Of a DNA stretch of 64,000 nucleotides, positions 1 to 64,000 are shown one piece after another (within the stretch, counting starts at the first letter, position 1; every line of letters starts with the position of its first letter). The stretch is from Sediminibacterium sp. (GTDB lineage Bacteria > Bacteroidota > Bacteroidia > Chitinophagales > Chitinophagaceae). The stretch covers positions 372,001 to 436,000 of the forward strand of contig JAFWCB010000004.1 in NCBI GenBank assembly GCA_017537025.1, read 5' to 3'. Under the pieces are notes generated by a model. That model did no database searches and had not been told where the DNA came from. It worked only from the letters and a program-made list of their open reading frames with translations. The position numbers and the translations under genes were made by a program.

Positions 1-2254
1 TTCTTTTTGTTACCTCCCAATCTTGCTTTTTATTAACCTCTTGAACAATCAAGTTCAAAATTGGAGAATGCTTTTTCTCAGAACCTTCAACTCTCTTTTT
101 AAGTTCAAGGAATTTTTTTTCGCTTGCACCTCTTGCATTTCTTGCCCAGAGATTTAGCTTGTTTTCAAAAGAGTGTTTGTTGATTTCTGTATCCTCAATA
201 TTTCTTCCTAAGCGAATAAAGCTGATTCCTTTAACTTTTGCCATTCGCTGAAGCACATTGTCCACTGCCAAATTAGTTTGTGATGTAATGAGGATTTTAG
301 CTTGGTGGTCTTTCGCTAAAATCTGTCTGATAAGTTCGGTAATAACAGCTGTCTTGCCTGTACCTGGGGGACCTTGAATAATTGTGATTGGGGGTCGGTA
401 AAGGGATTTAAGTATTGCATCCTTTTGGGCTGCTTCAAATTGTACTTTGTCTCCATTCTTGTCAGTTGAAATTACTTCAAGTTCTGCTATAATTTGCCCT
501 GAACTATTTGCCAAGCTTTGCAAATTTTCTGGCTGAAACAGATATTTCCGTAAGTCTGAATTGGTAATATTGTCATTCTCGTAATTTTTGATTGCATTTA
601 TTTGACGCTTGTATTGAATCTCCAGTAAAGAGGTGTCCTCAACCAAAAAGCCTTTTGATGGGATTCCATCTTTTTTCTTTACATTAAAGTCTTTAACAAA
701 AAGTAAATTTTTTGCTCTGACAAACTGTGTGCTGAAGCCAACACTTTCTTTCCCCTTTATTCCTGTTGCATCTGTTGTAGCTGATAAAGCCACTTCATTA
801 CCCTTTCTAAATGATGCTTGTGAACGTTTCAGAAAATTGTAAACATCTTCAAGGGATACTTTTTCATCAAGCACAATTTTAAAAGATGCTTCACTTGTTC
901 CATGAACTTCAAAGTCAGAATACTTTACCCGAAAGGCATTGTTCCGCAAATAGTTTATTTCTTCGTTTAAAAGAGTCATGTAATTTCTTAGAACTTCTTT
1001 TGGTGTTCTGCTAAGAGTTTGCGGTGTAGATTCCTGTTTATCCTGAAATACTTTCTCCAAGTAATTGAAAACATCATAAAAGTTATCTATGTTGGTTTCG
1101 TGTGGTTCTGCTGAAATGAAGTTTATTCCTGTCAACTTTATTCCTTTCTGAAAAGTTCTTGAATGATTCTGTTTTTCATTTTCTTCTAATGAATCAATTT
1201 TCTTCAAGCCTATTACTTCAAGGCAATTTCCTTTGTTTGAAGAAAAACAGGTGTGAGCATAAAAATTTGTAGAGGAAATTCTTGCTGAAACATTTTTGAA
1301 TTGCGGATGCCTGTTGTCATTTATTGAAATCGAAATGCCTTCAGAATTTGCTTCCCGTAGAAAATCCAGCAGATAATTCTTATCAGATGAATGAATCGCA
1401 AAAGGCTTTTCGGGAGTATGATTTATTACTTCAAAAAGTTTGTTAATTGAGTTTCGTAATTCAGAGTAACGGAAATATCTTTCTTCAGGTTCTGTTGCAA
1501 AGGATTTTTTGAAAACTGTTGCAAAATCAATTAAGCCTTCATTTGAAATTATGTTTTTGTAAAGTGTTATAACTTTTTGAAGCCTATTCTCATTATTCTC
1601 ATCGTCGTAAAACAGCTTGTGTCCTAAAAGGGAATAAAGCATACAGAGAGACAATGAATAAAAATCCGTTCGTGCTTGCAGTCGGTTTTCCTCCTTCTTG
1701 ATTAATTCTGGTGGTGAAAATTTATTACTGAATTCATTTTCCGATGGTCGCTTTGAAATTGTATGTTCAAGAATTGAAATTCCGAAGTCAATAATTACTG
1801 GATTTTCATCTTCCTTTATTAGAATATTTCTAGGATGAAGGTCTTTATGAAAAATGTTTTTCAATGCAGCTTGCTCAAGTGCATCTGAACAGTTATACCA
1901 AACCTGCAAAATATATTTTAAATATCGGGGAGAAACCTGATTTTCATTATTTACAAAATCTTCAAGTGATTTTTGATTTTCAATCTTCTCCAAAATGATA
2001 AAGTATGTTCCAGTATTCTCGTCACACCCAGCATCAATTACCTTGTTGATATATTCGCTGTTTATCTTTTTGAGGTGTCTTGCGACATTATTAAACTGTC
2101 TGGTAGCAGAACTACCTGAATCCAAATTCTTCGGAACTTTTGCAAAGTAGGTTTTAGCATCAGGTCCTTGCACATCAAAGACAAATGCATTGTTGGTTTC
2201 AACAACTTCGCTCACTCTGTCATAGGCTCCTAGCCTGTCAAATTTCTCTCCCAT
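1..2254 (-). CDS. Ser/Thr kinase-like domain fused to UPF1-like SF1 helicase (Mokosh type I MkoA-like), C-terminus off window
   Basis: 751 codons are visible from ATG at 2254; the frame runs open off the left edge. Residues about 1-270 form a protein-kinase-like domain: Lys39 in FAKVPK, catalytic loop HKDLHPRN with Asp138, and DFG with Asp156. A middle region of about 300 residues has no domain I recognise. A COG1112/UPF1-type helicase then begins: a Q-motif-like FEAAQKDAI, Walker A GPPGTGKT (Lys634), and motif Ia QTNLAVDNVLQRM. Kinase plus SF1 RNA/DNA helicase is the described architecture of Mokosh type I MkoA, whose partner MkoB is a PLD-family nuclease; any partner would lie left of position 1. 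It is transcribed away from the tra genes, which fits cargo. The family is confident; the Mokosh assignment is inference. Confidence 0.8.
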   Translation of the reverse strand, partial: MGEKFDRLGAYDRVSEVVETNNAFVFDVQGPDAKTYFAKVPKNLDSGSSATRQFNNVARHLKKINSEYINKVIDAGCDENTGTYFIILEKIENQKSLEDFVNNENQVSPRYLKYILQVWYNCSDALEQAALKNIFHKDLHPRNILIKEDENPVIIDFGISILEHTISKRPSENEFSNKFSPPELIKKEENRLQARTDFYSLSLCMLYSLLGHKLFYDDENNENRLQKVITLYKNIISNEGLIDFATVFKKSFATEPEERYFRYSELRNSINKLFEVINHTPEKPFAIHSSDKNYLLDFLREANSEGISISINDNRHPQFKNVSARISSTNFYAHTCFSSNKGNCLEVIGLKKIDSLEENEKQNHSRTFQKGIKLTGINFISAEPHETNIDNFYDVFNYLEKVFQDKQESTPQTLSRTPKEVLRNYMTLLNEEINYLRNNAFRVKYSDFEVHGTSEASFKIVLDEKVSLEDVYNFLKRSQASFRKGNEVALSATTDATGIKGKESVGFSTQFVRAKNLLFVKDFNVKKKDGIPSKGFLVEDTSLLEIQYKRQINAIKNYENDNITNSDLRKYLFQPENLQSLANSSGQIIAELEVISTDKNGDKVQFEAAQKDAILKSLYRPPITIIQGPPGTGKTAVITELIRQILAKDHQAKILITSQTNLAVDNVLQRMAKVKGISFIRLGRNIEDTEINKHSFENKLNLWARNARGASEKKFLELKKRVEGSEKKHSPILNLIVQEVNKKQDWEVTKR

Positions 2255-2339
2255 TTAATAAAAATAAAAGTATAGATATACTGGAGGAGTGAACCTCAAG
2301 TAATGTAGTTTATATGGCTGACTTATAATTTATGATTAT

Positions 2340-2450
2340 ATGCGAACTTAAAGTTATTCAATTTCGCATGAACACCCAAATGACTACCGAAGCTGAGTAA
2401 TAGTTCGAAATCTATTACTAAAAGAATATTTATATATTCTAAACGGTAGT
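2340..2450. other. Highly structured intergenic stretch (three hairpins plus an enclosing stem)
   Basis: In the 282-bp gap between the divergent kinase-helicase and traK genes I see four perfect inverted repeats. ATGCGAA 2340-2346 pairs with TTCGCAT 2363-2369. ACTACCG 2383-2389 pairs with CGGTAGT 2444-2450. Enclosed by that pair are AGTAATAG 2396-2403 with CTATTACT 2412-2419, and AGAATAT 2423-2429 with ATATTCT 2434-2440. The last three form a three-way junction of about 68 nt. It could be a small RNA, a leader for traK, a transfer or single-strand origin, or a recombination site. No function is claimed. The rest of the gap (2255-2339, 2451-2536) shows nothing else that I can name. Confidence 0.5.
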
Positions 2451-2536
2451 TAGCCCTACCTCCCTTACCCTATCATTCTCCTTCTTGGTAAAGTAATTGC
2501 AGAATATCCAATTGTGGGTTTAGAAAAATGTGAGCA

Positions 2537-3154
2537 ATGTTTCAAAAAACGAAAAATATAGATACCGCTTTCAGGTATATCCGTTTCTTCAGCCTGGCTT
2601 TTTTAGCAGCCTGTGTGCTTATATCAGTTTTCATTGCTTACAAAAGCTACCAGCTTTCGTCACAATCTCAGAACAAAGTTTTTATACTGGCAAACGGCAA
2701 AGCATTAGAAGCTTATGCTGCCGACAGAAAAGATAATATTCCAGTGGAAGCAAAAGACCATGTAAAAATGTTTCATCATTTCTTCTTTTCTCTTGACCCG
2801 GATGATAAGGTTATTCAGGCCAACATTACAAAAGCATTATACCTGGCAGATAATTCTGCAAAGCAACAATATGATAACCTGAAAGAGAATGGCTATTACT
2901 CAAACCTCATTTCGGGCAACATCAGCCAGGAAATCATAATGGATAGCATCATTATTAATACAGATGTGTATCCATTTTATTTCAGGTATAAAGGGAAACA
3001 GAAAATTATTCGCCCCACTACCATTGTAACCAGGAATCTTATTACCGAAGGATACCTGAGGAATGTATCCCGGAGTGATAATAATTCACATGGTTTTTTA
3101 ATTGAAAAATGGCGGACCCTGGAGAATACTGACATCAACATTCAAAACAGGTAG
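2537..3154 (+). CDS. traK: Conjugative transposon protein TraK (VirB8-like)
   Basis: 205 residues, the usual TraK length. A short cytoplasmic N-terminus with the RYIRF segment is followed by one membrane helix at about residues 17-36, then a periplasmic domain including the conserved VFILANGKALEA and VKMFHHFFF stretches. In this transfer apparatus TraK is the VirB8-like inner-membrane scaffold contacting the TraM/TraN (VirB10/VirB9-like) core. It is the first rightward gene and lies 282 bp from the oppositely oriented kinase-helicase gene, so it must have its own promoter here. In most relatives traJ lies directly upstream; it is absent at this position. The downstream gene starts 2 bp after its stop. 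Confidence 0.9.
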   Translation: MFQKTKNIDTAFRYIRFFSLAFLAACVLISVFIAYKSYQLSSQSQNKVFILANGKALEAYAADRKDNIPVEAKDHVKMFHHFFFSLDPDDKVIQANITKALYLADNSAKQQYDNLKENGYYSNLISGNISQEIIMDSIIINTDVYPFYFRYKGKQKIIRPTTIVTRNLITEGYLRNVSRSDNNSHGFLIEKWRTLENTDINIQNR

Positions 3155-3155
3155 T

Positions 3156-3653
3156 ATGTGGTTGTTCAAAAAGAAAAAGAAAGAGGTTCAATCAGATGAT
3201 AAAACTACCGTGTCTGATAAAGTGGCTGGCAAAATTGCCGGTGTGGGCATTAAAGTACAACAGCTATTTGCAGAAAACATGAACAGGATATTTATGAAAA
3301 CAGATTTTAAACGATTAAAACTAATACTGATAGTTTTCAGCGTTTGTGCAGGTGGCTACAGTATTTATCTTATTGTAAACAGTGTTTTCAGTCCTGAAAG
3401 AAAGCAGAAAGCTTTAGAAATACAGCAAATGGATATTCCAAAGCACTTTAATAAAACAGGAGATGAAACAGTAATGCCGGAGGCAACTATAGATGAACAA
3501 ACTTATTTACAAATACAGGATTTTAGAAAATATATGGATAGTTTAAAATTGAACAGAACGAATGAATACGACAGCATTCTGCAAGCCCGGCCGGGTTTGA
3601 TGGATAGTGTGCAGGTGCTGGAAAAAATTTATTTATCACAAAAACAAAAATGA
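3156..3653 (+). CDS. TraL-position conjugation protein, single membrane helix
   Basis: 165 residues from ATG 3156. An in-frame start at 3102 would overlap traK by 53 bp, and 3156 abuts the traK stop, so I prefer it. The N-terminus is very basic (WLFKKKKKEVQ), with one membrane helix at about residues 55-77 and a charged C-terminal region. Position between traK and traM matches traL of Bacteroidetes conjugative transposons, but sequence alone does not prove the family. The stop overlaps the traM start (ATGA), which implies translational coupling. Probable inner-membrane component of the mating apparatus. Confidence 0.6.
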   Translation: MWLFKKKKKEVQSDDKTTVSDKVAGKIAGVGIKVQQLFAENMNRIFMKTDFKRLKLILIVFSVCAGGYSIYLIVNSVFSPERKQKALEIQQMDIPKHFNKTGDETVMPEATIDEQTYLQIQDFRKYMDSLKLNRTNEYDSILQARPGLMDSVQVLEKIYLSQKQK

Positions 3654-4936
3654 AGTGTATGAGCAGTGTGCAAAGGTCGCAGGTCTTCCTGAGAAAAAGA
3701 AAAATGATGCTGGTGTTACCGCTACTGGTAATGCCATTTCTTACAATGGCTTTTTGGGCATTAGGGGGCGGAAAAAGTAATGAACCTGTTATTGCAAAGG
3801 AGCAAAAAGGCTTGAACCTAAATCTTCCTGATGCAAAAATGAAAGATGAAAACCTGACTGATAAGCTTAGCTTCTATGATAAAGCTGATAAAGATTCTGC
3901 TAAGATGGAAGAATGGATGCGGACAGACCCTTACTATCAGCAAAAACAGGATACCACTGTTTTACCTGTAAATGAACTGGAATTACTTACTCAAAATTCA
4001 GCAGGTAAATACAACCAGCGGCTGAACACTTCGCCGTATGAATATACTGGCAGCAATCCTGAAAAAAAGTTGATGGATAAGCTGGCGTTACTGCAAAAAG
4101 AAATCAATAAGCAGCCCGAAACTGAAACCACAACCAACAATGAAACAGGTATCACTAATCATGATGATGAATTTTCCAGCGAAGTAAAAAGGCTTGAAAA
4201 TATGATGCTGGCAATGGATAAAACCAACACCGGCGACCCCGAGATGCAGCAACTAAACGGCACATTGGAAAAAATATTGGACATACAGCATCCGCAACGG
4301 GTTAAGGATAAACTTAAAGAAAAATCAATGCGGCAAAAGCAGGTCGTATTTGCCGTAACCACTTCACCCAAATTGGCAAACGTATCGTTGATTGATACAA
4401 TGAAGAAAAAGTCAAACAGCTGCAATCAATTTTACGGAGTAACAAAAGAGAGTGAAGAAGCTACTGAAGGATTTGCAATTGAAGCGGTGGTGCACAGTAA
4501 TCAATCATTGGTAAATGGTGCTGTTATCCAGTTACGCTTATTTACAGATGTGTTTATTAATGGGGTACTAATTCCTAAAGGCACACCAGTAAATGGCATA
4601 TCATCGCTGAATAATGAAAGGCTGGAAGCAGAAATAAATTCCATCCGTTATAAAAATCAACTGTTCCCCGTGAAGTTAGAACTGTACGACATGGATGGTT
4701 TACCCGGCATTTACATCCCTGGTTCCATAAGCCGGGATGTGGCAAAAAACTCTGCTGACAACAGCCTGCAGTTAATGGAGCTAACCACTCTTGACCCTTC
4801 ATTAAAAGCTCAAGCGGCGGCGGCAGGAATCAACACAGTAAAAAGTTTGATGAGCCGAAAAGTAAAGCAGGTGAAAGTGATGATAAAGGAAGGATATAAA
4901 GTGCTGCTGAAAGATAAAAATACTGAAACCGATTAA
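3650..4936 (+). CDS. traM: Conjugative transposon protein TraM (VirB10-like)
   Basis: 428 residues. A short basic cytoplasmic N-terminus precedes a membrane helix at about 20-40, then a long low-complexity linker rich in Gln, Thr and Asn (about 45-245). The conserved C-terminal TraM domain (about 265-425) includes AVVHSNQSLVNGAVIQLRL and YDMDGLPGIYIPG. This is the VirB10-like layout of an inner-membrane-anchored protein spanning to the outer-membrane channel. It overlaps the preceding stop by four bases; traN starts 21 bp after its end. Confidence 0.9.
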   Translation: MKCMSSVQRSQVFLRKRKMMLVLPLLVMPFLTMAFWALGGGKSNEPVIAKEQKGLNLNLPDAKMKDENLTDKLSFYDKADKDSAKMEEWMRTDPYYQQKQDTTVLPVNELELLTQNSAGKYNQRLNTSPYEYTGSNPEKKLMDKLALLQKEINKQPETETTTNNETGITNHDDEFSSEVKRLENMMLAMDKTNTGDPEMQQLNGTLEKILDIQHPQRVKDKLKEKSMRQKQVVFAVTTSPKLANVSLIDTMKKKSNSCNQFYGVTKESEEATEGFAIEAVVHSNQSLVNGAVIQLRLFTDVFINGVLIPKGTPVNGISSLNNERLEAEINSIRYKNQLFPVKLELYDMDGLPGIYIPGSISRDVAKNSADNSLQLMELTTLDPSLKAQAAAAGINTVKSLMSRKVKQVKVMIKEGYKVLLKDKNTETD

Positions 4937-4957
4937 TAAATATTAAATAGTAAAGCA

Positions 4958-5722
4958 ATGAAAAGAATAGTGAGTATGATTTGTGGGTGCCTTGTAGTCA
5001 TGTTTAGTCTTGCACAAACAAAACTGAATATTACAACTGATAAAACTACCAGCCTTGTATTTCCTTTCGCCATTAAGCATGTTGACCGTGGCACAAGTTC
5101 TGTACTGGCGCAGCAGGTAAAAGAAGCACCGGAAATTTTATTAGTAAAAGCGGCAGTAAAAGATTTTACAGAAACAAATTTAAGTGTTGTAACGGATGAT
5201 GGCAGCGTATATGCCTTTACAGTTAATTATGATGCTAAGCCTGCTGTGTGGGTGCATTATTTACCCGTAAACAGAACGGCTACAATCAGTACTTATGCCA
5301 ATATGATACTGGATAATGAACGCATAGTAAAGAAAATAAAGGATAAGAAATACAACATGCAGGCAGGCATCAGGGGAATTTACATTAAAGACAATATCAT
5401 TTACTATCAGTTATACATCAAAAATGATGGCACAGTAGATTACGATATGGACTTGCTTCGTTTTTTTATTAAAGATAAGAAGCGAAGTAAAAGAACAGCT
5501 GTACAAGAAGTGGAACAAAAGCCTGTTTATATCACAGGTAATCACAGCAAGGTAAAAGGCAATAGCAAAACAGCTTTTGTTGTGGCTTTGGAAAAATTTA
5601 CTATACCTGACAAAAAGTATTTGGTGGTTCAAATAACCGAGAAGAACGGTGGCAGGCATTTTCTGTTAAGAGTAAATAATAAGGCTATCATGAAGTCAAA
5701 AGTACTACCCGATTTGAAATGA
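4958..5722 (+). CDS. traN: Conjugative transposon protein TraN (VirB9-like, DUF4138)
   Basis: 254 residues with a Sec signal peptide (MKRIVSMICGCLVVMFSLAQ). The N-terminal half carries the TraN hallmark: LVFPFAIKHVDRGTSSVLAQ, then VKAAVKDFTETNLSVVTDDGSVYAFTV. TraN is the VirB9-like periplasmic/outer-membrane partner of TraM. The length is somewhat shorter than the 280-330 residues I would expect, mainly at the C-terminus. The stop overlaps the start of the next gene (ATGA at 5719-5722). The traO and traQ genes that usually follow are not found here. Confidence 0.88.
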   Translation: MKRIVSMICGCLVVMFSLAQTKLNITTDKTTSLVFPFAIKHVDRGTSSVLAQQVKEAPEILLVKAAVKDFTETNLSVVTDDGSVYAFTVNYDAKPAVWVHYLPVNRTATISTYANMILDNERIVKKIKDKKYNMQAGIRGIYIKDNIIYYQLYIKNDGTVDYDMDLLRFFIKDKKRSKRTAVQEVEQKPVYITGNHSKVKGNSKTAFVVALEKFTIPDKKYLVVQITEKNGGRHFLLRVNNKAIMKSKVLPDLK

Positions 5723-6951
5723 TAACAGAACATCCCATAGCAGATGAAGTACTCGACCTGGTGAGCATTGCAGTATCTAAAGGCGAAAAGTACATGGCCT
5801 ATAACAACAGTCTTTATTTTATTGATAAAAGCGATGTACATTTTTTTAAGACAAGGGATGAAGCTGTTGAATTTGCAGAAAACAATATAAGTGACCGTGA
5901 CAGATTCGCTGTACTTCATTTCAATTCAGTAAAAGATATTTTAAATCAAATTCCATACGGGGAAGAACTCCAACGCCAGCTAAATCCTGACCCTGATGCA
6001 AATGGCCTGTATAACAAGGATGGCAATGATTTTACAGACGCATTGATTGACCACTTTGAATCACAGCAATTATTATTATTATTCGATAAACAATTAAAAA
6101 CAAATTTTATGAACAACGAAAATCTTCAGTATTTGAAAGACAACATCAAATACATGGGCTTTGGCGAAAACATGTACCGGGAACTGGAACGGAATCTTGG
6201 TGAAGGTAAAGCAGAATTCCAACTACGATTTGCTGCGGAAATCAATAAGAAACCTTTTGAGGCTACGCTGAATTTCCGAAAGTCCGATTCTACGGACATG
6301 TATTTCTTCAACAATTACAATGCTTCATTGGAAAAAAGCAATGGCGAGAAAAATGAGCAAACATTTTACCTGAACAAAGGCAAAGGTGTAACAGCAAAAG
6401 AAGCCTACAACTTGCTGGATGGCCGGGCTGTTCACAAAGACCTTACCACCAAAGAGGGCCAGCCGTATAAAGCCTGGATACAGCTTGACTTTGAAAACAA
6501 AGACAAGAACAACAATTTTGAAGTAAAGCAATTCCATGAAAAATATGGCTATGATTTGAAAGCGGCAGTTGAAAAATTTGCAGTGGCGGAATTGAACGAC
6601 CCGGATAAGGCAAAAGCCCTGATGCAATCATTGGAAAAAGGGAATGTACAATCGGTAACCATTGAAAAGGATGGCAGCAGCCATAAAATGTTTATGGAAG
6701 CTGACCCACAGTATAAAAAAGTTACCATGTACGATTCAAACATGAAGATGGTTGCTAAAGAATCGCTGGAACAATACAAATCCGGCATTGATAAAGGCAG
6801 CAAAGAAGTAAAGGCAGGCCAGGAAAATGATAAAAAAAAAGAATTGAAACAGGAGCCGAAGGCTGAAAAGGAAAAGCTGGAGAAAAAGAATGGACAAAGC
6901 CTGCTGCCTAAAAAGAGGGAAAGTAAAGGCAAAGGTTTAGGGGTGTCGTAG
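5719..6951 (+). CDS. Mobile-element accessory protein with basic C-terminal tail, function unknown
   Basis: 410 residues, soluble, no signal peptide. I recognise it only as a protein typical of Bacteroidetes mobile elements. Residues about 135-200 (NLQYLKDNIKYMGFGE, AEINKKPFEATLNF) resemble the DUF3945-type proteins seen beside mobilisation genes. A second region at about 215-270 has TFYLNKGKGVTAKEAYNLLDGRAVHK. The C-terminal 60 residues are Lys/Glu-rich and likely disordered, ending in LLPKKRESKGKGLGVS. That ending resembles the end of the next protein (GLLKKKRISGKGK). It is translationally coupled to traN, which suggests a role in transfer or a transferred substrate; this is inference. Confidence 0.6.
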   Translation: MITEHPIADEVLDLVSIAVSKGEKYMAYNNSLYFIDKSDVHFFKTRDEAVEFAENNISDRDRFAVLHFNSVKDILNQIPYGEELQRQLNPDPDANGLYNKDGNDFTDALIDHFESQQLLLLFDKQLKTNFMNNENLQYLKDNIKYMGFGENMYRELERNLGEGKAEFQLRFAAEINKKPFEATLNFRKSDSTDMYFFNNYNASLEKSNGEKNEQTFYLNKGKGVTAKEAYNLLDGRAVHKDLTTKEGQPYKAWIQLDFENKDKNNNFEVKQFHEKYGYDLKAAVEKFAVAELNDPDKAKALMQSLEKGNVQSVTIEKDGSSHKMFMEADPQYKKVTMYDSNMKMVAKESLEQYKSGIDKGSKEVKAGQENDKKKELKQEPKAEKEKLEKKNGQSLLPKKRESKGKGLGVS

Positions 6952-6992
6952 TGCATCCCTGAACCATTTTAGTAATTATCAAATGTTGTGCA

Positions 6993-7748
6993 ATGAATAT
7001 CCAGAATATAGCAGAGCTGAGTAAGCAGTTAGAGGTACTTGGCTTTCATGATGCAGGTAGTTTACTTTTAAAACGAATCTGTTTTAAACCGGCTGATTTT
7101 TTTTTGCCTCAAAGAGTGATTAAAGAAAAAGATATACTGCTTTTCAGTTTATATTTTGAACGGTTGCAAAAAACTGACAACTATCAACTGCAATACTATG
7201 ATGTAACGCTGCAAAAAGCAAACGGTGGTTTAGTTTTGCCTGTTGATGGAGTAAATCCTGCTGAATTAGAAAAACAGATGGCGGGTATTGATTGGAAAAA
7301 GGCATTCAGCCTTGACGATAAAAAGTTATGGAACGCTGAAGAAAAATCAACCTGGGAAACAGAATTGAGAATTTCAGATATAATCGGAAGCCTTTCCATA
7401 CTTGAAAAGTCAGAACAGGGAAAAGTAATTGCATCTGTATTGAAGCAAAAGTTTTGGACAGGTACTTTGCATTTGGAAATAGTTGGCTCACTCCCACTTG
7501 TTAAGAACAAAGCAGATGTTAGCCAGCGGTTTTACATTGCTGAAGATGGTAGTGGAATTACAACAGATGAAGCGTATCGCTTTCTTCAAAACAAATACAT
7601 GGAAAAACAATTGCAGCTTAAAAGAAAGCAATCTGATAATGGTGATGAATCAATTCCAGAAGAATCTAATGGTACATCAAGCAGTGGGCTACTTAAGAAG
7701 AAGCGAATTTCAGGCAAAGGAAAACGAAACAGAGTTAACCAGGATTAA
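6993..7748 (+). CDS. Mobile-element accessory protein related to its upstream neighbour, function unknown
   Basis: 251 residues, no signal peptide or membrane helix. It appears to be a diverged, shorter relative of the preceding protein: an N-terminal helical part (LSKQLEVLGFHDAGSLLLKR), a central FERLQ..YQLQYYDVTL strand-rich part, a repeat-like region ending QRFYIAEDGSGITTDEAYRFLQNK (compare TFYLNKGKGVTAKEAYNLL next door), and a basic tail GLLKKKRISGKGKRNR. The gap to the previous gene is 41 bp and to the next 5 bp, so all belong to one transcription unit ending in the recombinase. No function can be assigned. Confidence 0.6.
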   Translation: MNIQNIAELSKQLEVLGFHDAGSLLLKRICFKPADFFLPQRVIKEKDILLFSLYFERLQKTDNYQLQYYDVTLQKANGGLVLPVDGVNPAELEKQMAGIDWKKAFSLDDKKLWNAEEKSTWETELRISDIIGSLSILEKSEQGKVIASVLKQKFWTGTLHLEIVGSLPLVKNKADVSQRFYIAEDGSGITTDEAYRFLQNKYMEKQLQLKRKQSDNGDESIPEESNGTSSSGLLKKKRISGKGKRNRVNQD

Positions 7749-7753
7749 GCAGT

Positions 7754-8053
7754 ATGGACATTTTTCCACCACTAACAGGCTTTTATGCTGCTATAGCCAC
7801 CGATACCCGTATCGGCGCTTCGCATATCAGCATTTACATGGCGTTACTGCAGCAATGGAATATTACTGGTGGAAATAATCCAATAAAAATTGAGAGAGCT
7901 TTAATAATGAAGGCTGCCAAAATAAATGCCCGGCAGACCTACAACAAATGTATAAACCAGCTACAGGAATATGGTTATATAATTTATGAACCTTGTTCCA
8001 ATCAGTTTGAGACAAGTGTAATTCACTTGAAAAATATAGAAATGAAAACATAA
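7754..8053 (+). CDS. Small winged-helix-like DNA-binding protein of the mobile element
   Basis: 99 residues. The middle holds a helix-turn-helix-like segment, IERALIMKAAKINARQTYNKCINQLQEYGYIIYE, in which a recognition-like helix and a GYI wing can be traced. Proteins of this kind are frequent in Bacteroidetes integrative elements and could control excision or transfer genes. It lies 5 bp after the preceding gene, 33 bp before the 46-residue gene and 170 bp before the recombinase, so a role as recombination directionality factor or repressor is plausible but unproven. Confidence 0.6.
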   Translation: MDIFPPLTGFYAAIATDTRIGASHISIYMALLQQWNITGGNNPIKIERALIMKAAKINARQTYNKCINQLQEYGYIIYEPCSNQFETSVIHLKNIEMKT

Positions 8054-8074
8054 TAATAAACCAATTTCAATAAG

Positions 8075-8082
8075 AGGAGGTG
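8075..8082 (+). promoter_or_regulatory. Strong Shine-Dalgarno sequence before the 46-residue ORF
   Basis: AGGAGGTG lies four bases upstream of the ATG at 8087 and is complementary to the usual anti-SD core. Bacteroidota genes generally use weak or no SD sequences, so this stands out and supports the short downstream ORF as a real gene. Confidence 0.65.
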
Positions 8083-8086
8083 TGAT

Positions 8087-8227
8087 ATGGCAAGTGTGAA
8101 ACCGGAACAGGTAATTGAAATTTTAAAGCGGCATAATGTGCATATCTCATTGGAGCAAGCGGTACTCATACTGGACTTTATGTTTAAATTTGCTAAGATA
8201 ACTTTAACGCAAAACAGAAGCACATGA
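8087..8227 (+). CDS. 46-residue helper protein coupled to the serine recombinase
   Basis: ATG 8087 to TGA 8225-8227, 46 residues: MASVKPEQVIEILK, then a hydrophobic helix around ISLEQAVLILDFMFKFA, ending QNRST. It has an unusually strong SD, and its stop overlaps the recombinase start (ATGA), so translation is probably coupled. The pattern (EQ-V-I-ILK followed by EQA--ILDF) resembles short ORFs I associate with recombinase genes in Bacteroidetes elements. It might be a small partner or regulator of the recombinase; no function is established. Confidence 0.65.
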   Translation: MASVKPEQVIEILKRHNVHISLEQAVLILDFMFKFAKITLTQNRST

Positions 8228-9768
8228 CAGCAGATTTATACATCCGTGTAAGTACAGATGAGCAGGCAGACAAAGGCTACTCACAGCGGGACCAGGAGGA
8301 ACGTTTAAGAAAGTATTGCGACAATAATCAGATAAAAGTCAGGCAGGTAATTTTTGAAGACCATTCTGCAAAGACGTTCAACCGTCCAAAGTGGAATGGT
8401 TTATTATTTGATTTAAAGAAGAAAAAAAATGCGGTTGATTTTGTTTTATTTTCTAAATGGGACAGGTTTAGCCGTAATGCAGGCGATGCTTACCAAATGA
8501 TAAACATTCTTCGTAAACTCGGAGTGGAACCCCAGGCGATTGAACAACCTTTGGATTTAGCAGTTCCGGAAAACAAGTTGATGCTTGCATTTTATCTGGC
8601 AGCCCCAGAAGTTGAAAACGACCGCAGGGCATTGAATGTTTTGCTTGGTATGCGGAAAGCGAAAAAGGAAGGAAGATGGATGGGTGTTGCTCCAGTTGGT
8701 TATGCAAATAAGATAACTGAGGATGGAAAAAAATATATTGCGCCTATTGAGCCGGAAGCAAGTACCATGAAATGGGTTTTTGAAACATTGGCGGTAGGCC
8801 AGTTAAATGTCGAACAAATAATGAAAGTGGCTTTTGAAAGAGGCGTGAAATGCTGTAAAGCTAATTTCTGGAACCTTTTAAGAAACCCTGTTTACTGTGG
8901 CCGAATTTATTTGTCAGGTTACAAAGAAGAAGAATCAAGGCATGTACAAGGTTTGCATCAGCCAATTATATCAGAAGCACTTTTTTATGATGTGCAGGAT
9001 TATTTGAATGGCAAGAAAAGAACCTACCGGGCAAAAGTGGGCAGTATGGATGAATTACAATTAAGAGGCTATTTGATTTGCCCTAAATGCGGCAAGCTGC
9101 TCACAGGCAGCGCTTCAAAAGGCAGAAACGGCAGGTACTACTACTATCATTGCGTTTCATCTTGTGGAGCAAGGTTCAAGGCTGAAAACGCCAACAAATT
9201 GTTTTCAGGAGAACTTAAAAAGTTAGTTCCCAAACCAGGCATGACAGAAGTTTATAAAGTGGTGTTGCAGGAAGAATTTAAAGCCCAAACAAAGGCGCAA
9301 CGAGAAGATTTAAGGCAGGTGAAAGAAGCATTGGAAAAAGCCAATGCGGAGCTTACAAATGCCCGTAAATTACTATTGTCAAATGAAATTGAGCCGTCAG
9401 AATATCGCAGCATCAAATCAGAATATGAAAAGAAAATAACCGGGCTTGAATCAAGGCTTATTGAACTATCGCAAGAAGGTAAAAGTATAGAACCCTTGCT
9501 GAATAGGGCATTGACAACACTTACTTGTTTAGATAAACTCTATGAAAAAGCAGATAACAAAGCTAAAAGAGAAATCATTGGTTCGATATTCCCCGAAAAA
9601 CTCGTTTTTGACGGATTCCAATATCGAACCGCAAGAATGAACGAAGCCGTTCAGCTAATATACAGTCTGGACAAGGGTTTCAGCCAAAATGAAAATGGAC
9701 AAACCGAACCAATTTTCGATTTGTCCACTTTAGTGCCCGAGACTGGATTCGAACCAGCACGCCGATGA
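8224..9768 (+). CDS. Large serine recombinase (integrase) of the element
   Basis: 514 residues. The N-terminal resolvase domain (about 1-145) has the catalytic YIRVSTDEQ with Ser10 and the SKWDRFSRN arginine motif. A Recombinase domain (about 150-260, with GRWMGVAPVGY and NPVYCGRIYL) is followed by a zinc ribbon (CPKCGK at about 293, then CVSSCG) and a long coiled coil (about 350-430), the layout of phiC31/TndX-type integrases. It should integrate and excise the element. The last 11 codons lie in the antisense strand of tRNA-Leu and read LVPETGFEPARR, so the C-terminus is supplied by the target site and would differ in the circular form. It is the last gene of the rightward unit. Confidence 0.93.
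   Translation: MTADLYIRVSTDEQADKGYSQRDQEERLRKYCDNNQIKVRQVIFEDHSAKTFNRPKWNGLLFDLKKKKNAVDFVLFSKWDRFSRNAGDAYQMINILRKLGVEPQAIEQPLDLAVPENKLMLAFYLAAPEVENDRRALNVLLGMRKAKKEGRWMGVAPVGYANKITEDGKKYIAPIEPEASTMKWVFETLAVGQLNVEQIMKVAFERGVKCCKANFWNLLRNPVYCGRIYLSGYKEEESRHVQGLHQPIISEALFYDVQDYLNGKKRTYRAKVGSMDELQLRGYLICPKCGKLLTGSASKGRNGRYYYYHCVSSCGARFKAENANKLFSGELKKLVPKPGMTEVYKVVLQEEFKAQTKAQREDLRQVKEALEKANAELTNARKLLLSNEIEPSEYRSIKSEYEKKITGLESRLIELSQEGKSIEPLLNRALTTLTCLDKLYEKADNKAKREIIGSIFPEKLVFDGFQYRTARMNEAVQLIYSLDKGFSQNENGQTEPIFDLSTLVPETGFEPARR
9734..9768. other. Putative right attachment site (attR) within the tRNA-Leu 3' half
   Basis: The overlap of the recombinase 3' end with the tRNA-Leu acceptor and T-arm sequence marks the element-host junction. 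Base 9733 and below is element DNA if the tRNA is taken as host sequence. The three bases after the discriminator read CTA rather than CCA in tRNA sense, so no CCA end is encoded here. The exact crossover dinucleotide cannot be fixed without the left end or an empty site. Confidence 0.6.
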
Positions 9769-9817
9769 AAGCACCACCACCTCAAAGTGGCTTGTCTACC
9801 AATTTCAACACCCGGGC
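9734..9817 (-). tRNA. tRNA-Leu(GAG)
   Basis: Reading the minus strand, GCCCGGG at the 5' end pairs with CTCGGGC at the 3' end (one G-U). The anticodon stem CCACT/GGTGG encloses loop TTGAGGT with anticodon GAG (CUC, Leu), a long variable arm follows, and the T-loop is TTCGAAT. The 84-nt length and long variable arm fit a class II tRNA-Leu. It follows argS by 30 bp on the same strand. Its 3' end is the insertion target of the integrative element, so its native terminator has been displaced. Confidence 0.93.
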
Positions 9818-9847
9818 ATCTGGGGTTGCAAACTTAGCATATTTTTT

Positions 9848-11635
9848 TTACATCCTTTCCGGTACCTTAATGCCTAATCCATGCATACCTGTTTCAATAA
9901 CATTGGCGGTAAGCATAGCTAATTGTAGCCTTAGTTGTTTTTTAGTTTCAGTTTCTGCATTGGCGATAGAATGCTCGCTATAAAAGGAGCTAAATGTTTT
10001 TGCTAATTGATAAATATAAATGGCCAATGTAGATGGATTATGTTCTGTTGCGGCTTCCTCTAAGATAGAAGGATATTGTTCTAATGTAAAAGCTAATTGC
10101 TTTTCCAATGGCAGCAGTGGCTCATTCGTAATGGATAACGTTCTTGAAAAAGATAATTTCCGGAGAATACTTTTAATCCTCGCATAAGTATATTGAATGA
10201 AAGGACCGGTAAAACCATGAAAATCGATACTCTCTTCCGGGTTGAAGATCATTTTCTTTTTTGGATCTACTCGGAGTAAAAAGAATTTTAAAGCACCTAG
10301 ACCAATTGTTTCATATAAACTGATCCGCTCTTCTTCCGTGAAGTCGTTTACCTTTCCTAACTCTTCCGTATTTTGTTTTGCTATTGATATCATTTCAGCT
10401 ACTAAATCATCAGCATCTACTACGGTTCCCTCTCTGCTTTTCATTTTTCCGGTTGGTAATTCTACCATACCATAACTTAAATGATATATGCCTTCGGCTG
10501 AAGGTAGCTGTAGTTTCTCACAAATTAATTTGAGCACTTTAAAATGATAGTTTTGCTCATCACCCACTACATAAATACTCTGCTGGGCATTAAATTCAGC
10601 CTGCTTTTGCTCTGCTAACCCAATATCCTGCGTAATATAAACCGATGTCCCGTCTTTTCTTTGTACCAATTTTTCATCTAAGCCATCTGCAGTAAGATCG
10701 ATCCACACACTACCATCTTCTTTTTGATAAAAAACATTTTTTTGTAACCCCTTTTGTACAAGGTCTTTCCCTAATAAATAAGTATTGCTTTCATAATATA
10801 TTTTATGAAAATCGGTTCCTATCATTTGATAGGTTTTCTCAAATCCTTCATATACCCATTCGTTCATTTGTTTCCATAATCGGATGATCTCCGGGTCACC
10901 TTTCTCCCAGGCTAATAACATTTGCTGTGCTGCTAATAAAATGGGTGCTTTTTTTTCTGCTTCTTCAGTGGATAAACCTTCTGTTATTAATTGCGCTACT
11001 TGTTTTTTATATTCCTCATTATACAGCACATAATAATCACCTACAAAATGGTCTCCTTTCATATTTGTTGATGCAGGGGTTGCACCATTAGCAAATAACT
11101 GCCAGGCAATCATACTTTTGCAAATATGAATTCCCCGGTCGTTTACAATACATGTTTTGATTACATCCTTACCGGTAAATGATAAAATATTGGCAATACT
11201 TTTACCTAAAAAATTGTTTCGTAAATGACCCAAATGCAATGGTTTATTGGTATTGGGAGAAGAATATTCAACCATCACACGCTCTCCGGTCAGTGCCGTT
11301 TTTCCGAAATGACTATCACTATAATGAGTATCGATAAAATCTAACCAAAATGTATCTTTCACTATTAAATTCAGAAAACCTTTTACAACATTAAAACCGA
11401 CAAACAAATCGCTATTTTCTTGTAGTAGGTAAGAGCCTAGCTCATTACCAAGTGATTCTGGATTTTTTTGTAGGATTTTTAGAAAGCCAAATAAAACCAC
11501 GGTATAATCACCTTCAAATTCAGGTTTAGTGATATTCACTTGAATCTGATGAAACGGAATATCCTTTTGGTATAAAGCTATAATAGCGGCTGAAGTGGCT
11601 TTTTTTATTTGCTCGGTAAGAAACATCTTTAACAT
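9848..11635 (-). CDS. argS: Arginyl-tRNA synthetase
   Basis: 595 residues, class I synthetase charging tRNA-Arg. Visible are the N-terminal Arg-tRNA-synthetase domain with FEGDYTVVLF, the signature EYSSPNTNKPLHLGHLRN with HLGH at 134-137, the KMSKS-like TGKMKSREG, and the C-terminal anticodon-binding DALR domain ending GMHGLGIKVPERM. The ATG at 11635 lies only about 10 bases from a TAGTTTTG -7 box, so ATG 11626 (MFLTEQ) is a credible alternative start. It is co-directional with tRNA-Leu and divergent from the GtrA gene. Confidence 0.96.
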   Translation of the reverse strand: MLKMFLTEQIKKATSAAIIALYQKDIPFHQIQVNITKPEFEGDYTVVLFGFLKILQKNPESLGNELGSYLLQENSDLFVGFNVVKGFLNLIVKDTFWLDFIDTHYSDSHFGKTALTGERVMVEYSSPNTNKPLHLGHLRNNFLGKSIANILSFTGKDVIKTCIVNDRGIHICKSMIAWQLFANGATPASTNMKGDHFVGDYYVLYNEEYKKQVAQLITEGLSTEEAEKKAPILLAAQQMLLAWEKGDPEIIRLWKQMNEWVYEGFEKTYQMIGTDFHKIYYESNTYLLGKDLVQKGLQKNVFYQKEDGSVWIDLTADGLDEKLVQRKDGTSVYITQDIGLAEQKQAEFNAQQSIYVVGDEQNYHFKVLKLICEKLQLPSAEGIYHLSYGMVELPTGKMKSREGTVVDADDLVAEMISIAKQNTEELGKVNDFTEEERISLYETIGLGALKFFLLRVDPKKKMIFNPEESIDFHGFTGPFIQYTYARIKSILRKLSFSRTLSITNEPLLPLEKQLAFTLEQYPSILEEAATEHNPSTLAIYIYQLAKTFSSFYSEHSIANAETETKKQLRLQLAMLTANVIETGMHGLGIKVPERM

Positions 11636-11645
11636 TTTCGGGGTG

Positions 11646-11653
11646 CAAAACTA
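11646..11653 (-). promoter_or_regulatory. -7 box for argS (TAGTTTTG)
   Basis: On the minus strand TAGTTTTG, followed by C, matches the Bacteroidetes primary sigma factor -7 consensus TAnnTTTG. It is 10 bases from the annotated argS ATG, implying a very short leader. I see no convincing -33 TTG. Confidence 0.45.
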
Positions 11654-11683
11654 ACCATTTAAAAGCTACCTTCGCGCCTTCGG

Positions 11684-12187
11684 ATGCAAAAGCTACATTT
11701 TTTTATACGTAATCAGATATTAAGGTTGGTAGATGTTTTTTACCCACTTTTTCAGCAATTAATGCCCAAACAAACTTTTCGCTATGCTGCATGTGGAGGC
11801 TTTAATACGGTTTTAGATATTAGTATATTTTTTATTGCCTATAATTTTATTCTTCAGAAACAGCCTATTTACTTGCGTTATTTAACTATTGGCCCTCATA
11901 TTGGCGCCTTTTTGATAAGCTTTATAATAACTTTTCCCATTGGCTTTTATCTGAGTCGATATGTAGTTTTCCAAGAAACAGCAGCTACCAAAAGAATACA
12001 ACTCGCTAAATATTTTCTGGTAGTATTAGGTTGCTTGGTACTGAATTATATATTCTTGAAAATTTTCGTAGAGCTCCTACACTGGTATCCCACCCCTTCA
12101 AAGATGCTAACAACAGTATTTGTAGTAGCGTTTAGCTATGTTTCTCAAAAGAATTTTACATTTAAGGCAGGGGAGAAGTCTATTTAG
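11684..12187 (+). CDS. GtrA-like membrane protein
   Basis: 167 residues. After a soluble N-terminus of about 30 residues there are four membrane helices (about 35-60, 68-92, 105-128, 135-155). RYAACGGFNTVLDISIF matches the start of GtrA/DPMS-type domains, and YVSQKNFTFK matches the conserved end. GtrA proteins are thought to help move lipid-linked sugars across the inner membrane during surface polysaccharide modification. No glycosyltransferase partner is adjacent. The stop TAG overlaps the stop of the convergent DUF5686 gene by 3 bases (TTAG). Confidence 0.85.
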   Translation: MQKLHFFIRNQILRLVDVFYPLFQQLMPKQTFRYAACGGFNTVLDISIFFIAYNFILQKQPIYLRYLTIGPHIGAFLISFIITFPIGFYLSRYVVFQETAATKRIQLAKYFLVVLGCLVLNYIFLKIFVELLHWYPTPSKMLTTVFVVAFSYVSQKNFTFKAGEKSI

Positions 12188-14694
12188 AATTGAATTCTAA
12201 AGCTCCCGAAAACACCGAAGTCATTTGTGTTTTGTGAAAGTAAGGAGGGATTTGCTCGGGCATAGAATGGATTGATCCTCCAAACTAAATCAATTCGGAA
12301 GAACCTAAATAAATTATCGAATCCTGTACCTATCTCTGTATAAAAATCGCCTCGTAAAGAACGAAGTCTGTAATCTCCAAAATCAGTTCTGTTCAGTTGC
12401 CTACTTTTGAGATCAAGATTACCCCAAACAGTTTTTAGGTTCCAGAACTGCCGCACTTTAGTTTTCCGGAGGAACGGAACAAGATTGATTAGCTTTTTTT
12501 CAAAATTGTGTTCGATATTGATACCTGCAAAACGATCACTGAAATACTCAAAACGATTCATCAGGTTAAAAGTTTCTTTATTGTAATAATATATTTCATT
12601 TCCCGGATGTAGTTCTAATAACACAAATGGCAAAGCATCTTTCGCCCAAATTTTTCCTCCGTAAGCAAAATAGCTGACTTGCCCGAAACGAGGAATTCGA
12701 AACTGCTGCTTGATACTAAGCGTTGCTTTGAATGAATTGTATTCCCCATTATATATATCGGGCACCGACTTACCTAACCTAAGCTCATAAACAGGCTGAT
12801 CACTTCTTACCCGAAACTTTTTCCTAAACGTGTTAATGGATTTTTCACCGGGTGCATATCTTAATTTGGAAACAATCTCTGTATTAACCAATGGGTTATT
12901 ATTGAATAATGCAACAGCAGGTAAGGGTAAGTAGGTATTGTATTCTATTCTGCTAATAAAATTTGTAATAGAAAAATTTCCTGCCCACTCTTTTGCAAAA
13001 CCTAGTTTATGCTCTTCAATACCTAAGAATTTTTGGGGAATATTTGGTCGGCGGATTAACTGGCTAAATACATTATCAGTCGTTACATCTTCGTCATTAT
13101 ACTTAATTTTACCATTATCTAAATCATCTATGTAGGCACCAAAAATACTCCATCCTTTGTTGCCCGGAAACTTATAATTAAAATCTATTTTTCCTTTCCA
13201 CCTGCTATCTCTAAATCCATAGGCAACATATGCATGTAGTCTTATAGATTTACTAAATAACTCAGTAGTTCCCAAATCAAATCTCAACCGAACCTGTTCT
13301 ATTGGATTTCCACTAACCCATTTAAACCAAGGGCCAATTTCAAATTTCCCGATTTTTTTATGACCATCCACTATGAATGCAAGTGTTTCGCTATACTTTT
13401 TGAATACAGGAACTGTTTTTAATGTATCAATCAGTTTCAATACAGATTCTTCATTTTTTGTGAGCTGCTCGGTTCTATGCTCATTCCAGTATTTTTTATC
13501 TATAATCACAGAGGCTTCATTACTGATCACTTCATCTTTAATTCTATTTTTCTTTATTTCAGCTTCAATTTCAGGAGCATTTATTTTTATATTGGTATAT
13601 TTTTTTGTTTTTCTTCCAATAAAAGAAAATTTATCTTTTTTCAACGGAGAAACTTCTGCAACAAAAACGTCTTTAGCAAAAAGCCATTTCCCGTTTTCAT
13701 TTCGATTGAATTCTTGGCTGATACTGAGCCGATGTACGAAGTTAATATTAGCGGTAGTATTGATATTTAGGTTGATCCTTTGAATCGCCCAAGTTGTGCT
13801 ATGTATCCAGCAATCTCCGGAAAATGTATTTTCACCATCAAATTTTGGTGAAAATATAAGATGAAAATATTTTTCACTACCGATAGTTATCGTATCGGCT
13901 CCTTTATAATTATAATATTTATCACCTACATTGCTAAGTGGACTAATAAACTCTTTATCGAAAATATTGAGTTGATTACTGTATACATTAATGCGCTGAT
14001 TCACCCCATTGATGAACTGTAATACGGACTCATTTTTAAGACCATGTGTTTGTTGCGCGGTAATCACTTCTCTGGTAGCAGATGGACTATTGGAAAAATA
14101 GTATTCCGATAAGGTTTCTGTAAGAAAAACGGGTAAAAAAGGCTTAGCTTCCGTAACACTATCAATATTATCTAATACAAATCCAAATGGCTTGAGTAGT
14201 TTAATATCCCTGAATTTTTCTTTATTGATATTATTCAGATCAATCTCTAATTTATTGTATAGGGTATAGGAATAGCTTTGATATTGATAGGGGTTATTTT
14301 CGGGTTTGTGCGTAACCACATTCTTCCACCAACGCAATCCTTTACTAAACTTTGATTTTACAAATACTTCATTGGTTTGCTTGAGTGGACCTAGTAGAAA
14401 TTGCAGGGTATCGTTTGAAACAGATTTTACGGCATAACTGAAGTTATCATGACCTACATAGCCTATAATTAGGCTATCATTACTCATATTGGATAACCTT
14501 ACACTAAAAAAGCCTAAACTGTCTGTAAGAGTACCGGTTCCATTTTTCTTCCATTTCACAGTTGCAAACGCAACGGCTTCTTTGGTAAAAGGATTGATCA
14601 CCTTTCCCTTTACTAAACTACCCGGTTGAGCGGATAACGATAGGGGTAGGTAAACCACAAAAATGAACGCAAAACATATAAGAATCCGGCTCAA
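12184..14694 (-). CDS. DUF5686 outer-membrane protein with carboxypeptidase-like N-terminal domain
   Basis: 836 residues. Signal peptide (SRILICFAFIFVVYLPLSLSAQ), then a carboxypeptidase-regulatory-like beta-sandwich (about 25-105, GKVINPFTKEAVAFATVKW) and a long DUF5686 region with many alternating beta strands that should form an outer-membrane barrel; it ends in FGSFRIQF with the aromatic C-terminus of barrel proteins. Such proteins are widespread in Bacteroidota and have no established function. It is convergent with the GtrA gene. Confidence 0.85.
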   Translation of the reverse strand: MSRILICFAFIFVVYLPLSLSAQPGSLVKGKVINPFTKEAVAFATVKWKKNGTGTLTDSLGFFSVRLSNMSNDSLIIGYVGHDNFSYAVKSVSNDTLQFLLGPLKQTNEVFVKSKFSKGLRWWKNVVTHKPENNPYQYQSYSYTLYNKLEIDLNNINKEKFRDIKLLKPFGFVLDNIDSVTEAKPFLPVFLTETLSEYYFSNSPSATREVITAQQTHGLKNESVLQFINGVNQRINVYSNQLNIFDKEFISPLSNVGDKYYNYKGADTITIGSEKYFHLIFSPKFDGENTFSGDCWIHSTTWAIQRINLNINTTANINFVHRLSISQEFNRNENGKWLFAKDVFVAEVSPLKKDKFSFIGRKTKKYTNIKINAPEIEAEIKKNRIKDEVISNEASVIIDKKYWNEHRTEQLTKNEESVLKLIDTLKTVPVFKKYSETLAFIVDGHKKIGKFEIGPWFKWVSGNPIEQVRLRFDLGTTELFSKSIRLHAYVAYGFRDSRWKGKIDFNYKFPGNKGWSIFGAYIDDLDNGKIKYNDEDVTTDNVFSQLIRRPNIPQKFLGIEEHKLGFAKEWAGNFSITNFISRIEYNTYLPLPAVALFNNNPLVNTEIVSKLRYAPGEKSINTFRKKFRVRSDQPVYELRLGKSVPDIYNGEYNSFKATLSIKQQFRIPRFGQVSYFAYGGKIWAKDALPFVLLELHPGNEIYYYNKETFNLMNRFEYFSDRFAGINIEHNFEKKLINLVPFLRKTKVRQFWNLKTVWGNLDLKSRQLNRTDFGDYRLRSLRGDFYTEIGTGFDNLFRFFRIDLVWRINPFYARANPSLLSQNTNDFGVFGSFRIQF

Positions 14695-14764
14695 CTTACT
14701 ACACTTTTTATGTGGGATTTCGGAGGATAGAAAGATTTTGTAAATATCCTAAATAACTAAGATA

Positions 14765-14864
14765 TGTCAGTTTGATTGACTCAAAATTAACTATTTGTCA
14801 GTAAAAAATGCAGTCAAAAATGGGTTTAAAATGCTATCTGCCATTTTTTCACCTAAGCTGTCAG
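14765..14864 (+). promoter_or_regulatory. Three helically phased TGTCAG repeats upstream of dnaK
   Basis: TGTCAG occurs at 14765, 14796 and 14859. The spacings are 31 and 63 bp, i.e. near three and six helical turns, so all three would face the same side of the helix. They precede a -24/-12-like element and could be sites for an activator. The function is inferred from position and phasing only. Confidence 0.5.
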
Positions 14865-14879
14865 TGGCATAATCATTGC
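14865..14879 (+). promoter_or_regulatory. Sigma54-type (-24/-12) promoter of dnaK
   Basis: TGGCATAATCATTGC has GG and GC at exactly the spacing of the sigma54 consensus TGGCAC-N5-TTGC. The implied start site is near 14891, about 14 nt before the dnaK ATG at 14905. No TAnnTTTG box is obvious in the same gap. Confidence 0.55.
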
Positions 14880-14904
14880 CAAGAGCTATATGTAAATTTT
14901 AAGT

Positions 14905-16809
14905 ATGGGAAAGATAATAGGAATAGATTTAGGTACCACGAACAGCTGTGTATCTGTAATGGAGGGCAATGAGCCCGTTGTTATTGCAAATGAAGAAGGT
15001 AGAAGAACTACCCCTTCTGTAGTAGCATTTCTTAAGAATGGAGAACGTAAAGTAGGAGATCCTGCTAAGCGTCAGGCCATTACTAACCCTCAAAATACGA
15101 TTACCAGCGTTAAACGTTTTATGGGTCGTAGATTCGATGAGGTAACAGAAGAGATTAGTCATTGGAGTTATAAAGTAGTTAAAGGGGATAATAACACAGT
15201 GCGTGTTGCGATTGATGATCGTTTGTATACCCCGCAAGAGATTTCTGCGATGACTTTGCAGAAGATGAAAAAAACGGCTGAAGATTATTTAGGTCAGGAA
15301 GTTACGGAAGCAGTTATCACCGTTCCGGCTTATTTTAATGATGCTCAGCGTCAGGCCACTAAAGAAGCGGGTGAAATTGCCGGATTGAATGTTAGAAGAA
15401 TAGTAAATGAACCAACTGCTGCCGCTTTGGCTTATGGGTTAGATAAAAAACATGCCGATCAAAAGATCGCCGTATTCGATTTAGGTGGTGGTACTTTTGA
15501 TATTTCTATTCTCGAATTAGGAGATGGTGTTTTTGAAGTAAAATCTACCAATGGAGATACGCATTTGGGTGGTGATGATTTTGATAAAGTTATTATGGAT
15601 TGGTTAGCCGATGAATTCAAGAGTCAGGAAGCTATTGATTTGCGTAAAGATCCTATGGCTTTACAGCGCTTGAAAGAAGCTGCTGAAAAAGCTAAGGTTG
15701 AATTAAGTTCTTCTTCAGAAACTGAAATTAATTTACCGTATATCACTGCAGTAGATGGCGTACCTAAGCACTTAGTAGTGAAATTGAGTCGCGCTAAGTT
15801 TGAGCAATTGGCAGATAATTTATTTGCACGTTGTTTAAAGCCTTGTGAAATTGCTTTAAAAGATGCAGGATATAGTACTTCTGATATTGATGAGGTAATT
15901 TTAGTGGGTGGTTCTACCCGTATCCCTAAAGTGCAAGAAATTGTTGAGAAGTTTTTTGGCAAAAAGCCAAATAAAGGGGTGAATCCTGATGAAGTTGTAG
16001 CTGTTGGAGCTGCAATCCAAGGTGCGGTATTAACCGGGGAAGTAAAAGATGTGCTATTGCTGGACGTTACTCCTTTAAGTCTAGGTATCGAAACCATGGG
16101 TGGTGTAATGACTACCATGATCGCTGCTAATACTACAATTCCTACTAAGAAAACGGAAGTATATTCTACTGCCAGCGATAATCAGCCTGGGGTACAAATA
16201 CATGTATTGCAAGGAGAGCGCCCCATGGCAAGCCAGAATAAAAGTTTAGGTATGTTTAATTTGGATGGTATACCTCCGGCTCCTCGTGGTGTTCCTCAAA
16301 TTGAAGTAACATTTGATATTGATGCAAATGGTATGTTACATGTAAGTGCAAAAGATAAAGGTACCGGTAAAGAGCAGAAAATCAGGATAGAGGCAGGAAG
16401 CGGGTTAAGTAAGGAAGAAGTTGAAAAAATGAAGGCGGAAGCAAAAGCCAATGAGGCTGCAGATAAAGAAGCCAGAGAGAAAGTTGAAAAAATTAACCAA
16501 GCCGATAGTTTGATTTTCCAAACAGAAAAACAATTTAAAGAGTTTGGTGATAAAATTCCTGCAGATAAGAAAGGTGCTATTGAAGCTGCGCTATCTAAAT
16601 TAAAAGAAGCCCATAAAAATCAGGATATTCCTGCTATCGATGCGGCAATAACTGAGATGAATACTGCATGGACTGCCGCCAGCGAAGATATTTATAAAGC
16701 GCAACAGGCAGCTGGTGCCCAACCAGGTGCTGAACAAGCAACAGGTACAGAATCTACCCAAACGAAAAGCGATACCGTAGAGGATGCGCAGTTTGAAGAA
16801 GTGAAGTAA
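14905..16809 (+). CDS. dnaK: Molecular chaperone DnaK (Hsp70)
   Basis: 634 residues, full length. The N-terminal ATPase domain (about 1-380) has [16 protein letters not shown], the phosphate-2 motif [16 protein letters not shown] and [11 protein letters not shown]. The linker [19 protein letters not shown] leads to the substrate-binding beta domain, then a helical lid and the acidic tail ending [12 protein letters not shown]-driven folding chaperone of the cytoplasm, working with DnaJ and GrpE, neither of which is adjacent. Preceded by a sigma54-like promoter and followed by a bidirectional terminator shared with dnaG. Confidence 0.98.
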
Positions 16810-16857
16810 GGAATAGGGTATGCGGTAAAAGGGTTGAAGAATAATAATATATGTATC

Positions 16858-16889
16858 AAATAGCTGATCACTTATGGGGTCAGCTATTT
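16858..16889. terminator. Bidirectional terminator between dnaK and dnaG
   Basis: AAATAGCTGA (16858-16867) pairs with TCAGCTATTT (16880-16889) around a 12-nt loop, with T-rich and A-rich flanks on both strands. It lies just after dnaK and touches the dnaG stop. Confidence 0.75.
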
Positions 16890-18824
16890 TTATTTCGGCT
16901 TTATAACTGTACCTCTTAACCTGGTTATCTCATGCTCATAAGTTTGTAATTCCTTATGTAGTCCAATAATTTGAAGTTGTTCCTCATAAGAAGCCTTTTC
17001 CATATCACGCATTAAATCGTAAAACATTTTCTGGAACTTACGTAACTTGTAATAGGCAATACTTAATTGGGCATCCGTTACGGAATTATCCTTATGTACA
17101 CTCTCTTTATTACCTAATTTCTCATCCCATCTGCTACTCAGCTCATATTGGTTGCTACCAACTTCAATGGCTATATTCCTAACTGATTCTTGCTCATGAT
17201 AAATCAATGTTTTATTAGTTGGCTGCTGTCCACTATGATATAGTTGTTGGTAAACCTGCAAAACGGCTTCTAACTGTACATTCGAAAAATGAAATTGATT
17301 CAATTCACTGAAAATATAATCCGCAATGGTTTTTGTTTCATCGAATGGCTTTAGTCCGTGCTCGAATAAAATTTTTAGAATATTTTTTTCGAAAATATCA
17401 TCTTGTTGAAGAAGGTCTTCTGCGCTATCGGGCTCATAGTTTTTATTAGCATTTCCTTGTGCAATAATATTGGCTTCTTCAAAGGGAAGTTTTTTTTCTT
17501 CTTTTGAAATTTTATCGCGCTTAAATTTATTAACTAAGTTGGTGAAGCCCGCTTCATCGATTTTTAATAAAGCAGCGCATTGCCGAATATAATCTTGTTG
17601 GCGAGTGAAATCTTCTGCTTTATTGATTTTACTCAATGTTTCTGCTAACTGATTAACCACAGTACTTTTACGGGTTACATCGTTACCTGCCTCTTTAAGT
17701 AATACTTCTAACTGAAAAATGATGAAATCTTTTTTATTAGCTGCAACAAATTCATTAAAAGCTTTAGCACCTGTTTTGTTTACATAGCTATCCGGATCTT
17801 CCCCATCCGGTATTAGTACCAATCTTACATTCAATCCTTCTTCCAAAGCCAAATCTAATCCGCGTAATGCCGCTTTAATACCCGCGTTATCGCCATCGTA
17901 GATGATGGTAAGGTTATTGGTATATTTTTTTACTAACCGTAATTGATCAATGGTAAGTGAAGTACCTCCGCTGGCTACTACATTTTCGATTCCAGCTTGA
18001 TGTAAACTAACCACATCGGTATATCCTTCTACCAATAAACATTCATCGGCTCGATCAATGGCCATACGGGCAAAATAAGAGCCGTATAATATTTTGCTCT
18101 TGATATAAATCTCATTTTCAGGCGTATTGATATACTTTGGGGCTTTATCATTTTTGCCGATAATACGTGCTCCAAAGCCTATTGTTTTTCCCGTATTATT
18201 GTGAATGGGAAAAATGATGCGTCCCCGATAATTATCAACCAATTCATCATTATTACGAATACTTACTAAGCCTGTTTTAGGTAGTAGTTCTTTATTAAAT
18301 TGATTAGTGAGTAGCGCCTGTGTTAGTGTATCTTTTGCTTGTGGGTTATAGCCAATGTTAAATTTACGAATCGTATCTTCTCTGAATCCGCGTTCTTTCA
18401 AATAGGAGAGGGCTATGTTTTTTCCTTCTTCGGTTTCAAATAGCTGTTCGGAAAAAAATTTTTGTGCAAAATGATTAATAGCATGTAAGCTATCGTTCAC
18501 TTGTTGTTGGAGAACCTGCTCCGGAGAGCGCTCAGTTTCTTCTACTTCAATATTATATCTGGCTGCTAACCATTTTAAAGCTTCTACATAACTATATTTT
18601 TCGTGCTCCATTAAGAAGCTGATGGTATTTCCGCTTTTACCACAGCCAAAACATTTATAAATTTCTTTGGCGGGAGAAACGGTGAATGATGGTGTTTTTT
18701 CGCCGTGAAAGGGGCATAGGCCTAAATAGTTGGCTCCTCTTTTTTTGAGTTTAATAAATTCGCCCAAAACATCGATGATATCGATGCGACTGGTAATTTG
18801 TTGTATAGTTTGTGGTGAAATCAC
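16890..18824 (-). CDS. dnaG: DNA primase DnaG
   Basis: 644 residues from a GTG start at 18824; no in-frame ATG lies just upstream. The N-terminal CHC2 zinc domain (LCPFHGEKTPSFTVSP, then KCFGCGKSGN), a catalytic core with the Toprim motif LLVEGYTDVVSLHQ and acidic IIYDGDNAG, and a C-terminal helical DnaB-interaction region (about 480-640) are all visible. It synthesises RNA primers at the replication fork. In many bacteria it is next to rpoD, but here it is convergent with dnaK and divergent from a DeoR-type regulator. Confidence 0.97.
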   Translation of the reverse strand: MISPQTIQQITSRIDIIDVLGEFIKLKKRGANYLGLCPFHGEKTPSFTVSPAKEIYKCFGCGKSGNTISFLMEHEKYSYVEALKWLAARYNIEVEETERSPEQVLQQQVNDSLHAINHFAQKFFSEQLFETEEGKNIALSYLKERGFREDTIRKFNIGYNPQAKDTLTQALLTNQFNKELLPKTGLVSIRNNDELVDNYRGRIIFPIHNNTGKTIGFGARIIGKNDKAPKYINTPENEIYIKSKILYGSYFARMAIDRADECLLVEGYTDVVSLHQAGIENVVASGGTSLTIDQLRLVKKYTNNLTIIYDGDNAGIKAALRGLDLALEEGLNVRLVLIPDGEDPDSYVNKTGAKAFNEFVAANKKDFIIFQLEVLLKEAGNDVTRKSTVVNQLAETLSKINKAEDFTRQQDYIRQCAALLKIDEAGFTNLVNKFKRDKISKEEKKLPFEEANIIAQGNANKNYEPDSAEDLLQQDDIFEKNILKILFEHGLKPFDETKTIADYIFSELNQFHFSNVQLEAVLQVYQQLYHSGQQPTNKTLIYHEQESVRNIAIEVGSNQYELSSRWDEKLGNKESVHKDNSVTDAQLSIAYYKLRKFQKMFYDLMRDMEKASYEEQLQIIGLHKELQTYEHEITRLRGTVIKPK

Positions 18825-18901
18825 TGTTATGGGGCTGCTAAATTAGGCTTTACCGTAAATAAATTTTGTGTTTTTTATGGAAAGACTATTTACTTTTAAG
18901 G

Positions 18902-19648
18902 ATGCTAAAGAAAGAACGACAGGCCTATATCATACAGCAGATCAATATACATAATAAGGTATTATCCTCTGATTTAGGCACACAGTTAGATGTATCTGAG
19001 GATACGATACGCCGAGATCTGCAGGAATTAGCCGAAGAAGGTAAGCTGATAAAAGTGCATGGGGGTGCTTTGGCAAAATCCTTTCATTTTACCATTGAAA
19101 GTCGAAATGTATATTCTTTGAATGAGAAGTTAGTGATTGCTCAAAAAGCTATTCAACTTATAAAAGACGGTATGATGGTGGTTATTTCTGGAGGTACTAC
19201 CATGCGAGAAATGGTAAGGATGTTACCTCCTGATTTAAATGCCACTTTTGTTACCCCTAATGTGCCTATCGCGTTAGAGTTATTGGATCACCCGAATGCG
19301 GAAGTGATTTTTTTGGGTAATAAACTTCTAAAAAGTGCACAAATGGCGGTTGGCGCTGAGGTAGTTCAACGATTATCAGGTATAAAAGCAGATATCTGTT
19401 TACTAGGTACAAATAGTATTGATGCGGTAGAAGGAATAACAGATCTCGAGTGGGAAATTATTGAGGTGAAGAAAGCAATGATAGCCTGTGCACAAAAAAC
19501 GGTTTCATTATCAATCTCCGAAAAATTGAATACAGTGCAGCGTTTACGTGTTTGTGGACTAGTAGAAATTGATACACTTATTACTGAACTGGATCCACAG
19601 GATAGTAAATTGGATCCATATCGCGATGCAGGGATTTCGATTTTATAA
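18902..19648 (+). CDS. DeoR/GlpR-family transcriptional regulator
   Basis: 248 residues from ATG 18902, which has a TAAGGA-like sequence just upstream; a longer frame to 18866 lacks family similarity. An N-terminal DeoR helix-turn-helix (about 1-58, with VSEDTIRRDLQELAEEGKLIKVHGGA) is followed by a DeoRC sugar-phosphate sensor domain (about 75-230, with VISGGTTMREMVR, FVTPNVPIA and CLLGTNSIDAVEGITD). These proteins repress sugar-catabolic genes until a phosphorylated sugar binds. The next gene downstream is a SusC, 298 bp away, with a 12-bp iteron array in between; control of that operon is a guess. Confidence 0.9.
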   Translation: MLKKERQAYIIQQINIHNKVLSSDLGTQLDVSEDTIRRDLQELAEEGKLIKVHGGALAKSFHFTIESRNVYSLNEKLVIAQKAIQLIKDGMMVVISGGTTMREMVRMLPPDLNATFVTPNVPIALELLDHPNAEVIFLGNKLLKSAQMAVGAEVVQRLSGIKADICLLGTNSIDAVEGITDLEWEIIEVKKAMIACAQKTVSLSISEKLNTVQRLRVCGLVEIDTLITELDPQDSKLDPYRDAGISIL

Positions 19649-19755
19649 GGTATAAGGCTTAAGGTGTAAGCAATATGGTAAAAGGTGTAAGTGATAAGGT
19701 ATGAGGTAAGGAGCATTACCTTCCTCCTTTTCCCTTTTATCTTATACCTCATTGC
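19649..19755. repeat. Degenerate TAAGG-type intergenic repeat with imperfect inverted copy
   Basis: A run of related words (GGTATAAGGCTTAAGGTGTAAG, AAAGGTGTAAG, GATAAGGTATGAGGTAAGG) occupies about 19649-19711. Its approximate reverse complement appears at about 19720-19752 (CCTTTTATCTTATACCTCAT). There is no ORF of note. It resembles the shorter AAAGCTTAAAG repeat after clpC. The remaining part of this 298-bp gap holds the iterons listed separately. Confidence 0.5.
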
Positions 19756-19784
19756 TCTTCGTGTATTTTTTACACTACAAAATC

Positions 19785-19820
19785 TGCATAAAAACGTGCA
19801 TAAATTTGTGCAATTTATTG
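19785..19820 (+). repeat. Three 12-bp direct repeats (TGCAwwww) upstream of susC-like gene
   Basis: TGCATAAAAACG (19785), TGCATAAATTTG (19797) and TGCAATTTATTG (19809) are contiguous with an exact 12-bp period. They lie about 130 bp before the SusC start, an operator-like position. The likely binder is unknown; the DeoR-type regulator next door is one candidate. Confidence 0.45.
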
Positions 19821-19946
19821 CTGTATTTTTTTACAATTAATGTTTTTTTAATATAATTTCACACTTTAACCAAAACTATAACGATTTCGGCAGTCATCCT
19901 GCGACTTTTTGCAAGAAAATGCTGGCATCAACTAAACACTGTTATT

Positions 19947-22900
19947 ATGAGAAAAATTGCTTTCACCTGGAAGCTGTGTTTACTGCTTTGTTGTCTGGGA
20001 ATTAAAGCTACCGCCCAAGATTTAATAATTACAGGTACTGTAGTTGATCTTGAGAAAGGTACACCCGTTGAATCGGTTTCGATTCGCGTTCAGGGAAAAA
20101 CAACAGCCACCAAAACAGACGCCAAGGGTAACTTTAGAATTTCGGCTGCTAAGGGACAAGTGTTATTGATCTCTTCAGTTGGGTATGAGAACCAACGGGT
20201 TACTGTACAGGGTTCCCAAAATATCCAAGTGAAGTTAAAGAGTGATGTTGCTGATCTAGATGATGTAGTAGTGGTAGCTATGGATCAAAAAAGAAAACCT
20301 AGAGAATTAGGTTATTCAACACAATCTGTGAAAGGTGCTGAAATTCAGGAAACACAACGTGATAACTTCATAAATAGCTTGCAAGGTAGGGTTGCAGGAT
20401 TAACGATCAATCCTACTTCAGGTACCGTTGGAGGGTCTTCACAAATTGTGTTACGCGGTTTCAATTCCTTATCATTAAGTAACCAGCCGTTATTTGTGGT
20501 AGACGGTGTGATTATGGATAACTCTTCTATTGACGAGAATTCAGATGGAGGTAGAGGTGTTGGTTTGGCTTCTGATCGTCCGAATAGAAATACAGACTAT
20601 ACCAATCGTATAGCTGATTTGAACCCGAATGATATTGAAAATGTTACGGTATTAAAAGGTCCGGAGGCAACCGCTTTATATGGCAGTCAGGCTAGCTCTG
20701 GTGCTATCGTTATTACGACTAGAAAGGCAAAGTCTAATAAACTTGCAGTACAATACGATAACGCTATACGTTTGCAACAACTTACAAGATTTCCCCCCAC
20801 CATCGATGCATACTCTCCCGGTACGAATAATGTATCCGGCTTAGTATTCCGTTATTTTGGCCCGCAATATCCGCAAGGAACTAAACTCTATAAAAATATA
20901 GATGCTTTCTTTAGAAATGGGTATTCGCAAACCCATAATTTGGGTGTAGATTTTGGCATTAAGAAATCGATTTTTCGGTTTTCTTCAACTTATTTGAAAC
21001 AGGAGGGAGTAGTGCCGAATAATAATCAGGAGAGAATTAGTTTGAGTTTAAGGAATACTACCAAAATTGGAAAATATATTGAAGTAACCCCCTCACTTAC
21101 CTATACAAGAACCAATCTTGCTAAAGTATTAAGATCATCCGGTGGATACTTATTGAATTTATTACAATATCCCAATACGTTTGATGTAAATAATTCCGGA
21201 GATAATGACGGTAATAAGCTACCCATTTTTGCGAGTAATGTTGGGGGAGAGGTAGATAATCCTCTTTGGAATGTTAGAAACAATAGAGGTAGAGATCAAA
21301 CAGATCGTCTATTTGCAACATTAGGCGTGAATATTAACCCAACTCCTTGGCTAAGTATCATGGGCAGATTTGGATATGACACCTACAAAACAGTAGGTTC
21401 TCAAAACTTCCATCCGCAATCATTAAATGGAATTGTTTCAACTGCTTTAAGAGGTGGACAAGATAATTATTGGAGAACCTACAAAGGATATAATCACACT
21501 ATTAACGCTACTGCCAGAAAGCAGTTTGGTAAGTTCAGTACAAGGCTAATGGTTGGTACTATGTGGCAGGATTATAGAACAGAAATGTATGCGATAACGG
21601 GTACCAATGTAGCGGATCCGAATAGAACAGATAGTAATAATACAGACCCCAATACGCGTATCCGATTATTGAGAAATAATTTTGGAGAACCGAATTTATC
21701 GATCGTACGTCAAATTGCATTTTTTGGAGAGATTGCAGTTAGTTATAATAATTTATTATTCTTGAACTATACGCATCGTTTCGAATCTGCTTCTACTTTA
21801 CCTGCTCAGAATAGAAATTATAACTATCCCGGAGTAAGTTTAAGTGCTATCATGACCGACATCTTACCAAGTATAAAAAAAGGGGGAGTGCTTAATTATT
21901 GGAAATTGCGTGGATCGTTAGCGAGCACCGCTCGTTTAAACTCTGCCTATTCAACCCAGTCAGTTTTTGTAAACAATTTTGCCAGCTCTGTGATACCTGC
22001 TTTTTCTTATGGATTTACAAACAACAATCCTGATTTAAGACCGGAGCGTCAGAGCACTTTTGAAGTTGGTACTGAGTTTAAATTATTAAAAAACAGACTA
22101 ACGGTTGAAGGTACTTATTATAATACCCTTACCAAAGATCAGATCATTGAAAATATGCGATTGAGTTATGGTACCGGATTCGTATTAAACACTCAAAACG
22201 CAGCTAGTACCAGAAATGAGGGTATTGAAATTGCCATCGATTATCAGGCCGTACAGAAAAAAGATTTCGGATGGAATATCCGTTTCAATTTCAATAAAAT
22301 GTGGAATAGCGTAGTGGCTTTCCCACCAAATGTATCTGAGTTTTATATTGCAGATACTTGGTTATACAATAATGCAAGGGCAAGTGTGTTGGGCGTAGGT
22401 AGTCCCACAACAGGTATCTCCGCCTGGGGATATTTAAGGAATAATGCGGGTCAGATTCTTATTAACCCATCTAATGGATTACCTATTTCTGATGGTGTTT
22501 TCAAATTAAGAGGCGATCGAAACCCGGCATTCAGATTAGGAACTACAAATAGTTTCCGGTATAAAAACTGGCGTTTAAGTTTCTTGTGGGATCTTAAAAT
22601 TGGCGGTGATATTTTCAATGCTAACAATATGTTCCTTACTAATATTGGTAGAAGTCCGCTTACGCTTGATAGATTTGTACCTCGTGTAATTGATGGTGTT
22701 TTAAATGATGGTTTTGCCAACACGCCTACACCAACAAAAAATACCATTTCAGTAATACCTGGCTACAACGATGCTTATTATTCAGCGAGTCAAATGCCAG
22801 AAGAAGCATTCATAGAAAAGAATGTTAACTGGCTAAGCTTAAGAGATATTACGGTGAGCTATGCTTTTTCACCTAAATTAATTAGAAAGGTGAATGGATT

Positions 22901-23081
22901 GAAGAGTGCGAGTGTTTTCTTAACGGGTAATGACCTTTTCTTAATTACTAATTATTCCGGAGCAGATCCTCAAGTTAGCGGTAATACCGCTGCAACAAGA
23001 GGGGTTGGTTCTTTTGGATTCGACTATGGTACACTAGCCGCTCCCATTAGCATCAATTTCGGTGTAAGAGTTGGATTTTAA
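19947..23081 (+). CDS. SusC/RagA-family TonB-dependent outer-membrane transporter
   Basis: 1044 residues. Signal peptide (ending KATAQ), a carboxypeptidase-like domain (about 25-105, ITGTVVDLEKGTPVESVSI), a TonB-box-like DDVVVVAMD, a plug domain (about 125-240, NSLQGRVAGLTINPTSG, PLFVVDGVIMD, VLKGPEATALYGSQASSGAIVI) and a long beta barrel ending GVRVGF. It imports bulky nutrients across the outer membrane with energy from TonB. It is followed after 13 bp by its SusD-type partner. No glycosidase or peptidase is encoded nearby, so the substrate is not predictable. Confidence 0.95.
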   Translation: MRKIAFTWKLCLLLCCLGIKATAQDLIITGTVVDLEKGTPVESVSIRVQGKTTATKTDAKGNFRISAAKGQVLLISSVGYENQRVTVQGSQNIQVKLKSDVADLDDVVVVAMDQKRKPRELGYSTQSVKGAEIQETQRDNFINSLQGRVAGLTINPTSGTVGGSSQIVLRGFNSLSLSNQPLFVVDGVIMDNSSIDENSDGGRGVGLASDRPNRNTDYTNRIADLNPNDIENVTVLKGPEATALYGSQASSGAIVITTRKAKSNKLAVQYDNAIRLQQLTRFPPTIDAYSPGTNNVSGLVFRYFGPQYPQGTKLYKNIDAFFRNGYSQTHNLGVDFGIKKSIFRFSSTYLKQEGVVPNNNQERISLSLRNTTKIGKYIEVTPSLTYTRTNLAKVLRSSGGYLLNLLQYPNTFDVNNSGDNDGNKLPIFASNVGGEVDNPLWNVRNNRGRDQTDRLFATLGVNINPTPWLSIMGRFGYDTYKTVGSQNFHPQSLNGIVSTALRGGQDNYWRTYKGYNHTINATARKQFGKFSTRLMVGTMWQDYRTEMYAITGTNVADPNRTDSNNTDPNTRIRLLRNNFGEPNLSIVRQIAFFGEIAVSYNNLLFLNYTHRFESASTLPAQNRNYNYPGVSLSAIMTDILPSIKKGGVLNYWKLRGSLASTARLNSAYSTQSVFVNNFASSVIPAFSYGFTNNNPDLRPERQSTFEVGTEFKLLKNRLTVEGTYYNTLTKDQIIENMRLSYGTGFVLNTQNAASTRNEGIEIAIDYQAVQKKDFGWNIRFNFNKMWNSVVAFPPNVSEFYIADTWLYNNARASVLGVGSPTTGISAWGYLRNNAGQILINPSNGLPISDGVFKLRGDRNPAFRLGTTNSFRYKNWRLSFLWDLKIGGDIFNANNMFLTNIGRSPLTLDRFVPRVIDGVLNDGFANTPTPTKNTISVIPGYNDAYYSASQMPEEAFIEKNVNWLSLRDITVSYAFSPKLIRKVNGLKSASVFLTGNDLFLITNYSGADPQVSGNTAATRGVGSFGFDYGTLAAPISINFGVRVGF

Positions 23082-23094
23082 ATTACTAAAAGCT

Positions 23095-24729
23095 ATGACA
23101 ATGAAAAATATGAATAGTAAAATTTTGTTAGTTCTACTGGCTACTGTTGGTTTGTTTTCCTGCCAAAAGAAGCTCGACGAAGCTTTTGCAAATCCAAATG
23201 CAGGAGTTAGGGTTCCTACGGAATCTTTATTGCCCGGCATTATCGGGAATATGGTAGGTAATTCGTCTGCCGCGGGTTCCGCATATGGTACAGCTAATGA
23301 TGGGATGCAGGTTGGAAGATATGTACAGTATTGGGCAACTAATAGTACCGGAAACCAATTTGATCAAATGGGTGGTGCCACTGGTGCCAGTGATGTAATG
23401 GGTTCTGTTTGGGCCATGCATTATTATGGAATGGGACAGAATCTTAAAAAGATGATTGAATGGGGAATAGAGGAAAAGAAATGGGATTATGTAGGTGTAG
23501 GTCATGCCATTTCTGCTTGGAGCTGGTTAACAACAGTAGATATGTATGGTGATATTATTATGCGGGAAGCCTTTAATAAAGACCAGCTGGTTTTTAAATA
23601 TGATTTGCAGTCTGAAGTTTATGATACTGTTCGCACGATTTGTAGAACAGCCATAAATTATTTGAATAATACAGGCGATAGCGCGAATCCTGCCAATTTA
23701 GCTAAAGGAGATGCTTACTTCTATAATGGGGATGTAAGTAAATGGAAAAAATTTGTTTACAGTGTAATGGCTCGTTCTTTCAATCATCTCACAAATAAAT
23801 CTAGTTACAATGCTGATTCTGTAATCTTCTATTGCAATTTGGCGATTAATACGAATGCCGATAATGCAGTAGCACGCTTTGCTAATACAGGTATTACGGG
23901 AACGTCAAATTTTTATGGCCCTTATCGAGCCAATGTTGGAAGCATGAGGCAAACTGTATTTATCTGTAATTTAGTGAATGGCCTCAATCCAAGCTTTTCA
24001 GGGGTTGCAGACCCAAGGGCGGCTTATTTATTGAGAGAAAATACAAATAATACCTACAAAGGAATTCGACCCAATGGAGGTACTAGTGGTTTAGTAACTG
24101 CGGATCAACCCTCCAATTTTTGGGGAGATGCTTTTGGAACAACTGCAGCACCTACATCTGATGCCAATGCCAGATATATCTTTAAAAATGGGGCGCCATT
24201 TCCCATTATTACAGCCAGTGAAGTTAAGTTCATGTTAGCAGAGGCGCTATACAGAAAAGGAAATAAGGCAGCAGCATTAACAGCCTATACAGATGGGATT
24301 CGTTTAAATTTTGATATGCTGATGAACGATTATGGAAGTTCTGTTCCGTCTACAAGAGTAATTACAACAGCTATCCGTGATGCTTTTCTGGCTAATCCTG
24401 TTGTAGTTCCCAGTATAGCTAATTTCAATTTATCGGATATCATGTTGCAGAAGTATCTAGCCTTATTCGGTTATAATGCACTTGAAACTTGGGTAGATAT
24501 GAGAAGATACCATTATACCGATGTTGAGTCTGCCACAGGGGTACAAGTGTATAATGGATTTACACCTCCTACAGGCATCGATTTATTTACCAATAATAAT
24601 GGAAAATTAGTGTATCGAGCACGCCCTCGGTATAATTCTGAATATCTCTATAATATTCCTGAACTAACAAGAATAGGCGCGATAGCATTAGATTATCATA
24701 CTGTTGAACAATGGTTTTCTAAACCTTAA
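23095..24729 (+). CDS. SusD/RagB-family nutrient-binding lipoprotein
   Basis: 544 residues from ATG 23095; an in-frame start at 23071 would overlap susC. Lipoprotein signal LLVLLATVGLFSC with the lipid-modified Cys, followed by an N-terminal helical repeat region and the SusD C-terminal part (EVKFMLAEALYRKGN, then LQKYLALFGYNALETWVDMRRY). SusD lids cap SusC at the cell surface and bind the substrate. It is the second gene of the operon and is followed 18 bp later by a DUF4397 lipoprotein. Confidence 0.93.
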   Translation: MTMKNMNSKILLVLLATVGLFSCQKKLDEAFANPNAGVRVPTESLLPGIIGNMVGNSSAAGSAYGTANDGMQVGRYVQYWATNSTGNQFDQMGGATGASDVMGSVWAMHYYGMGQNLKKMIEWGIEEKKWDYVGVGHAISAWSWLTTVDMYGDIIMREAFNKDQLVFKYDLQSEVYDTVRTICRTAINYLNNTGDSANPANLAKGDAYFYNGDVSKWKKFVYSVMARSFNHLTNKSSYNADSVIFYCNLAINTNADNAVARFANTGITGTSNFYGPYRANVGSMRQTVFICNLVNGLNPSFSGVADPRAAYLLRENTNNTYKGIRPNGGTSGLVTADQPSNFWGDAFGTTAAPTSDANARYIFKNGAPFPIITASEVKFMLAEALYRKGNKAAALTAYTDGIRLNFDMLMNDYGSSVPSTRVITTAIRDAFLANPVVVPSIANFNLSDIMLQKYLALFGYNALETWVDMRRYHYTDVESATGVQVYNGFTPPTGIDLFTNNNGKLVYRARPRYNSEYLYNIPELTRIGAIALDYHTVEQWFSKP

Positions 24730-24747
24730 TATTTAATACTATAGTAT

Positions 24748-25488
24748 ATGAAAATGAAATATATCATACTTGGATTTTTAGCTTTAGTGTTTTTTGCGGC
24801 CTGTAAAAAAGATTTTGATGGCAGGACTCCAGAAAACGCTAATATAACCGGCAGCGCTTATGTACGTTTTTTTGCGGGTAGCATGGGGGCAGCAAGAAAT
24901 TTTATTTCTATTGATAATCAAAGATTAAATGGTTCTCCTCTGGCCATGGGAGGTCTTTTCCCTGGAGCTTCAACAGTAACCGCTTTTATCACAATCCCTG
25001 CAGGTACCAGAACAGTATCTGTAGTAGATAGCGCAGCTGTTCCGGCTCAATCACCACTAAGTTTCACCAGAGATTTTTCAGCCGGCCAATACTACACCAT
25101 TTTTACCTATGATACGTCTAACGCAGTGAAGGCATTAGTAACAAATGATGTGTTTACGATTCCAACAGATACTACTGCTAATCTTAGGTTTGTGAATGCT
25201 ATTTCCACTACTGTACCAGTAACAAATGTTGAAGTGTTTTCTAGAGCTCGTCAAGCAGTCATATTCAGTAATATCCCAACACTTGGGGTTTCTGCCTTTA
25301 TTGCACATAGAACGCTTGTTAATGATACACTTGATGTGAGAGAGGCTGGAGTACCTACTAATATTTTAGCTTCTGTAAACGGCTTTACTTTTAACCCAAA
25401 ACGAACATATACTTTAGTTTTTAGAGGTCGTTATCAATCTACTGGCGGAACCATGGCAAGAGGGGCAAACATCATCGCAACTTATTAA
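24748..25488 (+). CDS. DUF4397 lipoprotein (operon partner of SusC/SusD)
   Basis: 246 residues. Lipoprotein signal IILGFLALVFFAAC with KKDF after the Cys. The mature part contains two immunoglobulin-like DUF4397-type modules, recognisable from AYVRFFAGSMGA, ITIPAGTRTVSVVDS and ANLRFVNAISTT. Probably surface exposed, a small accessory to the SusC/D transporter. No enzymatic motif is seen. Function unknown. Confidence 0.75.
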   Translation: MKMKYIILGFLALVFFAACKKDFDGRTPENANITGSAYVRFFAGSMGAARNFISIDNQRLNGSPLAMGGLFPGASTVTAFITIPAGTRTVSVVDSAAVPAQSPLSFTRDFSAGQYYTIFTYDTSNAVKALVTNDVFTIPTDTTANLRFVNAISTTVPVTNVEVFSRARQAVIFSNIPTLGVSAFIAHRTLVNDTLDVREAGVPTNILASVNGFTFNPKRTYTLVFRGRYQSTGGTMARGANIIATY

Positions 25489-25508
25489 TTATCCCAAATA
25501 TGTATACA

Positions 25509-26264
25509 ATGAAAAAAAATATTTTTCTACTACTTTCAACAGTCTTAGTGCTGATTTTTTCGGGATGCGCAAAAGACCCCGAGAATTTGGGGTATTCTAA
25601 GATAATGGCAGTAAACACAACACCCAACAGAACCAATGTAGATGTTTTCTTAGATGGTATCAAAGCGAATATTACACCTTTGGGGTTCGGTTCTAATTCC
25701 ATTTACTATGGCGTTACTCCGGGCTCTCGTGGTATATCTGTTATGGGTAATATAACAACAAGTTTTCTTGTAGGAACTACCATTTTTACAACTACTTCCT
25801 CTTCACTTTTTCAACAGGGTAATTTCGATATCAAAAGGAATGACGCAACTACACCTTCCTATACTTTAGTTATTGCTAATAGGGCAGAAACCCCGGAGCT
25901 TGTTTTGATCGAAGATGATCTTACGGTTCCTGCGGCAGGAAAAGCCGGATTGAGATTAATACACGCAGGTCCGGATGCACCTAGAGTAAATGCATATAAT
26001 GGTGCCGCAACAACACCTATCTTTAGTGCTACGAATGGGTATGGGTTCAAGGAATATACTGGCTTTACACCTATCGATGCCTTATCTACCGGATCATCCT
26101 ATAGTATTCAAATTAGAAATAATACAACGGGTGCGATATTGAGAACTCAAACGCTTACTGCTGTATCAGGTAAACTGTACACTATAATTCTCAGGGGCTT
26201 AGTTACTGCCGATCCTTTGTATCCAACTAATACGCTTTCATCAACTTTAATTGGAAATAACTAA
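25509..26264 (+). CDS. DUF4397 lipoprotein, second copy
   Basis: 251 residues from ATG 25509 (MKKNIFLLL); an in-frame ATG at 25500 is possible. Lipoprotein signal LLSTVLVLIFSGC. The second half has the typical DUF4397 start AGLRLIHAGPDAPRVNAYNG and a strand-rich continuation. It resembles its upstream neighbour and is likely a diverged duplication within the same operon. It is followed by a strong bidirectional terminator, so the four-gene operon ends here. Confidence 0.78.
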   Translation: MKKNIFLLLSTVLVLIFSGCAKDPENLGYSKIMAVNTTPNRTNVDVFLDGIKANITPLGFGSNSIYYGVTPGSRGISVMGNITTSFLVGTTIFTTTSSSLFQQGNFDIKRNDATTPSYTLVIANRAETPELVLIEDDLTVPAAGKAGLRLIHAGPDAPRVNAYNGAATTPIFSATNGYGFKEYTGFTPIDALSTGSSYSIQIRNNTTGAILRTQTLTAVSGKLYTIILRGLVTADPLYPTNTLSSTLIGNN

Positions 26265-26287
26265 GCAGTCAATATTATCAGAATATC

Positions 26288-26318
26288 GAAAGCATCCTAT
26301 TCAGAATAGGGTGCTTTC
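26288..26318. terminator. Bidirectional terminator after the SusCD operon
   Basis: GAAAGCATCCTATTC (26288-26302) pairs with GAATAGGGTGCTTTC (26304-26318), with one G-T pair. T-rich sequence follows on the plus side. It serves both the DUF4397 gene and the convergent J-domain gene. Confidence 0.8.
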
Positions 26319-26947
26319 TATTTTGTACTTATCATGATTAATATGGCCACGAATACACTTACGCAGAGGGCTAATAAAATGATAATAAGGTTATTTCTTT
26401 CTTTCCATTTTTTACGCTGTATAATCTGCTCCCACTTTAGGCGTATATTTTTATCATGAAAATTACCATAGATCTCGCCCTCTAATTCCTTCATCTCCTT
26501 GTAAGGTAGTATGTTTATTATTTCACTAAGCGGGTTAAATATATTCAATTCCGCAGTTTCATATAGTAAGGCATCTTGTATCCCCTTCGATCGTAAAAGG
26601 GTTAATATAGAAATGGTGATCCAATCATAATCTATCTGATTGGGATGTAGTTTTTCGATAGTTATTTTTATTTGCGAGATCTTTTCATAGAATGCTTCAC
26701 GGGTAGTGATTTCTGAATTCCCTCGTCCAATCACCCCGGCAAAAATTGTTGCATCATATTTTTTTCTTCTATCTACATCTTCTAAAACCTCATAGGCAGC
26801 TTTTAACTTCTCAAAATGAGCAGTTAGCTCCAGGTTCCCGTTATGCTTATCTGGATGATAAAAATGTGCCAATTTGCGGTAGGCCGACTTTATTTCGGCT
26901 AGAGAACTGGCGGGGGAAACACCTAATGTTTTGTAATGATTATCCAT
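26318..26947 (-). CDS. Tail-anchored J-domain protein
   Basis: 209 residues from ATG 26947 (MDNHYKTLGV); a longer frame adds ten unlikely residues. The N-terminal J domain (about 1-68) has the HPD motif in FYHPDKHNG and ends DRRKKYDATIF. No Gly/Phe-rich or zinc-finger region follows, so this is a class III J protein. A single C-terminal membrane helix (about 186-206, IIILLALCVSVFVAILIMI) suggests membrane anchoring, where it may recruit DnaK. The start overlaps the end of the STAS gene by 8 bp, so the two are coupled. Confidence 0.85.
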   Translation of the reverse strand: MDNHYKTLGVSPASSLAEIKSAYRKLAHFYHPDKHNGNLELTAHFEKLKAAYEVLEDVDRRKKYDATIFAGVIGRGNSEITTREAFYEKISQIKITIEKLHPNQIDYDWITISILTLLRSKGIQDALLYETAELNIFNPLSEIINILPYKEMKELEGEIYGNFHDKNIRLKWEQIIQRKKWKERNNLIIILLALCVSVFVAILIMISTK

Positions 26948-27341
26948 GTTCACTCGGGAAACTAATATCATCACCATCTAATAACTCTCGCTCTATTTCT
27001 TCCATTTGAACAATATCCCATGCCTCAGATACGGTAGGAGTAATATTCCACAAATCCAATAATTCTGCTTCTTCCAGGGCCTTTTCCACCTCGGCACTAA
27101 GGCAGCATACAACGAAAGAGGCATTGTTCTCATAAAATTCTTGCTGTAATTGCGTAATACCCTCCATACCCGCCTCGTCTAAAAAGGTTACAGCTTCCAG
27201 GTTTAAAATCAGATTTTTTACCTTATTGGTTAGTATAGTTTTACACTTTTCTACTAAATCTGCTGCTATATTGGCAGAAACGTCGAGTGTAATCGGTGTT
27301 ATAACGGTGAATTTTTCTTTGGTATCAATTTTGACTTCCAT
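26940..27341 (-). CDS. STAS-domain protein (anti-sigma-factor-antagonist-like)
   Basis: 133 residues from ATG 27341; a TTG 15 bases upstream is less likely. A single STAS domain: FTVITPITLDVSANIAADL, NLILNLEAVTFLDEAGMEGITQLQ, then ASFVVCCLSAEVEKALEEAELL. In SpoIIAA-like proteins the equivalent of DEAG is DSSG, whose second Ser is phosphorylated; here it is Ala. A switch by Ser phosphorylation at that site is therefore not possible. No SpoIIAB-like kinase or sigma factor is adjacent. It is coupled to a J-domain gene and divergent from clpC. Confidence 0.85.
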   Translation of the reverse strand: MEVKIDTKEKFTVITPITLDVSANIAADLVEKCKTILTNKVKNLILNLEAVTFLDEAGMEGITQLQQEFYENNASFVVCCLSAEVEKALEEAELLDLWNITPTVSEAWDIVQMEEIERELLDGDDISFPSEHG

Positions 27342-27432
27342 AATCTTAGGTATCAATTAACAAACTGTGTATAAGTGCCCTACAACTTCACTCAAAAATA
27401 TTCGTTATAATTGTATAAATCCAAATTAAGAT

Positions 27433-29979
27433 ATGGATAATAATTTTTCAGCCCAGGTTAAAGAGATCATTTCTTTTAGTAGAGAAGAGGCTTTACGTTT
27501 AGGAAACGATTTTATAGGTACAGAACATCTTTTATTAGGACTAATAAGAGACGGAGATAATACTGCAATAAAAGTATTGAAGCAGCTTAATGTAGATCTT
27601 TATGAGCTTAGAAAAGAAGTAGAGCTAGCCGTTAAAGACAAAACGGGTAAGAATATTGCCAATATCAATAGCTTACCGCTTACAAAACAAGCAGAAAAAG
27701 TAATACGGGTAACCGTTTTGGAAGCGAAGGCGCTAAAAAGTCCGCTTGTAGAAACAGAGCATTTGATGTTGAGTATACTCAAGAACAAAGAGAATATTGC
27801 CACACAAATTCTGAATCAATTCGATATCGATTACGATATGTTTAGAAACGAATTAGGGATGGTTGGTACTACTAATCCTCCCCCTCGGAGTGAATTCCCT
27901 GATGATAACGATGATGAATTTGATGAAGAGAAAAAGGGAGGAGGCTATCAACAGTCTAGAACAGGTAAACAACCCGCCGGCGGAGCTAAAAGTAAAACCC
28001 CGGTTCTTGATAATTTTGGAAGAGATATTACCAAACTGGCAGAGTCGGGTTCTTTAGACCCAATTGTTGGCAGAGAAGAGGAAATTGAACGCGTTAGCCA
28101 AATTTTAAGTAGAAGAAAGAAAAATAACCCCATTCTTATCGGGGAACCCGGTGTAGGTAAAACGGCTATAGTAGAAGGTTTAGCATTACGTATCGTACAA
28201 CGAAAAGTGAGTAGGGTATTATTCGATAAACGTGTGATATCACTCGATTTGGCAGCATTGGTAGCCGGTACAAAATACCGTGGGCAGTTTGAAGAGCGTA
28301 TGAAAGCTATCATGAATGAATTAGAAAAAAATAGAGATGTAATTCTATTTATTGATGAGATACACACTATTGTTGGTGCCGGTGGTGCCAGTGGTTCATT
28401 AGATGCTTCTAATATTTTTAAACCCGCATTAGCACGCGGTGAACTCCAATGCATAGGTGCTTCCACCCTTGATGAATATCGTATGTACATTGAGAAAGAT
28501 GGTGCCCTTGATCGAAGATTCCAAAAAGTATTGATTGAACCGCCTAGTGTAGATGAAACCATTCAGATTCTCAACAATATCAAATCTAAATATGAAGATT
28601 TTCATAGTGTTACCTATGGAGAAGACGCTATTGATGCCTGTGTAAAACTGAGCGATAGATACATGACAGACAGATTGCTTCCGGATAAAGCCATTGATGT
28701 AATGGATGAAGTAGGGGCTAGGGTTCACTTGAAGAATATCAATGTTCCGGAAAATATTGTTGAGCTTGAAAAGAAAATCGAAGACGTTAAAAACGAAAAG
28801 AATAAAGTTGTAAAAAGCCAACGTTTTGAAGAAGCTGCTTCTTTGCGAGATACTGAAAAAAGGCTGGGTGAAGAATTGGAAAAAGCAAAATCGCAGTGGG
28901 AAGAAGAAAGCAAACACAGGCGTTACCCTATTGCAGAAGAACATATTGCAGAAGTGATAAGCATGATGACGGGTATTCCTGTAAAACGCATGGTACAAGC
29001 GGAAACAGAAAAACTTCGCCGTATGAGTGAGGATATGAAGGGTATGGTCATTGGTCAAGATGAAGCGATCTTAAAAGTAGTAAAAGCTATTCAGCGAAAT
29101 AGAGTAGGGTTGAAAGATCCCAAAAAACCAATTGGTACTTTTATTTTCTTAGGACCAACAGGTGTGGGTAAAACAGAATTAGCACGTGCATTAGCCCGTT
29201 ACATGTTCGATTCTGAAGAAGCGCTCATTCGGATAGATATGAGTGAATATATGGAGAAATTTACCGTAAGTCGCTTAATTGGTGCTCCTCCCGGATATGT
29301 GGGATATGAAGAGGGTGGACAATTAACCGAAAAAGTACGTCGCAAACCATATAGTGTTATTCTCTTAGATGAAATTGAAAAAGCGCACCCGGATATCTAT
29401 AATATACTCTTACAGGTACTGGATGACGGTCAGCTTACAGATGGTTTAGGAAGAAAAGTTGATTTCAAGAATACTTTGATCATTATGACTTCAAACATTG
29501 GTGTTCGCCAATTGAAAGAGTTTGGTGATGGAGTAGGATTTGCAACCGCAACACGAGTACAAAATGCAGAAGAGAACAATAAAGCAGTTATTGAAAAAGC
29601 GTTAAAACGTACATTCTCTCCTGAATTTTTAAATCGAATAGACGACGTAGTTGTGTTCAATTCCTTAACAAAGGAAAATATCTTTAGCATCATCGACATA
29701 CTTATGAAAGGTGTTTCAAAAAGATTACAGAATCTTGGATTCACATTAGAACTTACCAATGAGGCAAAAGAGTTTTTATCCGATAAAGGATATGATGTTC
29801 AGTTCGGCGCAAGGCCATTGCACAGAGCCATTCAAAAACATTTAGAAGATCCTTTAGCAGAAGAGATCATGAAGCTCAATATCAAAGAAGGAGATGTATT
29901 GGTTGCTGATTTAGATAAGGAAACCTCACAACTTGTTTTCAACTTCCAACGAAAAGTGAAAGAAGACGCTGAAGTATAA
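27433..29979 (+). CDS. clpC: ATP-dependent Clp protease ATP-binding subunit ClpC
   Basis: 848 residues. Two N-terminal Clp repeats (about 5-140, EALRLGNDFIGTEHLLLGLI and VLEAKALKSPLVETEHLMLSIL), AAA+ module 1 with Walker A GEPGVGKTA and LFIDEIHT, a UVR-type coiled middle region (about 440-480), AAA+ module 2 with GPTGVGKTE, and a C-terminal D2-small domain. An acidic/glycine-rich linker is seen at about 153-185. It unfolds substrates for ClpP. Convergent with ubiX. Confidence 0.96.
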   Translation: MDNNFSAQVKEIISFSREEALRLGNDFIGTEHLLLGLIRDGDNTAIKVLKQLNVDLYELRKEVELAVKDKTGKNIANINSLPLTKQAEKVIRVTVLEAKALKSPLVETEHLMLSILKNKENIATQILNQFDIDYDMFRNELGMVGTTNPPPRSEFPDDNDDEFDEEKKGGGYQQSRTGKQPAGGAKSKTPVLDNFGRDITKLAESGSLDPIVGREEEIERVSQILSRRKKNNPILIGEPGVGKTAIVEGLALRIVQRKVSRVLFDKRVISLDLAALVAGTKYRGQFEERMKAIMNELEKNRDVILFIDEIHTIVGAGGASGSLDASNIFKPALARGELQCIGASTLDEYRMYIEKDGALDRRFQKVLIEPPSVDETIQILNNIKSKYEDFHSVTYGEDAIDACVKLSDRYMTDRLLPDKAIDVMDEVGARVHLKNINVPENIVELEKKIEDVKNEKNKVVKSQRFEEAASLRDTEKRLGEELEKAKSQWEEESKHRRYPIAEEHIAEVISMMTGIPVKRMVQAETEKLRRMSEDMKGMVIGQDEAILKVVKAIQRNRVGLKDPKKPIGTFIFLGPTGVGKTELARALARYMFDSEEALIRIDMSEYMEKFTVSRLIGAPPGYVGYEEGGQLTEKVRRKPYSVILLDEIEKAHPDIYNILLQVLDDGQLTDGLGRKVDFKNTLIIMTSNIGVRQLKEFGDGVGFATATRVQNAEENNKAVIEKALKRTFSPEFLNRIDDVVVFNSLTKENIFSIIDILMKGVSKRLQNLGFTLELTNEAKEFLSDKGYDVQFGARPLHRAIQKHLEDPLAEEIMKLNIKEGDVLVADLDKETSQLVFNFQRKVKEDAEV

Positions 29980-29982
29980 TTA

Positions 29983-30009
29983 TAAAGCTTAAAGTTTAAA
30001 GCTTAAAGC
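29983..30009. repeat. Short AAAGCTTAAAG tandem/palindromic repeat
   Basis: TAAAGCTTAAAG is followed by TTTAAAGCTTAAAG, directly after the clpC stop. It resembles the degenerate TAAGG repeat at 19649 and may be a relic of the same dispersed family. Confidence 0.4.
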
Positions 30010-30040
30010 AATAGCCCCTACAACATGCAGGGGCTATTTT
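30010..30040. terminator. Terminator between clpC and ubiX
   Basis: AATAGCCCCT (30010-30019) pairs perfectly with AGGGGCTATT (30029-30038) and is followed by TT-rich sequence. It can serve both convergent genes. Confidence 0.8.
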
Positions 30041-30068
30041 ATTTACTAAAAACATTGCTATAGTTATT

Positions 30069-30629
30069 TTACATGCCCCAACGAAAAGAGGAGATAGAAA
30101 AGCCAGCTAAATCGAGTAAGCGATCAACAACGGTATTCGCGACCTCCTCTACAGAAGTAGGTTTGCTATAGAAAGATGGAGTAGCCGGACAAATAATACC
30201 ACCGGCCAAAGTAACAGTTTCCATATTTTTTATATGAATTAAATTATAGGGTGTTTCTCTTACAGCAAGAATTAATCTTCTTCTTTCCTTTAGAATCACA
30301 TCTGCTGCACGCGTTATCAAGTCATCACTTATACCACTTGCAATTCGTCCGAGTGTACCCATGCTACAGGGAACGATTATCATAGTATCATACCCTGCAG
30401 AGCCGGAAGCAAAAGGAGCTGAGAAATCTTGTTTCTCATAAAACCGAAAGGGTAGCTGTTGATAAGAACTATTACCCAATTCGGTTTGCCAAACATCTTT
30501 TGCATTTTTACTCATTACAATACCCAGCTCTGAATACTGATCTTTATGTAGCGCTAATTTTTGGAGTAGTAAAGACGCATATATAGATCCGCTGGCACCG
30601 GTAATAGCTATTACAATTTTTTTAGGCAT
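30069..30629 (-). CDS. ubiX: UbiX-family flavin prenyltransferase
   Basis: 186 residues. The N-terminal flavin-binding motif ITGASGSIYASLLLQKL and the conserved VPCSMGTLGRIASGISDDLITRAADVILKERRRLILAVRETP, with the typical PFYSKP-like TPSFYSKP end, identify UbiX. It makes prenylated FMN, the cofactor of UbiD-type decarboxylases. No ubiD is in the window. It is monocistronic, between two terminators. Confidence 0.95.
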   Translation of the reverse strand: MPKKIVIAITGASGSIYASLLLQKLALHKDQYSELGIVMSKNAKDVWQTELGNSSYQQLPFRFYEKQDFSAPFASGSAGYDTMIIVPCSMGTLGRIASGISDDLITRAADVILKERRRLILAVRETPYNLIHIKNMETVTLAGGIICPATPSFYSKPTSVEEVANTVVDRLLDLAGFSISSFRWGM

Positions 30630-30680
30630 GTATATATAACCAAATTAAGAAGTAAAGGTTATAAATAAAATAACATAAAT

Positions 30681-30712
30681 AAAAAAAACCTCGCTTTTGC
30701 GAGGTTTTTTTT
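30681..30712 (-). terminator. Terminator of the glucan phosphorylase gene
   Basis: CCTCGC (30689-30694), TTTT loop, GCGAGG (30699-30704), flanked by eight A and eight T residues. A strong symmetrical rho-independent terminator, just downstream of the leftward glgP stop. Confidence 0.88.
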
Positions 30713-30721
30713 ATTAAAAGG

Positions 30722-32374
30722 TTACTTATACATGATTTCGTAGTATTCGTGTGCCATTCGGTTACTGTCGAACTGGAACCTCACATCCCGCATACCATTT
30801 TTTACAATTTCTCTCCATGCATCTCTATTTTCATAGTACATAGGAATGATTTCACCATTCAAGATTTCATAGAGTTTATTTAAATCATACTCATCTTGTT
30901 CGTGAACATTCATATTTGCATAGTCGGCTTTTGGAATTACAAAACCATTATTACCATGAATAGTAAATTCAGGTATCCATCCATCATCTGTTGAAAAATT
31001 CACAGCCCCATTCATGGCTGCGGTCATGCCACTAGTGCCACTTGCTTCGCGGGGCACTCTTGGATTATTTAACCATAAATCGGCACATTGTTTTAATCTT
31101 CTGCTTAACAGTAATTCATATCCAATTAATACTGCTACATTTTTATACTTCTTGCTTAAGTGCACTAATTGGTTAAATTGGGTTATCGCCGGATAGTCTA
31201 CCGGATATGGCTTACCGGCCCAAATAATCTGAACAGGATACTTTGTATTATGGACTAATTTTTCGAAACGATCCATATCATAAGTAAGCATATCTGCCCG
31301 CTTATAACCTGCAAACCTTCTGGCCCATACGATTGTAAAAATATTAGGGTCGAATAATTTTCCTGTTTGATCTGCTACTGTTTCAAAAGCCCTTTTCTTG
31401 AGATACCATTTTCTATCATCAATTGCCCAATTATCTCCAGATTCTAAATGGCGGTATAAAGGTTCATCCGCCCAGTAAGTGTAGTTCTGTGCATTCGTTA
31501 TGGAGGTGATATCACAAATATCCTTGTAATGCTTCCACATCTCTCTACTAACCTGGCCATGTAGTGCAGATACGCCATTCGCTTTTCTGGCAAATCGAAG
31601 GGCGGCTAGAGAATGATTAAACAGATCTTCTTGAATGCCTGTTATTTTTCGAACTTCATCTATAGATAAACCGCAGAAATAGCTCATTTTATGACATAAG
31701 TAGATATCATGCTTTTCATTTCCGGCCTCTTCAGGGGTATGGGTTGTAAATACTAAACGCTCCCTTACTTTATCTACACTTTTGTATTTATTCAATAAGT
31801 AAAAAGCACTTGAAATACCATGTGCTTCATTTAAATGATATACATCGGGATTAAAACCTAGCTCATCTATTAGTTTTGCTCCCCCAACACCTAATAGGAT
31901 AAACTGTGCTACTTTGGTTGCCACATTAGCATCATACAATCTATGTGTAATAGTTTGAGAAACGTAGTCGTTTTCAGGTAAATCGGTACTTAGTAAAAAT
32001 AGAGGAGCAGTCTTAAAAGTTTCGGGGTTTAAACAATAAGCTTTCACCCATACCGGATGTTCGTGTATATAAATTTGAAATTTTATTCCGGTATCTTCTA
32101 AAAAATTGGGTGTTTTTTCCATCCAAGTTGGAACGAGTGTTTGATCTTGGTTACGGGCCTGATCGTAGTAACCATATTTCCAGAGAATACCAATGCCAAT
32201 CATATTCTGACGAAGCTCGTAGGCACTGCGTAAATGAGAGCCGGCTAAAAATCCAAGACCTCCGCTATATATTTTTAACGGCTGATGGATTGCAAATTCC
32301 ATAGAGAAATAAGCAGCTTTTTTTGCATATTGCTCATTAATTGAATACGGAACCTGATAGTTTCTAAAATTCAT
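30722..32374 (-). CDS. glgP: Alpha-glucan (glycogen/starch) phosphorylase, short form, with Lys-to-Thr change at the PLP site
   Basis: 550 residues, the short GT35 form. YFSMEFAIHQPLKIYSGGLGFLAG, HLNEAHGISSAFYLL, FARRFAGYKRADML-like WARRFAGYKR and IIWAGKPYP match glucan phosphorylases, which release glucose-1-phosphate from alpha-1,4-glucans. The PLP signature is EASGTSGMTAAMN: where the family pattern demands Lys after GM, there is Thr (codon ACC). Without that lysine PLP cannot form its Schiff base, so activity may be lost or changed; this could also be a feature of a whole clade. No glycogen synthase genes are adjacent. Confidence 0.85.
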   Translation of the reverse strand: MNFRNYQVPYSINEQYAKKAAYFSMEFAIHQPLKIYSGGLGFLAGSHLRSAYELRQNMIGIGILWKYGYYDQARNQDQTLVPTWMEKTPNFLEDTGIKFQIYIHEHPVWVKAYCLNPETFKTAPLFLLSTDLPENDYVSQTITHRLYDANVATKVAQFILLGVGGAKLIDELGFNPDVYHLNEAHGISSAFYLLNKYKSVDKVRERLVFTTHTPEEAGNEKHDIYLCHKMSYFCGLSIDEVRKITGIQEDLFNHSLAALRFARKANGVSALHGQVSREMWKHYKDICDITSITNAQNYTYWADEPLYRHLESGDNWAIDDRKWYLKKRAFETVADQTGKLFDPNIFTIVWARRFAGYKRADMLTYDMDRFEKLVHNTKYPVQIIWAGKPYPVDYPAITQFNQLVHLSKKYKNVAVLIGYELLLSRRLKQCADLWLNNPRVPREASGTSGMTAAMNGAVNFSTDDGWIPEFTIHGNNGFVIPKADYANMNVHEQDEYDLNKLYEILNGEIIPMYYENRDAWREIVKNGMRDVRFQFDSNRMAHEYYEIMYK

Positions 32375-32503
32375 AATTGTTTATTTGGTGAACTATTCTT
32401 AACTGCAATATAGTGTTTTTGATTATAATGTATTTTTTACACATTGATATGTGGGTAATATAGTTTTATTTAAAAAGAAATACACAGGCGCAAACGTTGC
32501 ATA

Positions 32504-33451
32504 TTACTTTTTTGATGTTTTTTGTTTAGGCTCTCGCTTTTTCTGAAAACTATCATTAAAAAAACACTTGATCCCTCTATGATTCCCACAGCTACCTTGT
32601 TCTTTAACCGTTACCTCGGATCCTTCAAAATTAAAATCAATAATACAAGGGTCGGCATTCGCTGTGTAAATAGCTGTTGTGGCTGATTTCACTTTCATAG
32701 TTCCTTTTAATTCTCCAATACAAGCGCCCTCGTTTTTTTCAAAATGAATAAAAAAAGTGTAGCTATTGAGGTCTTTTCCATCACGAATAGATACATAGCT
32801 TTTTTTATCTTTTATATAGTCTCCACTCCACTTATTTTTTCGGGGTAGTGTATCAATGGGGTTGATAATTTGTTGTTTTTTCGGGTCTTCATTGGAATCG
32901 GTAATCACTACCATAAAAAAGCCGGCATTATTATAAACCCAACCGGTTCTTGTAAATAGCGTTGTTTCTTTGATTGTTTTCTCTTTTACCAAAATAAAAG
33001 TAGGTTCTTTATTAATAGAGACTGCATGTTGATATCCATCTTCCCGATCCTTGCTCGACATTAATTCTTTAACACCTAAAAATTTACTTTTTGCATCCAA
33101 TACAAATACTACCAATTTGCTTTCTGATTTCGTGCTGATAAGGGTAAGTAGGTAATTTTCTTTTTCCTTCTTAATTTTCCCAACGGGTTTAATAGTCACT
33201 TTTCTATTCTTCCCTAAAATAATTGTAAATGCAGAGTCAGGTATAAATTGTTGCAATACTTTTATACCCATAGATAAGCTGTCTGCAGAACTATTAATAT
33301 TCGTATCCAATAATGAGTAGGGTAGCGGTAAAGGCTTGAAAGCGGCAATAAAATCTTTTTCTTTTACAGGAACGTCTCCGGAGAAGTCTATTTTTTTCTC
33401 CTTACAGCCCCCTAAAATCAGCAATAGTAGAATCGGCAAGCATTTTTTCAT
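32504..33451 (-). CDS. Hypothetical lipoprotein
   Basis: 315 residues. Clear lipoprotein signal KKCLPILLLLILGGC. The remainder is strand-rich with no domain that I recognise; the C-terminal third has Cys residues in GACIGELKG, DPCIIDFNF, GSCGNHRGIKC, possibly forming disulfides. The C-terminus is basic (KKREPKQKTSKK). It is divergent from the Nramp gene, 56 bp away. Probable periplasmic or outer-membrane lipoprotein of unknown role. Confidence 0.75.
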   Translation of the reverse strand: MKKCLPILLLLILGGCKEKKIDFSGDVPVKEKDFIAAFKPLPLPYSLLDTNINSSADSLSMGIKVLQQFIPDSAFTIILGKNRKVTIKPVGKIKKEKENYLLTLISTKSESKLVVFVLDAKSKFLGVKELMSSKDREDGYQHAVSINKEPTFILVKEKTIKETTLFTRTGWVYNNAGFFMVVITDSNEDPKKQQIINPIDTLPRKNKWSGDYIKDKKSYVSIRDGKDLNSYTFFIHFEKNEGACIGELKGTMKVKSATTAIYTANADPCIIDFNFEGSEVTVKEQGSCGNHRGIKCFFNDSFQKKREPKQKTSKK

Positions 33452-33507
33452 AAAAAGCTTATTTGCCTAAAAATAGCGTTTATATTTATTCTTTAAAAAC
33501 AATCTGG

Positions 33508-35388
33508 ATGCAGGGAGAAAGAAGCGCTGATATTTCATTGAGTGAGGTGCATGAAACCGTAGATACCACAGCTCCTCGTAAGGGGTGGAAACGGATTCTC
33601 GCATATATCGGACCGGCCTATTTGGTAAGTGTGGGTTATATGGATCCGGGTAATTGGGCAACTGATTTACAAGGAGGTGCCCGCTTTGGCTACACTTTGA
33701 TTTGGGTTTTACTAATGAGCAATATGATGGCTTTACTACTTCAAAGCCTTAGTGCCCGTTTGGGGATCGTTCGAAGAAAAGATTTGGCTCAGGTAAATAG
33801 GGAAACGTACCCACCGCTGGTTAATTTTTGTTTGTACATACTTGCTGAGCTTGCTATTGCAGCCTGCGATTTGGCAGAGGTATTAGGCATGGCTATCGGT
33901 ATCCATTTATTAACCGGATTACCATTATTGTGGGGAACGCTAATTACCGTATTCGACACTTTCTTGTTTCTATTGTTGCAACGATATGGTATCCGCAAAA
34001 TGGAAGCATTCATCATTGCCTTGGTAGCTATTATTGGGCTCTCTTTTCTTTTTGAAATTATTTTGGCAAAGCCTCCTTTAATAGAGGTTGCGAAGGGGTT
34101 TTTACCCTCCGGTTTGAATGATGGCGCTTTGTATATAGCTGTAGGAATTATCGGTGCAACCGTTATGCCACATAACTTATACTTACATTCAGCATTGGTA
34201 CAAACACGTAAGATTAGCAAAGATGATGATGGTACAAAAAGAGCCATTAAATACAATATTATTGATAGTACCATTGCTCTAAATGCGGCCTTTTTTGTGA
34301 ATATGGCAATTCTGGTACTTGCTGCAAGCGTTTTTTTTAGTTCAGGCAATACGCATGTTGCGAAAATTGAAGAGGCCCATCAACTACTCCAACCTTTACT
34401 AGGAAACACTTTGGCGCCTATTTTATTTGCGGTTGCATTAATTGCGGCAGGACAAAGCTCCACACTTACAGGAACTTTAGCCGGGCAGATAGTGATGGAA
34501 GGCTATTTGCATTTGCGGATTAACCCTTGGTTGCGCAGGCTCTTAACAAGATTGATAGCAATCGTACCTGCCGTATTGGTAATAGTGTTATACGGAGATC
34601 AAAAAGTAGATGCACTATTGATTTTTAGCCAGGTTATTTTGAGTTTGCAACTTGGCTTCGCTGTAATTCCTTTAATCATTTTTGTGAGTGATAAACATAC
34701 CATGGGGGCATTTGCTATAGGTAAACCAATACAAATACTTGCTTGGTTGGTTGCCGCAATATTGGTTGCTTTAAATGTAAAGCTGGTAGCGGAAGAGGCC
34801 AGTACTATTTTTAGTGGGGATTACTCGTTATGGTTGAAATGTTTGGTAGGCTTACTTATAATAGGTTTTATCTGGTTATTTGGTATAATGACGATTTATC
34901 CCTATTTGCATAAACGTAGACCAGTATCCGGCAGTGTGCATGGCGATATTCCCAATCTTTCAAATTTAGCTATCAAAAAATATCAGCGAATTGCTATTGC
35001 ACTCGATTTTAGCATCAAAGATGAAAAATTGATTGCGTATGCCTTAGCGCAAGGTGAACCAGATACCCGCTACTTATTGATACATATCGTGGAAAGTGCT
35101 TCTGCTAACTATTTGGATTCATCGAGTGACGATGCTGAAACAATATATGATAAACAGCGCATGGCTTTTTACGAAAATCAATTACATGAAAAAGGGTTCA
35201 CCGTTACCGGGTTCCTGGGATATAAAAACCGCGTTGCGGAAATCGTGAAAATAGTGGAAAACGAGTCGGCAGATCTGTTGGTGATGGGAGCACATAGACA
35301 TACAGGCATTAAGGATATGATTTTTGGGGAAACTATTGAAGATGTTCGGCATCGTTTGCGTATACCGGTTTTAATTGTAAATGTATAG
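33508..35388 (+). CDS. mntH: Nramp divalent-metal transporter fused to a UspA domain
   Basis: 626 residues from ATG 33508; a TTG-started extension to 33463 is less likely. Residues about 15-465 form an Nramp (MntH) transporter with about 11-12 membrane helices and both signature sites: DPGNW in GYMDPGNWATDLQGG and MPHN in GATVMPHNLYLHSALV. These take up Mn2+ or Fe2+ with protons. Residues about 485-626 are a universal stress protein domain (IAIALDFS at its start; ADLLVMGAHRHTGIKDMIFG with the ATP-binding glycine pattern). The fusion suggests that transport is sensed or gated by nucleotide binding. Confidence 0.93.
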   Translation: MQGERSADISLSEVHETVDTTAPRKGWKRILAYIGPAYLVSVGYMDPGNWATDLQGGARFGYTLIWVLLMSNMMALLLQSLSARLGIVRRKDLAQVNRETYPPLVNFCLYILAELAIAACDLAEVLGMAIGIHLLTGLPLLWGTLITVFDTFLFLLLQRYGIRKMEAFIIALVAIIGLSFLFEIILAKPPLIEVAKGFLPSGLNDGALYIAVGIIGATVMPHNLYLHSALVQTRKISKDDDGTKRAIKYNIIDSTIALNAAFFVNMAILVLAASVFFSSGNTHVAKIEEAHQLLQPLLGNTLAPILFAVALIAAGQSSTLTGTLAGQIVMEGYLHLRINPWLRRLLTRLIAIVPAVLVIVLYGDQKVDALLIFSQVILSLQLGFAVIPLIIFVSDKHTMGAFAIGKPIQILAWLVAAILVALNVKLVAEEASTIFSGDYSLWLKCLVGLLIIGFIWLFGIMTIYPYLHKRRPVSGSVHGDIPNLSNLAIKKYQRIAIALDFSIKDEKLIAYALAQGEPDTRYLLIHIVESASANYLDSSSDDAETIYDKQRMAFYENQLHEKGFTVTGFLGYKNRVAEIVKIVENESADLLVMGAHRHTGIKDMIFGETIEDVRHRLRIPVLIVNV

Positions 35389-35391
35389 CCT

Positions 35392-35399
35392 TATATTTG
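35392..35399 (+). promoter_or_regulatory. -7 box for isocitrate dehydrogenase (TATATTTG)
   Basis: TATATTTG followed by C is a full match to the Bacteroidetes -7 consensus, 26 bases before the ATG at 35426. It sits right after the Nramp stop. The -33 TTG at the ideal distance is not evident. Confidence 0.45.
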
Positions 35400-35425
35400 C
35401 GTTTTTCAACGTTTAAAAGACCGAA

Positions 35426-36658
35426 ATGGCTCAAAAAATTAAAGTTGCTAACCCAGTTGTGGAACTGGATGGAGATGAAATGACCAGGATTATTTGGAAG
35501 TTCATTAAAGAGAAATTGATTTTACCCTATTTAGAACTTGATATCAAGTATTATGATTTGGGTATGGAATATCGAGACCAAACAGATGATCAGGTTACAA
35601 TTGATGCAGCTAATGCTATTAAACAATATGGTGTAGGTATTAAATGTGCAACGATTACTCCCGATGAAGCAAGAGTGAAAGAATTTGGTTTAAAACAAAT
35701 GTGGAAGAGCCCTAATGGTACCATTCGTAATATTTTAGACGGTACCGTTTTTAGAGAGCCCATTGTTTGCTCTAATGTTCCTCGATTAGTTCCTAACTGG
35801 ACTGCACCCATATGTATAGGAAGGCACGCATTTGGGGATCAATACCGAGCTACAGATTTTGTTACAAAAGGCAAGGGAAAACTTACTATTAAGTTTGAAG
35901 GAGAAGATGGTGCTGTTCAAGAATTTGAAGTTTATAATTTTAAGGGCGATGGAGTAGCATTAGCCATGTATAATACGGATGAGAGTATCCGTGGCTTTGC
36001 CAGAGCTTGTTTTAATCAGGCTTTATTAAAAAAATGGCCCTTATATCTTTCAACCAAAAATACTATTCTAAAAAAATATGACGGCCGATTTAAAGATATT
36101 TTTGAGGAAGTATATCAGCAAGAATTTAAACAGTCATTTGTCGATGCAGGTATTACTTACGAGCATCGTTTGATTGATGATATGGTGGCCAGTGCACTAA
36201 AATGGAATGGAAATTTTGTTTGGGCTTGTAAAAATTATGATGGGGATGTACAGAGTGATACGGTAGCGCAGGGATTTGGTTCATTGGGCTTGATGACATC
36301 TACACTTGTAACGCCCGATGGTACTGTAATGGAAGCCGAAGCGGCTCATGGAACAGTTACCCGCCATTATCGCGAATACCAAAAAGGTAAACCTACTTCA
36401 ACAAACCCCATTGCGTCTATTTTCGCATGGACGCGCGGTTTGGCTTTCCGGGGTAAACTAGATAATAATCAAGAACTGGTTGAATTTTGTAATGCGTTAG
36501 AACAGGTTTGTGTTGAAGTGGTTGAGAGTGGTAAAATGACAAAAGACCTGGCAGTATGTATCCATGGTAACAAAGTAAATCATGGGGAACATTACTTATA
36601 TACAGAAGAGTTTTTAGACGCACTGGATGAAGAACTCAAAAAGAAACTAAATAAGTAA
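35426..36658 (+). CDS. icd: NADP-dependent isocitrate dehydrogenase (type II)
   Basis: 410 residues. [40 protein letters not shown] and [17 protein letters not shown] with [14 protein letters not shown] identify the eukaryote-like homodimeric IDH. It converts isocitrate to 2-oxoglutarate in the TCA cycle with NADPH formation. Aconitase, the preceding enzyme, is at the window's right end. Its stop abuts the stop of the convergent DUF4442 gene (TAATTA). Confidence 0.97.
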
Positions 36659-37144
36659 TTATTTTTTTCTATTTGCATAGTATTCTTTGGAAGCTATGTA
36701 AACGGTTCTGGATATCGAAGCGTATATTTTATCATCTTTATCTTTCCACTCAATGGTTTTGTCTAGTAAGGTAAAACCATTGTTTTTTACAGCTTCTTTG
36801 ACACTATTGATCTCCGCGTCACTTAGTACTAAATTAGCGTATAACTTTGTTTTACTGGGTGCAATAAATTTAATGGAAGCCGATTTATCCCACACCACAT
36901 ATTCTCTTTTACCTAAAATATGAAACAGCATCAACATGTAAAACGGATCGGCTGCGGCAAACATGCTTCCGCCAAAAGTAGTACCTACAAAGTTATAGGT
37001 CCATATATTTCTACCTAAACGCAACTTAACTTCTTTCCAATCTTTGCTGATATGTAAAATTCTACCGCCTGTTCCAAAGAACATAGGATAGCAATTCATT
37101 AATATTCGAAACAAACCGGTATTTGAAACACTTGGTAAAACCAT
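36659..37144 (-). CDS. DUF4442 hotdog-fold thioesterase-like protein
   Basis: 161 residues. The fold-typical segments YPMFFGTGGRILHISKDWKEVKLRL, NFVGTTFGGSMFAAADPFYMLML and VWDKSASIKFIAPSKTKLYA fit DUF4442, a PaaI/YiiD-like hotdog family. Acyl-CoA thioesterase activity is plausible, but the substrate is unknown. The gene runs leftward, 36 bp from the DUF2452 gene on the same strand, and ends flush against icd. Confidence 0.8.
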   Translation of the reverse strand: MVLPSVSNTGLFRILMNCYPMFFGTGGRILHISKDWKEVKLRLGRNIWTYNFVGTTFGGSMFAAADPFYMLMLFHILGKREYVVWDKSASIKFIAPSKTKLYANLVLSDAEINSVKEAVKNNGFTLLDKTIEWKDKDDKIYASISRTVYIASKEYYANRKK

Positions 37145-37180
37145 TATACATCGAATTATTAATTAGAAAGGTACAATTTA

Positions 37181-37975
37181 TTAGGAATCGATCTCAACCC
37201 AGGTATGATCGGCTAATAATTTTACAGTTGAAATGTACTGTTTAAAAGGACCTCCATTTCCCCATTCAGCTGGCGATATCAGAGATAGTATATGTGATCC
37301 ATCCTTCTTTTCATAGAGATGATAAGTATGACCTATTTGAGGCTTAAAACCAAGTTTAGCTTCATATATCATGAGACTCAACTCCTTTCTTTTCCTTATT
37401 TCCTGAGCTTGCCGGGCAAGCAATTCAATTTGTTGTCGAATCTGATCCAGTTGCATATTAGTTTGATCTTCCATAGCACTCAAAGCCTTATGCTTGATAA
37501 CTCCTTCCTTGGTAGGTTTAATAGCAACACCTGCAACGGATGAAGCGTAGGGTAGTACACTTAATTGCTTGTGATATATTTCTATGTTTGTAAAAAGTTC
37601 TCCGCTTGGTGTGGTTCCCTGCTTGCTAATTTTTAAATATCCATTGGGAAGAATTTCATGTACTACTTGTAAAATATGTTTACCCGATTTGAATAGTGTA
37701 ATAGTTAGAGTAGATGCATTATTAATGGTAGCAAGCGCTGTATCTGCCAGTTCATAATTATCTAAAGATGCTAAGATATCATTTGGTGTAATCGTTAGTT
37801 GTGAATAAAATGCTTCATTCTCTACACTAACCCAGTTAATGCTGATCAGTAGGTTATGTCCATTATCAATACTTTCAATTTTATAGTTACCACTCTTAGG
37901 TGCTAATCCGAACTGAAAAGAGCACTTTTCTGGAAATAATTGCCAACTGGCTAAAAAGTTATATGCCTGAACCAT
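37181..37975 (-). CDS. DUF2452-domain protein
   Basis: 264 residues, cytoplasmic. The C-terminal half is DUF2452: LPYASSVAGVAIKPTKEGVIKHKALSAME, a coiled coil of about 40 residues (NMQLDQIRQQIELLARQAQEIRKRKELS), then YEAKLGFKPQIGHTYHLYEKKDG and ISPAEWG. The N-terminal half (about 1-115) is a strand-rich domain that I do not recognise and could be a fused module. The function of the family is unknown. Confidence 0.78.
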   Translation of the reverse strand: MVQAYNFLASWQLFPEKCSFQFGLAPKSGNYKIESIDNGHNLLISINWVSVENEAFYSQLTITPNDILASLDNYELADTALATINNASTLTITLFKSGKHILQVVHEILPNGYLKISKQGTTPSGELFTNIEIYHKQLSVLPYASSVAGVAIKPTKEGVIKHKALSAMEDQTNMQLDQIRQQIELLARQAQEIRKRKELSLMIYEAKLGFKPQIGHTYHLYEKKDGSHILSLISPAEWGNGGPFKQYISTVKLLADHTWVEIDS

Positions 37976-38017
37976 GTAATTACTTGTTGTAGGAAAACAA
38001 AATTCGGGTTTAAAAGT

Positions 38018-39871
38018 TCAATTTACTTGTACAAAATCAGGTCGGCGAATTAATTGTGTTATATATCTGAAACGGATATCGCTATTGATAGTGATATTCC
38101 AATGACTCATGGCTCCCACAACCCTGGGGTAGTAATAAGTTTTGAGTTCAATGGTCCCAAAAATTAGATTTTCATTTCTGGTTCTAACTCCGGTTCCAAT
38201 TGCTGCATAGCCATCCGCATTTAGAAAAATAGAATTCCCTGCATTTAGGAAAGTGATATTTCCAAATATAAATGGGGCAAATCGAAAACCTACTAATTTC
38301 CAGGTATTATAAAAAACACACTCTTCATTAAAAGTATATCTTGAAGATGCAAACGCACCGGTATTGTTAATATTAGGGAGACCATAAATACTTGATAAAA
38401 AGAGAGGATCATTCAAATTGGTGTTAAATTGATGAGCAATACTCATATTCATAAAATGGCGATTATACCATGTGCTACCGCCTAGTTGTCGAAGTTTTGT
38501 AAAAAAATCCACACTTGCCAATACGGCAAAATCTTCAATACTGTTATTATTATAGTACCCACCTCCCTTGATAAGCATATTAATATAGCCTTTCTTTTTG
38601 GTAAGAAAATTTTTTTGAAAATCAGTACCGATATAGGGTCGCGAAACATTATTTCTATCTGCCCAACCTCCAGTAAATGAGATATTATAACCAATAGGGA
38701 TATCTTCATTTCTACCAAAGCCATAAATAAAATTCGTCCGATAAAAATCTTGTTTAAAGATAGTAAAGGAGCCGATTACCCCTGTAACGTCGGTATATCT
38801 ACTATCATACACCCTTTTATTAATATCTGGAATATCTAGGAAATCGCGCTTTATTAACCTGAGTGACACTATTTTTTTCTTTCTCGACGTAAAGTTTAAA
38901 GCAAGTTGTTTTCTGGCGCCAATATTATACCCGATCCAACCGTCGGTAATACGATAATGATATTTTTGAGATGAATTATAGGCAGAGTCGTTATCATAGA
39001 AATTAGAAGTGTAAAATTGACCAACTTCTAATCCTCCGGTAAATACATGATAGGGGCTAACAAGAGGCAGTTCACCTCTTATATACAAAGCTTTTTCCTC
39101 TCTGTAACCGGTATTAAAAGCCGGATTTTGATTTTGATAGCCAAGGGTTAGGTTGATGAAAGTGCCGGCAATATTTCTTTGTAAATATTCTATGCCAAAC
39201 CCATATGTAGGCTCTCTTCTTGAATCGAGGAGTTGCTGAATTTGAATCCTGTTACCCGACCCTAATAAGTTATCGTCATTTACTTCGAATTTAACCAAAT
39301 CCGTAGAGGCTTCACTCACACTACCGCCAAATGGAAATACATCTTTCACGTATACTATAACCACTACTGAATCGCCTAATATATCGGGATCCTGCACCTT
39401 TATCCTAGCATCCTGTACAAAACTCAGATCACGTAAAAATTTTTCATTATCCGCAAGTAAATTTGGGTACAATGAATCTCCCTCGTGAAAAAATAAATTA
39501 TTTCGAATGATCTGTTCTTTTGTTTTTGTGTGAAGTTTATCACCCAGTGTACTAATGAAATTCTTTGTAAGCAATGTGTCGGAAACTGCTTTATTAAATC
39601 CGGGTTTTACAATTCTAATTTCTTTGATGATATTCCCCTTATAAGGTTCAAAATCGTCGGCATTTTTCAAAGCTCCATTCAGTGGTACTGTAAATTCATT
39701 ATTATTGATGGAAACTGATTTCCCGATTTTCCCGATAAGTCCTTTTTTATTTGCAAGAAAAAAAACAGAATCAGCTGTTTGCTGTGCTTTACTGTATTTA
39801 CATACACCTATGGTAAAGAGGAGAAGAAGATATTGAAGTGGTTTAATTATGTTATGGGTTCCTCTTATCAT
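38018..39871 (-). CDS. BamA/TamA-like outer-membrane protein
   Basis: 617 residues from ATG 39871 (MIRGTHNI), chosen because a signal peptide (PLQYLLLLFTIGVCKYSKAQ) follows; the longer frame is not needed. A POTRA-like region (about 65-180: IKEIRIVKPGFNKAVSDTLL, NLLADNEKFLRDLSFVQDARIKV) precedes a beta barrel of surface-antigen/Omp85 type to the end. Single-POTRA members of this kind are common in Bacteroidota, beside the true BamA. The substrate is unknown. A 168-bp gap separates it from the divergent sensor kinase. Confidence 0.82.
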   Translation of the reverse strand: MIRGTHNIIKPLQYLLLLFTIGVCKYSKAQQTADSVFFLANKKGLIGKIGKSVSINNNEFTVPLNGALKNADDFEPYKGNIIKEIRIVKPGFNKAVSDTLLTKNFISTLGDKLHTKTKEQIIRNNLFFHEGDSLYPNLLADNEKFLRDLSFVQDARIKVQDPDILGDSVVVIVYVKDVFPFGGSVSEASTDLVKFEVNDDNLLGSGNRIQIQQLLDSRREPTYGFGIEYLQRNIAGTFINLTLGYQNQNPAFNTGYREEKALYIRGELPLVSPYHVFTGGLEVGQFYTSNFYDNDSAYNSSQKYHYRITDGWIGYNIGARKQLALNFTSRKKKIVSLRLIKRDFLDIPDINKRVYDSRYTDVTGVIGSFTIFKQDFYRTNFIYGFGRNEDIPIGYNISFTGGWADRNNVSRPYIGTDFQKNFLTKKKGYINMLIKGGGYYNNNSIEDFAVLASVDFFTKLRQLGGSTWYNRHFMNMSIAHQFNTNLNDPLFLSSIYGLPNINNTGAFASSRYTFNEECVFYNTWKLVGFRFAPFIFGNITFLNAGNSIFLNADGYAAIGTGVRTRNENLIFGTIELKTYYYPRVVGAMSHWNITINSDIRFRYITQLIRRPDFVQVN

Positions 39872-40039
39872 AAACACTTTAAGATACAACAAATATAAGA
39901 GTTTGAGGCCTCTTGTAGAATAACGGCCAAAACCTTTGTAGGAAAGCAACTACAATATCTTTTTTTTACGCTTTTTTCTTAGGAATGCACAAAAAAGGGT
40001 ATTACCTTACCATTCTATTTTTCATCCAATAACTTAACA

Positions 40040-43000
40040 ATGAAAAGTTCTTTACAACTTCGATTATACGGGGGGCTAGGTATTTCAGTACTTCTCGTTT
40101 TACTCGTTGGCTTTTTTTCCATTAATGCACTTGAGAAACATGTTGCTCAAAATAATCAGCTAGTTCATACCAAACAAACCATAGATATCGTTCGTGATCT
40201 ACGCTATAATCTCACGCAAATGCGCGGATCCAGAAGGGCTTATTGGATCACAAGTAATCCTGAATTTTTAACAGTGTTTAAATCTTCAGAAAATTTATTT
40301 CACCCTATGCTTGTTGATCTAAATAAAAAATTATCCAAACAGGTTAATATTACAGACGATGTTTCCCAGCTCGATACAGCTCTTTCTAGTTTATTTGTTT
40401 ATTGGGAAGGAGAGGGTGTTATAAAATTAAATTATTCAAAAGAAGAGGTAGCGGCTATTCTTAATCATGAAGAGCGTATACTAATTAGAATTTATAAGTT
40501 AATTGAGCACATCAAAACAACCTTAAATAATGAATTAGAGAATAATCAAATTTCTCTAGAAGCTTCTTTTGCAGAAAGTAGAAGGATAATTATTGGCGGC
40601 GTAGTACTGTTAATCACCATTGTATTGATGCTTGTAAATGCTGTTATTACAACACTTAAGAGCAGATTTCGAGCAGCCAATAAATTAAAAGAAACGGTTA
40701 CTAAAATGGAGGAGATGAATCTGATCGCAAGAGAAAAGAATCGCCTACTCGAAGGGGTGAGTTATGTGAACGATCATATTCAGCATGCAGAAAATCTAGA
40801 GCAACTTTCAGGAAATGTGATCCGAGCTATCGTTACTTATTTGGAGGTTCCGGCCGGGGTTCTTTATTTAACAGACGAATCAAGAGATAAACTTGATATG
40901 GTTGCCGGAGTTGCCGTTTCTGCATCAGCAAAAATTGGTTTCAGAATTGGGGAAGGTATCATTGGGAACGCTGCCTTACAGAAAAAAGCAGTCAGTATAA
41001 CAGATGTTCCTACTGATTATTGGCGAGTGGAAACAGCCTTGGGTAATGTAGTAGGTAAGGGAGAGATACTGTGTATGCCACTTTGGCTTGATGATGATCT
41101 TAAGGGAGTTATTGAACTCGGTATTTTCGGAACTTTTTCTGATCATCAAAAAAACTTATTAGAAAGTATTGCGCATAATGTAGCAATTGCGATCCATAAT
41201 CAACAGTCAAGGAATAAAATTAATATTTTACTAGAACAGGTTCAGGAGCAAAAAGAGGCTATGGTAAGCCAGCAAGAAGAGTTGAGGCAAACAAATGATG
41301 AATTGAGCCGTCAGGCAGAAGAATTACAGGCCTCAGAAGAAGAATTGCGAACACAAGAGGAAGAACTTAGACAAATCAACAGTGAATTATTAGATAAAAA
41401 TACAGCAGTTGAAACAGCTAGACAAGCATTAATACTAAAGGCCAAGGAGCTTGAAATCACAAGTAAATACAAATCTGAGTTTTTAGCGAATATGTCGCAT
41501 GAGTTACGTACACCTTTGAATAGCGTTTTAATACTTGCTAAACTATTAGCGGATAATAATGCTGAGAATCTTACAGCCAAACAAATTGAATATGCCAATA
41601 TCATTCATAAATCTGGTAAGGATTTACTTGAGTTAATTAATGATATTTTGGATTTATCAAAAATAGAAGCGGGTAAAATTGAGTTAAACGTCGAAGAAGT
41701 AAGTATCGATACCATTGCTACCGATTTAAAACAACTTTTTGGGGTACTTGCGTCTGAGAAAAAAATTCAGTATGAAATAATAATGGAGGAAGGGTTACCC
41801 GCTTCTGTGAAAACAGATAAACAAAGGATTGAACAGGTTTTGAAGAACCTGCTCTCAAATGCCTTTAAATTTACACCACCGAATGGTAATGTATCTATTA
41901 CTTTCTCCAACAGAGATCAATTCGATAGGAAAAGAATTGGTATTAGTGTTAAGGATTCAGGAATTGGAATCCCTGCAGAAAAACAAGCGCTGATTTTTGA
42001 GGCATTTCAACAAGCAGATGGTACTACCAGCAGAAAATATGGAGGTACGGGTTTAGGGCTGTCGATTAGTAAGGAGTTGGTTCGACTATTAGGTGGAGAA
42101 ATGGAATTAACTAGTGAGGAGGGCAAAGGGAGCATTTTTACGATTATTCTGCCCCATGAATCAATCGTGGAAAATAAACTTCAAATACCATTACCCATTG
42201 CAAAAGCGCCTTTATTAGAAGAGGTTGTTGAGCAACAAATAGTAGAAGACGATAGAAATTCTATTACACATCAGGATAATGTTATGCTGATTATTGAAGA
42301 CGATGAAAATTTCGCATCTATCCTGAAGGACTTTGCACGCAATAAAGGGTATAAGCCGATAGTAGCTTTACAAGGAGATGAAGGACTGCTATATGCAAAA
42401 AAATATAAGCCGGATGCCATCATACTTGATGTTCAGCTTCCCATCATAGACGGCTGGTCGCTATTAAAAATGTTGAAAGAAGATTCGGTTACAAAAGATA
42501 TTCCTGTACATATTATTTCTGCGTTTGATGATAGCCGATTACAAACCGGTGGAGCTTTAGCATATGTTAAAAAGCCGATTGATAAAGAAGGATTAGAAAA
42601 AGCTTTCAATACGATTGGGGTTCACCTCAATGAGCATATGAAGCATATACTTATTATTGATAGGCCAGCATCTAGTCATCTTAAAGACGATCTGCTAGAA
42701 AAAATATTTCTGGATAAACATAAGTATGTGAAATTCACGCATTGTTTATCTATCACTGAAGCAAAGCATATTCTGCAAGGTGAAAGATTTGATTGTATCA
42801 TTGCAGATATCGGGGATGATATTAAAATAGGGGTAGAAGAATTAGGAGTGATTCAGTCAGGTTCAGATGATAAACAAATCCCTATCATTATTTATTTAGA
42901 TAAGGATATTTCAAATGCAGAAGAATTACAGTTAAAAAAAATATCTGATGTTATTGTGCGAAAATCGCCGGCTGTTCATAATCGATTAATTGATGAGCTA

Positions 43001-43453
43001 GAATTATTTTTATATAAGGTTGAGCAGGAACAACAACATCCTACAACAAGTGGGGAGCATTTTATCGGAGACGTTACCTTAAAAGGCAAAAAAATATTGG
43101 TAGTTGATGATGATATGCGTAATGTATATGCCTTAAGCACGGTACTGGAAAATGAAGATGTTGAGGTTGTGACAGCCTCTGACGGAAAAGAATCTTTGGA
43201 AGTACTAACACACAATAGCAATATTGACTTGATTTTAATGGATATTATGATGCCTGAAATGGATGGTTATGAAGCTATGAAAAGAATTCGCCAAGATCTG
43301 AAATTAACGGAATTACCCATCATTGCTCTTACGGCAAAAGCTATGATGGGAGATAGGGAGAAGTGTATTGAGGCAGGTGCGTCTGACTACATATCAAAAC
43401 CGGTTGATGTACCAAAATTATTATCATTAATAAGGGTTTGGCTAGCAAGATAG
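40040..43453 (+). CDS. Hybrid sensor histidine kinase with CHASE3, GAF and three receiver domains
   Basis: 1137 residues. Membrane helix at about 10-30, extracytoplasmic CHASE3 sensor (about 35-180), second helix at about 183-205, GAF domain (about 240-395), long coiled coil (about 395-470), HisKA with ANMSHELRTPLNS (His487), HATPase (NLLSNAFKFTPP; GGTGLGLSISKEL), then three REC domains with phosphoacceptor Asp797, Asp923 and Asp1068. The middle REC is degenerate: it lacks the usual acidic DD pair (it has LIIDRPASS). First gene of a four-gene operon with cheR, cheB and a second kinase; the gap to cheR is 3 bp. Confidence 0.93.
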   Translation: MKSSLQLRLYGGLGISVLLVLLVGFFSINALEKHVAQNNQLVHTKQTIDIVRDLRYNLTQMRGSRRAYWITSNPEFLTVFKSSENLFHPMLVDLNKKLSKQVNITDDVSQLDTALSSLFVYWEGEGVIKLNYSKEEVAAILNHEERILIRIYKLIEHIKTTLNNELENNQISLEASFAESRRIIIGGVVLLITIVLMLVNAVITTLKSRFRAANKLKETVTKMEEMNLIAREKNRLLEGVSYVNDHIQHAENLEQLSGNVIRAIVTYLEVPAGVLYLTDESRDKLDMVAGVAVSASAKIGFRIGEGIIGNAALQKKAVSITDVPTDYWRVETALGNVVGKGEILCMPLWLDDDLKGVIELGIFGTFSDHQKNLLESIAHNVAIAIHNQQSRNKINILLEQVQEQKEAMVSQQEELRQTNDELSRQAEELQASEEELRTQEEELRQINSELLDKNTAVETARQALILKAKELEITSKYKSEFLANMSHELRTPLNSVLILAKLLADNNAENLTAKQIEYANIIHKSGKDLLELINDILDLSKIEAGKIELNVEEVSIDTIATDLKQLFGVLASEKKIQYEIIMEEGLPASVKTDKQRIEQVLKNLLSNAFKFTPPNGNVSITFSNRDQFDRKRIGISVKDSGIGIPAEKQALIFEAFQQADGTTSRKYGGTGLGLSISKELVRLLGGEMELTSEEGKGSIFTIILPHESIVENKLQIPLPIAKAPLLEEVVEQQIVEDDRNSITHQDNVMLIIEDDENFASILKDFARNKGYKPIVALQGDEGLLYAKKYKPDAIILDVQLPIIDGWSLLKMLKEDSVTKDIPVHIISAFDDSRLQTGGALAYVKKPIDKEGLEKAFNTIGVHLNEHMKHILIIDRPASSHLKDDLLEKIFLDKHKYVKFTHCLSITEAKHILQGERFDCIIADIGDDIKIGVEELGVIQSGSDDKQIPIIIYLDKDISNAEELQLKKISDVIVRKSPAVHNRLIDELELFLYKVEQEQQHPTTSGEHFIGDVTLKGKKILVVDDDMRNVYALSTVLENEDVEVVTASDGKESLEVLTHNSNIDLILMDIMMPEMDGYEAMKRIRQDLKLTELPIIALTAKAMMGDREKCIEAGASDYISKPVDVPKLLSLIRVWLAR

Positions 43454-43456
43454 TAT

Positions 43457-44278
43457 ATGAGAAATGAAGTTGATTTTGCTGCATTAGAAAGTGTCCTTGA
43501 AATTATTAATAAAAAGTTCGGGTATGATTTCAGAGACTATGCCAAGGCTTCTTTAGTAAGAAGAGTGAATAAATTTTTAGATGATCATCAAATTGATGAT
43601 ATTTATGCGTTAAAGTATTTTTTACTAAATAGGGAAGGTGCTTTTCAGCATTTCTTGCAAGAAATTACCGTTAATGTTACGGAGCTTTTTAGAGATCCTT
43701 TATACTATTTAGCCCTACGCAAAAAAATTATTCCGGCACTAAGTTCATACCCTATAATAAAAATTTGGCATGCAGGATGTTCAAGCGGTGAAGAGGTATT
43801 TTCGATGGCTATTTTACTACATGAAGCCGGGTTATTACAAAGAACGAGAATTTATGCTACTGATATTAACCCGCTTAACTTAGAAAAAGCTAAAAAGGGA
43901 ATACTACCCTTAAAGAGTATGAAAGAATTTACAGCTAATTATATTCAAGCCGGTGGTGTTCAAGATTTTGCAGACTATTATACAGCAAAGTATAATTATG
44001 CCATCATAAAGGATTTCCTGAGGCAATCTATCGTTTTTTCTCAACACAATTTGGTAGTGGATCATCCCTTTAATGAGTTTCAATTTATTAGCTGCAGGAA
44101 TGTAATGATCTATTTTAATAGAAAACTACAGAATAGGGCACTTCAACTATTCAGTGATAGTCTGGCTGTTAGGGGTTTCTTAGGTATCGGATTAAAAGAA
44201 ACATTGTCGTTTAGTTCTGTAAAAAATGATTTTGATATTATTGATAACCAGTTAAAAATTTACCGTAAACGAGGATGA
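43457..44278 (+). CDS. cheR: CheR-type protein-glutamate methyltransferase
   Basis: 273 residues. N-terminal CheR helical domain (about 1-75) and SAM-binding domain with IWHAGCSSGEEVFSMAILL, TDINPLNLEKAK and FQFISCRNVMIYFNR. It would methylate glutamates on a receptor-like partner using SAM. There is no methyl-accepting protein, CheW or CheA in the window, so the target is probably a sensor kinase, perhaps the CHASE3 kinase next to it. Its stop overlaps the cheB start (ATGA). Confidence 0.92.
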   Translation: MRNEVDFAALESVLEIINKKFGYDFRDYAKASLVRRVNKFLDDHQIDDIYALKYFLLNREGAFQHFLQEITVNVTELFRDPLYYLALRKKIIPALSSYPIIKIWHAGCSSGEEVFSMAILLHEAGLLQRTRIYATDINPLNLEKAKKGILPLKSMKEFTANYIQAGGVQDFADYYTAKYNYAIIKDFLRQSIVFSQHNLVVDHPFNEFQFISCRNVMIYFNRKLQNRALQLFSDSLAVRGFLGIGLKETLSFSSVKNDFDIIDNQLKIYRKRG

Positions 44279-44865
44279 AGAAGGATGATAAAATTATATT
44301 GATCGGTGGATCGGCGGGTAGTTTTCCTATAATTATGAACCTACTTCCGGAATTGCCCGTTTATTTTGATGTGCCAGTTATTATTGTTTTACATCGATTA
44401 AGAAATGTGATAAGTGAAATGGCTTATCTATTTTCAAAAGCTACTAATAAGCATACAATTCGTGAGCCGGAAGATAAAGAGCCTATTCTACCTGGTAATA
44501 TTTATTTAGCGCCACAGAATTATCATTTATTGATAGAACCGGATAAGGTATTTAGCTTAGATTATTCCGAACAAATTAATTTCAGCAGACCGTCTATTGA
44601 TTTGAGTTTTATTTCCGCTGCCAATGTTTACAAGGAAAACTGTATTGGAATTCTGTTGAGTGGCTCCAACAAAGACGGAGCAAACGGCTTAACACATGTT
44701 CTAACAAAAGGTGGCAAAGCCATAATTCAAGACCCAATCGATGCAAGTTATAACGTTATGCCTACTGAAGCTATTAAACTCAACCCTACAGCGCTTGTTG
44801 CTAATGCACAAATAATACAACAGTTAATCATTGAAAACCTTACTTTTTCAAATGGAAACGAATAA
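44275..44865 (+). CDS. cheB: CheB-type methylesterase without receiver domain
   Basis: 196 residues covering only the catalytic CheB_methylest domain; the usual N-terminal receiver is absent. Catalytic triad candidates: Ser in LIGGSAGSFP, His in VLHRLRN and Asp in LSGSNKDGANGL. It would remove the methyl esters placed by CheR. Lacking the REC domain, it cannot be switched by phosphorylation in cis. It overlaps cheR by 4 bp, and the next kinase start lies inside its end. Confidence 0.92.
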   Translation: MKKDDKIILIGGSAGSFPIIMNLLPELPVYFDVPVIIVLHRLRNVISEMAYLFSKATNKHTIREPEDKEPILPGNIYLAPQNYHLLIEPDKVFSLDYSEQINFSRPSIDLSFISAANVYKENCIGILLSGSNKDGANGLTHVLTKGGKAIIQDPIDASYNVMPTEAIKLNPTALVANAQIIQQLIIENLTFSNGNE

Positions 44866-45958
44866 TCAACTACCTGAGTTTTTAATATTACTGGTCGACG
44901 ATCGATCAGAAAACTTAATATCATTAGAAGAGATATTAGCTCAGCCCGGTCGCCGATTTTTAAAAGCAAATTCCGGAAACGAAGCGCTAAAAACCGTATT
45001 AAAAAATGAACAGATCGGATTAATTATGCTAGATGTTCAAATGCCTGATATGGATGGCTTTGAGGTGGCCAGATTGTTAAAATCTAATACAAAATCAAAA
45101 GACATCGCAATCATCTTTGTGACTGCCATAAGTAAAGATGAACAATATGTTTTAAAAGGCTTTGAAGAGGGTGCGGTCGATTACTTACAAAAACCATTGG
45201 ATATTAATGTTACCAGGGCAAAAGTGAATGTGTTTGAACGTCTTTACCATACCCAAACAAGATTAAAAAAATCCTTAGCGGAAGTAGAGAATGTAAATAA
45301 ACAATTGGAGCGTTTTATGTTCATAGTATCTCATGATCTTAAGTCACCACTAGCTACGATAAGTATGCTTGCTGATTTATTAAAGAGAGATGAAATTATT
45401 AAGCGAGAGCAGGAGTTAGCAGAAAATACCGCTATCATCTATAGTGCTTCTACAAAACTAACAGGCATGATTGAATCGATTTTGGAGTATTCTCGTCAAA
45501 GTATGACACAACAAACTACGGAGGACGTAAATACTTTTACCTTGGTTTCAGAGATTGTTTCACTTCTCTTTTTACCTAAATATTATAAAGTAATTATTGC
45601 GGATAATTTACCAACAATTCATACTAGAAAAATCAAATTGCAACAGGTTTTTCAAAACTTAATTTCGAATTCAATTAAGTACAATAATAAAACTAATCCT
45701 ATCATTGAAATAGGCGTTACTGAAACTGAGATGTTTTATACATTTTTTGTAAAAGATAATGGGCAAGGTATTTCCAAAAAAGATCATGATCGTATTTTTA
45801 AACTTTTTGAAACAACTGATAATAAGAGTACAAAAGATAGCTCTACAGGTGTTGGCCTGAATTTATTAAAAGTATTAGTAGAAGAGCAAGGCGGTAAAAT
45901 TTGGGTAGAAAGTGAACCCGGACAGGGTAGTACTTTTTATTTTGAATGGCGTAAGTAA
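44852..45958 (+). CDS. Response regulator-histidine kinase (REC-HisKA-HATPase)
   Basis: 368 residues from ATG 44852, inside the end of cheB (14-bp overlap). The N-terminal REC domain (about 10-130) has LLVDDRSENL and the phosphoacceptor in IMLDVQMPDMDGFE. HisKA follows (FMFIVSHDLKSPLATI), then HATPase (LISNSIKYNNK; GVGLNLLKVLVEEQGGKIWVESEPGQGS). It is soluble, and a likely phosphorelay partner of the large hybrid kinase. It overlaps the convergent nhaA by 22 bp. Confidence 0.92.
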   Translation: METNNQLPEFLILLVDDRSENLISLEEILAQPGRRFLKANSGNEALKTVLKNEQIGLIMLDVQMPDMDGFEVARLLKSNTKSKDIAIIFVTAISKDEQYVLKGFEEGAVDYLQKPLDINVTRAKVNVFERLYHTQTRLKKSLAEVENVNKQLERFMFIVSHDLKSPLATISMLADLLKRDEIIKREQELAENTAIIYSASTKLTGMIESILEYSRQSMTQQTTEDVNTFTLVSEIVSLLFLPKYYKVIIADNLPTIHTRKIKLQQVFQNLISNSIKYNNKTNPIIEIGVTETEMFYTFFVKDNGQGISKKDHDRIFKLFETTDNKSTKDSSTGVGLNLLKVLVEEQGGKIWVESEPGQGSTFYFEWRK

Positions 45959-47121
45959 AACCAGCTGTAGCCAAAACCCATAGCCAATATTGAAGCTAAT
46001 AAAACAGCAATTTTCGCTATATCCTGTTCCAAGGGCTTAGTAAATGCAAGAGTTGCTAAGAAAATACTCATGGTAAAACCGATACCGCATAAAATACCCG
46101 CGCCTATCATTTTATACCAATTCGTATCGGAAGGTAATTCCGCATATTTTTTTCTAATCATAAAATAGGTAACTCCAACAATACCCAATGGCTTTCCTAT
46201 TACTAAGCCTATGATAATTCCCCAACTATACGTTAAACTAAAAATTCCATTTATTTCAGTTGGGAATACAATTGCTGTATTTGCTAAAGCAAATAATGGC
46301 AGGATTATAAAGTAAACCGGTATATGTAGTTTAATTTCAACATTCGATAATTGCTTAACGGGTATCATAAAAGCTAATATAACCCCTGCAACTGTTGCAT
46401 GGATACCTGCATTAAACATGGCATACCAAAGTATAAGACCTAATAATACATGTTTCCAACCAAATACGGCCTTCCTCTTATTTAAGAACCACAGAACTAA
46501 AACTACCAATAATATTACTAATATATAACTCAATACCAGTTTGCCACCATAAAATAGAGCAATTACCGCAATGGCTCCTAAGTCATCAATAATGGCCAAT
46601 GCAGTTACAAATATTTTTAGTGCTACGGGAATACGCTTTCCTAATAATGAGGCAATACCTAGGGTAAAAGCAATATCTGTTGCCATCGGTACAGCCCAAC
46701 CTTTTACATAGATGGTATCTTTCACAAATAAGCTATATGTGATTGCAGGTATAATCATTCCTCCGAAAGCTGCCATAACGGGTAGTATAGCCTTTTTCAA
46801 AGAAGATAACTCTCCGCAAACTAATTCTCTTTTTATTTCCATTCCTACCAGGAAAAAGAAAAAAGCCATAAAAAAATCATTGATCCAAATGAGCAAACTA
46901 TTAGGAATAGATAAGAATCCGATATGAACATGATGATCAAGTGTATTGGTAAAACTCCATTGCCATAGCTGAGTATATGCGGGAGCTATAAATGAAACAT
47001 TGGATAATACCAACGACACACCTGTACATACTAATAATAAAATACCTATTGTTCTACTATCTTTTAAAAAAAGGCGTAAAGGAGTGAGAATTTTTTTTCT
47101 AATGATGCGCTTGATAGCCAT
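45937..47121 (-). CDS. nhaA: Na+/H+ antiporter NhaA
   Basis: 394 residues from ATG 47121 (MAIKRI); an upstream extension would overlap the OstA-like gene. About 11-12 membrane helices. FFFLVGMEIKRELVCGEL, AVPMATDIAFTLGI and LAIIDDLGAIAVIALFY carry the NhaA signature, the last with the ion-binding DD pair. It expels sodium in exchange for protons. It is the last gene of the amidase-mlaD-ostA-nhaA unit, 1 bp after the OstA-like stop. Confidence 0.95.
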   Translation of the reverse strand: MAIKRIIRKKILTPLRLFLKDSRTIGILLLVCTGVSLVLSNVSFIAPAYTQLWQWSFTNTLDHHVHIGFLSIPNSLLIWINDFFMAFFFFLVGMEIKRELVCGELSSLKKAILPVMAAFGGMIIPAITYSLFVKDTIYVKGWAVPMATDIAFTLGIASLLGKRIPVALKIFVTALAIIDDLGAIAVIALFYGGKLVLSYILVILLVVLVLWFLNKRKAVFGWKHVLLGLILWYAMFNAGIHATVAGVILAFMIPVKQLSNVEIKLHIPVYFIILPLFALANTAIVFPTEINGIFSLTYSWGIIIGLVIGKPLGIVGVTYFMIRKKYAELPSDTNWYKMIGAGILCGIGFTMSIFLATLAFTKPLEQDIAKIAVLLASILAMGFGYSWFYLRHSK

Positions 47122-47122
47122 A

Positions 47123-48742
47123 CTAATTAGATAAAATATCAAATTTAGATTTGGGTCTTTTGTCAATGATCCATTTAAACCCTCTCAGTTTTAATTCATC
47201 ATGATTTACTTGCCGCATAGGATAAGTTGTTCCATCTAAATTTCGCAAAAAAATGACTCTTTTGGGCTTATTATCATCGAAGAAGATATCGATTACATCA
47301 GCTGAGGATTTATTTACGCCAACAAATTTTTTATAATCATCTTGGGCGTAATAAATATTTTCTGCATTTCCTTTCGCTCGCATGGAGGTAATTTGTCCGT
47401 CGGTAAATAAAGCATTAATAGTTCTACCTTTCAGTTGGTTATAATAATCGGCACTATCTACTCTGTTAATAGCCAGTGCATTTTCGAATACGTATAATCT
47501 TTCCGGCTTCTTTTTCCTCAAGTATAAATAAATGGTATCGCCGGTAATTTGATTATTGTTGGCCCATACCACAGGACTTTTAAATAAACGAAATACGGAG
47601 TCTTCTAGCGAATAGAACAAACTATCCCCACCTGCTTGCAAAGAATCTGAGTATATGCGAACGTTATAATAGGCTTCAAAAAATTTATCAGTACTATCTT
47701 CCTCACCTTTTTTTACGATGGGGTGTCGTAGTAAGGAATCTCGGACCTGTACTACTTTACGTTGTTTTTTTAAGTCAGACAGTTTTGCGGAATACAAAGT
47801 ATCCGCAGTAATATAAATTGTATCAGCTTTTTGTTTTATGATTAGAAGTGGTTTTTGAGTAGCTACAAGTGCGTTTTTCTTCTTGTTTGTTTTGATATTA
47901 TTCGCAATCATATCAAAACCTTCCGCCGAATCTTTAGTTCTGTATACGGCATTCCCTCTAAACTCACCCAGACCTGTAGAATCATCAAAAGCCATCTCAT
48001 CTGCTGTGAAAGTAGAACTACTATCTTCAATGATCGATCTTTTATAGAGCTCGGCTTTCTTATTACGCATGTCGTAAAAACCTTCCCTGGTACGTATGGT
48101 ACGCTTATCTTTAATATTATAGATAACAGTTGGCGCTGTAAAAGTGGTGAGCTCTGTTGATGTATTATATTGTAAGGTATCCGTTGTGATTTTAGTATCT
48201 GGGTCGATCATGAGTACCTTCTTTTTGAAGATCACATCTTTTGTATCGCCATAATAATACCCTTCTTTACTTGTTAGGGTAGACTTTTTACTTACTAATT
48301 TCCCACCGGTTAAGTAGGTGCCAATCTTTATAGTAACATCATATTCTAGTTCTTCGGTAGTAAGTGTTCCTTTGCCATCTGTTAATCTTACCTTGTTTTT
48401 TAGAAAAGCTTTCTTCTCTTTTCCTAAATATTTTAAATACTGAGCATAGGTATGTACACTATCAGCATCATTGATATGTACGTTCCCGAATGCTTCTAGC
48501 ATATTTAATGATCTATTCAATACCGCACTATCAGCATAAAAAAATGTTTTGCCTTGCTGAACTTTTACATTACCCGCTAGTGAAATGAAAGTGGTACTAT
48601 CTTTTGTAAGTAAGTTATACCTCTCTGCAAATAATATATCCAAACGCTTTGCCCCCAATGAGGTAGTATCTACTGCTGGTTTTTGAGCAAACAAAAAAGC
48701 CGGAAAAAAAAATAATATTGAAAAAAGGATTCTTTTTATCAT
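47123..48742 (-). CDS. OstA-like (LptA-type) periplasmic LPS-transport protein
   Basis: 539 residues, longer than proteobacterial LptA (about 185). Signal peptide (RILFSILFFFPAFLFAQ), then three or more OstA-type beta-jellyroll repeats: NVKVQQGKTFFYADSAVLNRS, GYYYGDTKDVIFKKKVLMID and EGFYDMRNKKAELYKRSII. The first 300 residues match the LptA/OstA fold. It would bridge LPS across the periplasm towards LptD, whose gene is 2 kb away in the opposite orientation. It is 4 bp from mlaD. Confidence 0.87.
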   Translation of the reverse strand: MIKRILFSILFFFPAFLFAQKPAVDTTSLGAKRLDILFAERYNLLTKDSTTFISLAGNVKVQQGKTFFYADSAVLNRSLNMLEAFGNVHINDADSVHTYAQYLKYLGKEKKAFLKNKVRLTDGKGTLTTEELEYDVTIKIGTYLTGGKLVSKKSTLTSKEGYYYGDTKDVIFKKKVLMIDPDTKITTDTLQYNTSTELTTFTAPTVIYNIKDKRTIRTREGFYDMRNKKAELYKRSIIEDSSSTFTADEMAFDDSTGLGEFRGNAVYRTKDSAEGFDMIANNIKTNKKKNALVATQKPLLIIKQKADTIYITADTLYSAKLSDLKKQRKVVQVRDSLLRHPIVKKGEEDSTDKFFEAYYNVRIYSDSLQAGGDSLFYSLEDSVFRLFKSPVVWANNNQITGDTIYLYLRKKKPERLYVFENALAINRVDSADYYNQLKGRTINALFTDGQITSMRAKGNAENIYYAQDDYKKFVGVNKSSADVIDIFFDDNKPKRVIFLRNLDGTTYPMRQVNHDELKLRGFKWIIDKRPKSKFDILSN

Positions 48743-48746
48743 GCCT

Positions 48747-49751
48747 TTATTGCTTCAATAGCGAATCGTTAGCGGGAGAGGTAAGTGGTCCTGTTTTATC
48801 TTTTTTCCCAAAAACAGAAATATTTACATACCGCTTGGGGTGCATACGTAAATCATCAACTAAAATATTCGCACTTCGTATAGTATTATTTAAATTATTA
48901 TATAATGATTTATCATTAATAAGTTTGCCTAAAGAACCATCTTGAGAATTCATTTTAGCAATAACTGAATTCATATTTGAAATAGCTAGTTTCAATTTTT
49001 CAACAGAACCGGATAAGTCAGCTTTTGATAAATTATCTGTAGCTTTTGTTACATTATCTAATGAGCGGGTAATCTTATCGTTATTGTCGCTTAAGTTTTT
49101 AGTGAAACTGTTAACGTTTTCCATCGATTTGGCAATGGTTCCTGTTTGCTTATTTAGCATAGCTTCTAAGGAAGCTGAGGAGGCAACCAGGCTTGCCGTA
49201 GTTTTATTTACATTGGCAATAACCCCTTGCAAATTATTTTTTGTTGTGGGATCAAAAATGGTATTTACATTTTTTAAAACACTATCGAGAGTATGTATAG
49301 TAGTTTTAAGCTGATCTGCAGCGGGGTTCAATTTATCCATTACACCGCCCAATAAACCGGCACTAGGTGCAGTTTGTATCGTATCTCCCGATTGTAAAAA
49401 TTTTTTCTCGTTCCCTAGCGTAATACTAATACTTGGTGATCCAAGTGGGTTGCCATTGATGATAGCAACAGAATTTACAGGTATTTGATAATTGTCTTTC
49501 AGCTTTATAGAAACAACGATAGCAGACAATTGCTGATCAGCATTCTCGATATCCGCAACTGCCCCCACCTGAAAGCCGTTCACATAGACAGGATTAGAGA
49601 TTCTTATTTCTTTGGCATCTGTATATCTGGCGAATAAATAATTACCCGTCTTTAAAAGTGTTCTTCCTTTTAAAAAATTGAATCCGAGGATAAGAAAAGT
49701 GATAGCTATTGCCGTTAATACCCCAACTTTGGTTTCATTTGAAATTTTCAT
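48747..49751 (-). CDS. mlaD: MlaD-family (MCE) lipid-transport protein
   Basis: 334 residues from ATG 49751 (MKISNETKVG). N-terminal membrane helix (about 8-27: VLTAIAITFLILGFNFLKG), an MCE domain (about 38-115: ARYTDAKEIRISNPVYVNGFQVGAV), then a long coiled coil rich in Asn, Ser and Thr (about 130-290). It binds phospholipids in the periplasm as part of an ABC-type Mla system. The permease and ATPase are not next to it. It sits between amidase and OstA-like genes. Confidence 0.9.
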   Translation of the reverse strand: MKISNETKVGVLTAIAITFLILGFNFLKGRTLLKTGNYLFARYTDAKEIRISNPVYVNGFQVGAVADIENADQQLSAIVVSIKLKDNYQIPVNSVAIINGNPLGSPSISITLGNEKKFLQSGDTIQTAPSAGLLGGVMDKLNPAADQLKTTIHTLDSVLKNVNTIFDPTTKNNLQGVIANVNKTTASLVASSASLEAMLNKQTGTIAKSMENVNSFTKNLSDNNDKITRSLDNVTKATDNLSKADLSGSVEKLKLAISNMNSVIAKMNSQDGSLGKLINDKSLYNNLNNTIRSANILVDDLRMHPKRYVNISVFGKKDKTGPLTSPANDSLLKQ

Positions 49752-49792
49752 CTGATGCTTGGTTATTTGCCCAAACAAATGTACGTGTTTCT

Positions 49793-50737
49793 TTATTTAC
49801 GGTTTATCATTCCAAGAGACCCGTTGCCTTGTTGTTTTTCCAGGGAATATTTATAACGCTTTAAAGATTTAATCAATACTTCGCAGATCTCTTTCTGCCC
49901 ATCTTCACTATTAAGATAATCTTCCTCTTCTTGATTAGAAATAAAGCCTGTTTCTACCAAAACAGCAGGCATAGCTACAGCATATAATACAAAAATGCCC
50001 TCTTTTCGTTGTTTTGCTTCCCGGCTAATCCTACCTACTTTTTTAAATTCATCTTCAATGGTAAGTGCTAAATCTGCACTGCGTTGGAAATAAGTTTGAG
50101 CCTTCATGCTCATCAGCATCATTTTAGCAGGGTCATTTTTTTGGAATTCCTGCATTTCTTTTATCGTTGCACTGTCTAAATATAAATCTTCATTTTTACT
50201 TAAGGCATTCATTCTACCACCTGTTTTATCTACCGGATAAATGAAAGTCTCGGTTCCTTTCGCAGGGTTTGGAGTATACCAATGGCGATATTCTTTCACT
50301 TTTCTGGTATACTTTTTCCTTTTCTTACCCTTTCCTTTATAGTAAGTTTCAGTTTTGTACCCTATAAATTCTTTGTGGTGAATATCATCTGCTGAGTTCA
50401 CATGTATACAAAGAAATAGATCGCCCTTCGCCTGATTGGCAATTTCAGCCTTACGCGTAACATGGTCGAATACATCTGTTCTTCGGGTCATCACAACTTC
50501 AACATCGGGCATTTCTTCTGTCATCATCTTTTCCAGCTTCAAGGCAATCGATAAGGCAATAGCTGCCTCTGTTGAATACTTTCCTTTGGCTCCCACATCG
50601 GCACCGCCATGACCAGCATCTATCACAATTCTTTTTAATCCTTGTTTCTGAATGGGCTTTTTATCTTTATCACTAAAAGAAAAAGATGCCATTCCAAGCA
50701 TTAACAAAATAAAAGCAGCGAAATATTGTTTAATCAT
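49793..50737 (-). CDS. N-acetylmuramoyl-L-alanine amidase (Amidase_3)
   Basis: 314 residues. Signal peptide (FAAFILLMLGMASFSFSDKD), then an Amidase_3 domain: IVIDAGHGGADVGAKG with the zinc His, the second zinc Glu in YSTEAAIAL, LCIHVNSADD, and the catalytic Glu in LVETGFISNQEEEDYL. A basic insertion (KGKGKKRKKYTRKVKEY, about 145-165) sits between these motifs. It cleaves the peptide from peptidoglycan glycan strands. Divergent from lptD (69 bp apart) and first of its leftward operon. Confidence 0.93.
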   Translation of the reverse strand: MIKQYFAAFILLMLGMASFSFSDKDKKPIQKQGLKRIVIDAGHGGADVGAKGKYSTEAAIALSIALKLEKMMTEEMPDVEVVMTRRTDVFDHVTRKAEIANQAKGDLFLCIHVNSADDIHHKEFIGYKTETYYKGKGKKRKKYTRKVKEYRHWYTPNPAKGTETFIYPVDKTGGRMNALSKNEDLYLDSATIKEMQEFQKNDPAKMMLMSMKAQTYFQRSADLALTIEDEFKKVGRISREAKQRKEGIFVLYAVAMPAVLVETGFISNQEEEDYLNSEDGQKEICEVLIKSLKRYKYSLEKQQGNGSLGMINRK

Positions 50738-50806
50738 ATCAATTACTTGAACATTGAATCACATGTATCCTTTTCCGCAGTTAAAGCCTAATTTTACGGC
50801 GTCACT

Positions 50807-53482
50807 ATGAATAGAAACTGTAAATTTAACGTAAAAGGGGGGCTGGCTATTGTTCTAACATCGTTTTTCGCGATATTAACAGTTTTTATACAACCTGTTT
50901 TCGCAGGGGAACCCGGTTTTAACAATTATTTACAAAGTCTTGATACTATCAAACCTCAAAAAAAGGTAGACACAGCCTTTAAAAAACAAAGATCCGATTC
51001 TTTGATACAAAAGGTAGATACCCTAACTATCTCAAAAGATTCCATTGAGGCACCCATTAAATATATAGCAGAAGATTCAGGCGTTTTAGTTATCGATACG
51101 AAAGAGTTCTTTTTGTATGGTAAGGCAAAAGTTAATTATACAGATTTAAAACTAGATGCTGCTACGATCAGTTATGATCAGCGAACACAAATAGTGAAGG
51201 CTTTCGGATCCTTGGATTCAACCGGTAATCCTTTAAGCAAGCCACAGTTTATTCAAGGTGAAATGAAATCCGTTAGTGATACTATTTTGTATAATATGAA
51301 ATCGGGAAAAGGACTTACCCGTAATACTTTTTTTCAGGAAGGTGAGATTTATGTTAATGCCATCGATTTAAAGAAAATAAGTGCTACAGAAGTATTTGCG
51401 AGAAGAGCTCGCTTTACTACCTGTAATTTAGATACTCCCCACTATAATTTTCGAACCAGTAAAATGAAGATCATCAATAATAAATTTGGTATTGCTGGTC
51501 CTTCATTTCCCGAATTCGAAGGGGTACCTATGCCAATTGGTATACCCTTTGGTATTTTTCCTTTAAGTAAAGGGCGTCATTCCGGGATATTACCTCCAGC
51601 TTTTACGGCAAGTCCGGATTTCGGTTTAGGTCTCGAAGGATTGGGTTACTATAAAGTAATTAACGATAATGTGGATGTAACGGCACGAAGTAATATCTAT
51701 TCATTTGGCGGATGGATGTTGAATATCAATTCAAAATATATCAAGCGGTATGCTTTTACCGGTGGTTTAAATATCACTTTTCAGAATACAAAAAGTTTAA
51801 ATAGAACAGTTGGCGTAAAGGATGAATTCAATAATACGCGGTCTTTTATGATCAACTGGAATCATAGTAAAGATAGTAGGGCCAGACCGGGAACTACCTT
51901 TTCGGCTAACGTAAACTTTGGAAGTACCCGCTTCAATCAAACCGTATTTAATAACCCTTTTGTTAACTTTCAAAATCAGCTAAGTTCTTCTATCAGTTAC
52001 AGTAAAGACTGGCGCGGCAAGTACAATGTGTCCATAAACCTGAATCATAATCAGAATAATAATTTGCGTCTGGTAAATTTAAATTTACCAACAGTTAATT
52101 TCAATGTTGTTACTTTTTATCCATTCCAAAAGGAAGACCATGTTGGTGCTGTAAAATGGTATGAAAAAATGGGTATCGGGTATAGCGGTAATTTTCAAAA
52201 TCAATTTTCTTTTTATGATACCGCTTTCAATTTAAGAAAGCTGCTGGATACGGCCCAATACGGAGCCTCGCATAATATCCCGATTACTTTATCACTGCCG
52301 TCATTAGGACCCATCACTATCGCACCATCTGTTTCTTATGAAGAGCGTTGGTATGGACAAAGAACGTTTCTTAGTTGGGATTCTACCAAGAAAAGAGTGG
52401 ATACGGTAAAGCAAAGAGGTTTTTACACTGCCAGGCAAATGAGTTTTGGTATTTCAGCTAATACCCGAATCTTCGGTACCTACACTTTCGGTCCAACAAG
52501 CAATATCATTGCTATCCGTCATGAAATCAGGCCTACTATATCATTTAATTATCAACCGGATTTTGGAAGAAGATACCATTACTCTACCCAAGTAGATACT
52601 ACAGGAAGAGTGCTGCGTTTCTCTCAATTCCAAGGGGGCGTTATTGGTTCTTTTGGTGAAGGTGCATTTGGTGGAATCAGTTTTGGGGTAGATAATTTAT
52701 TAGAAATGAAGATGAAGAATACGAAGGATAGCTCTGATAAAAAAGGAAGGAAAGTAAAACTGATTGATGGATTTGGATTCAATTCGTCTTATAATTTTTT
52801 AGCCGACAGCTTTAAATTAGGTCAATTTAATTTGTATGCCAGAAGCACTTTATTCGAAAAAGTAAATATTACAGCAGGCGCTATTCTAAACCCTTATAAA
52901 ATTGATTCGGCTGGGTATCAGATAAATCAGATTTTTTTTGATCCCGGAAAGTTTAAGTTTGGTAGAATTACAGGCGGAAATATTTCTGTTTCCACTTCTT
53001 TCAAAAGCAAATCAAAAGACGGCAAAACAGATAAGGAGAGAGAAAAATCAATACCCATTGATCCATTCTTAACGCCTGATGAACAACAAAGGCAATTACA
53101 ATTTGCCCGTGCTAATCCAGCAGAGTTTACCGACTTCAATATTCCTTGGAATATTACCCTTTCTTATTCTCTCAATTTTACAAGAAGATTAAAGACTGAT
53201 TTTTCCGGATTTGTAACGGAAACTTTTTCGTCCGTAAACTTTAATGGTGATTTCAGTTTAACAGATAAATGGAAGGTAGGTGCCACTGGCTATTATGATA
53301 TTACGAGAAAGAGCTTACAACAGCTAAGTACTTTCATTACGCGTGAAATGCATTGTTGGCAGCTATCTATCAATGTAACTCCCATTGGGCTATTCAGATC
53401 TTTTAATATCACGATAAATCCTAAGTCAGGCATTTTGCGGGATCTCCGTATTAATAGGAGTAGAACGTTTTCCAGTAACTAA
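50807..53482 (+). CDS. lptD: LPS-assembly outer-membrane protein LptD-like
   Basis: 891 residues. Signal peptide (ending PVFAG), an OstA-like N-terminal domain (about 80-190: IKYIAEDSGVLVIDTKEFFLYGKAKVNY) and a large beta barrel. The conserved RARFTTCNLDTPHYNFRTSKMKI and PFGIFPLSKGRHSGILPPAF match Bacteroidetes LptD. It inserts LPS into the outer leaflet with LptE. Its stop abuts that of the convergent plsC. Confidence 0.92.
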   Translation: MNRNCKFNVKGGLAIVLTSFFAILTVFIQPVFAGEPGFNNYLQSLDTIKPQKKVDTAFKKQRSDSLIQKVDTLTISKDSIEAPIKYIAEDSGVLVIDTKEFFLYGKAKVNYTDLKLDAATISYDQRTQIVKAFGSLDSTGNPLSKPQFIQGEMKSVSDTILYNMKSGKGLTRNTFFQEGEIYVNAIDLKKISATEVFARRARFTTCNLDTPHYNFRTSKMKIINNKFGIAGPSFPEFEGVPMPIGIPFGIFPLSKGRHSGILPPAFTASPDFGLGLEGLGYYKVINDNVDVTARSNIYSFGGWMLNINSKYIKRYAFTGGLNITFQNTKSLNRTVGVKDEFNNTRSFMINWNHSKDSRARPGTTFSANVNFGSTRFNQTVFNNPFVNFQNQLSSSISYSKDWRGKYNVSINLNHNQNNNLRLVNLNLPTVNFNVVTFYPFQKEDHVGAVKWYEKMGIGYSGNFQNQFSFYDTAFNLRKLLDTAQYGASHNIPITLSLPSLGPITIAPSVSYEERWYGQRTFLSWDSTKKRVDTVKQRGFYTARQMSFGISANTRIFGTYTFGPTSNIIAIRHEIRPTISFNYQPDFGRRYHYSTQVDTTGRVLRFSQFQGGVIGSFGEGAFGGISFGVDNLLEMKMKNTKDSSDKKGRKVKLIDGFGFNSSYNFLADSFKLGQFNLYARSTLFEKVNITAGAILNPYKIDSAGYQINQIFFDPGKFKFGRITGGNISVSTSFKSKSKDGKTDKEREKSIPIDPFLTPDEQQRQLQFARANPAEFTDFNIPWNITLSYSLNFTRRLKTDFSGFVTETFSSVNFNGDFSLTDKWKVGATGYYDITRKSLQQLSTFITREMHCWQLSINVTPIGLFRSFNITINPKSGILRDLRINRSRTFSSN

Positions 53483-54217
53483 TTAGCGGTTTGCTACATA
53501 ATAGTCGTACATGGTTTGATATACCTTGGCTTTCAATGCTTCGGCTGTTAACCCATCAATCGATATGGGTGGCAAAAAATGAATTTTTAAGCGAGCAGGT
53601 AAAAAGTAAAAAAACTTATTTGCGGGTAAGGCTTTGGCGGTATTAAAAATTACGGTTGGGATAATATCATGTTTGGTATCCACAGCTAGTTTGAAAGCGC
53701 CATCATAAAATTCTTTTAATGGTTCCCCCGTTTTATTTCGGGTTCCTTCCGGGTAAATACACATATGCATACCATTATCCAATGCTGCTTTCATGCCTTC
53801 AAAACTTTTTCTTCTGCTGGCATCACTTTTTCTATCTACAATAACAGAACCTCTTTTATAATACCAACCAAATAGAGGGATTTTTACAAACGATTTTTTG
53901 GCAATGGTTTGATTGGCGCCGGGAATAAAAGGAGATGACAGCGGAACGTCTAATAAAGCATTATGGTTACAGGTTACAATATATGTTTTGCCGGCTTCAA
54001 AATTTTCGGTTCCCCGTACATTAACCGGGCAGCCAACCAGTGTTAACCAAACACGCATCCAAACTTTTGAAATAGCAATGAAATAAGATATTCCTTTCGG
54101 ATCTTTAAAGAAAGATGTGAGGTAAGAGGGGATTAGAAAAATGAGAAAAGTTGTAATGAAACTAATGATTCCCCACAACGCCCATAACCGTGCAAAAATA
54201 TTTTTCATCCATTTCAT
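53483..54217 (-). CDS. plsC: 1-acyl-sn-glycerol-3-phosphate acyltransferase (PlsC family)
   Basis: 244 residues. N-terminal membrane helix (about 11-35), then the acyltransferase box TCNHNALLDVPL (an NHxxxxD variant, with HNALLD) and the second motif MCIYPEGTRNKTGEPL. It acylates lysophosphatidate in phospholipid synthesis. Its start (54217) overlaps the last base of ung, so the two genes are co-transcribed. Confidence 0.92.
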   Translation of the reverse strand: MKWMKNIFARLWALWGIISFITTFLIFLIPSYLTSFFKDPKGISYFIAISKVWMRVWLTLVGCPVNVRGTENFEAGKTYIVTCNHNALLDVPLSSPFIPGANQTIAKKSFVKIPLFGWYYKRGSVIVDRKSDASRRKSFEGMKAALDNGMHMCIYPEGTRNKTGEPLKEFYDGAFKLAVDTKHDIIPTVIFNTAKALPANKFFYFLPARLKIHFLPPISIDGLTAEALKAKVYQTMYDYYVANR

Positions 54218-54888
54218 TATAGTATCCAGTTTATAGGGTCTAAACCTTGTTCCACTAGTAATGTATTGGTTTTACTAAAATGCTTACAACCAAAAAAACC
54301 TTTATCTGCACTAAAAGGAGAGGGATGAGCCGCTTTAAGAATATGATGCTTGGTAATATCAATTAAATGGGCTTTTTCTTGAGCAAATTTACCCCATAAC
54401 AAAAAAACGATCCCTTTTTTTTCTGTTGATATTTTTTGAATAACAGCATCGGTAAAATTCATCCAGCCAATTTTAGCGTGACTGGCCGGTTCATTAGCAC
54501 GTACGCTTAATACAGCATTCAAGAGTAATACCCCCTGACTAGCCCACGCAGTTAAATTACCGTGCTTGGGTATTGCCATGCCAATATCATTTTTCAATTC
54601 CTTGAATATATTAACCAATGAAGGTGGTATGGCGATCCCATCCGGAACAGAAAAAGATAAACCATGTGCTTGAGAGGGGCCATGGTATGGATCCTGACCT
54701 AGGATTACAACTTTTAATTTATCAAAAGTAGTATGCTCAAATGCATTGAAAATCAGTCTACCTGGTGGGTAAATCACTTTTCCCGCCGCACGTTCCGTTT
54801 TTAGATGAAGGACGATCTGCTCAAAATAAGGCTTAGCAAATTCCTCTGCTAATACTTTTTTCCAGCTTTGTTCAATTTTAACATCCAT
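54217..54888 (-). CDS. ung: Uracil-DNA glycosylase
   Basis: 223 residues, standard length. VILGQDPYHGPSQAHGLSFSVP has the catalytic Asp, LLLNAVLSVRANEPASHAKIGW and the C-terminal HPSPFSADKGFFGCKHFSKTN are the DNA-binding and leucine-loop segments. It removes uracil from DNA to start base-excision repair. Preceded by the tRNA-Arg terminator; plsC follows directly. Confidence 0.97.
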   Translation of the reverse strand: MDVKIEQSWKKVLAEEFAKPYFEQIVLHLKTERAAGKVIYPPGRLIFNAFEHTTFDKLKVVILGQDPYHGPSQAHGLSFSVPDGIAIPPSLVNIFKELKNDIGMAIPKHGNLTAWASQGVLLLNAVLSVRANEPASHAKIGWMNFTDAVIQKISTEKKGIVFLLWGKFAQEKAHLIDITKHHILKAAHPSPFSADKGFFGCKHFSKTNTLLVEQGLDPINWIL

Positions 54889-54896
54889 ACAAACAT

Positions 54897-54926
54897 AAAA
54901 AAAGTGAAATCGATATTGATTTCACT
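54897..54926 (-). terminator. Terminator of tRNA-Arg
   Basis: On the minus strand a perfect 9-bp stem (54918-54926 with 54903-54911; arms AGTGAAATC and GATTTCACT on the plus strand) with a 6-nt loop is followed by seven T residues. It stops tRNA-Arg transcription a few bases before the ung start. Confidence 0.85.
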
Positions 54927-54929
54927 TAG

Positions 54930-55003
54930 TGATCCGGATTGGATTCGAACCAATGACCTACTGCTTAGAAGGCAGTTGCTCTATCCAGCTGAGCTACCGA
55001 ACC
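54930..55003 (-). tRNA. tRNA-Arg(TCT)
   Basis: Minus strand: GGTTCGG/CCGGATC acceptor with two wobble pairs, D arm GCTCAGCTGGATAGAGC, anticodon stem ACTGC/GCAGT with loop CTTCTAA (anticodon TCT, reading AGA), T arm ATTGG-TTCGAAT-CCAAT, discriminator A, no encoded CCA. 74 nt. A TTACTTTGC -7 element lies 14 bases upstream and a terminator directly downstream. Confidence 0.95.
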
Positions 55004-55016
55004 ATAATTCAGAGGC

Positions 55017-55025
55017 GCAAAGTAA
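55017..55025 (-). promoter_or_regulatory. -7-like element for tRNA-Arg (TTACTTTGC)
   Basis: TTACTTTGC on the minus strand ends about 14 bases before the tRNA 5' end. The same 9-mer precedes hutH on the plus strand (55074-55082), supporting it as a promoter motif of this genome. Confidence 0.4.
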
Positions 55026-55073
55026 GGGAAAATTATGCAGTTTTCCAAGCTGTTTCAACCCCTGATAAATCCG

Positions 55074-55082
55074 TTACTTTGC
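55074..55082 (+). promoter_or_regulatory. -7-like element for hutH (TTACTTTGC)
   Basis: TTACTTTGC lies 17 bases before the hutH ATG at 55100 and is identical to the element reading the other way before tRNA-Arg. Confidence 0.4.
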
Positions 55083-55099
55083 ACCAAAGGATTGCCCAG

Positions 55100-56599
55100 A
55101 TGAGCTATAATTACTTGCCACTAGATCGTAAATGGTTACATTTTCAACAAATAAAAAACCTGCTCGATTACGATCAACTTGTTTCTATTACTTTCGATGC
55201 GCATGAAAGAATATTGGCATGCCGGCAGTATTTAGATCATAAACAAACAAGTTCAGATGCCTTATTTTATGGCGTTAATACCGGATTCGGTTTCTTACAA
55301 AATGTAAAGATCGACGATTCTCAGATTGAACAACTACAGTATAATTTATTGGTTTCTCATGCTTGTGGTATGGGCGAAGAAGTGCCAAAGGCCATTGTAA
55401 AATTGATGCTCATGCTCAAAATAAAATCGTTGAGTTATGGGTATAGCGGGGTACAGATTGCTACAGTAATCCGTTTAATGGACATGTACAATAACGATGT
55501 GTTACCCATTATCTATACACAAGGATCTTTAGGCGCATCCGGAGATTTAGCTCCATTAAGCCATTTAAGCCTTCCGCTATTGGGATTAGGAGAAGTGAGG
55601 ATGGGAGGTGAAAAAATGGATAGCGAAAGCGCATTAAAGGCTATGAACTGGCAACCAATTGCTTTGCAAAGCAAAGAAGGGCTGGCTTTAATAAATGGTA
55701 CTCAATTTATGAGTGCTTACGGATTATACTGTTTAAAGAAATCAGAACATCTATTGGAGATGGCTGATTTAATAGCTGCCGTTTCTTTCGATGCTTTTTA
55801 CTGTGTTACAGAGCCTTTTGAGCCGCATATTCATGCTATTCGGCCGCACAGCGGACAAATTACCGTTGCTGCTAATATGCGCAAATATTTACAAGGAAGT
55901 GCCATCGCTACTACCGCCAAGGAACAAATCCAGGATCCTTATTCTTTTCGATGTATTCCCCAGGTGCATGGCGCCAGCAGGGGTGCTTTTGCGCATGTAT
56001 TAGAAGTGTTTATGCAAGAAATAAATTCGGTAACCGATAACCCGAATATATTCCCCGATGAGGATATTATAGTTAGTGGAGGTAATTTTCATGGTCAGCC
56101 ACTTGCATTAGCTCTCGATTATTTAGCGATTGCGATGAGTGAAATTGCGAATATTGCTGAAAGAAGAACCTATCAATTGATATCCGGACAGCGTGGATTA
56201 CCTTTATTCCTGGTCAATAATCCGGGCTTACATTCCGGCTTTATGATACCTCAATATACTGCAGCGGGCATTGTAAGTGAAAATAAGCAATTATGTACCC
56301 CCGCTTCAGTAGATAGTATTTCTTCCAGCAATAATCAAGAAGATCATGTAAGTATGGGGGCTAATGCAGCTACCAAATGTCTTCGGGTTATTGAAAACGT
56401 TGAAAAAGTACTCGCCATAGAATTAATGAGCGCGGCTCAGGCCCTGGAATTCAGACGCCCATTACAGAGTTCTCCTGTTATTGAAAATATGTTGGCTGCT
56501 TACCGAAAAAAAGTAGCTTTTAACGACTTCGACAGGGTTTTACACATTGATATGAAGGAGTCAGTAGCTTTTATTCAACAGTTCAAACCGGTTGCTTAA
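55100..56599 (+). CDS. hutH: Histidine ammonia-lyase
   Basis: 499 residues from ATG 55100 (MSYNYLP); an open frame back to 54929 merely reads through antisense tRNA. The MIO-forming Ala-Ser-Gly is in GSLGASGDLAPLSHLSLPLLG; FYGVNTGFGFL and VHGASRGAFAHVLEV are also typical. The SH pair in LLVSHACGMG fits a histidine rather than a phenylalanine or tyrosine lyase. It deaminates histidine to urocanate. The remaining hut genes are not in the window. glnS follows 36 bp downstream with its own -7 box. Confidence 0.93.
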   Translation: MSYNYLPLDRKWLHFQQIKNLLDYDQLVSITFDAHERILACRQYLDHKQTSSDALFYGVNTGFGFLQNVKIDDSQIEQLQYNLLVSHACGMGEEVPKAIVKLMLMLKIKSLSYGYSGVQIATVIRLMDMYNNDVLPIIYTQGSLGASGDLAPLSHLSLPLLGLGEVRMGGEKMDSESALKAMNWQPIALQSKEGLALINGTQFMSAYGLYCLKKSEHLLEMADLIAAVSFDAFYCVTEPFEPHIHAIRPHSGQITVAANMRKYLQGSAIATTAKEQIQDPYSFRCIPQVHGASRGAFAHVLEVFMQEINSVTDNPNIFPDEDIIVSGGNFHGQPLALALDYLAIAMSEIANIAERRTYQLISGQRGLPLFLVNNPGLHSGFMIPQYTAAGIVSENKQLCTPASVDSISSSNNQEDHVSMGANAATKCLRVIENVEKVLAIELMSAAQALEFRRPLQSSPVIENMLAAYRKKVAFNDFDRVLHIDMKESVAFIQQFKPVA

Positions 56600-56609
56600 A
56601 ACTTGTTCG

Positions 56610-56617
56610 TACCTTTG
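56610..56617 (+). promoter_or_regulatory. -7 box for glnS (TACCTTTG)
   Basis: TACCTTTG followed by C matches TAnnTTTG, 18 bases before the ATG at 56636. It lies in the 36-bp gap after hutH, suggesting that glnS has its own promoter. Confidence 0.45.
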
Positions 56618-56635
56618 CCCTTTCAAAAAAAAGGA

Positions 56636-58303
56636 ATGAGCGAAGAAAAGAGTTTGAATTTTATTGAAGAAATTATTGAAGCCGATATTGCTGCGGGTAA
56701 ACACAAAACCATCACTACCCGTTTTCCTCCCGAGCCTAATGGGTACCTGCATATTGGTCATGCTAAAAGTATTTGCCTCAATTTCGGTTTAGCGAAGAAA
56801 TATGGAGGTACTACTAATCTAAGGTTCGACGATACCAACCCTGTTACAGAAGATACCGAATATGTAGATAGTATCAAAGAAGATGTACGTTGGTTAGGTT
56901 TTGAATGGGCTCATGAGTTTTATGCCTCCGACTATTTTGAGCAACTTTTTCAATTTGCTGTACAATTGATCGAAAAAGGATTGGCTTATGTAGATGATAG
57001 TACCAGCGAAGAAATTGCTTCTCAAAAAGGAACACCCACTCAGCCGGGGGTAAGAAATAAATATGCCGATAGAAGCATCGAAGAAAATAAAAATTTGTTT
57101 TTAGAGATGCGTGCCGGTAAATATGCTGATGGAGCTAAAGTATTACGTGTAAAAATCGATATGTCGTCTCCCAATATGTTATTGAGGGATCCCATCATTT
57201 ACAGAATCAAACATGCGAATCATCATAGAACCGGTGATGCCTGGTGTGTGTATCCGATGTATGATTTTGCGCATGGACAAAGTGATTCTATTGAAAAAAT
57301 CACCCATTCTATTTGTACTTTAGAATTTGTTCCTCACCGCCCACTATACGATTGGTGTATTGAACAGTTGGGAACCTTTCCTTCCAAGCAATATGAATTT
57401 GCGCGTTTAAACATGACGTATACCGTTATGAGTAAGCGTAAATTATTACAACTTGTAAATGAAAATCATGTGCAGGGCTGGGATGATCCTCGCATGAGTA
57501 CAATAAGCGGTATGCGTAGGAGGGGATACCCTGCTGCCAGTATCAGAGAATTTTGTGAAAGAATAGGTGTTGCTAAAAGAGAGAATCTTATTGATGTTGG
57601 GCTATTAGAGTTTTGTGTGCGGGAAGAACTGAATAAAAAAGCTTTACGCCGTATGGTTGTATTTGATCCTATCAAAATTGTTATCACTAATTATACAGAA
57701 AGCGAAGAATGGTTGGATAGTGAAAATAATCCTGAAGACCCGAATGGGGGAACGCGTAAAATTCCTTTCAGTAAAGAAATTTTTATTGAAGCGGAAGACT
57801 TTATGGAAAATCCACCCAAGAAATATTTCCGATTGGCTCCACAACAAATGGTTCGTTTAAAAAGCGCCTATATCATTCAATGTAATGAGGTAATAAAAAA
57901 TGAGGATGGCAGTATCAAAGAAATACATTGTACGTATATTCCCGAAAGTAAGAGTGGTTCCGATACTTCAGGGATTCATGTAAAAGGTACTTTGCATTGG
58001 GTAAGCCGAGCCCACGCCATTAAAGCAGAAGTGCGATTGTACGATAGATTATTTCAGGTAGAAAATGTGGCGGAAGCAGAAGGAGATTTTAAAGACCATA
58101 TCAATCCCGATTCTTTGCAAATTATAACAGGAGCTTTGGCAGAACCTGCTTTAGCCAATGATTCAAAAGATCATTCCTTTCAATTTTTAAGAAAGGGTTA
58201 TTTTGTAATTGATAAAGACAGCAGCGACGATAAATTAGTTTTCAATAGAACGGTAACCTTGAAAGATACCTGGGCTAAAGAAGTTAAAAAATCGAATGGA
58301 TAA
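56636..58303 (+). CDS. glnS: Glutaminyl-tRNA synthetase
   Basis: 555 residues from ATG 56636 (MSEEKSLNF); a TTG-started extension would cover the promoter box. Class I signatures FPPEPNGYLHIGHAKSICLNFGLA and TVMSKRKLLQLV, plus RFDDTNPVTEDTEYVDSI and the C-terminal anticodon-binding barrels. It charges tRNA-Gln directly. The end overlaps the next start by 8 bp. Confidence 0.97.
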   Translation: MSEEKSLNFIEEIIEADIAAGKHKTITTRFPPEPNGYLHIGHAKSICLNFGLAKKYGGTTNLRFDDTNPVTEDTEYVDSIKEDVRWLGFEWAHEFYASDYFEQLFQFAVQLIEKGLAYVDDSTSEEIASQKGTPTQPGVRNKYADRSIEENKNLFLEMRAGKYADGAKVLRVKIDMSSPNMLLRDPIIYRIKHANHHRTGDAWCVYPMYDFAHGQSDSIEKITHSICTLEFVPHRPLYDWCIEQLGTFPSKQYEFARLNMTYTVMSKRKLLQLVNENHVQGWDDPRMSTISGMRRRGYPAASIREFCERIGVAKRENLIDVGLLEFCVREELNKKALRRMVVFDPIKIVITNYTESEEWLDSENNPEDPNGGTRKIPFSKEIFIEAEDFMENPPKKYFRLAPQQMVRLKSAYIIQCNEVIKNEDGSIKEIHCTYIPESKSGSDTSGIHVKGTLHWVSRAHAIKAEVRLYDRLFQVENVAEAEGDFKDHINPDSLQIITGALAEPALANDSKDHSFQFLRKGYFVIDKDSSDDKLVFNRTVTLKDTWAKEVKKSNG

Positions 58304-59129
58304 AAAGATTCCGATTGATACGATCGATTTGTTTCCCGCACTCGACCATCTATTGATCGAATTGCTCAAATCATTATCACCGGCTGAATGGAATCGAAAT
58401 ACTATTGCTAAAAAATGGACTATTAAGGATATCGCTGCTCACATGCTCGATACGAATATGCGTACGATCTCTTATATGAGAGATCAGTATACTTATGCAG
58501 CCAATACCGATATCCAAAATCATCAACAGCTTGTTAATTATATAAACGACCTGAATGCAAGTTGGGTATTGGCATTTAAAAGGGTTAGTCCTGCTATTAT
58601 TATTGAACTACTACAAGGCAGTAATAAAATATACTTTGAAACTATCAGTAAACTGGATCCCTGGGAAGATGCCATATACCCAGTTTCATGGGTAGGTGAA
58701 ACAAAATCTAAGAACTGGTTTTATATTGCGAGAGAGTATACGGAAAGATATATCCATCAGCAGCAAATTAGAGATGCTTTGGGTAAGGATGAATTGTATG
58801 CGCCGGATTTATTTCATCCCTTTATCAATACTTTGATGGTTGCTTTGCCTTATACGTATCGCAACACCTTAGCTTTGGAGGGTACCACGGTTAGTGTTCA
58901 GGTATCTTCTGCAGGTGGCGGTTGTTGGACTATCCAAAAAAAACGGCGCGGTTGGGAATTTATTCAACCTATGCCTTCAGCAGATGCTGTAGTTGATATG
59001 CGACCTGATACCGCGTGGAAATTATTCTCAAAAGGTATAACCCCCAAAGAAGCTTTATCTGACGTTACTATTGTTGGTAATAAAGATCTGGCCATTGTAT
59101 CTTTACAAATGGTATCGGTAATTGCCTAA
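58296..59129 (+). CDS. DinB/maleylpyruvate-isomerase-N-type protein
   Basis: 277 residues. The N-terminal four-helix bundle (about 10-165) matches the mycothiol-dependent maleylpyruvate isomerase/DinB superfamily: LLIELLKSLSPAEWNRNTIAKKWTIKDIAAHMLDTN with a metal-ligand His, and a later REYTERYIHQQQIRDAL. The C-terminal part (about 185-277) is SCP2-like in layout. These are usually metal-dependent thiol transferases, with substrates rarely known. Co-transcribed with glnS (8-bp overlap) and the PQQ dehydrogenase 11 bp downstream. Confidence 0.8.
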   Translation: MDKKIPIDTIDLFPALDHLLIELLKSLSPAEWNRNTIAKKWTIKDIAAHMLDTNMRTISYMRDQYTYAANTDIQNHQQLVNYINDLNASWVLAFKRVSPAIIIELLQGSNKIYFETISKLDPWEDAIYPVSWVGETKSKNWFYIAREYTERYIHQQQIRDALGKDELYAPDLFHPFINTLMVALPYTYRNTLALEGTTVSVQVSSAGGGCWTIQKKRRGWEFIQPMPSADAVVDMRPDTAWKLFSKGITPKEALSDVTIVGNKDLAIVSLQMVSVIA

Positions 59130-59140
59130 AATGCCAGCTC

Positions 59141-61288
59141 ATGCGACTGCTTGTAATTCTATTTTTAATTATTGTTGAAATTTCTTGTTCAACAAAAAAA
59201 TCATACGATAATTGGGAAGTGTATGGTGGTAATAATGAAAATAATCACTACAGTTCTCTCGCAGCAATAGATACCAATAATGTAAGTCAACTTCAATTAG
59301 CTTGGGAGTATCATTGCGGAGACGCTGATAGTATGACGCAAATACAGGTTAATCCCATCATTATTAATGGTGTATTCTTTGGCGTATCACCTAAACTCAA
59401 ATTATTTGCTCTAGATGCAAAGAATGGGAAAAAATTTTGGGAATTCGATCCTGCAACTTTTGGTAATAGTGAGATACAGGGGAAAGGATATTTTTCAATG
59501 AATGTATGTAGGGGAGTAGCGGTGTATAAAGCTAATAACGGCAATCGTATTTTTTATGCCGCAGGTGCCAGGCTCTTTTGTATTGACGCTAATTCGGGCA
59601 AGCCAATTACAAATTTTGGTAATAATGGTTTTATTGATTTACATGATGGGTTAGGCGAACGAGCAAAAAATTTATATGTTGCTTCTACAACACCCGGGAC
59701 TATTTATAAAGATAAAATTGTAATAGGTGTTAGGGTAGCAGAAGAAGCTGCTGCTGCAGCCGGTTATATAAGAGCTTATAATGTTCATTCAGGTAAGCTG
59801 GAGTGGACCTTTCATACCATTCCTTATCCCGGTGAAACAGGATATGAAAGCTGGGAAGATTCCACTGCCTATAAATATATTGGTGGTGCTAATACATGGG
59901 CCGGCTTTAGTATGGATGAAAAACGGGGCATCGTATTTGCCCCAATCGGCTCTGCCACCTATGATTTCTATGGAGGTAAAAGAAAAGGAGCAAACTTGTT
60001 TGCTAACTCCATTGTTGCCTTAGATATTGAAACCGGTAAGTTAAAATGGTATTTTCAAACAGTACATCACGATTTGTGGGATAGAGATCTACCCACTGCC
60101 CCGATCTTAACACAAGTTCAAAAAGAAAATAAGAAAGTTGATGTTGTTATTCAATTAACAAAAACAGGTTTTGCTTTTATATTAGATAGAGAATCGGGAA
60201 AACCAATTTTTGAGGTAGAAGAAAAAACAGTTCCTACTTCTTCTTCTTTATTAGGCGAAAAAGTATACCCAACTCAACCACAACCTAAGTTACCATTGCC
60301 TTTTGTTAGGCAACAGTTTAGCGAGAAAGATATCAATCAGTTGATAAGTATTGAAAGTAGAAAAAAGATTAAACAAAAATTGGATAGCCTCATGCCTTAT
60401 CATTTGTTTCAGCCTCCGTCTTCAAAAGGAACTATTATTTTTCCGGGTTATGATGGGGGAGCTGAATGGGGCGGCGGGGCAGTTGATCCCACTACCGGTC
60501 TTTTATATGTGAATGCTAGTGAAATGCCCTGGATATTAACCATGTTACCGACTGTAGAAAAAAAGAATAAAGAAACGAATCTAATAGCCGGTAAAAGAGT
60601 ATACACGAATAACTGTGTTCAATGTCATGCTCCAAATTTACAAGGTGCGGGTAATTACCCCTCTTTAATTGGAGTAGATAAGAAATATAATGATGCTTCA
60701 TTGTTAGCACTTTTACAATCAGGAAGACGGATGATGCCTGCTATGACACAGTTATCGGATGCCGAAAAAAAAGCGGTTATTTATTTTATCACCAACAACA
60801 AAAAAGAAGGGCAAAAGCCATTTACCGGAACTGATGAGGCATTAGCAAAATGGTATCATTTACCATATACATCTACAGGATATAAAAAATTTCTAACACC
60901 CGAAGGATATCCTGCCATAGACACGCCTTGGGGTACATTAAGTGCTATTGATTTAAACACGGGACAATTGACCTGGCGAAAAACCTTAGGGGATTATGCG
61001 GAATTCAAAGCGAGAGGAATTCATACCGGTACAGAAAATTATGGCGGTGCTGTGGTAACTGCCGGAGGTCTTGTTTTTATTGCTGCAACCAGTGATGCAA
61101 AATTTCGTGCCTACAACAAAATAGACGGTCGATTAATTTGGGAAACGGATTTACCGGCAGCAGGTTTTGCAACACCAGCGGTATATGCGATAGACGGTCA
61201 ACAATATATTGCTATAGCCTGCGGTGGAGGAAAATTAAAAAAGCGTACGGGCGACAGTTACAGGATTTATACAGTTCCGAAGAAATAA
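59141..61288 (+). CDS. PQQ-dependent dehydrogenase with internal cytochrome c domain
   Basis: 715 residues. The N-terminus LLVILFLIIVEISC looks like a lipoprotein signal. PQQ-propeller blades are seen throughout: WEVYGGNNENNHYSSLAAI, QLQLAWEYHCGD, HDLWDRDLPTAPIL, and the closing YAIDGQQYIAIACGGG. A c-type haem domain (about 480-550) is inserted between blades, with CVQCH and a later methionine in RRMMPAM. It resembles quinoprotein glucose dehydrogenases of the periplasm, which pass electrons to the respiratory chain. The substrate is unproven and no pqq synthesis genes are nearby. Third gene of the glnS unit. Confidence 0.9.
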   Translation: MRLLVILFLIIVEISCSTKKSYDNWEVYGGNNENNHYSSLAAIDTNNVSQLQLAWEYHCGDADSMTQIQVNPIIINGVFFGVSPKLKLFALDAKNGKKFWEFDPATFGNSEIQGKGYFSMNVCRGVAVYKANNGNRIFYAAGARLFCIDANSGKPITNFGNNGFIDLHDGLGERAKNLYVASTTPGTIYKDKIVIGVRVAEEAAAAAGYIRAYNVHSGKLEWTFHTIPYPGETGYESWEDSTAYKYIGGANTWAGFSMDEKRGIVFAPIGSATYDFYGGKRKGANLFANSIVALDIETGKLKWYFQTVHHDLWDRDLPTAPILTQVQKENKKVDVVIQLTKTGFAFILDRESGKPIFEVEEKTVPTSSSLLGEKVYPTQPQPKLPLPFVRQQFSEKDINQLISIESRKKIKQKLDSLMPYHLFQPPSSKGTIIFPGYDGGAEWGGGAVDPTTGLLYVNASEMPWILTMLPTVEKKNKETNLIAGKRVYTNNCVQCHAPNLQGAGNYPSLIGVDKKYNDASLLALLQSGRRMMPAMTQLSDAEKKAVIYFITNNKKEGQKPFTGTDEALAKWYHLPYTSTGYKKFLTPEGYPAIDTPWGTLSAIDLNTGQLTWRKTLGDYAEFKARGIHTGTENYGGAVVTAGGLVFIAATSDAKFRAYNKIDGRLIWETDLPAAGFATPAVYAIDGQQYIAIACGGGKLKKRTGDSYRIYTVPKK

Positions 61289-61294
61289 GCTTTA

Positions 61295-61516
61295 TTAAAA
61301 GTTTTTGAGCGGGTTTCTTCTTGCGGCTAATACATAATTTTTTATGTTTACCCAAAATGCCAAAATCATGTAAATGATTACAGGAGAACCCATGGTAAGA
61401 AAGGAAATGTAGATAAACCACATCCGTATTTTTGAGGAAGCGATACCGAGCCTTTCACCAATGGCATTACACACACCAAAAGCTCGGAGCTCTAAAAACT
61501 CTCTTATTTTTTCCAT
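61295..61516 (-). CDS. Small PspC-domain membrane protein
   Basis: 73 residues, single PspC domain: LRAFGVCNAIGERLGIASSKIRMWFIYISF followed by a hydrophobic helix through IIYMILAFWVNI. PspC proteins are linked to envelope-stress responses; short stand-alone copies are common in Bacteroidota. Convergent with the PQQ dehydrogenase (6 bp apart) and divergent from aconitase. Confidence 0.85.
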   Translation of the reverse strand: MEKIREFLELRAFGVCNAIGERLGIASSKIRMWFIYISFLTMGSPVIIYMILAFWVNIKNYVLAARRNPLKNF

Positions 61517-61606
61517 AAATAACTTTTAGCGGGGTTTGTAGTCAAAATTAAACAGAATATTGCTATAAAAGTTCAAACTAGCCTTTTTAAAGCCCTTCAT
61601 TTTTTG

Positions 61607-61614
61607 TAAATTTG
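61607..61614 (+). promoter_or_regulatory. -7 box for aconitase (TAAATTTG)
   Basis: TAAATTTG followed by C fully matches TAnnTTTG, 39 bases before the aconitase ATG. It lies in the 137-bp gap after the divergent PspC gene. Confidence 0.5.
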
Positions 61615-61653
61615 CTTTTTATTGCATTGCTAATCTCAAACTAATTATCAGCC

Positions 61654-63921
61654 ATGGCTTTCGACATTGAAATGATCCGCAAAGTATATGCGGAAATGCC
61701 CGGAAAAGTAGACGCAGCCCGTAAAGCATTGGGCAGGCCCCTCACTTTATCGGAGAAAATATTATTTGCGCATCTTCATCCCGATCAAAAACTAAGTAAT
61801 TTTGAGAGAGGCAAGAGTTATGTAGATTTTGCTCCTGACCGTGTTGCCATGCAAGATGCTACCGCTCAAATGGCTTTATTGCAGTTTATGCAAGCGGGTA
61901 GGCCAAAAGTAGCAGTTCCCTCTACTGTGCATTGCGATCACTTAATTACCGCAAAATTAGAAGCTAAAAAAGATCTTGAGGTAGCCAATGCAGAAAGTAA
62001 AGAAGTGTACGATTTCTTAGCGTCTGTTTCCAATAAATATGGCATTGGTTTTTGGAAGCCGGGTGCCGGTATTATTCACCAGGTAGTACTTGAGAACTAT
62101 GCCTTTCCCGGTGGTATGATGATTGGTACGGATTCTCATACCGTAAATGCAGGTGGTTTAGGTATGGTAGCCATTGGGGTAGGTGGTGCTGATGCTTGCG
62201 ATGTAATGGCAGGGTTGGCTTGGGAACTTAAATGGCCTAAACTTATCGGCGTAAAACTTACCGGTAAGTTAAGCGGGTGGACTGCACCCAAAGATGTGAT
62301 ATTAAAAGTAGCAGGTATTCTTACCGTTAAAGGTGGTACCGGTGCTATTGTTGAATATTTTGGGGAAGGTGCCGTAGCTATGAGCTGTACCGGTAAAGGT
62401 ACCATTTGTAATATGGGAGCCGAAATAGGTGCTACCACTTCTACTTTTGGTTATGATGAAAGTATGAGCAGGTATTTGAAAGCGACCGGTAGAGCAGAAG
62501 TAGCTGAATTGGCAGATCATATTAAAGAACATCTTACTGCAGATCCGGAAGTGTATTCTAACCCATCTGCCTATTTTGATGAATTAATAGAAATTAACTT
62601 AAGTGAATTAGAGCCGCACTTAAATGGCCCGTTCACTCCAGACCTGGCTACCCCGATATCTAAAATGAAAGAAGTTGCCGCTGCTAATGGATGGCCTACT
62701 AAAGTTGAAGTGGGTTTAATTGGTAGCTGTACCAACTCTTCTTATGAAGATATTAGCAGAGCTGTTAGTTTGGCTAAACAGGTTTCAGAAAAAGGATTAA
62801 AAACAAAAGCACAATATACGATCACTCCCGGCAGTGAGCAGGTACGCTATACCATTGAAAGAGATGGATTTTTAGAAGTGTTTGATAAAATTGGGGCAAC
62901 AGTATTTGCTAATGCATGCGGACCTTGTATTGGAATGTGGGATAGAGTAGGTGCCGAAAAACAAGAACGCAATACCATTGTACATAGTTTCAATAGAAAT
63001 TTTGCGAAAAGAGCCGATGGTAACCCGAACACCATGGCTTTTGTGGCTAGTCCGGAATTGGTTACAGCCCTAGCAATTGCAGGTGATTTAACTTTCAACC
63101 CAATTACAGATACCCTAACAAATGAAAAAGGGGAGCAGGTGAAATTAGATGAGCCTAGCGGACAAGAATTACCTGCACGTGGTTTTGCAGTAGAAGACGC
63201 CGGATATCAGGCACCCGCTGCAGATGGAAGCGGCGTAAACGTGATTGTAGAACCCACCAGTAAGCGCTTACAATTATTAGATCCTTTTGCACCCTGGGAA
63301 GGAACGGATTTAAAAGGATTGAAATTATTGATTAAAGCAAAAGGAAAATGTACAACCGATCATATTTCTATGGCCGGACCTTGGTTGAAATTCCGTGGTC
63401 ATTTAGATAATATTTCGAATAATATGTTGATCGGTGCTGTGAATTATTTCAATGATAAAACAGACAATGTTAAAAATCAATTGACTAATGAATATGGCCC
63501 TGTTCCAGCAACACAAAGAGCCTATAAAGCATCAGGTATTGGTTCAATTGTAGTAGGAGATGAAAACTATGGAGAGGGTAGCTCTCGCGAACACGCCGCT
63601 ATGGAGCCCCGTCATTTAGGTGTAAGAGCCATATTGGTAAAGTCTTTTGCTCGTATTCATGAAACGAATCTGAAAAAGCAAGGTATGTTAGCATTAACCT
63701 TTGCCGATAAAAATGATTACGAAAAAATTCAGGAGAATGATACCATTGATATTCTTGGATTAACAGATTTTGCACCCGGTAAACCATTACAAATTGTATT
63801 ACATCATGCAGATGGAACCAACGATAGCATCACTGTAAATCATACCTATAATGAACAACAAATCGAGTGGTTCAAAGCAGGTGGTGCACTCAATATCATT
63901 AGGAAGCAAGTAGCCGGCTAA
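61654..63921 (+). CDS. Aconitate hydratase
   Basis: 755 residues, with the mitochondrial-like/AcnA-type layout. Iron-sulfur cluster cysteines are in [14 protein letters not shown] and [34 protein letters not shown], the DHISMAGPW segment and [15 protein letters not shown] of the swivel domain are intact. It interconverts citrate and isocitrate in the TCA cycle. Monocistronic, with an upstream -7 box and a terminator directly downstream. Confidence 0.97.
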
Positions 63922-63948
63922 TGTAATAGTTTACGCATAAATAAATTG

Positions 63949-63976
63949 GCCCTTGATTAATTTCAAGGGCTTTTTT
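63949..63976 (+). terminator. Terminator of aconitase
   Basis: GCCCTTGA (63949-63956) pairs with TCAAGGGC (63963-63970), followed by six T residues. Beyond it, 63977-64000 shows nothing that I can assign. Confidence 0.88.
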
Positions 63977-64000
63977 GTAAAAAAGAGTATCTTAACGATA

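Follow-up and report, generated by a model that had tools for sequence, protein, structure and literature searches.

The window analyzed here—the whole 64,000-nt stretch of DNA, positions 372001–436000 of contig C17 in genome G000 (3.19 Mb, 29 contigs; window position equals C17 position minus 372000)—begins inside a gene that, together with its neighbor beyond the left edge, we read as Mokosh type I, an anti-phage system present here with both of its genes (mkoA plus mkoB) and carried as cargo on a conjugative element of the CTnDOT kind known from Bacteroides. From sequence comparison, we give this reading a probability of about 0.83. Mokosh itself is already known (its original description is reportedly that of Millman and co-workers in 2022), and the window pair is a further member of Mokosh type I. 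More interesting than the assignment is where the pair sits: a slot inside the transfer operon in which the toxin–antitoxin pair AbiE is constant and its neighbor variable.

Domain Architecture of MkoA

The open frame at window positions 2–2254 (minus strand) spans 751 residues in the ORF list and continues past the left window edge. With the remainder read from the same contig, the complete mkoA occupies C17:370760–374254 on the minus strand and encodes 1,164 residues without internal stops. The features of the pair are as follows:

1..2254, minus strand: mkoA, in-window part (residues 1–751 of 1,164; open frame 2–2254); ORFs, PADLOC MkoA 1.1e-152
1400..2254, minus strand: MkoA protein kinase domain (residues 1–285; K39, D138, N143, D156); Pfam Pkinase 2.5e-20, alignment of 16 relatives
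455..1399, minus strand: MkoA middle region (residues 286–600); Pfam, PDB sequence search, profile alignment
1..454, minus strand: start of the MkoA SF1 (UPF1-like) helicase core (residues 601–751; runs to the protein end beyond the window); Pfam AAA_11, AAA_12
C17:369310–370767 (left of window), minus strand: mkoB, 485 residues; PADLOC MkoB 7.7e-27

Pfam matches to MkoA comprise Pkinase at residues 35–228 (2.5e-20), AAA_11 at 606–886 (1.7e-45) and AAA_12 at 917–1118 (3.2e-39); these rule out a chance open frame. The original prediction had named an intact kinase core joined in one frame to a UPF1-like SF1 helicase, and both are borne out: Lys39 (YFAK), Asp138 (HKDLHPRN) and Asp156 (IDFG) are found as named, with Asn143 alongside, and the helicase carries the Walker A Lys634 in GPPGTGKT and motif Ia as SQTNLAVDNVL. 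The remaining helicase motifs, sought left of position 1, are present between residues 852 and 1107: DEAA (852–855), GDHKQLPP (876–883), VDSFQGSEKD (1065–1074) and NRINVALTR (1099–1107), which we take to be motifs II to VI. UPF1 and SMUBP-2 chains were among the matches of a PDB sequence search. Identity with the helicase of the PLuB system (NF040671) was rejected, at 172.2 bits vs. a cut-off of 999 bits.

Between kinase and helicase, the original prediction saw about 300 residues matching nothing and perhaps forming a sensor; this survives in part. No Pfam match was found for residues 280–606 of the window's own protein and no PDB sequence match for the middle region, while in MkoA relatives this region gave four weak single-member Pfam matches (best 0.0023). 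When residues 280–1164 were aligned as a profile to 22 IGHMBP2-like helicases of the phylum, the default setting was confident from residue 527. A permissive setting moved the start to ~298 and a global setting to ~377, both at low confidence; we did not take these extensions as evidence. The middle region alone, set against the N-terminal regions of IGHMBP2-like helicases, reached a probability of 0.3% in profile alignment. In UPF1-like helicases, a stalk and a 1B domain precede motif I, and MkoA residues ~400–600 are probably this stalk/1B part, as judged from their position and not from the alignment itself. A sensor may lie in the ~110 residues that directly follow the kinase (~286–400) and carry no assigned domain.

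The Two-Gene Pair and Its Assignment to Mokosh Type I

The PLD-family nuclease gene that had also been sought left of position 1 is mkoB, which starts inside the end of mkoA (ATGGCTAA; an 8-nt overlap, mkoB downstream); the overlapping genes are inherited as a unit. The proposed Mokosh type I-like identity agrees with PADLOC, whose MkoA profile matches residues 32–1146 (1.1e-152; profile positions 31–1095 of 1112) and whose MkoB profile matches at 7.7e-27 in two stretches (profile positions 22–395 and 543–585 of 610). For the MkoB of this pair, Pfam gave no match at E 0.01; PLDc_2 is found in 10 of the 12 members of an MkoB alignment (A4) that omits one truncated and three HKD-less proteins described below. 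All 12 keep the HxKx4D motif and the serine and asparagine that follow it, with one motif per chain, as in those single-domain PLD nucleases that act as dimers. By alignment, the kinase, helicase and HKD (His424, Lys426) active-site residues are all intact in the window's pair.

The PADLOC library prints no cut-offs for these profiles. In whole-genome searches of 14 control genomes, nine match the MkoB profile (PDLC03922) at E 0.001 and four the MkoA profile (PDLC03920) at 1e-70; across the phylum, 49 of 395 genomes match the MkoA profile, most of them via the helicase part only. Because the profiles are unspecific on their own, the assignment rests on the kinase and helicase in one chain together with the overlapping MkoB gene. 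Specifically, the pair shares with Mokosh type I a UPF1-like (presumably COG1112-type) SF1 helicase with a serine/threonine kinase in the same protein, a PLD-type nuclease in the next, separate gene, and matches to both PADLOC profiles over most of their length. It differs in its MkoB, which falls short of the PDLC03922 profile in length (485 vs. 610) and scores a modest 92.8 bits, and in its placement in a slot inside the tra operon.

According to the available part of PMC11672841, type I Mokosh has two genes, and in type II helicase and PLD nuclease share one gene. The helicase and PLD parts of the window pair both align to the type II protein MkoC (PADLOC likewise matches the window's MkoB to the nuclease end of MkoC), but here they form two genes and come with a kinase. 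Two further defense-associated kinases, PD-T4-6 and the MADS kinase Mad6, match the N-terminal domain of MkoA in matches that cover the kinase only.

Relatives, Conservation and Spread

The comparison took in the 80 highest-ranking of 419 candidate loci, these 80 from named genomes, together with 5 loci of viral contigs. Kinase and helicase occur in one chain in 11 of these loci, and an MkoB homolog lies directly downstream in all 10 of the named-genome loci whose contig continues (L019–L024, L027, L039, L045 and L088); the locus on the viral contig L099 breaks off at the contig end and falls outside this count. Our own MkoB profile recognized seven of the ten homologs and PADLOC three more (L022, L027 and L088), so that the earlier miss at these three reflects a limit of our profile. 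Distances for kinase, middle region, helicase and MkoB correlate at r = 0.97–0.99 over 12 pairs, values that are also expected from common descent of neighboring genes alone.

Of 16 aligned MkoA proteins, 15 keep all four kinase residues (Lys, HxD Asp, Asn and DFG Asp). In the MkoA of L023 (L023:5734-8913), Glu replaces the Lys and Asn replaces the HxD Asp, which makes it a natural pseudokinase, with an HKD-bearing MkoB next to it; kinase catalysis is thus not universal. The HKD motif is absent from the MkoB of three distant relatives (L022:7334-8653, L027:5107-6606 and L088:8891-10216), all of which match PDLC03923 and adjoin an MkoA, and whose C-terminal halves gave no Pfam match at E 0.5; PLD cleavage is thus not universal in the wider family. 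At L137 (L137:10007-10822), an MkoB shortened to 272 residues, its PLD part gone, stands behind an intact MkoA. In L065, L091 and L095, a helicase without a kinase match is followed by a separate gene matching our MkoB profile (7e-7, 2e-4 and 1e-6, respectively), an arrangement that is between type I and type II.

Mokosh is found in 4 of 147 genomes of the genus, the window's included: two carry the window version and two a 69%-identical version. An identical MkoA occurs in a second species and a 98%-identical one in another genus (G890); beyond these and the 69% copies, the nearest complete MkoA relatives found are 29–31% identical. The two genomes with the 69% version share 15.9 kb around it at 99.9% identity, and directly beside this version stand a prokaryotic Argonaute (PDLC02385, 4.3e-273; L013:15358-18504) and RhuM. 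A RhuM-like gene, judged by N-terminal sequence only, also lies beside Mokosh on the viral contig L099.

The Conjugative Element

The window pair is embedded in the following genes:

C17:366429–367628 (left of window), plus strand (opposite to mkoA): traJ; Pfam CtnDOT_TraJ 1.2e-21
C17:367629–368618 (left of window), minus strand: abiEii; PADLOC AbiEii 1.4e-72
C17:368587–369171 (left of window), minus strand: abiEi; PADLOC AbiEi 8.4e-90
2448..2536, plus strand: traK leader, with 2447/2448 the shared slot edge; alignments to elements without Mokosh, leader alignment
2537..3154, plus strand: traK, 205 residues, first tra gene beyond the slot; position, no Pfam match
3650..4936, plus strand: traM; Pfam Transposon_TraM 4.2e-53
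4958..5722, plus strand: traN-like gene (DUF4138), presumably traN; Pfam DUF4138 1.5e-63
8224..9768, plus strand: large serine recombinase at the element's right end; Pfam Resolvase 1.7e-24, Recombinase 4.8e-11
9733..9817, minus strand: tRNA-Leu (GAG); the stretch in common with the G010 and G728 elements ends at 9760, inside the tRNA

Pfam identifies CtnDOT-type tra genes on both flanks of the module, TraG and TraJ on one side and TraM and the DUF4138 protein on the other; traK takes its name from its position between TraJ and TraM. The original prediction, that of cargo on an integrative conjugative element facing away from the tra operon, was right about the mobile element and the opposite strand but not about the position: mkoA, mkoB and the AbiE pair lie inside the operon, antisense, between traJ and traK. 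The end of traJ meets the end of abiEii, mkoB and abiEi share a strand at a distance of 138 nt, and mkoA and traK have their starts 282 nt apart. The two abi genes, for the antitoxin AbiEi and the nucleotidyltransferase AbiEii, occur together and match AbiE, a type IV toxin–antitoxin system whose activity here is predicted.

A stretch of 60.2 kb (C17:321564–381760) is 99.9% identical in the second genome that carries the window's Mokosh version, and ends inside tRNA-Leu. The element sits in tRNA-Leu GAG in the window and in tRNA-Leu CAG in the second species (L010:4885-4969), with the large serine recombinase reading into the tRNA; given this near-identity in different tRNA-Leu genes of two species, the element moved recently. 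A search for attachment repeats gave no convincing second copy of the tRNA end (longest other match 17 bases), and since the neighbor genome is still 84–91% similar beyond C17:321564, the comparison does not define the element's left end. In promoter and terminator scans, site numbers did not exceed those in shuffled sequence. Judged from ORFs only, the shared element has a large region for metal efflux as well, with CusA/CzcA-like pumps and heavy-metal-binding proteins (L015, L003:375-7960).

The traJ–traK Junction

To place the pair in context, we examined 49 distinct traK places (26 + 23, with two overlapping matches of one broken gene counted as one), a subset of a longer list. In 37 of the 49, traJ lies ≤420 nt from traK; another 11 have an occupied junction, which in two cases runs into a contig end, and in one no recognizable traJ is present. 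A general hotspot in all such elements was rejected on the grounds that the junction is empty in those 37. A further place, on contig C3 of G973, was added as the twelfth occupied one.

The contents of the 12 occupied slots vary. Mokosh fills three (G000, G010 and G890) and PD-T7-1, by PADLOC, three others (G829, G985 and, as a 370-residue version, G728). G660 holds a thioredoxin-like gene, and G973 has two occupied slots, one with a 438-residue gene without a PADLOC match and one with a 414-residue gene with SspA/DndA-type matches, so that the slot also holds genes not known as defense genes. In G901 there is AbiE only, and in G898 and G795 the contig ends inside the slot, in G795 with a partial gene of 179 residues. 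AbiE, in turn, is present in all 10 occupied slots readable that far—three times each beside Mokosh, PD-T7-1 and other genes, and once with no other gene—albeit with abiEii cut by the contig end in G973 C19 and its frame interrupted in G829. In 6 of these 10 readable cases, the variable neighbor of the constant AbiE is thus Mokosh or PD-T7-1 (PADLOC).

The edges of the slot are near base-exact. Of nine elements without Mokosh that were compared with the window's, eight regain similarity on the traK side at C17:374447 or 374448 and the ninth (G901) at 374464; on the AbiE side, similarity stops between 369247 and 369277 (near C17:369273) in the seven elements with that side present. The traK leader of slot-bearing elements opens with a short conserved stretch, and the same stretch stands at the traJ end in 2 of 3 aligned insertion-free elements. 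Between G000 and G890, which belong to different genera, the slot is 96.0% identical, whereas the flanking tra genes are 85–89% and abiE 91.5% identical. From this difference between slot and tra genes, we conclude that the Mokosh module was exchanged after the backbones diverged, and moves on its own. Within mkoA, 113 of 3,492 bases differ between the two, in 94 synonymous and 18 non-synonymous codons, a ratio that points to purifying selection.

These patterns lead us to propose, at even odds, that the junction is a dedicated immunity exchange slot in which AbiE stays fixed by traJ, and the cassette reaching to the traK leader is swapped through recombination at the conserved edges, independently of the backbone. 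If so, a conjugative element would update its anti-phage load with its transfer operon retained, and the antisense placement would couple defense and transfer. New slot occupants are candidate defense genes. Literature searches, as far as their listings go, returned no description of a Mokosh or an exchange slot inside a tra operon.

Two occupied places have additional structure. In G660, the 3′ end of traJ is duplicated (L167:7115-7249), with further cargo between the copies; in G728, a fragment of the traJ end lies beside abiEii (L184:12855-13034), with more genes beyond. It looks as if insertions pile up at the traJ end.

Alternative Explanations

The tra-operon position invites the thought that the pair serves the element itself, either by excluding competing plasmids and conjugative elements or by controlling transfer; it would then act on incoming single-stranded conjugative DNA, its expression tied to transfer by its position. 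The antisense location between traJ and traK and the near-identity of the carrier element in two species speak for such a role. However, at 17 other Mokosh loci (one on a viral contig; 8–20 kb each), we found no relatives of the element's TraG, TraJ, TraK, TraM, TraN or AbiE (tblastn, E 0.001), so that Mokosh is neither tied to this element nor dependent on such an operon, and the slot swaps Mokosh for PD-T7-1, the profile of an anti-phage family. We consider service to the element improbable. That Mokosh and AbiE make up one four-gene system with a joint mechanism is more improbable by a clear step: while the two share a strand, lie within 138 nt of each other, and AbiE adjoins the slot in all 10 readable elements, AbiE stays when PD-T7-1, another gene or nothing takes the place of Mokosh, and no relatives of it were found in the 8–20 kb of the same 17 loci. 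On these two grounds, AbiE was rejected as a part of Mokosh and is treated as a separate system.

The least probable reading, by a small step further, seems to us a housekeeping role in RNA or DNA repair and none in defense, with MkoA as an IGHMBP2-type helicase that is mobile and has an added kinase. The IGHMBP2 family model (TIGR00376) does align to MkoA residues 546–1134, and kinase-less relatives of about 630–830 residues are common in the phylum. Yet the score, 210.4 bits vs. a curated cut-off of 348.9, led us to reject this identity, and neither the patchy occurrence (4 of 147 genomes of the genus) nor the MkoB gene in each of the 10 testable named loci (from the best 80 of 419 candidates) is what such a helicase would lead one to expect. 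An anti-phage Mokosh type I pair remains our preferred reading.

Proposed Mechanism

For this anti-phage pair, we propose a mechanism whose steps, taken jointly, we think as apt to be right as wrong. MkoA and MkoB would form a complex, with MkoB bound through its N-terminal part. On phage nucleic acid, most probably RNA or single-stranded DNA that replication or transcription exposes, the MkoA helicase would serve as sensor or motor, and MkoB, paired as a dimer in view of its one HKD motif per chain, would cut the nucleic acid so engaged. The kinase would phosphorylate MkoA, MkoB or a phage protein and thereby set the threshold; in type II Mokosh, helicase and PLD nuclease share one gene, which suggests that these two form the core, with the kinase as a regulator. 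The element, for its part, keeps the pair in the traJ–traK exchange slot beside AbiE.

Either RNA or DNA may be the target, as both fit the sequence. Hachiman differs from Mokosh in its helicase family and its nuclease, and it has no kinase. What the two would have in common is a working principle only, in that a sensing helicase controls a nuclease within a complex in Hachiman (HamAB), according to the available part of PMC12278908. For Mokosh, the available part of PMC11291487 states that the system degrades foreign viral transcripts, and no study of its mechanism was found among the titles listed since 2024. Three natural Mokosh copies of 96–100% identity exist in elements from three genomes and two genera, and the L023 pseudokinase and the HKD-less MkoB relatives are natural tests of the roles of kinase and nuclease in Mokosh.
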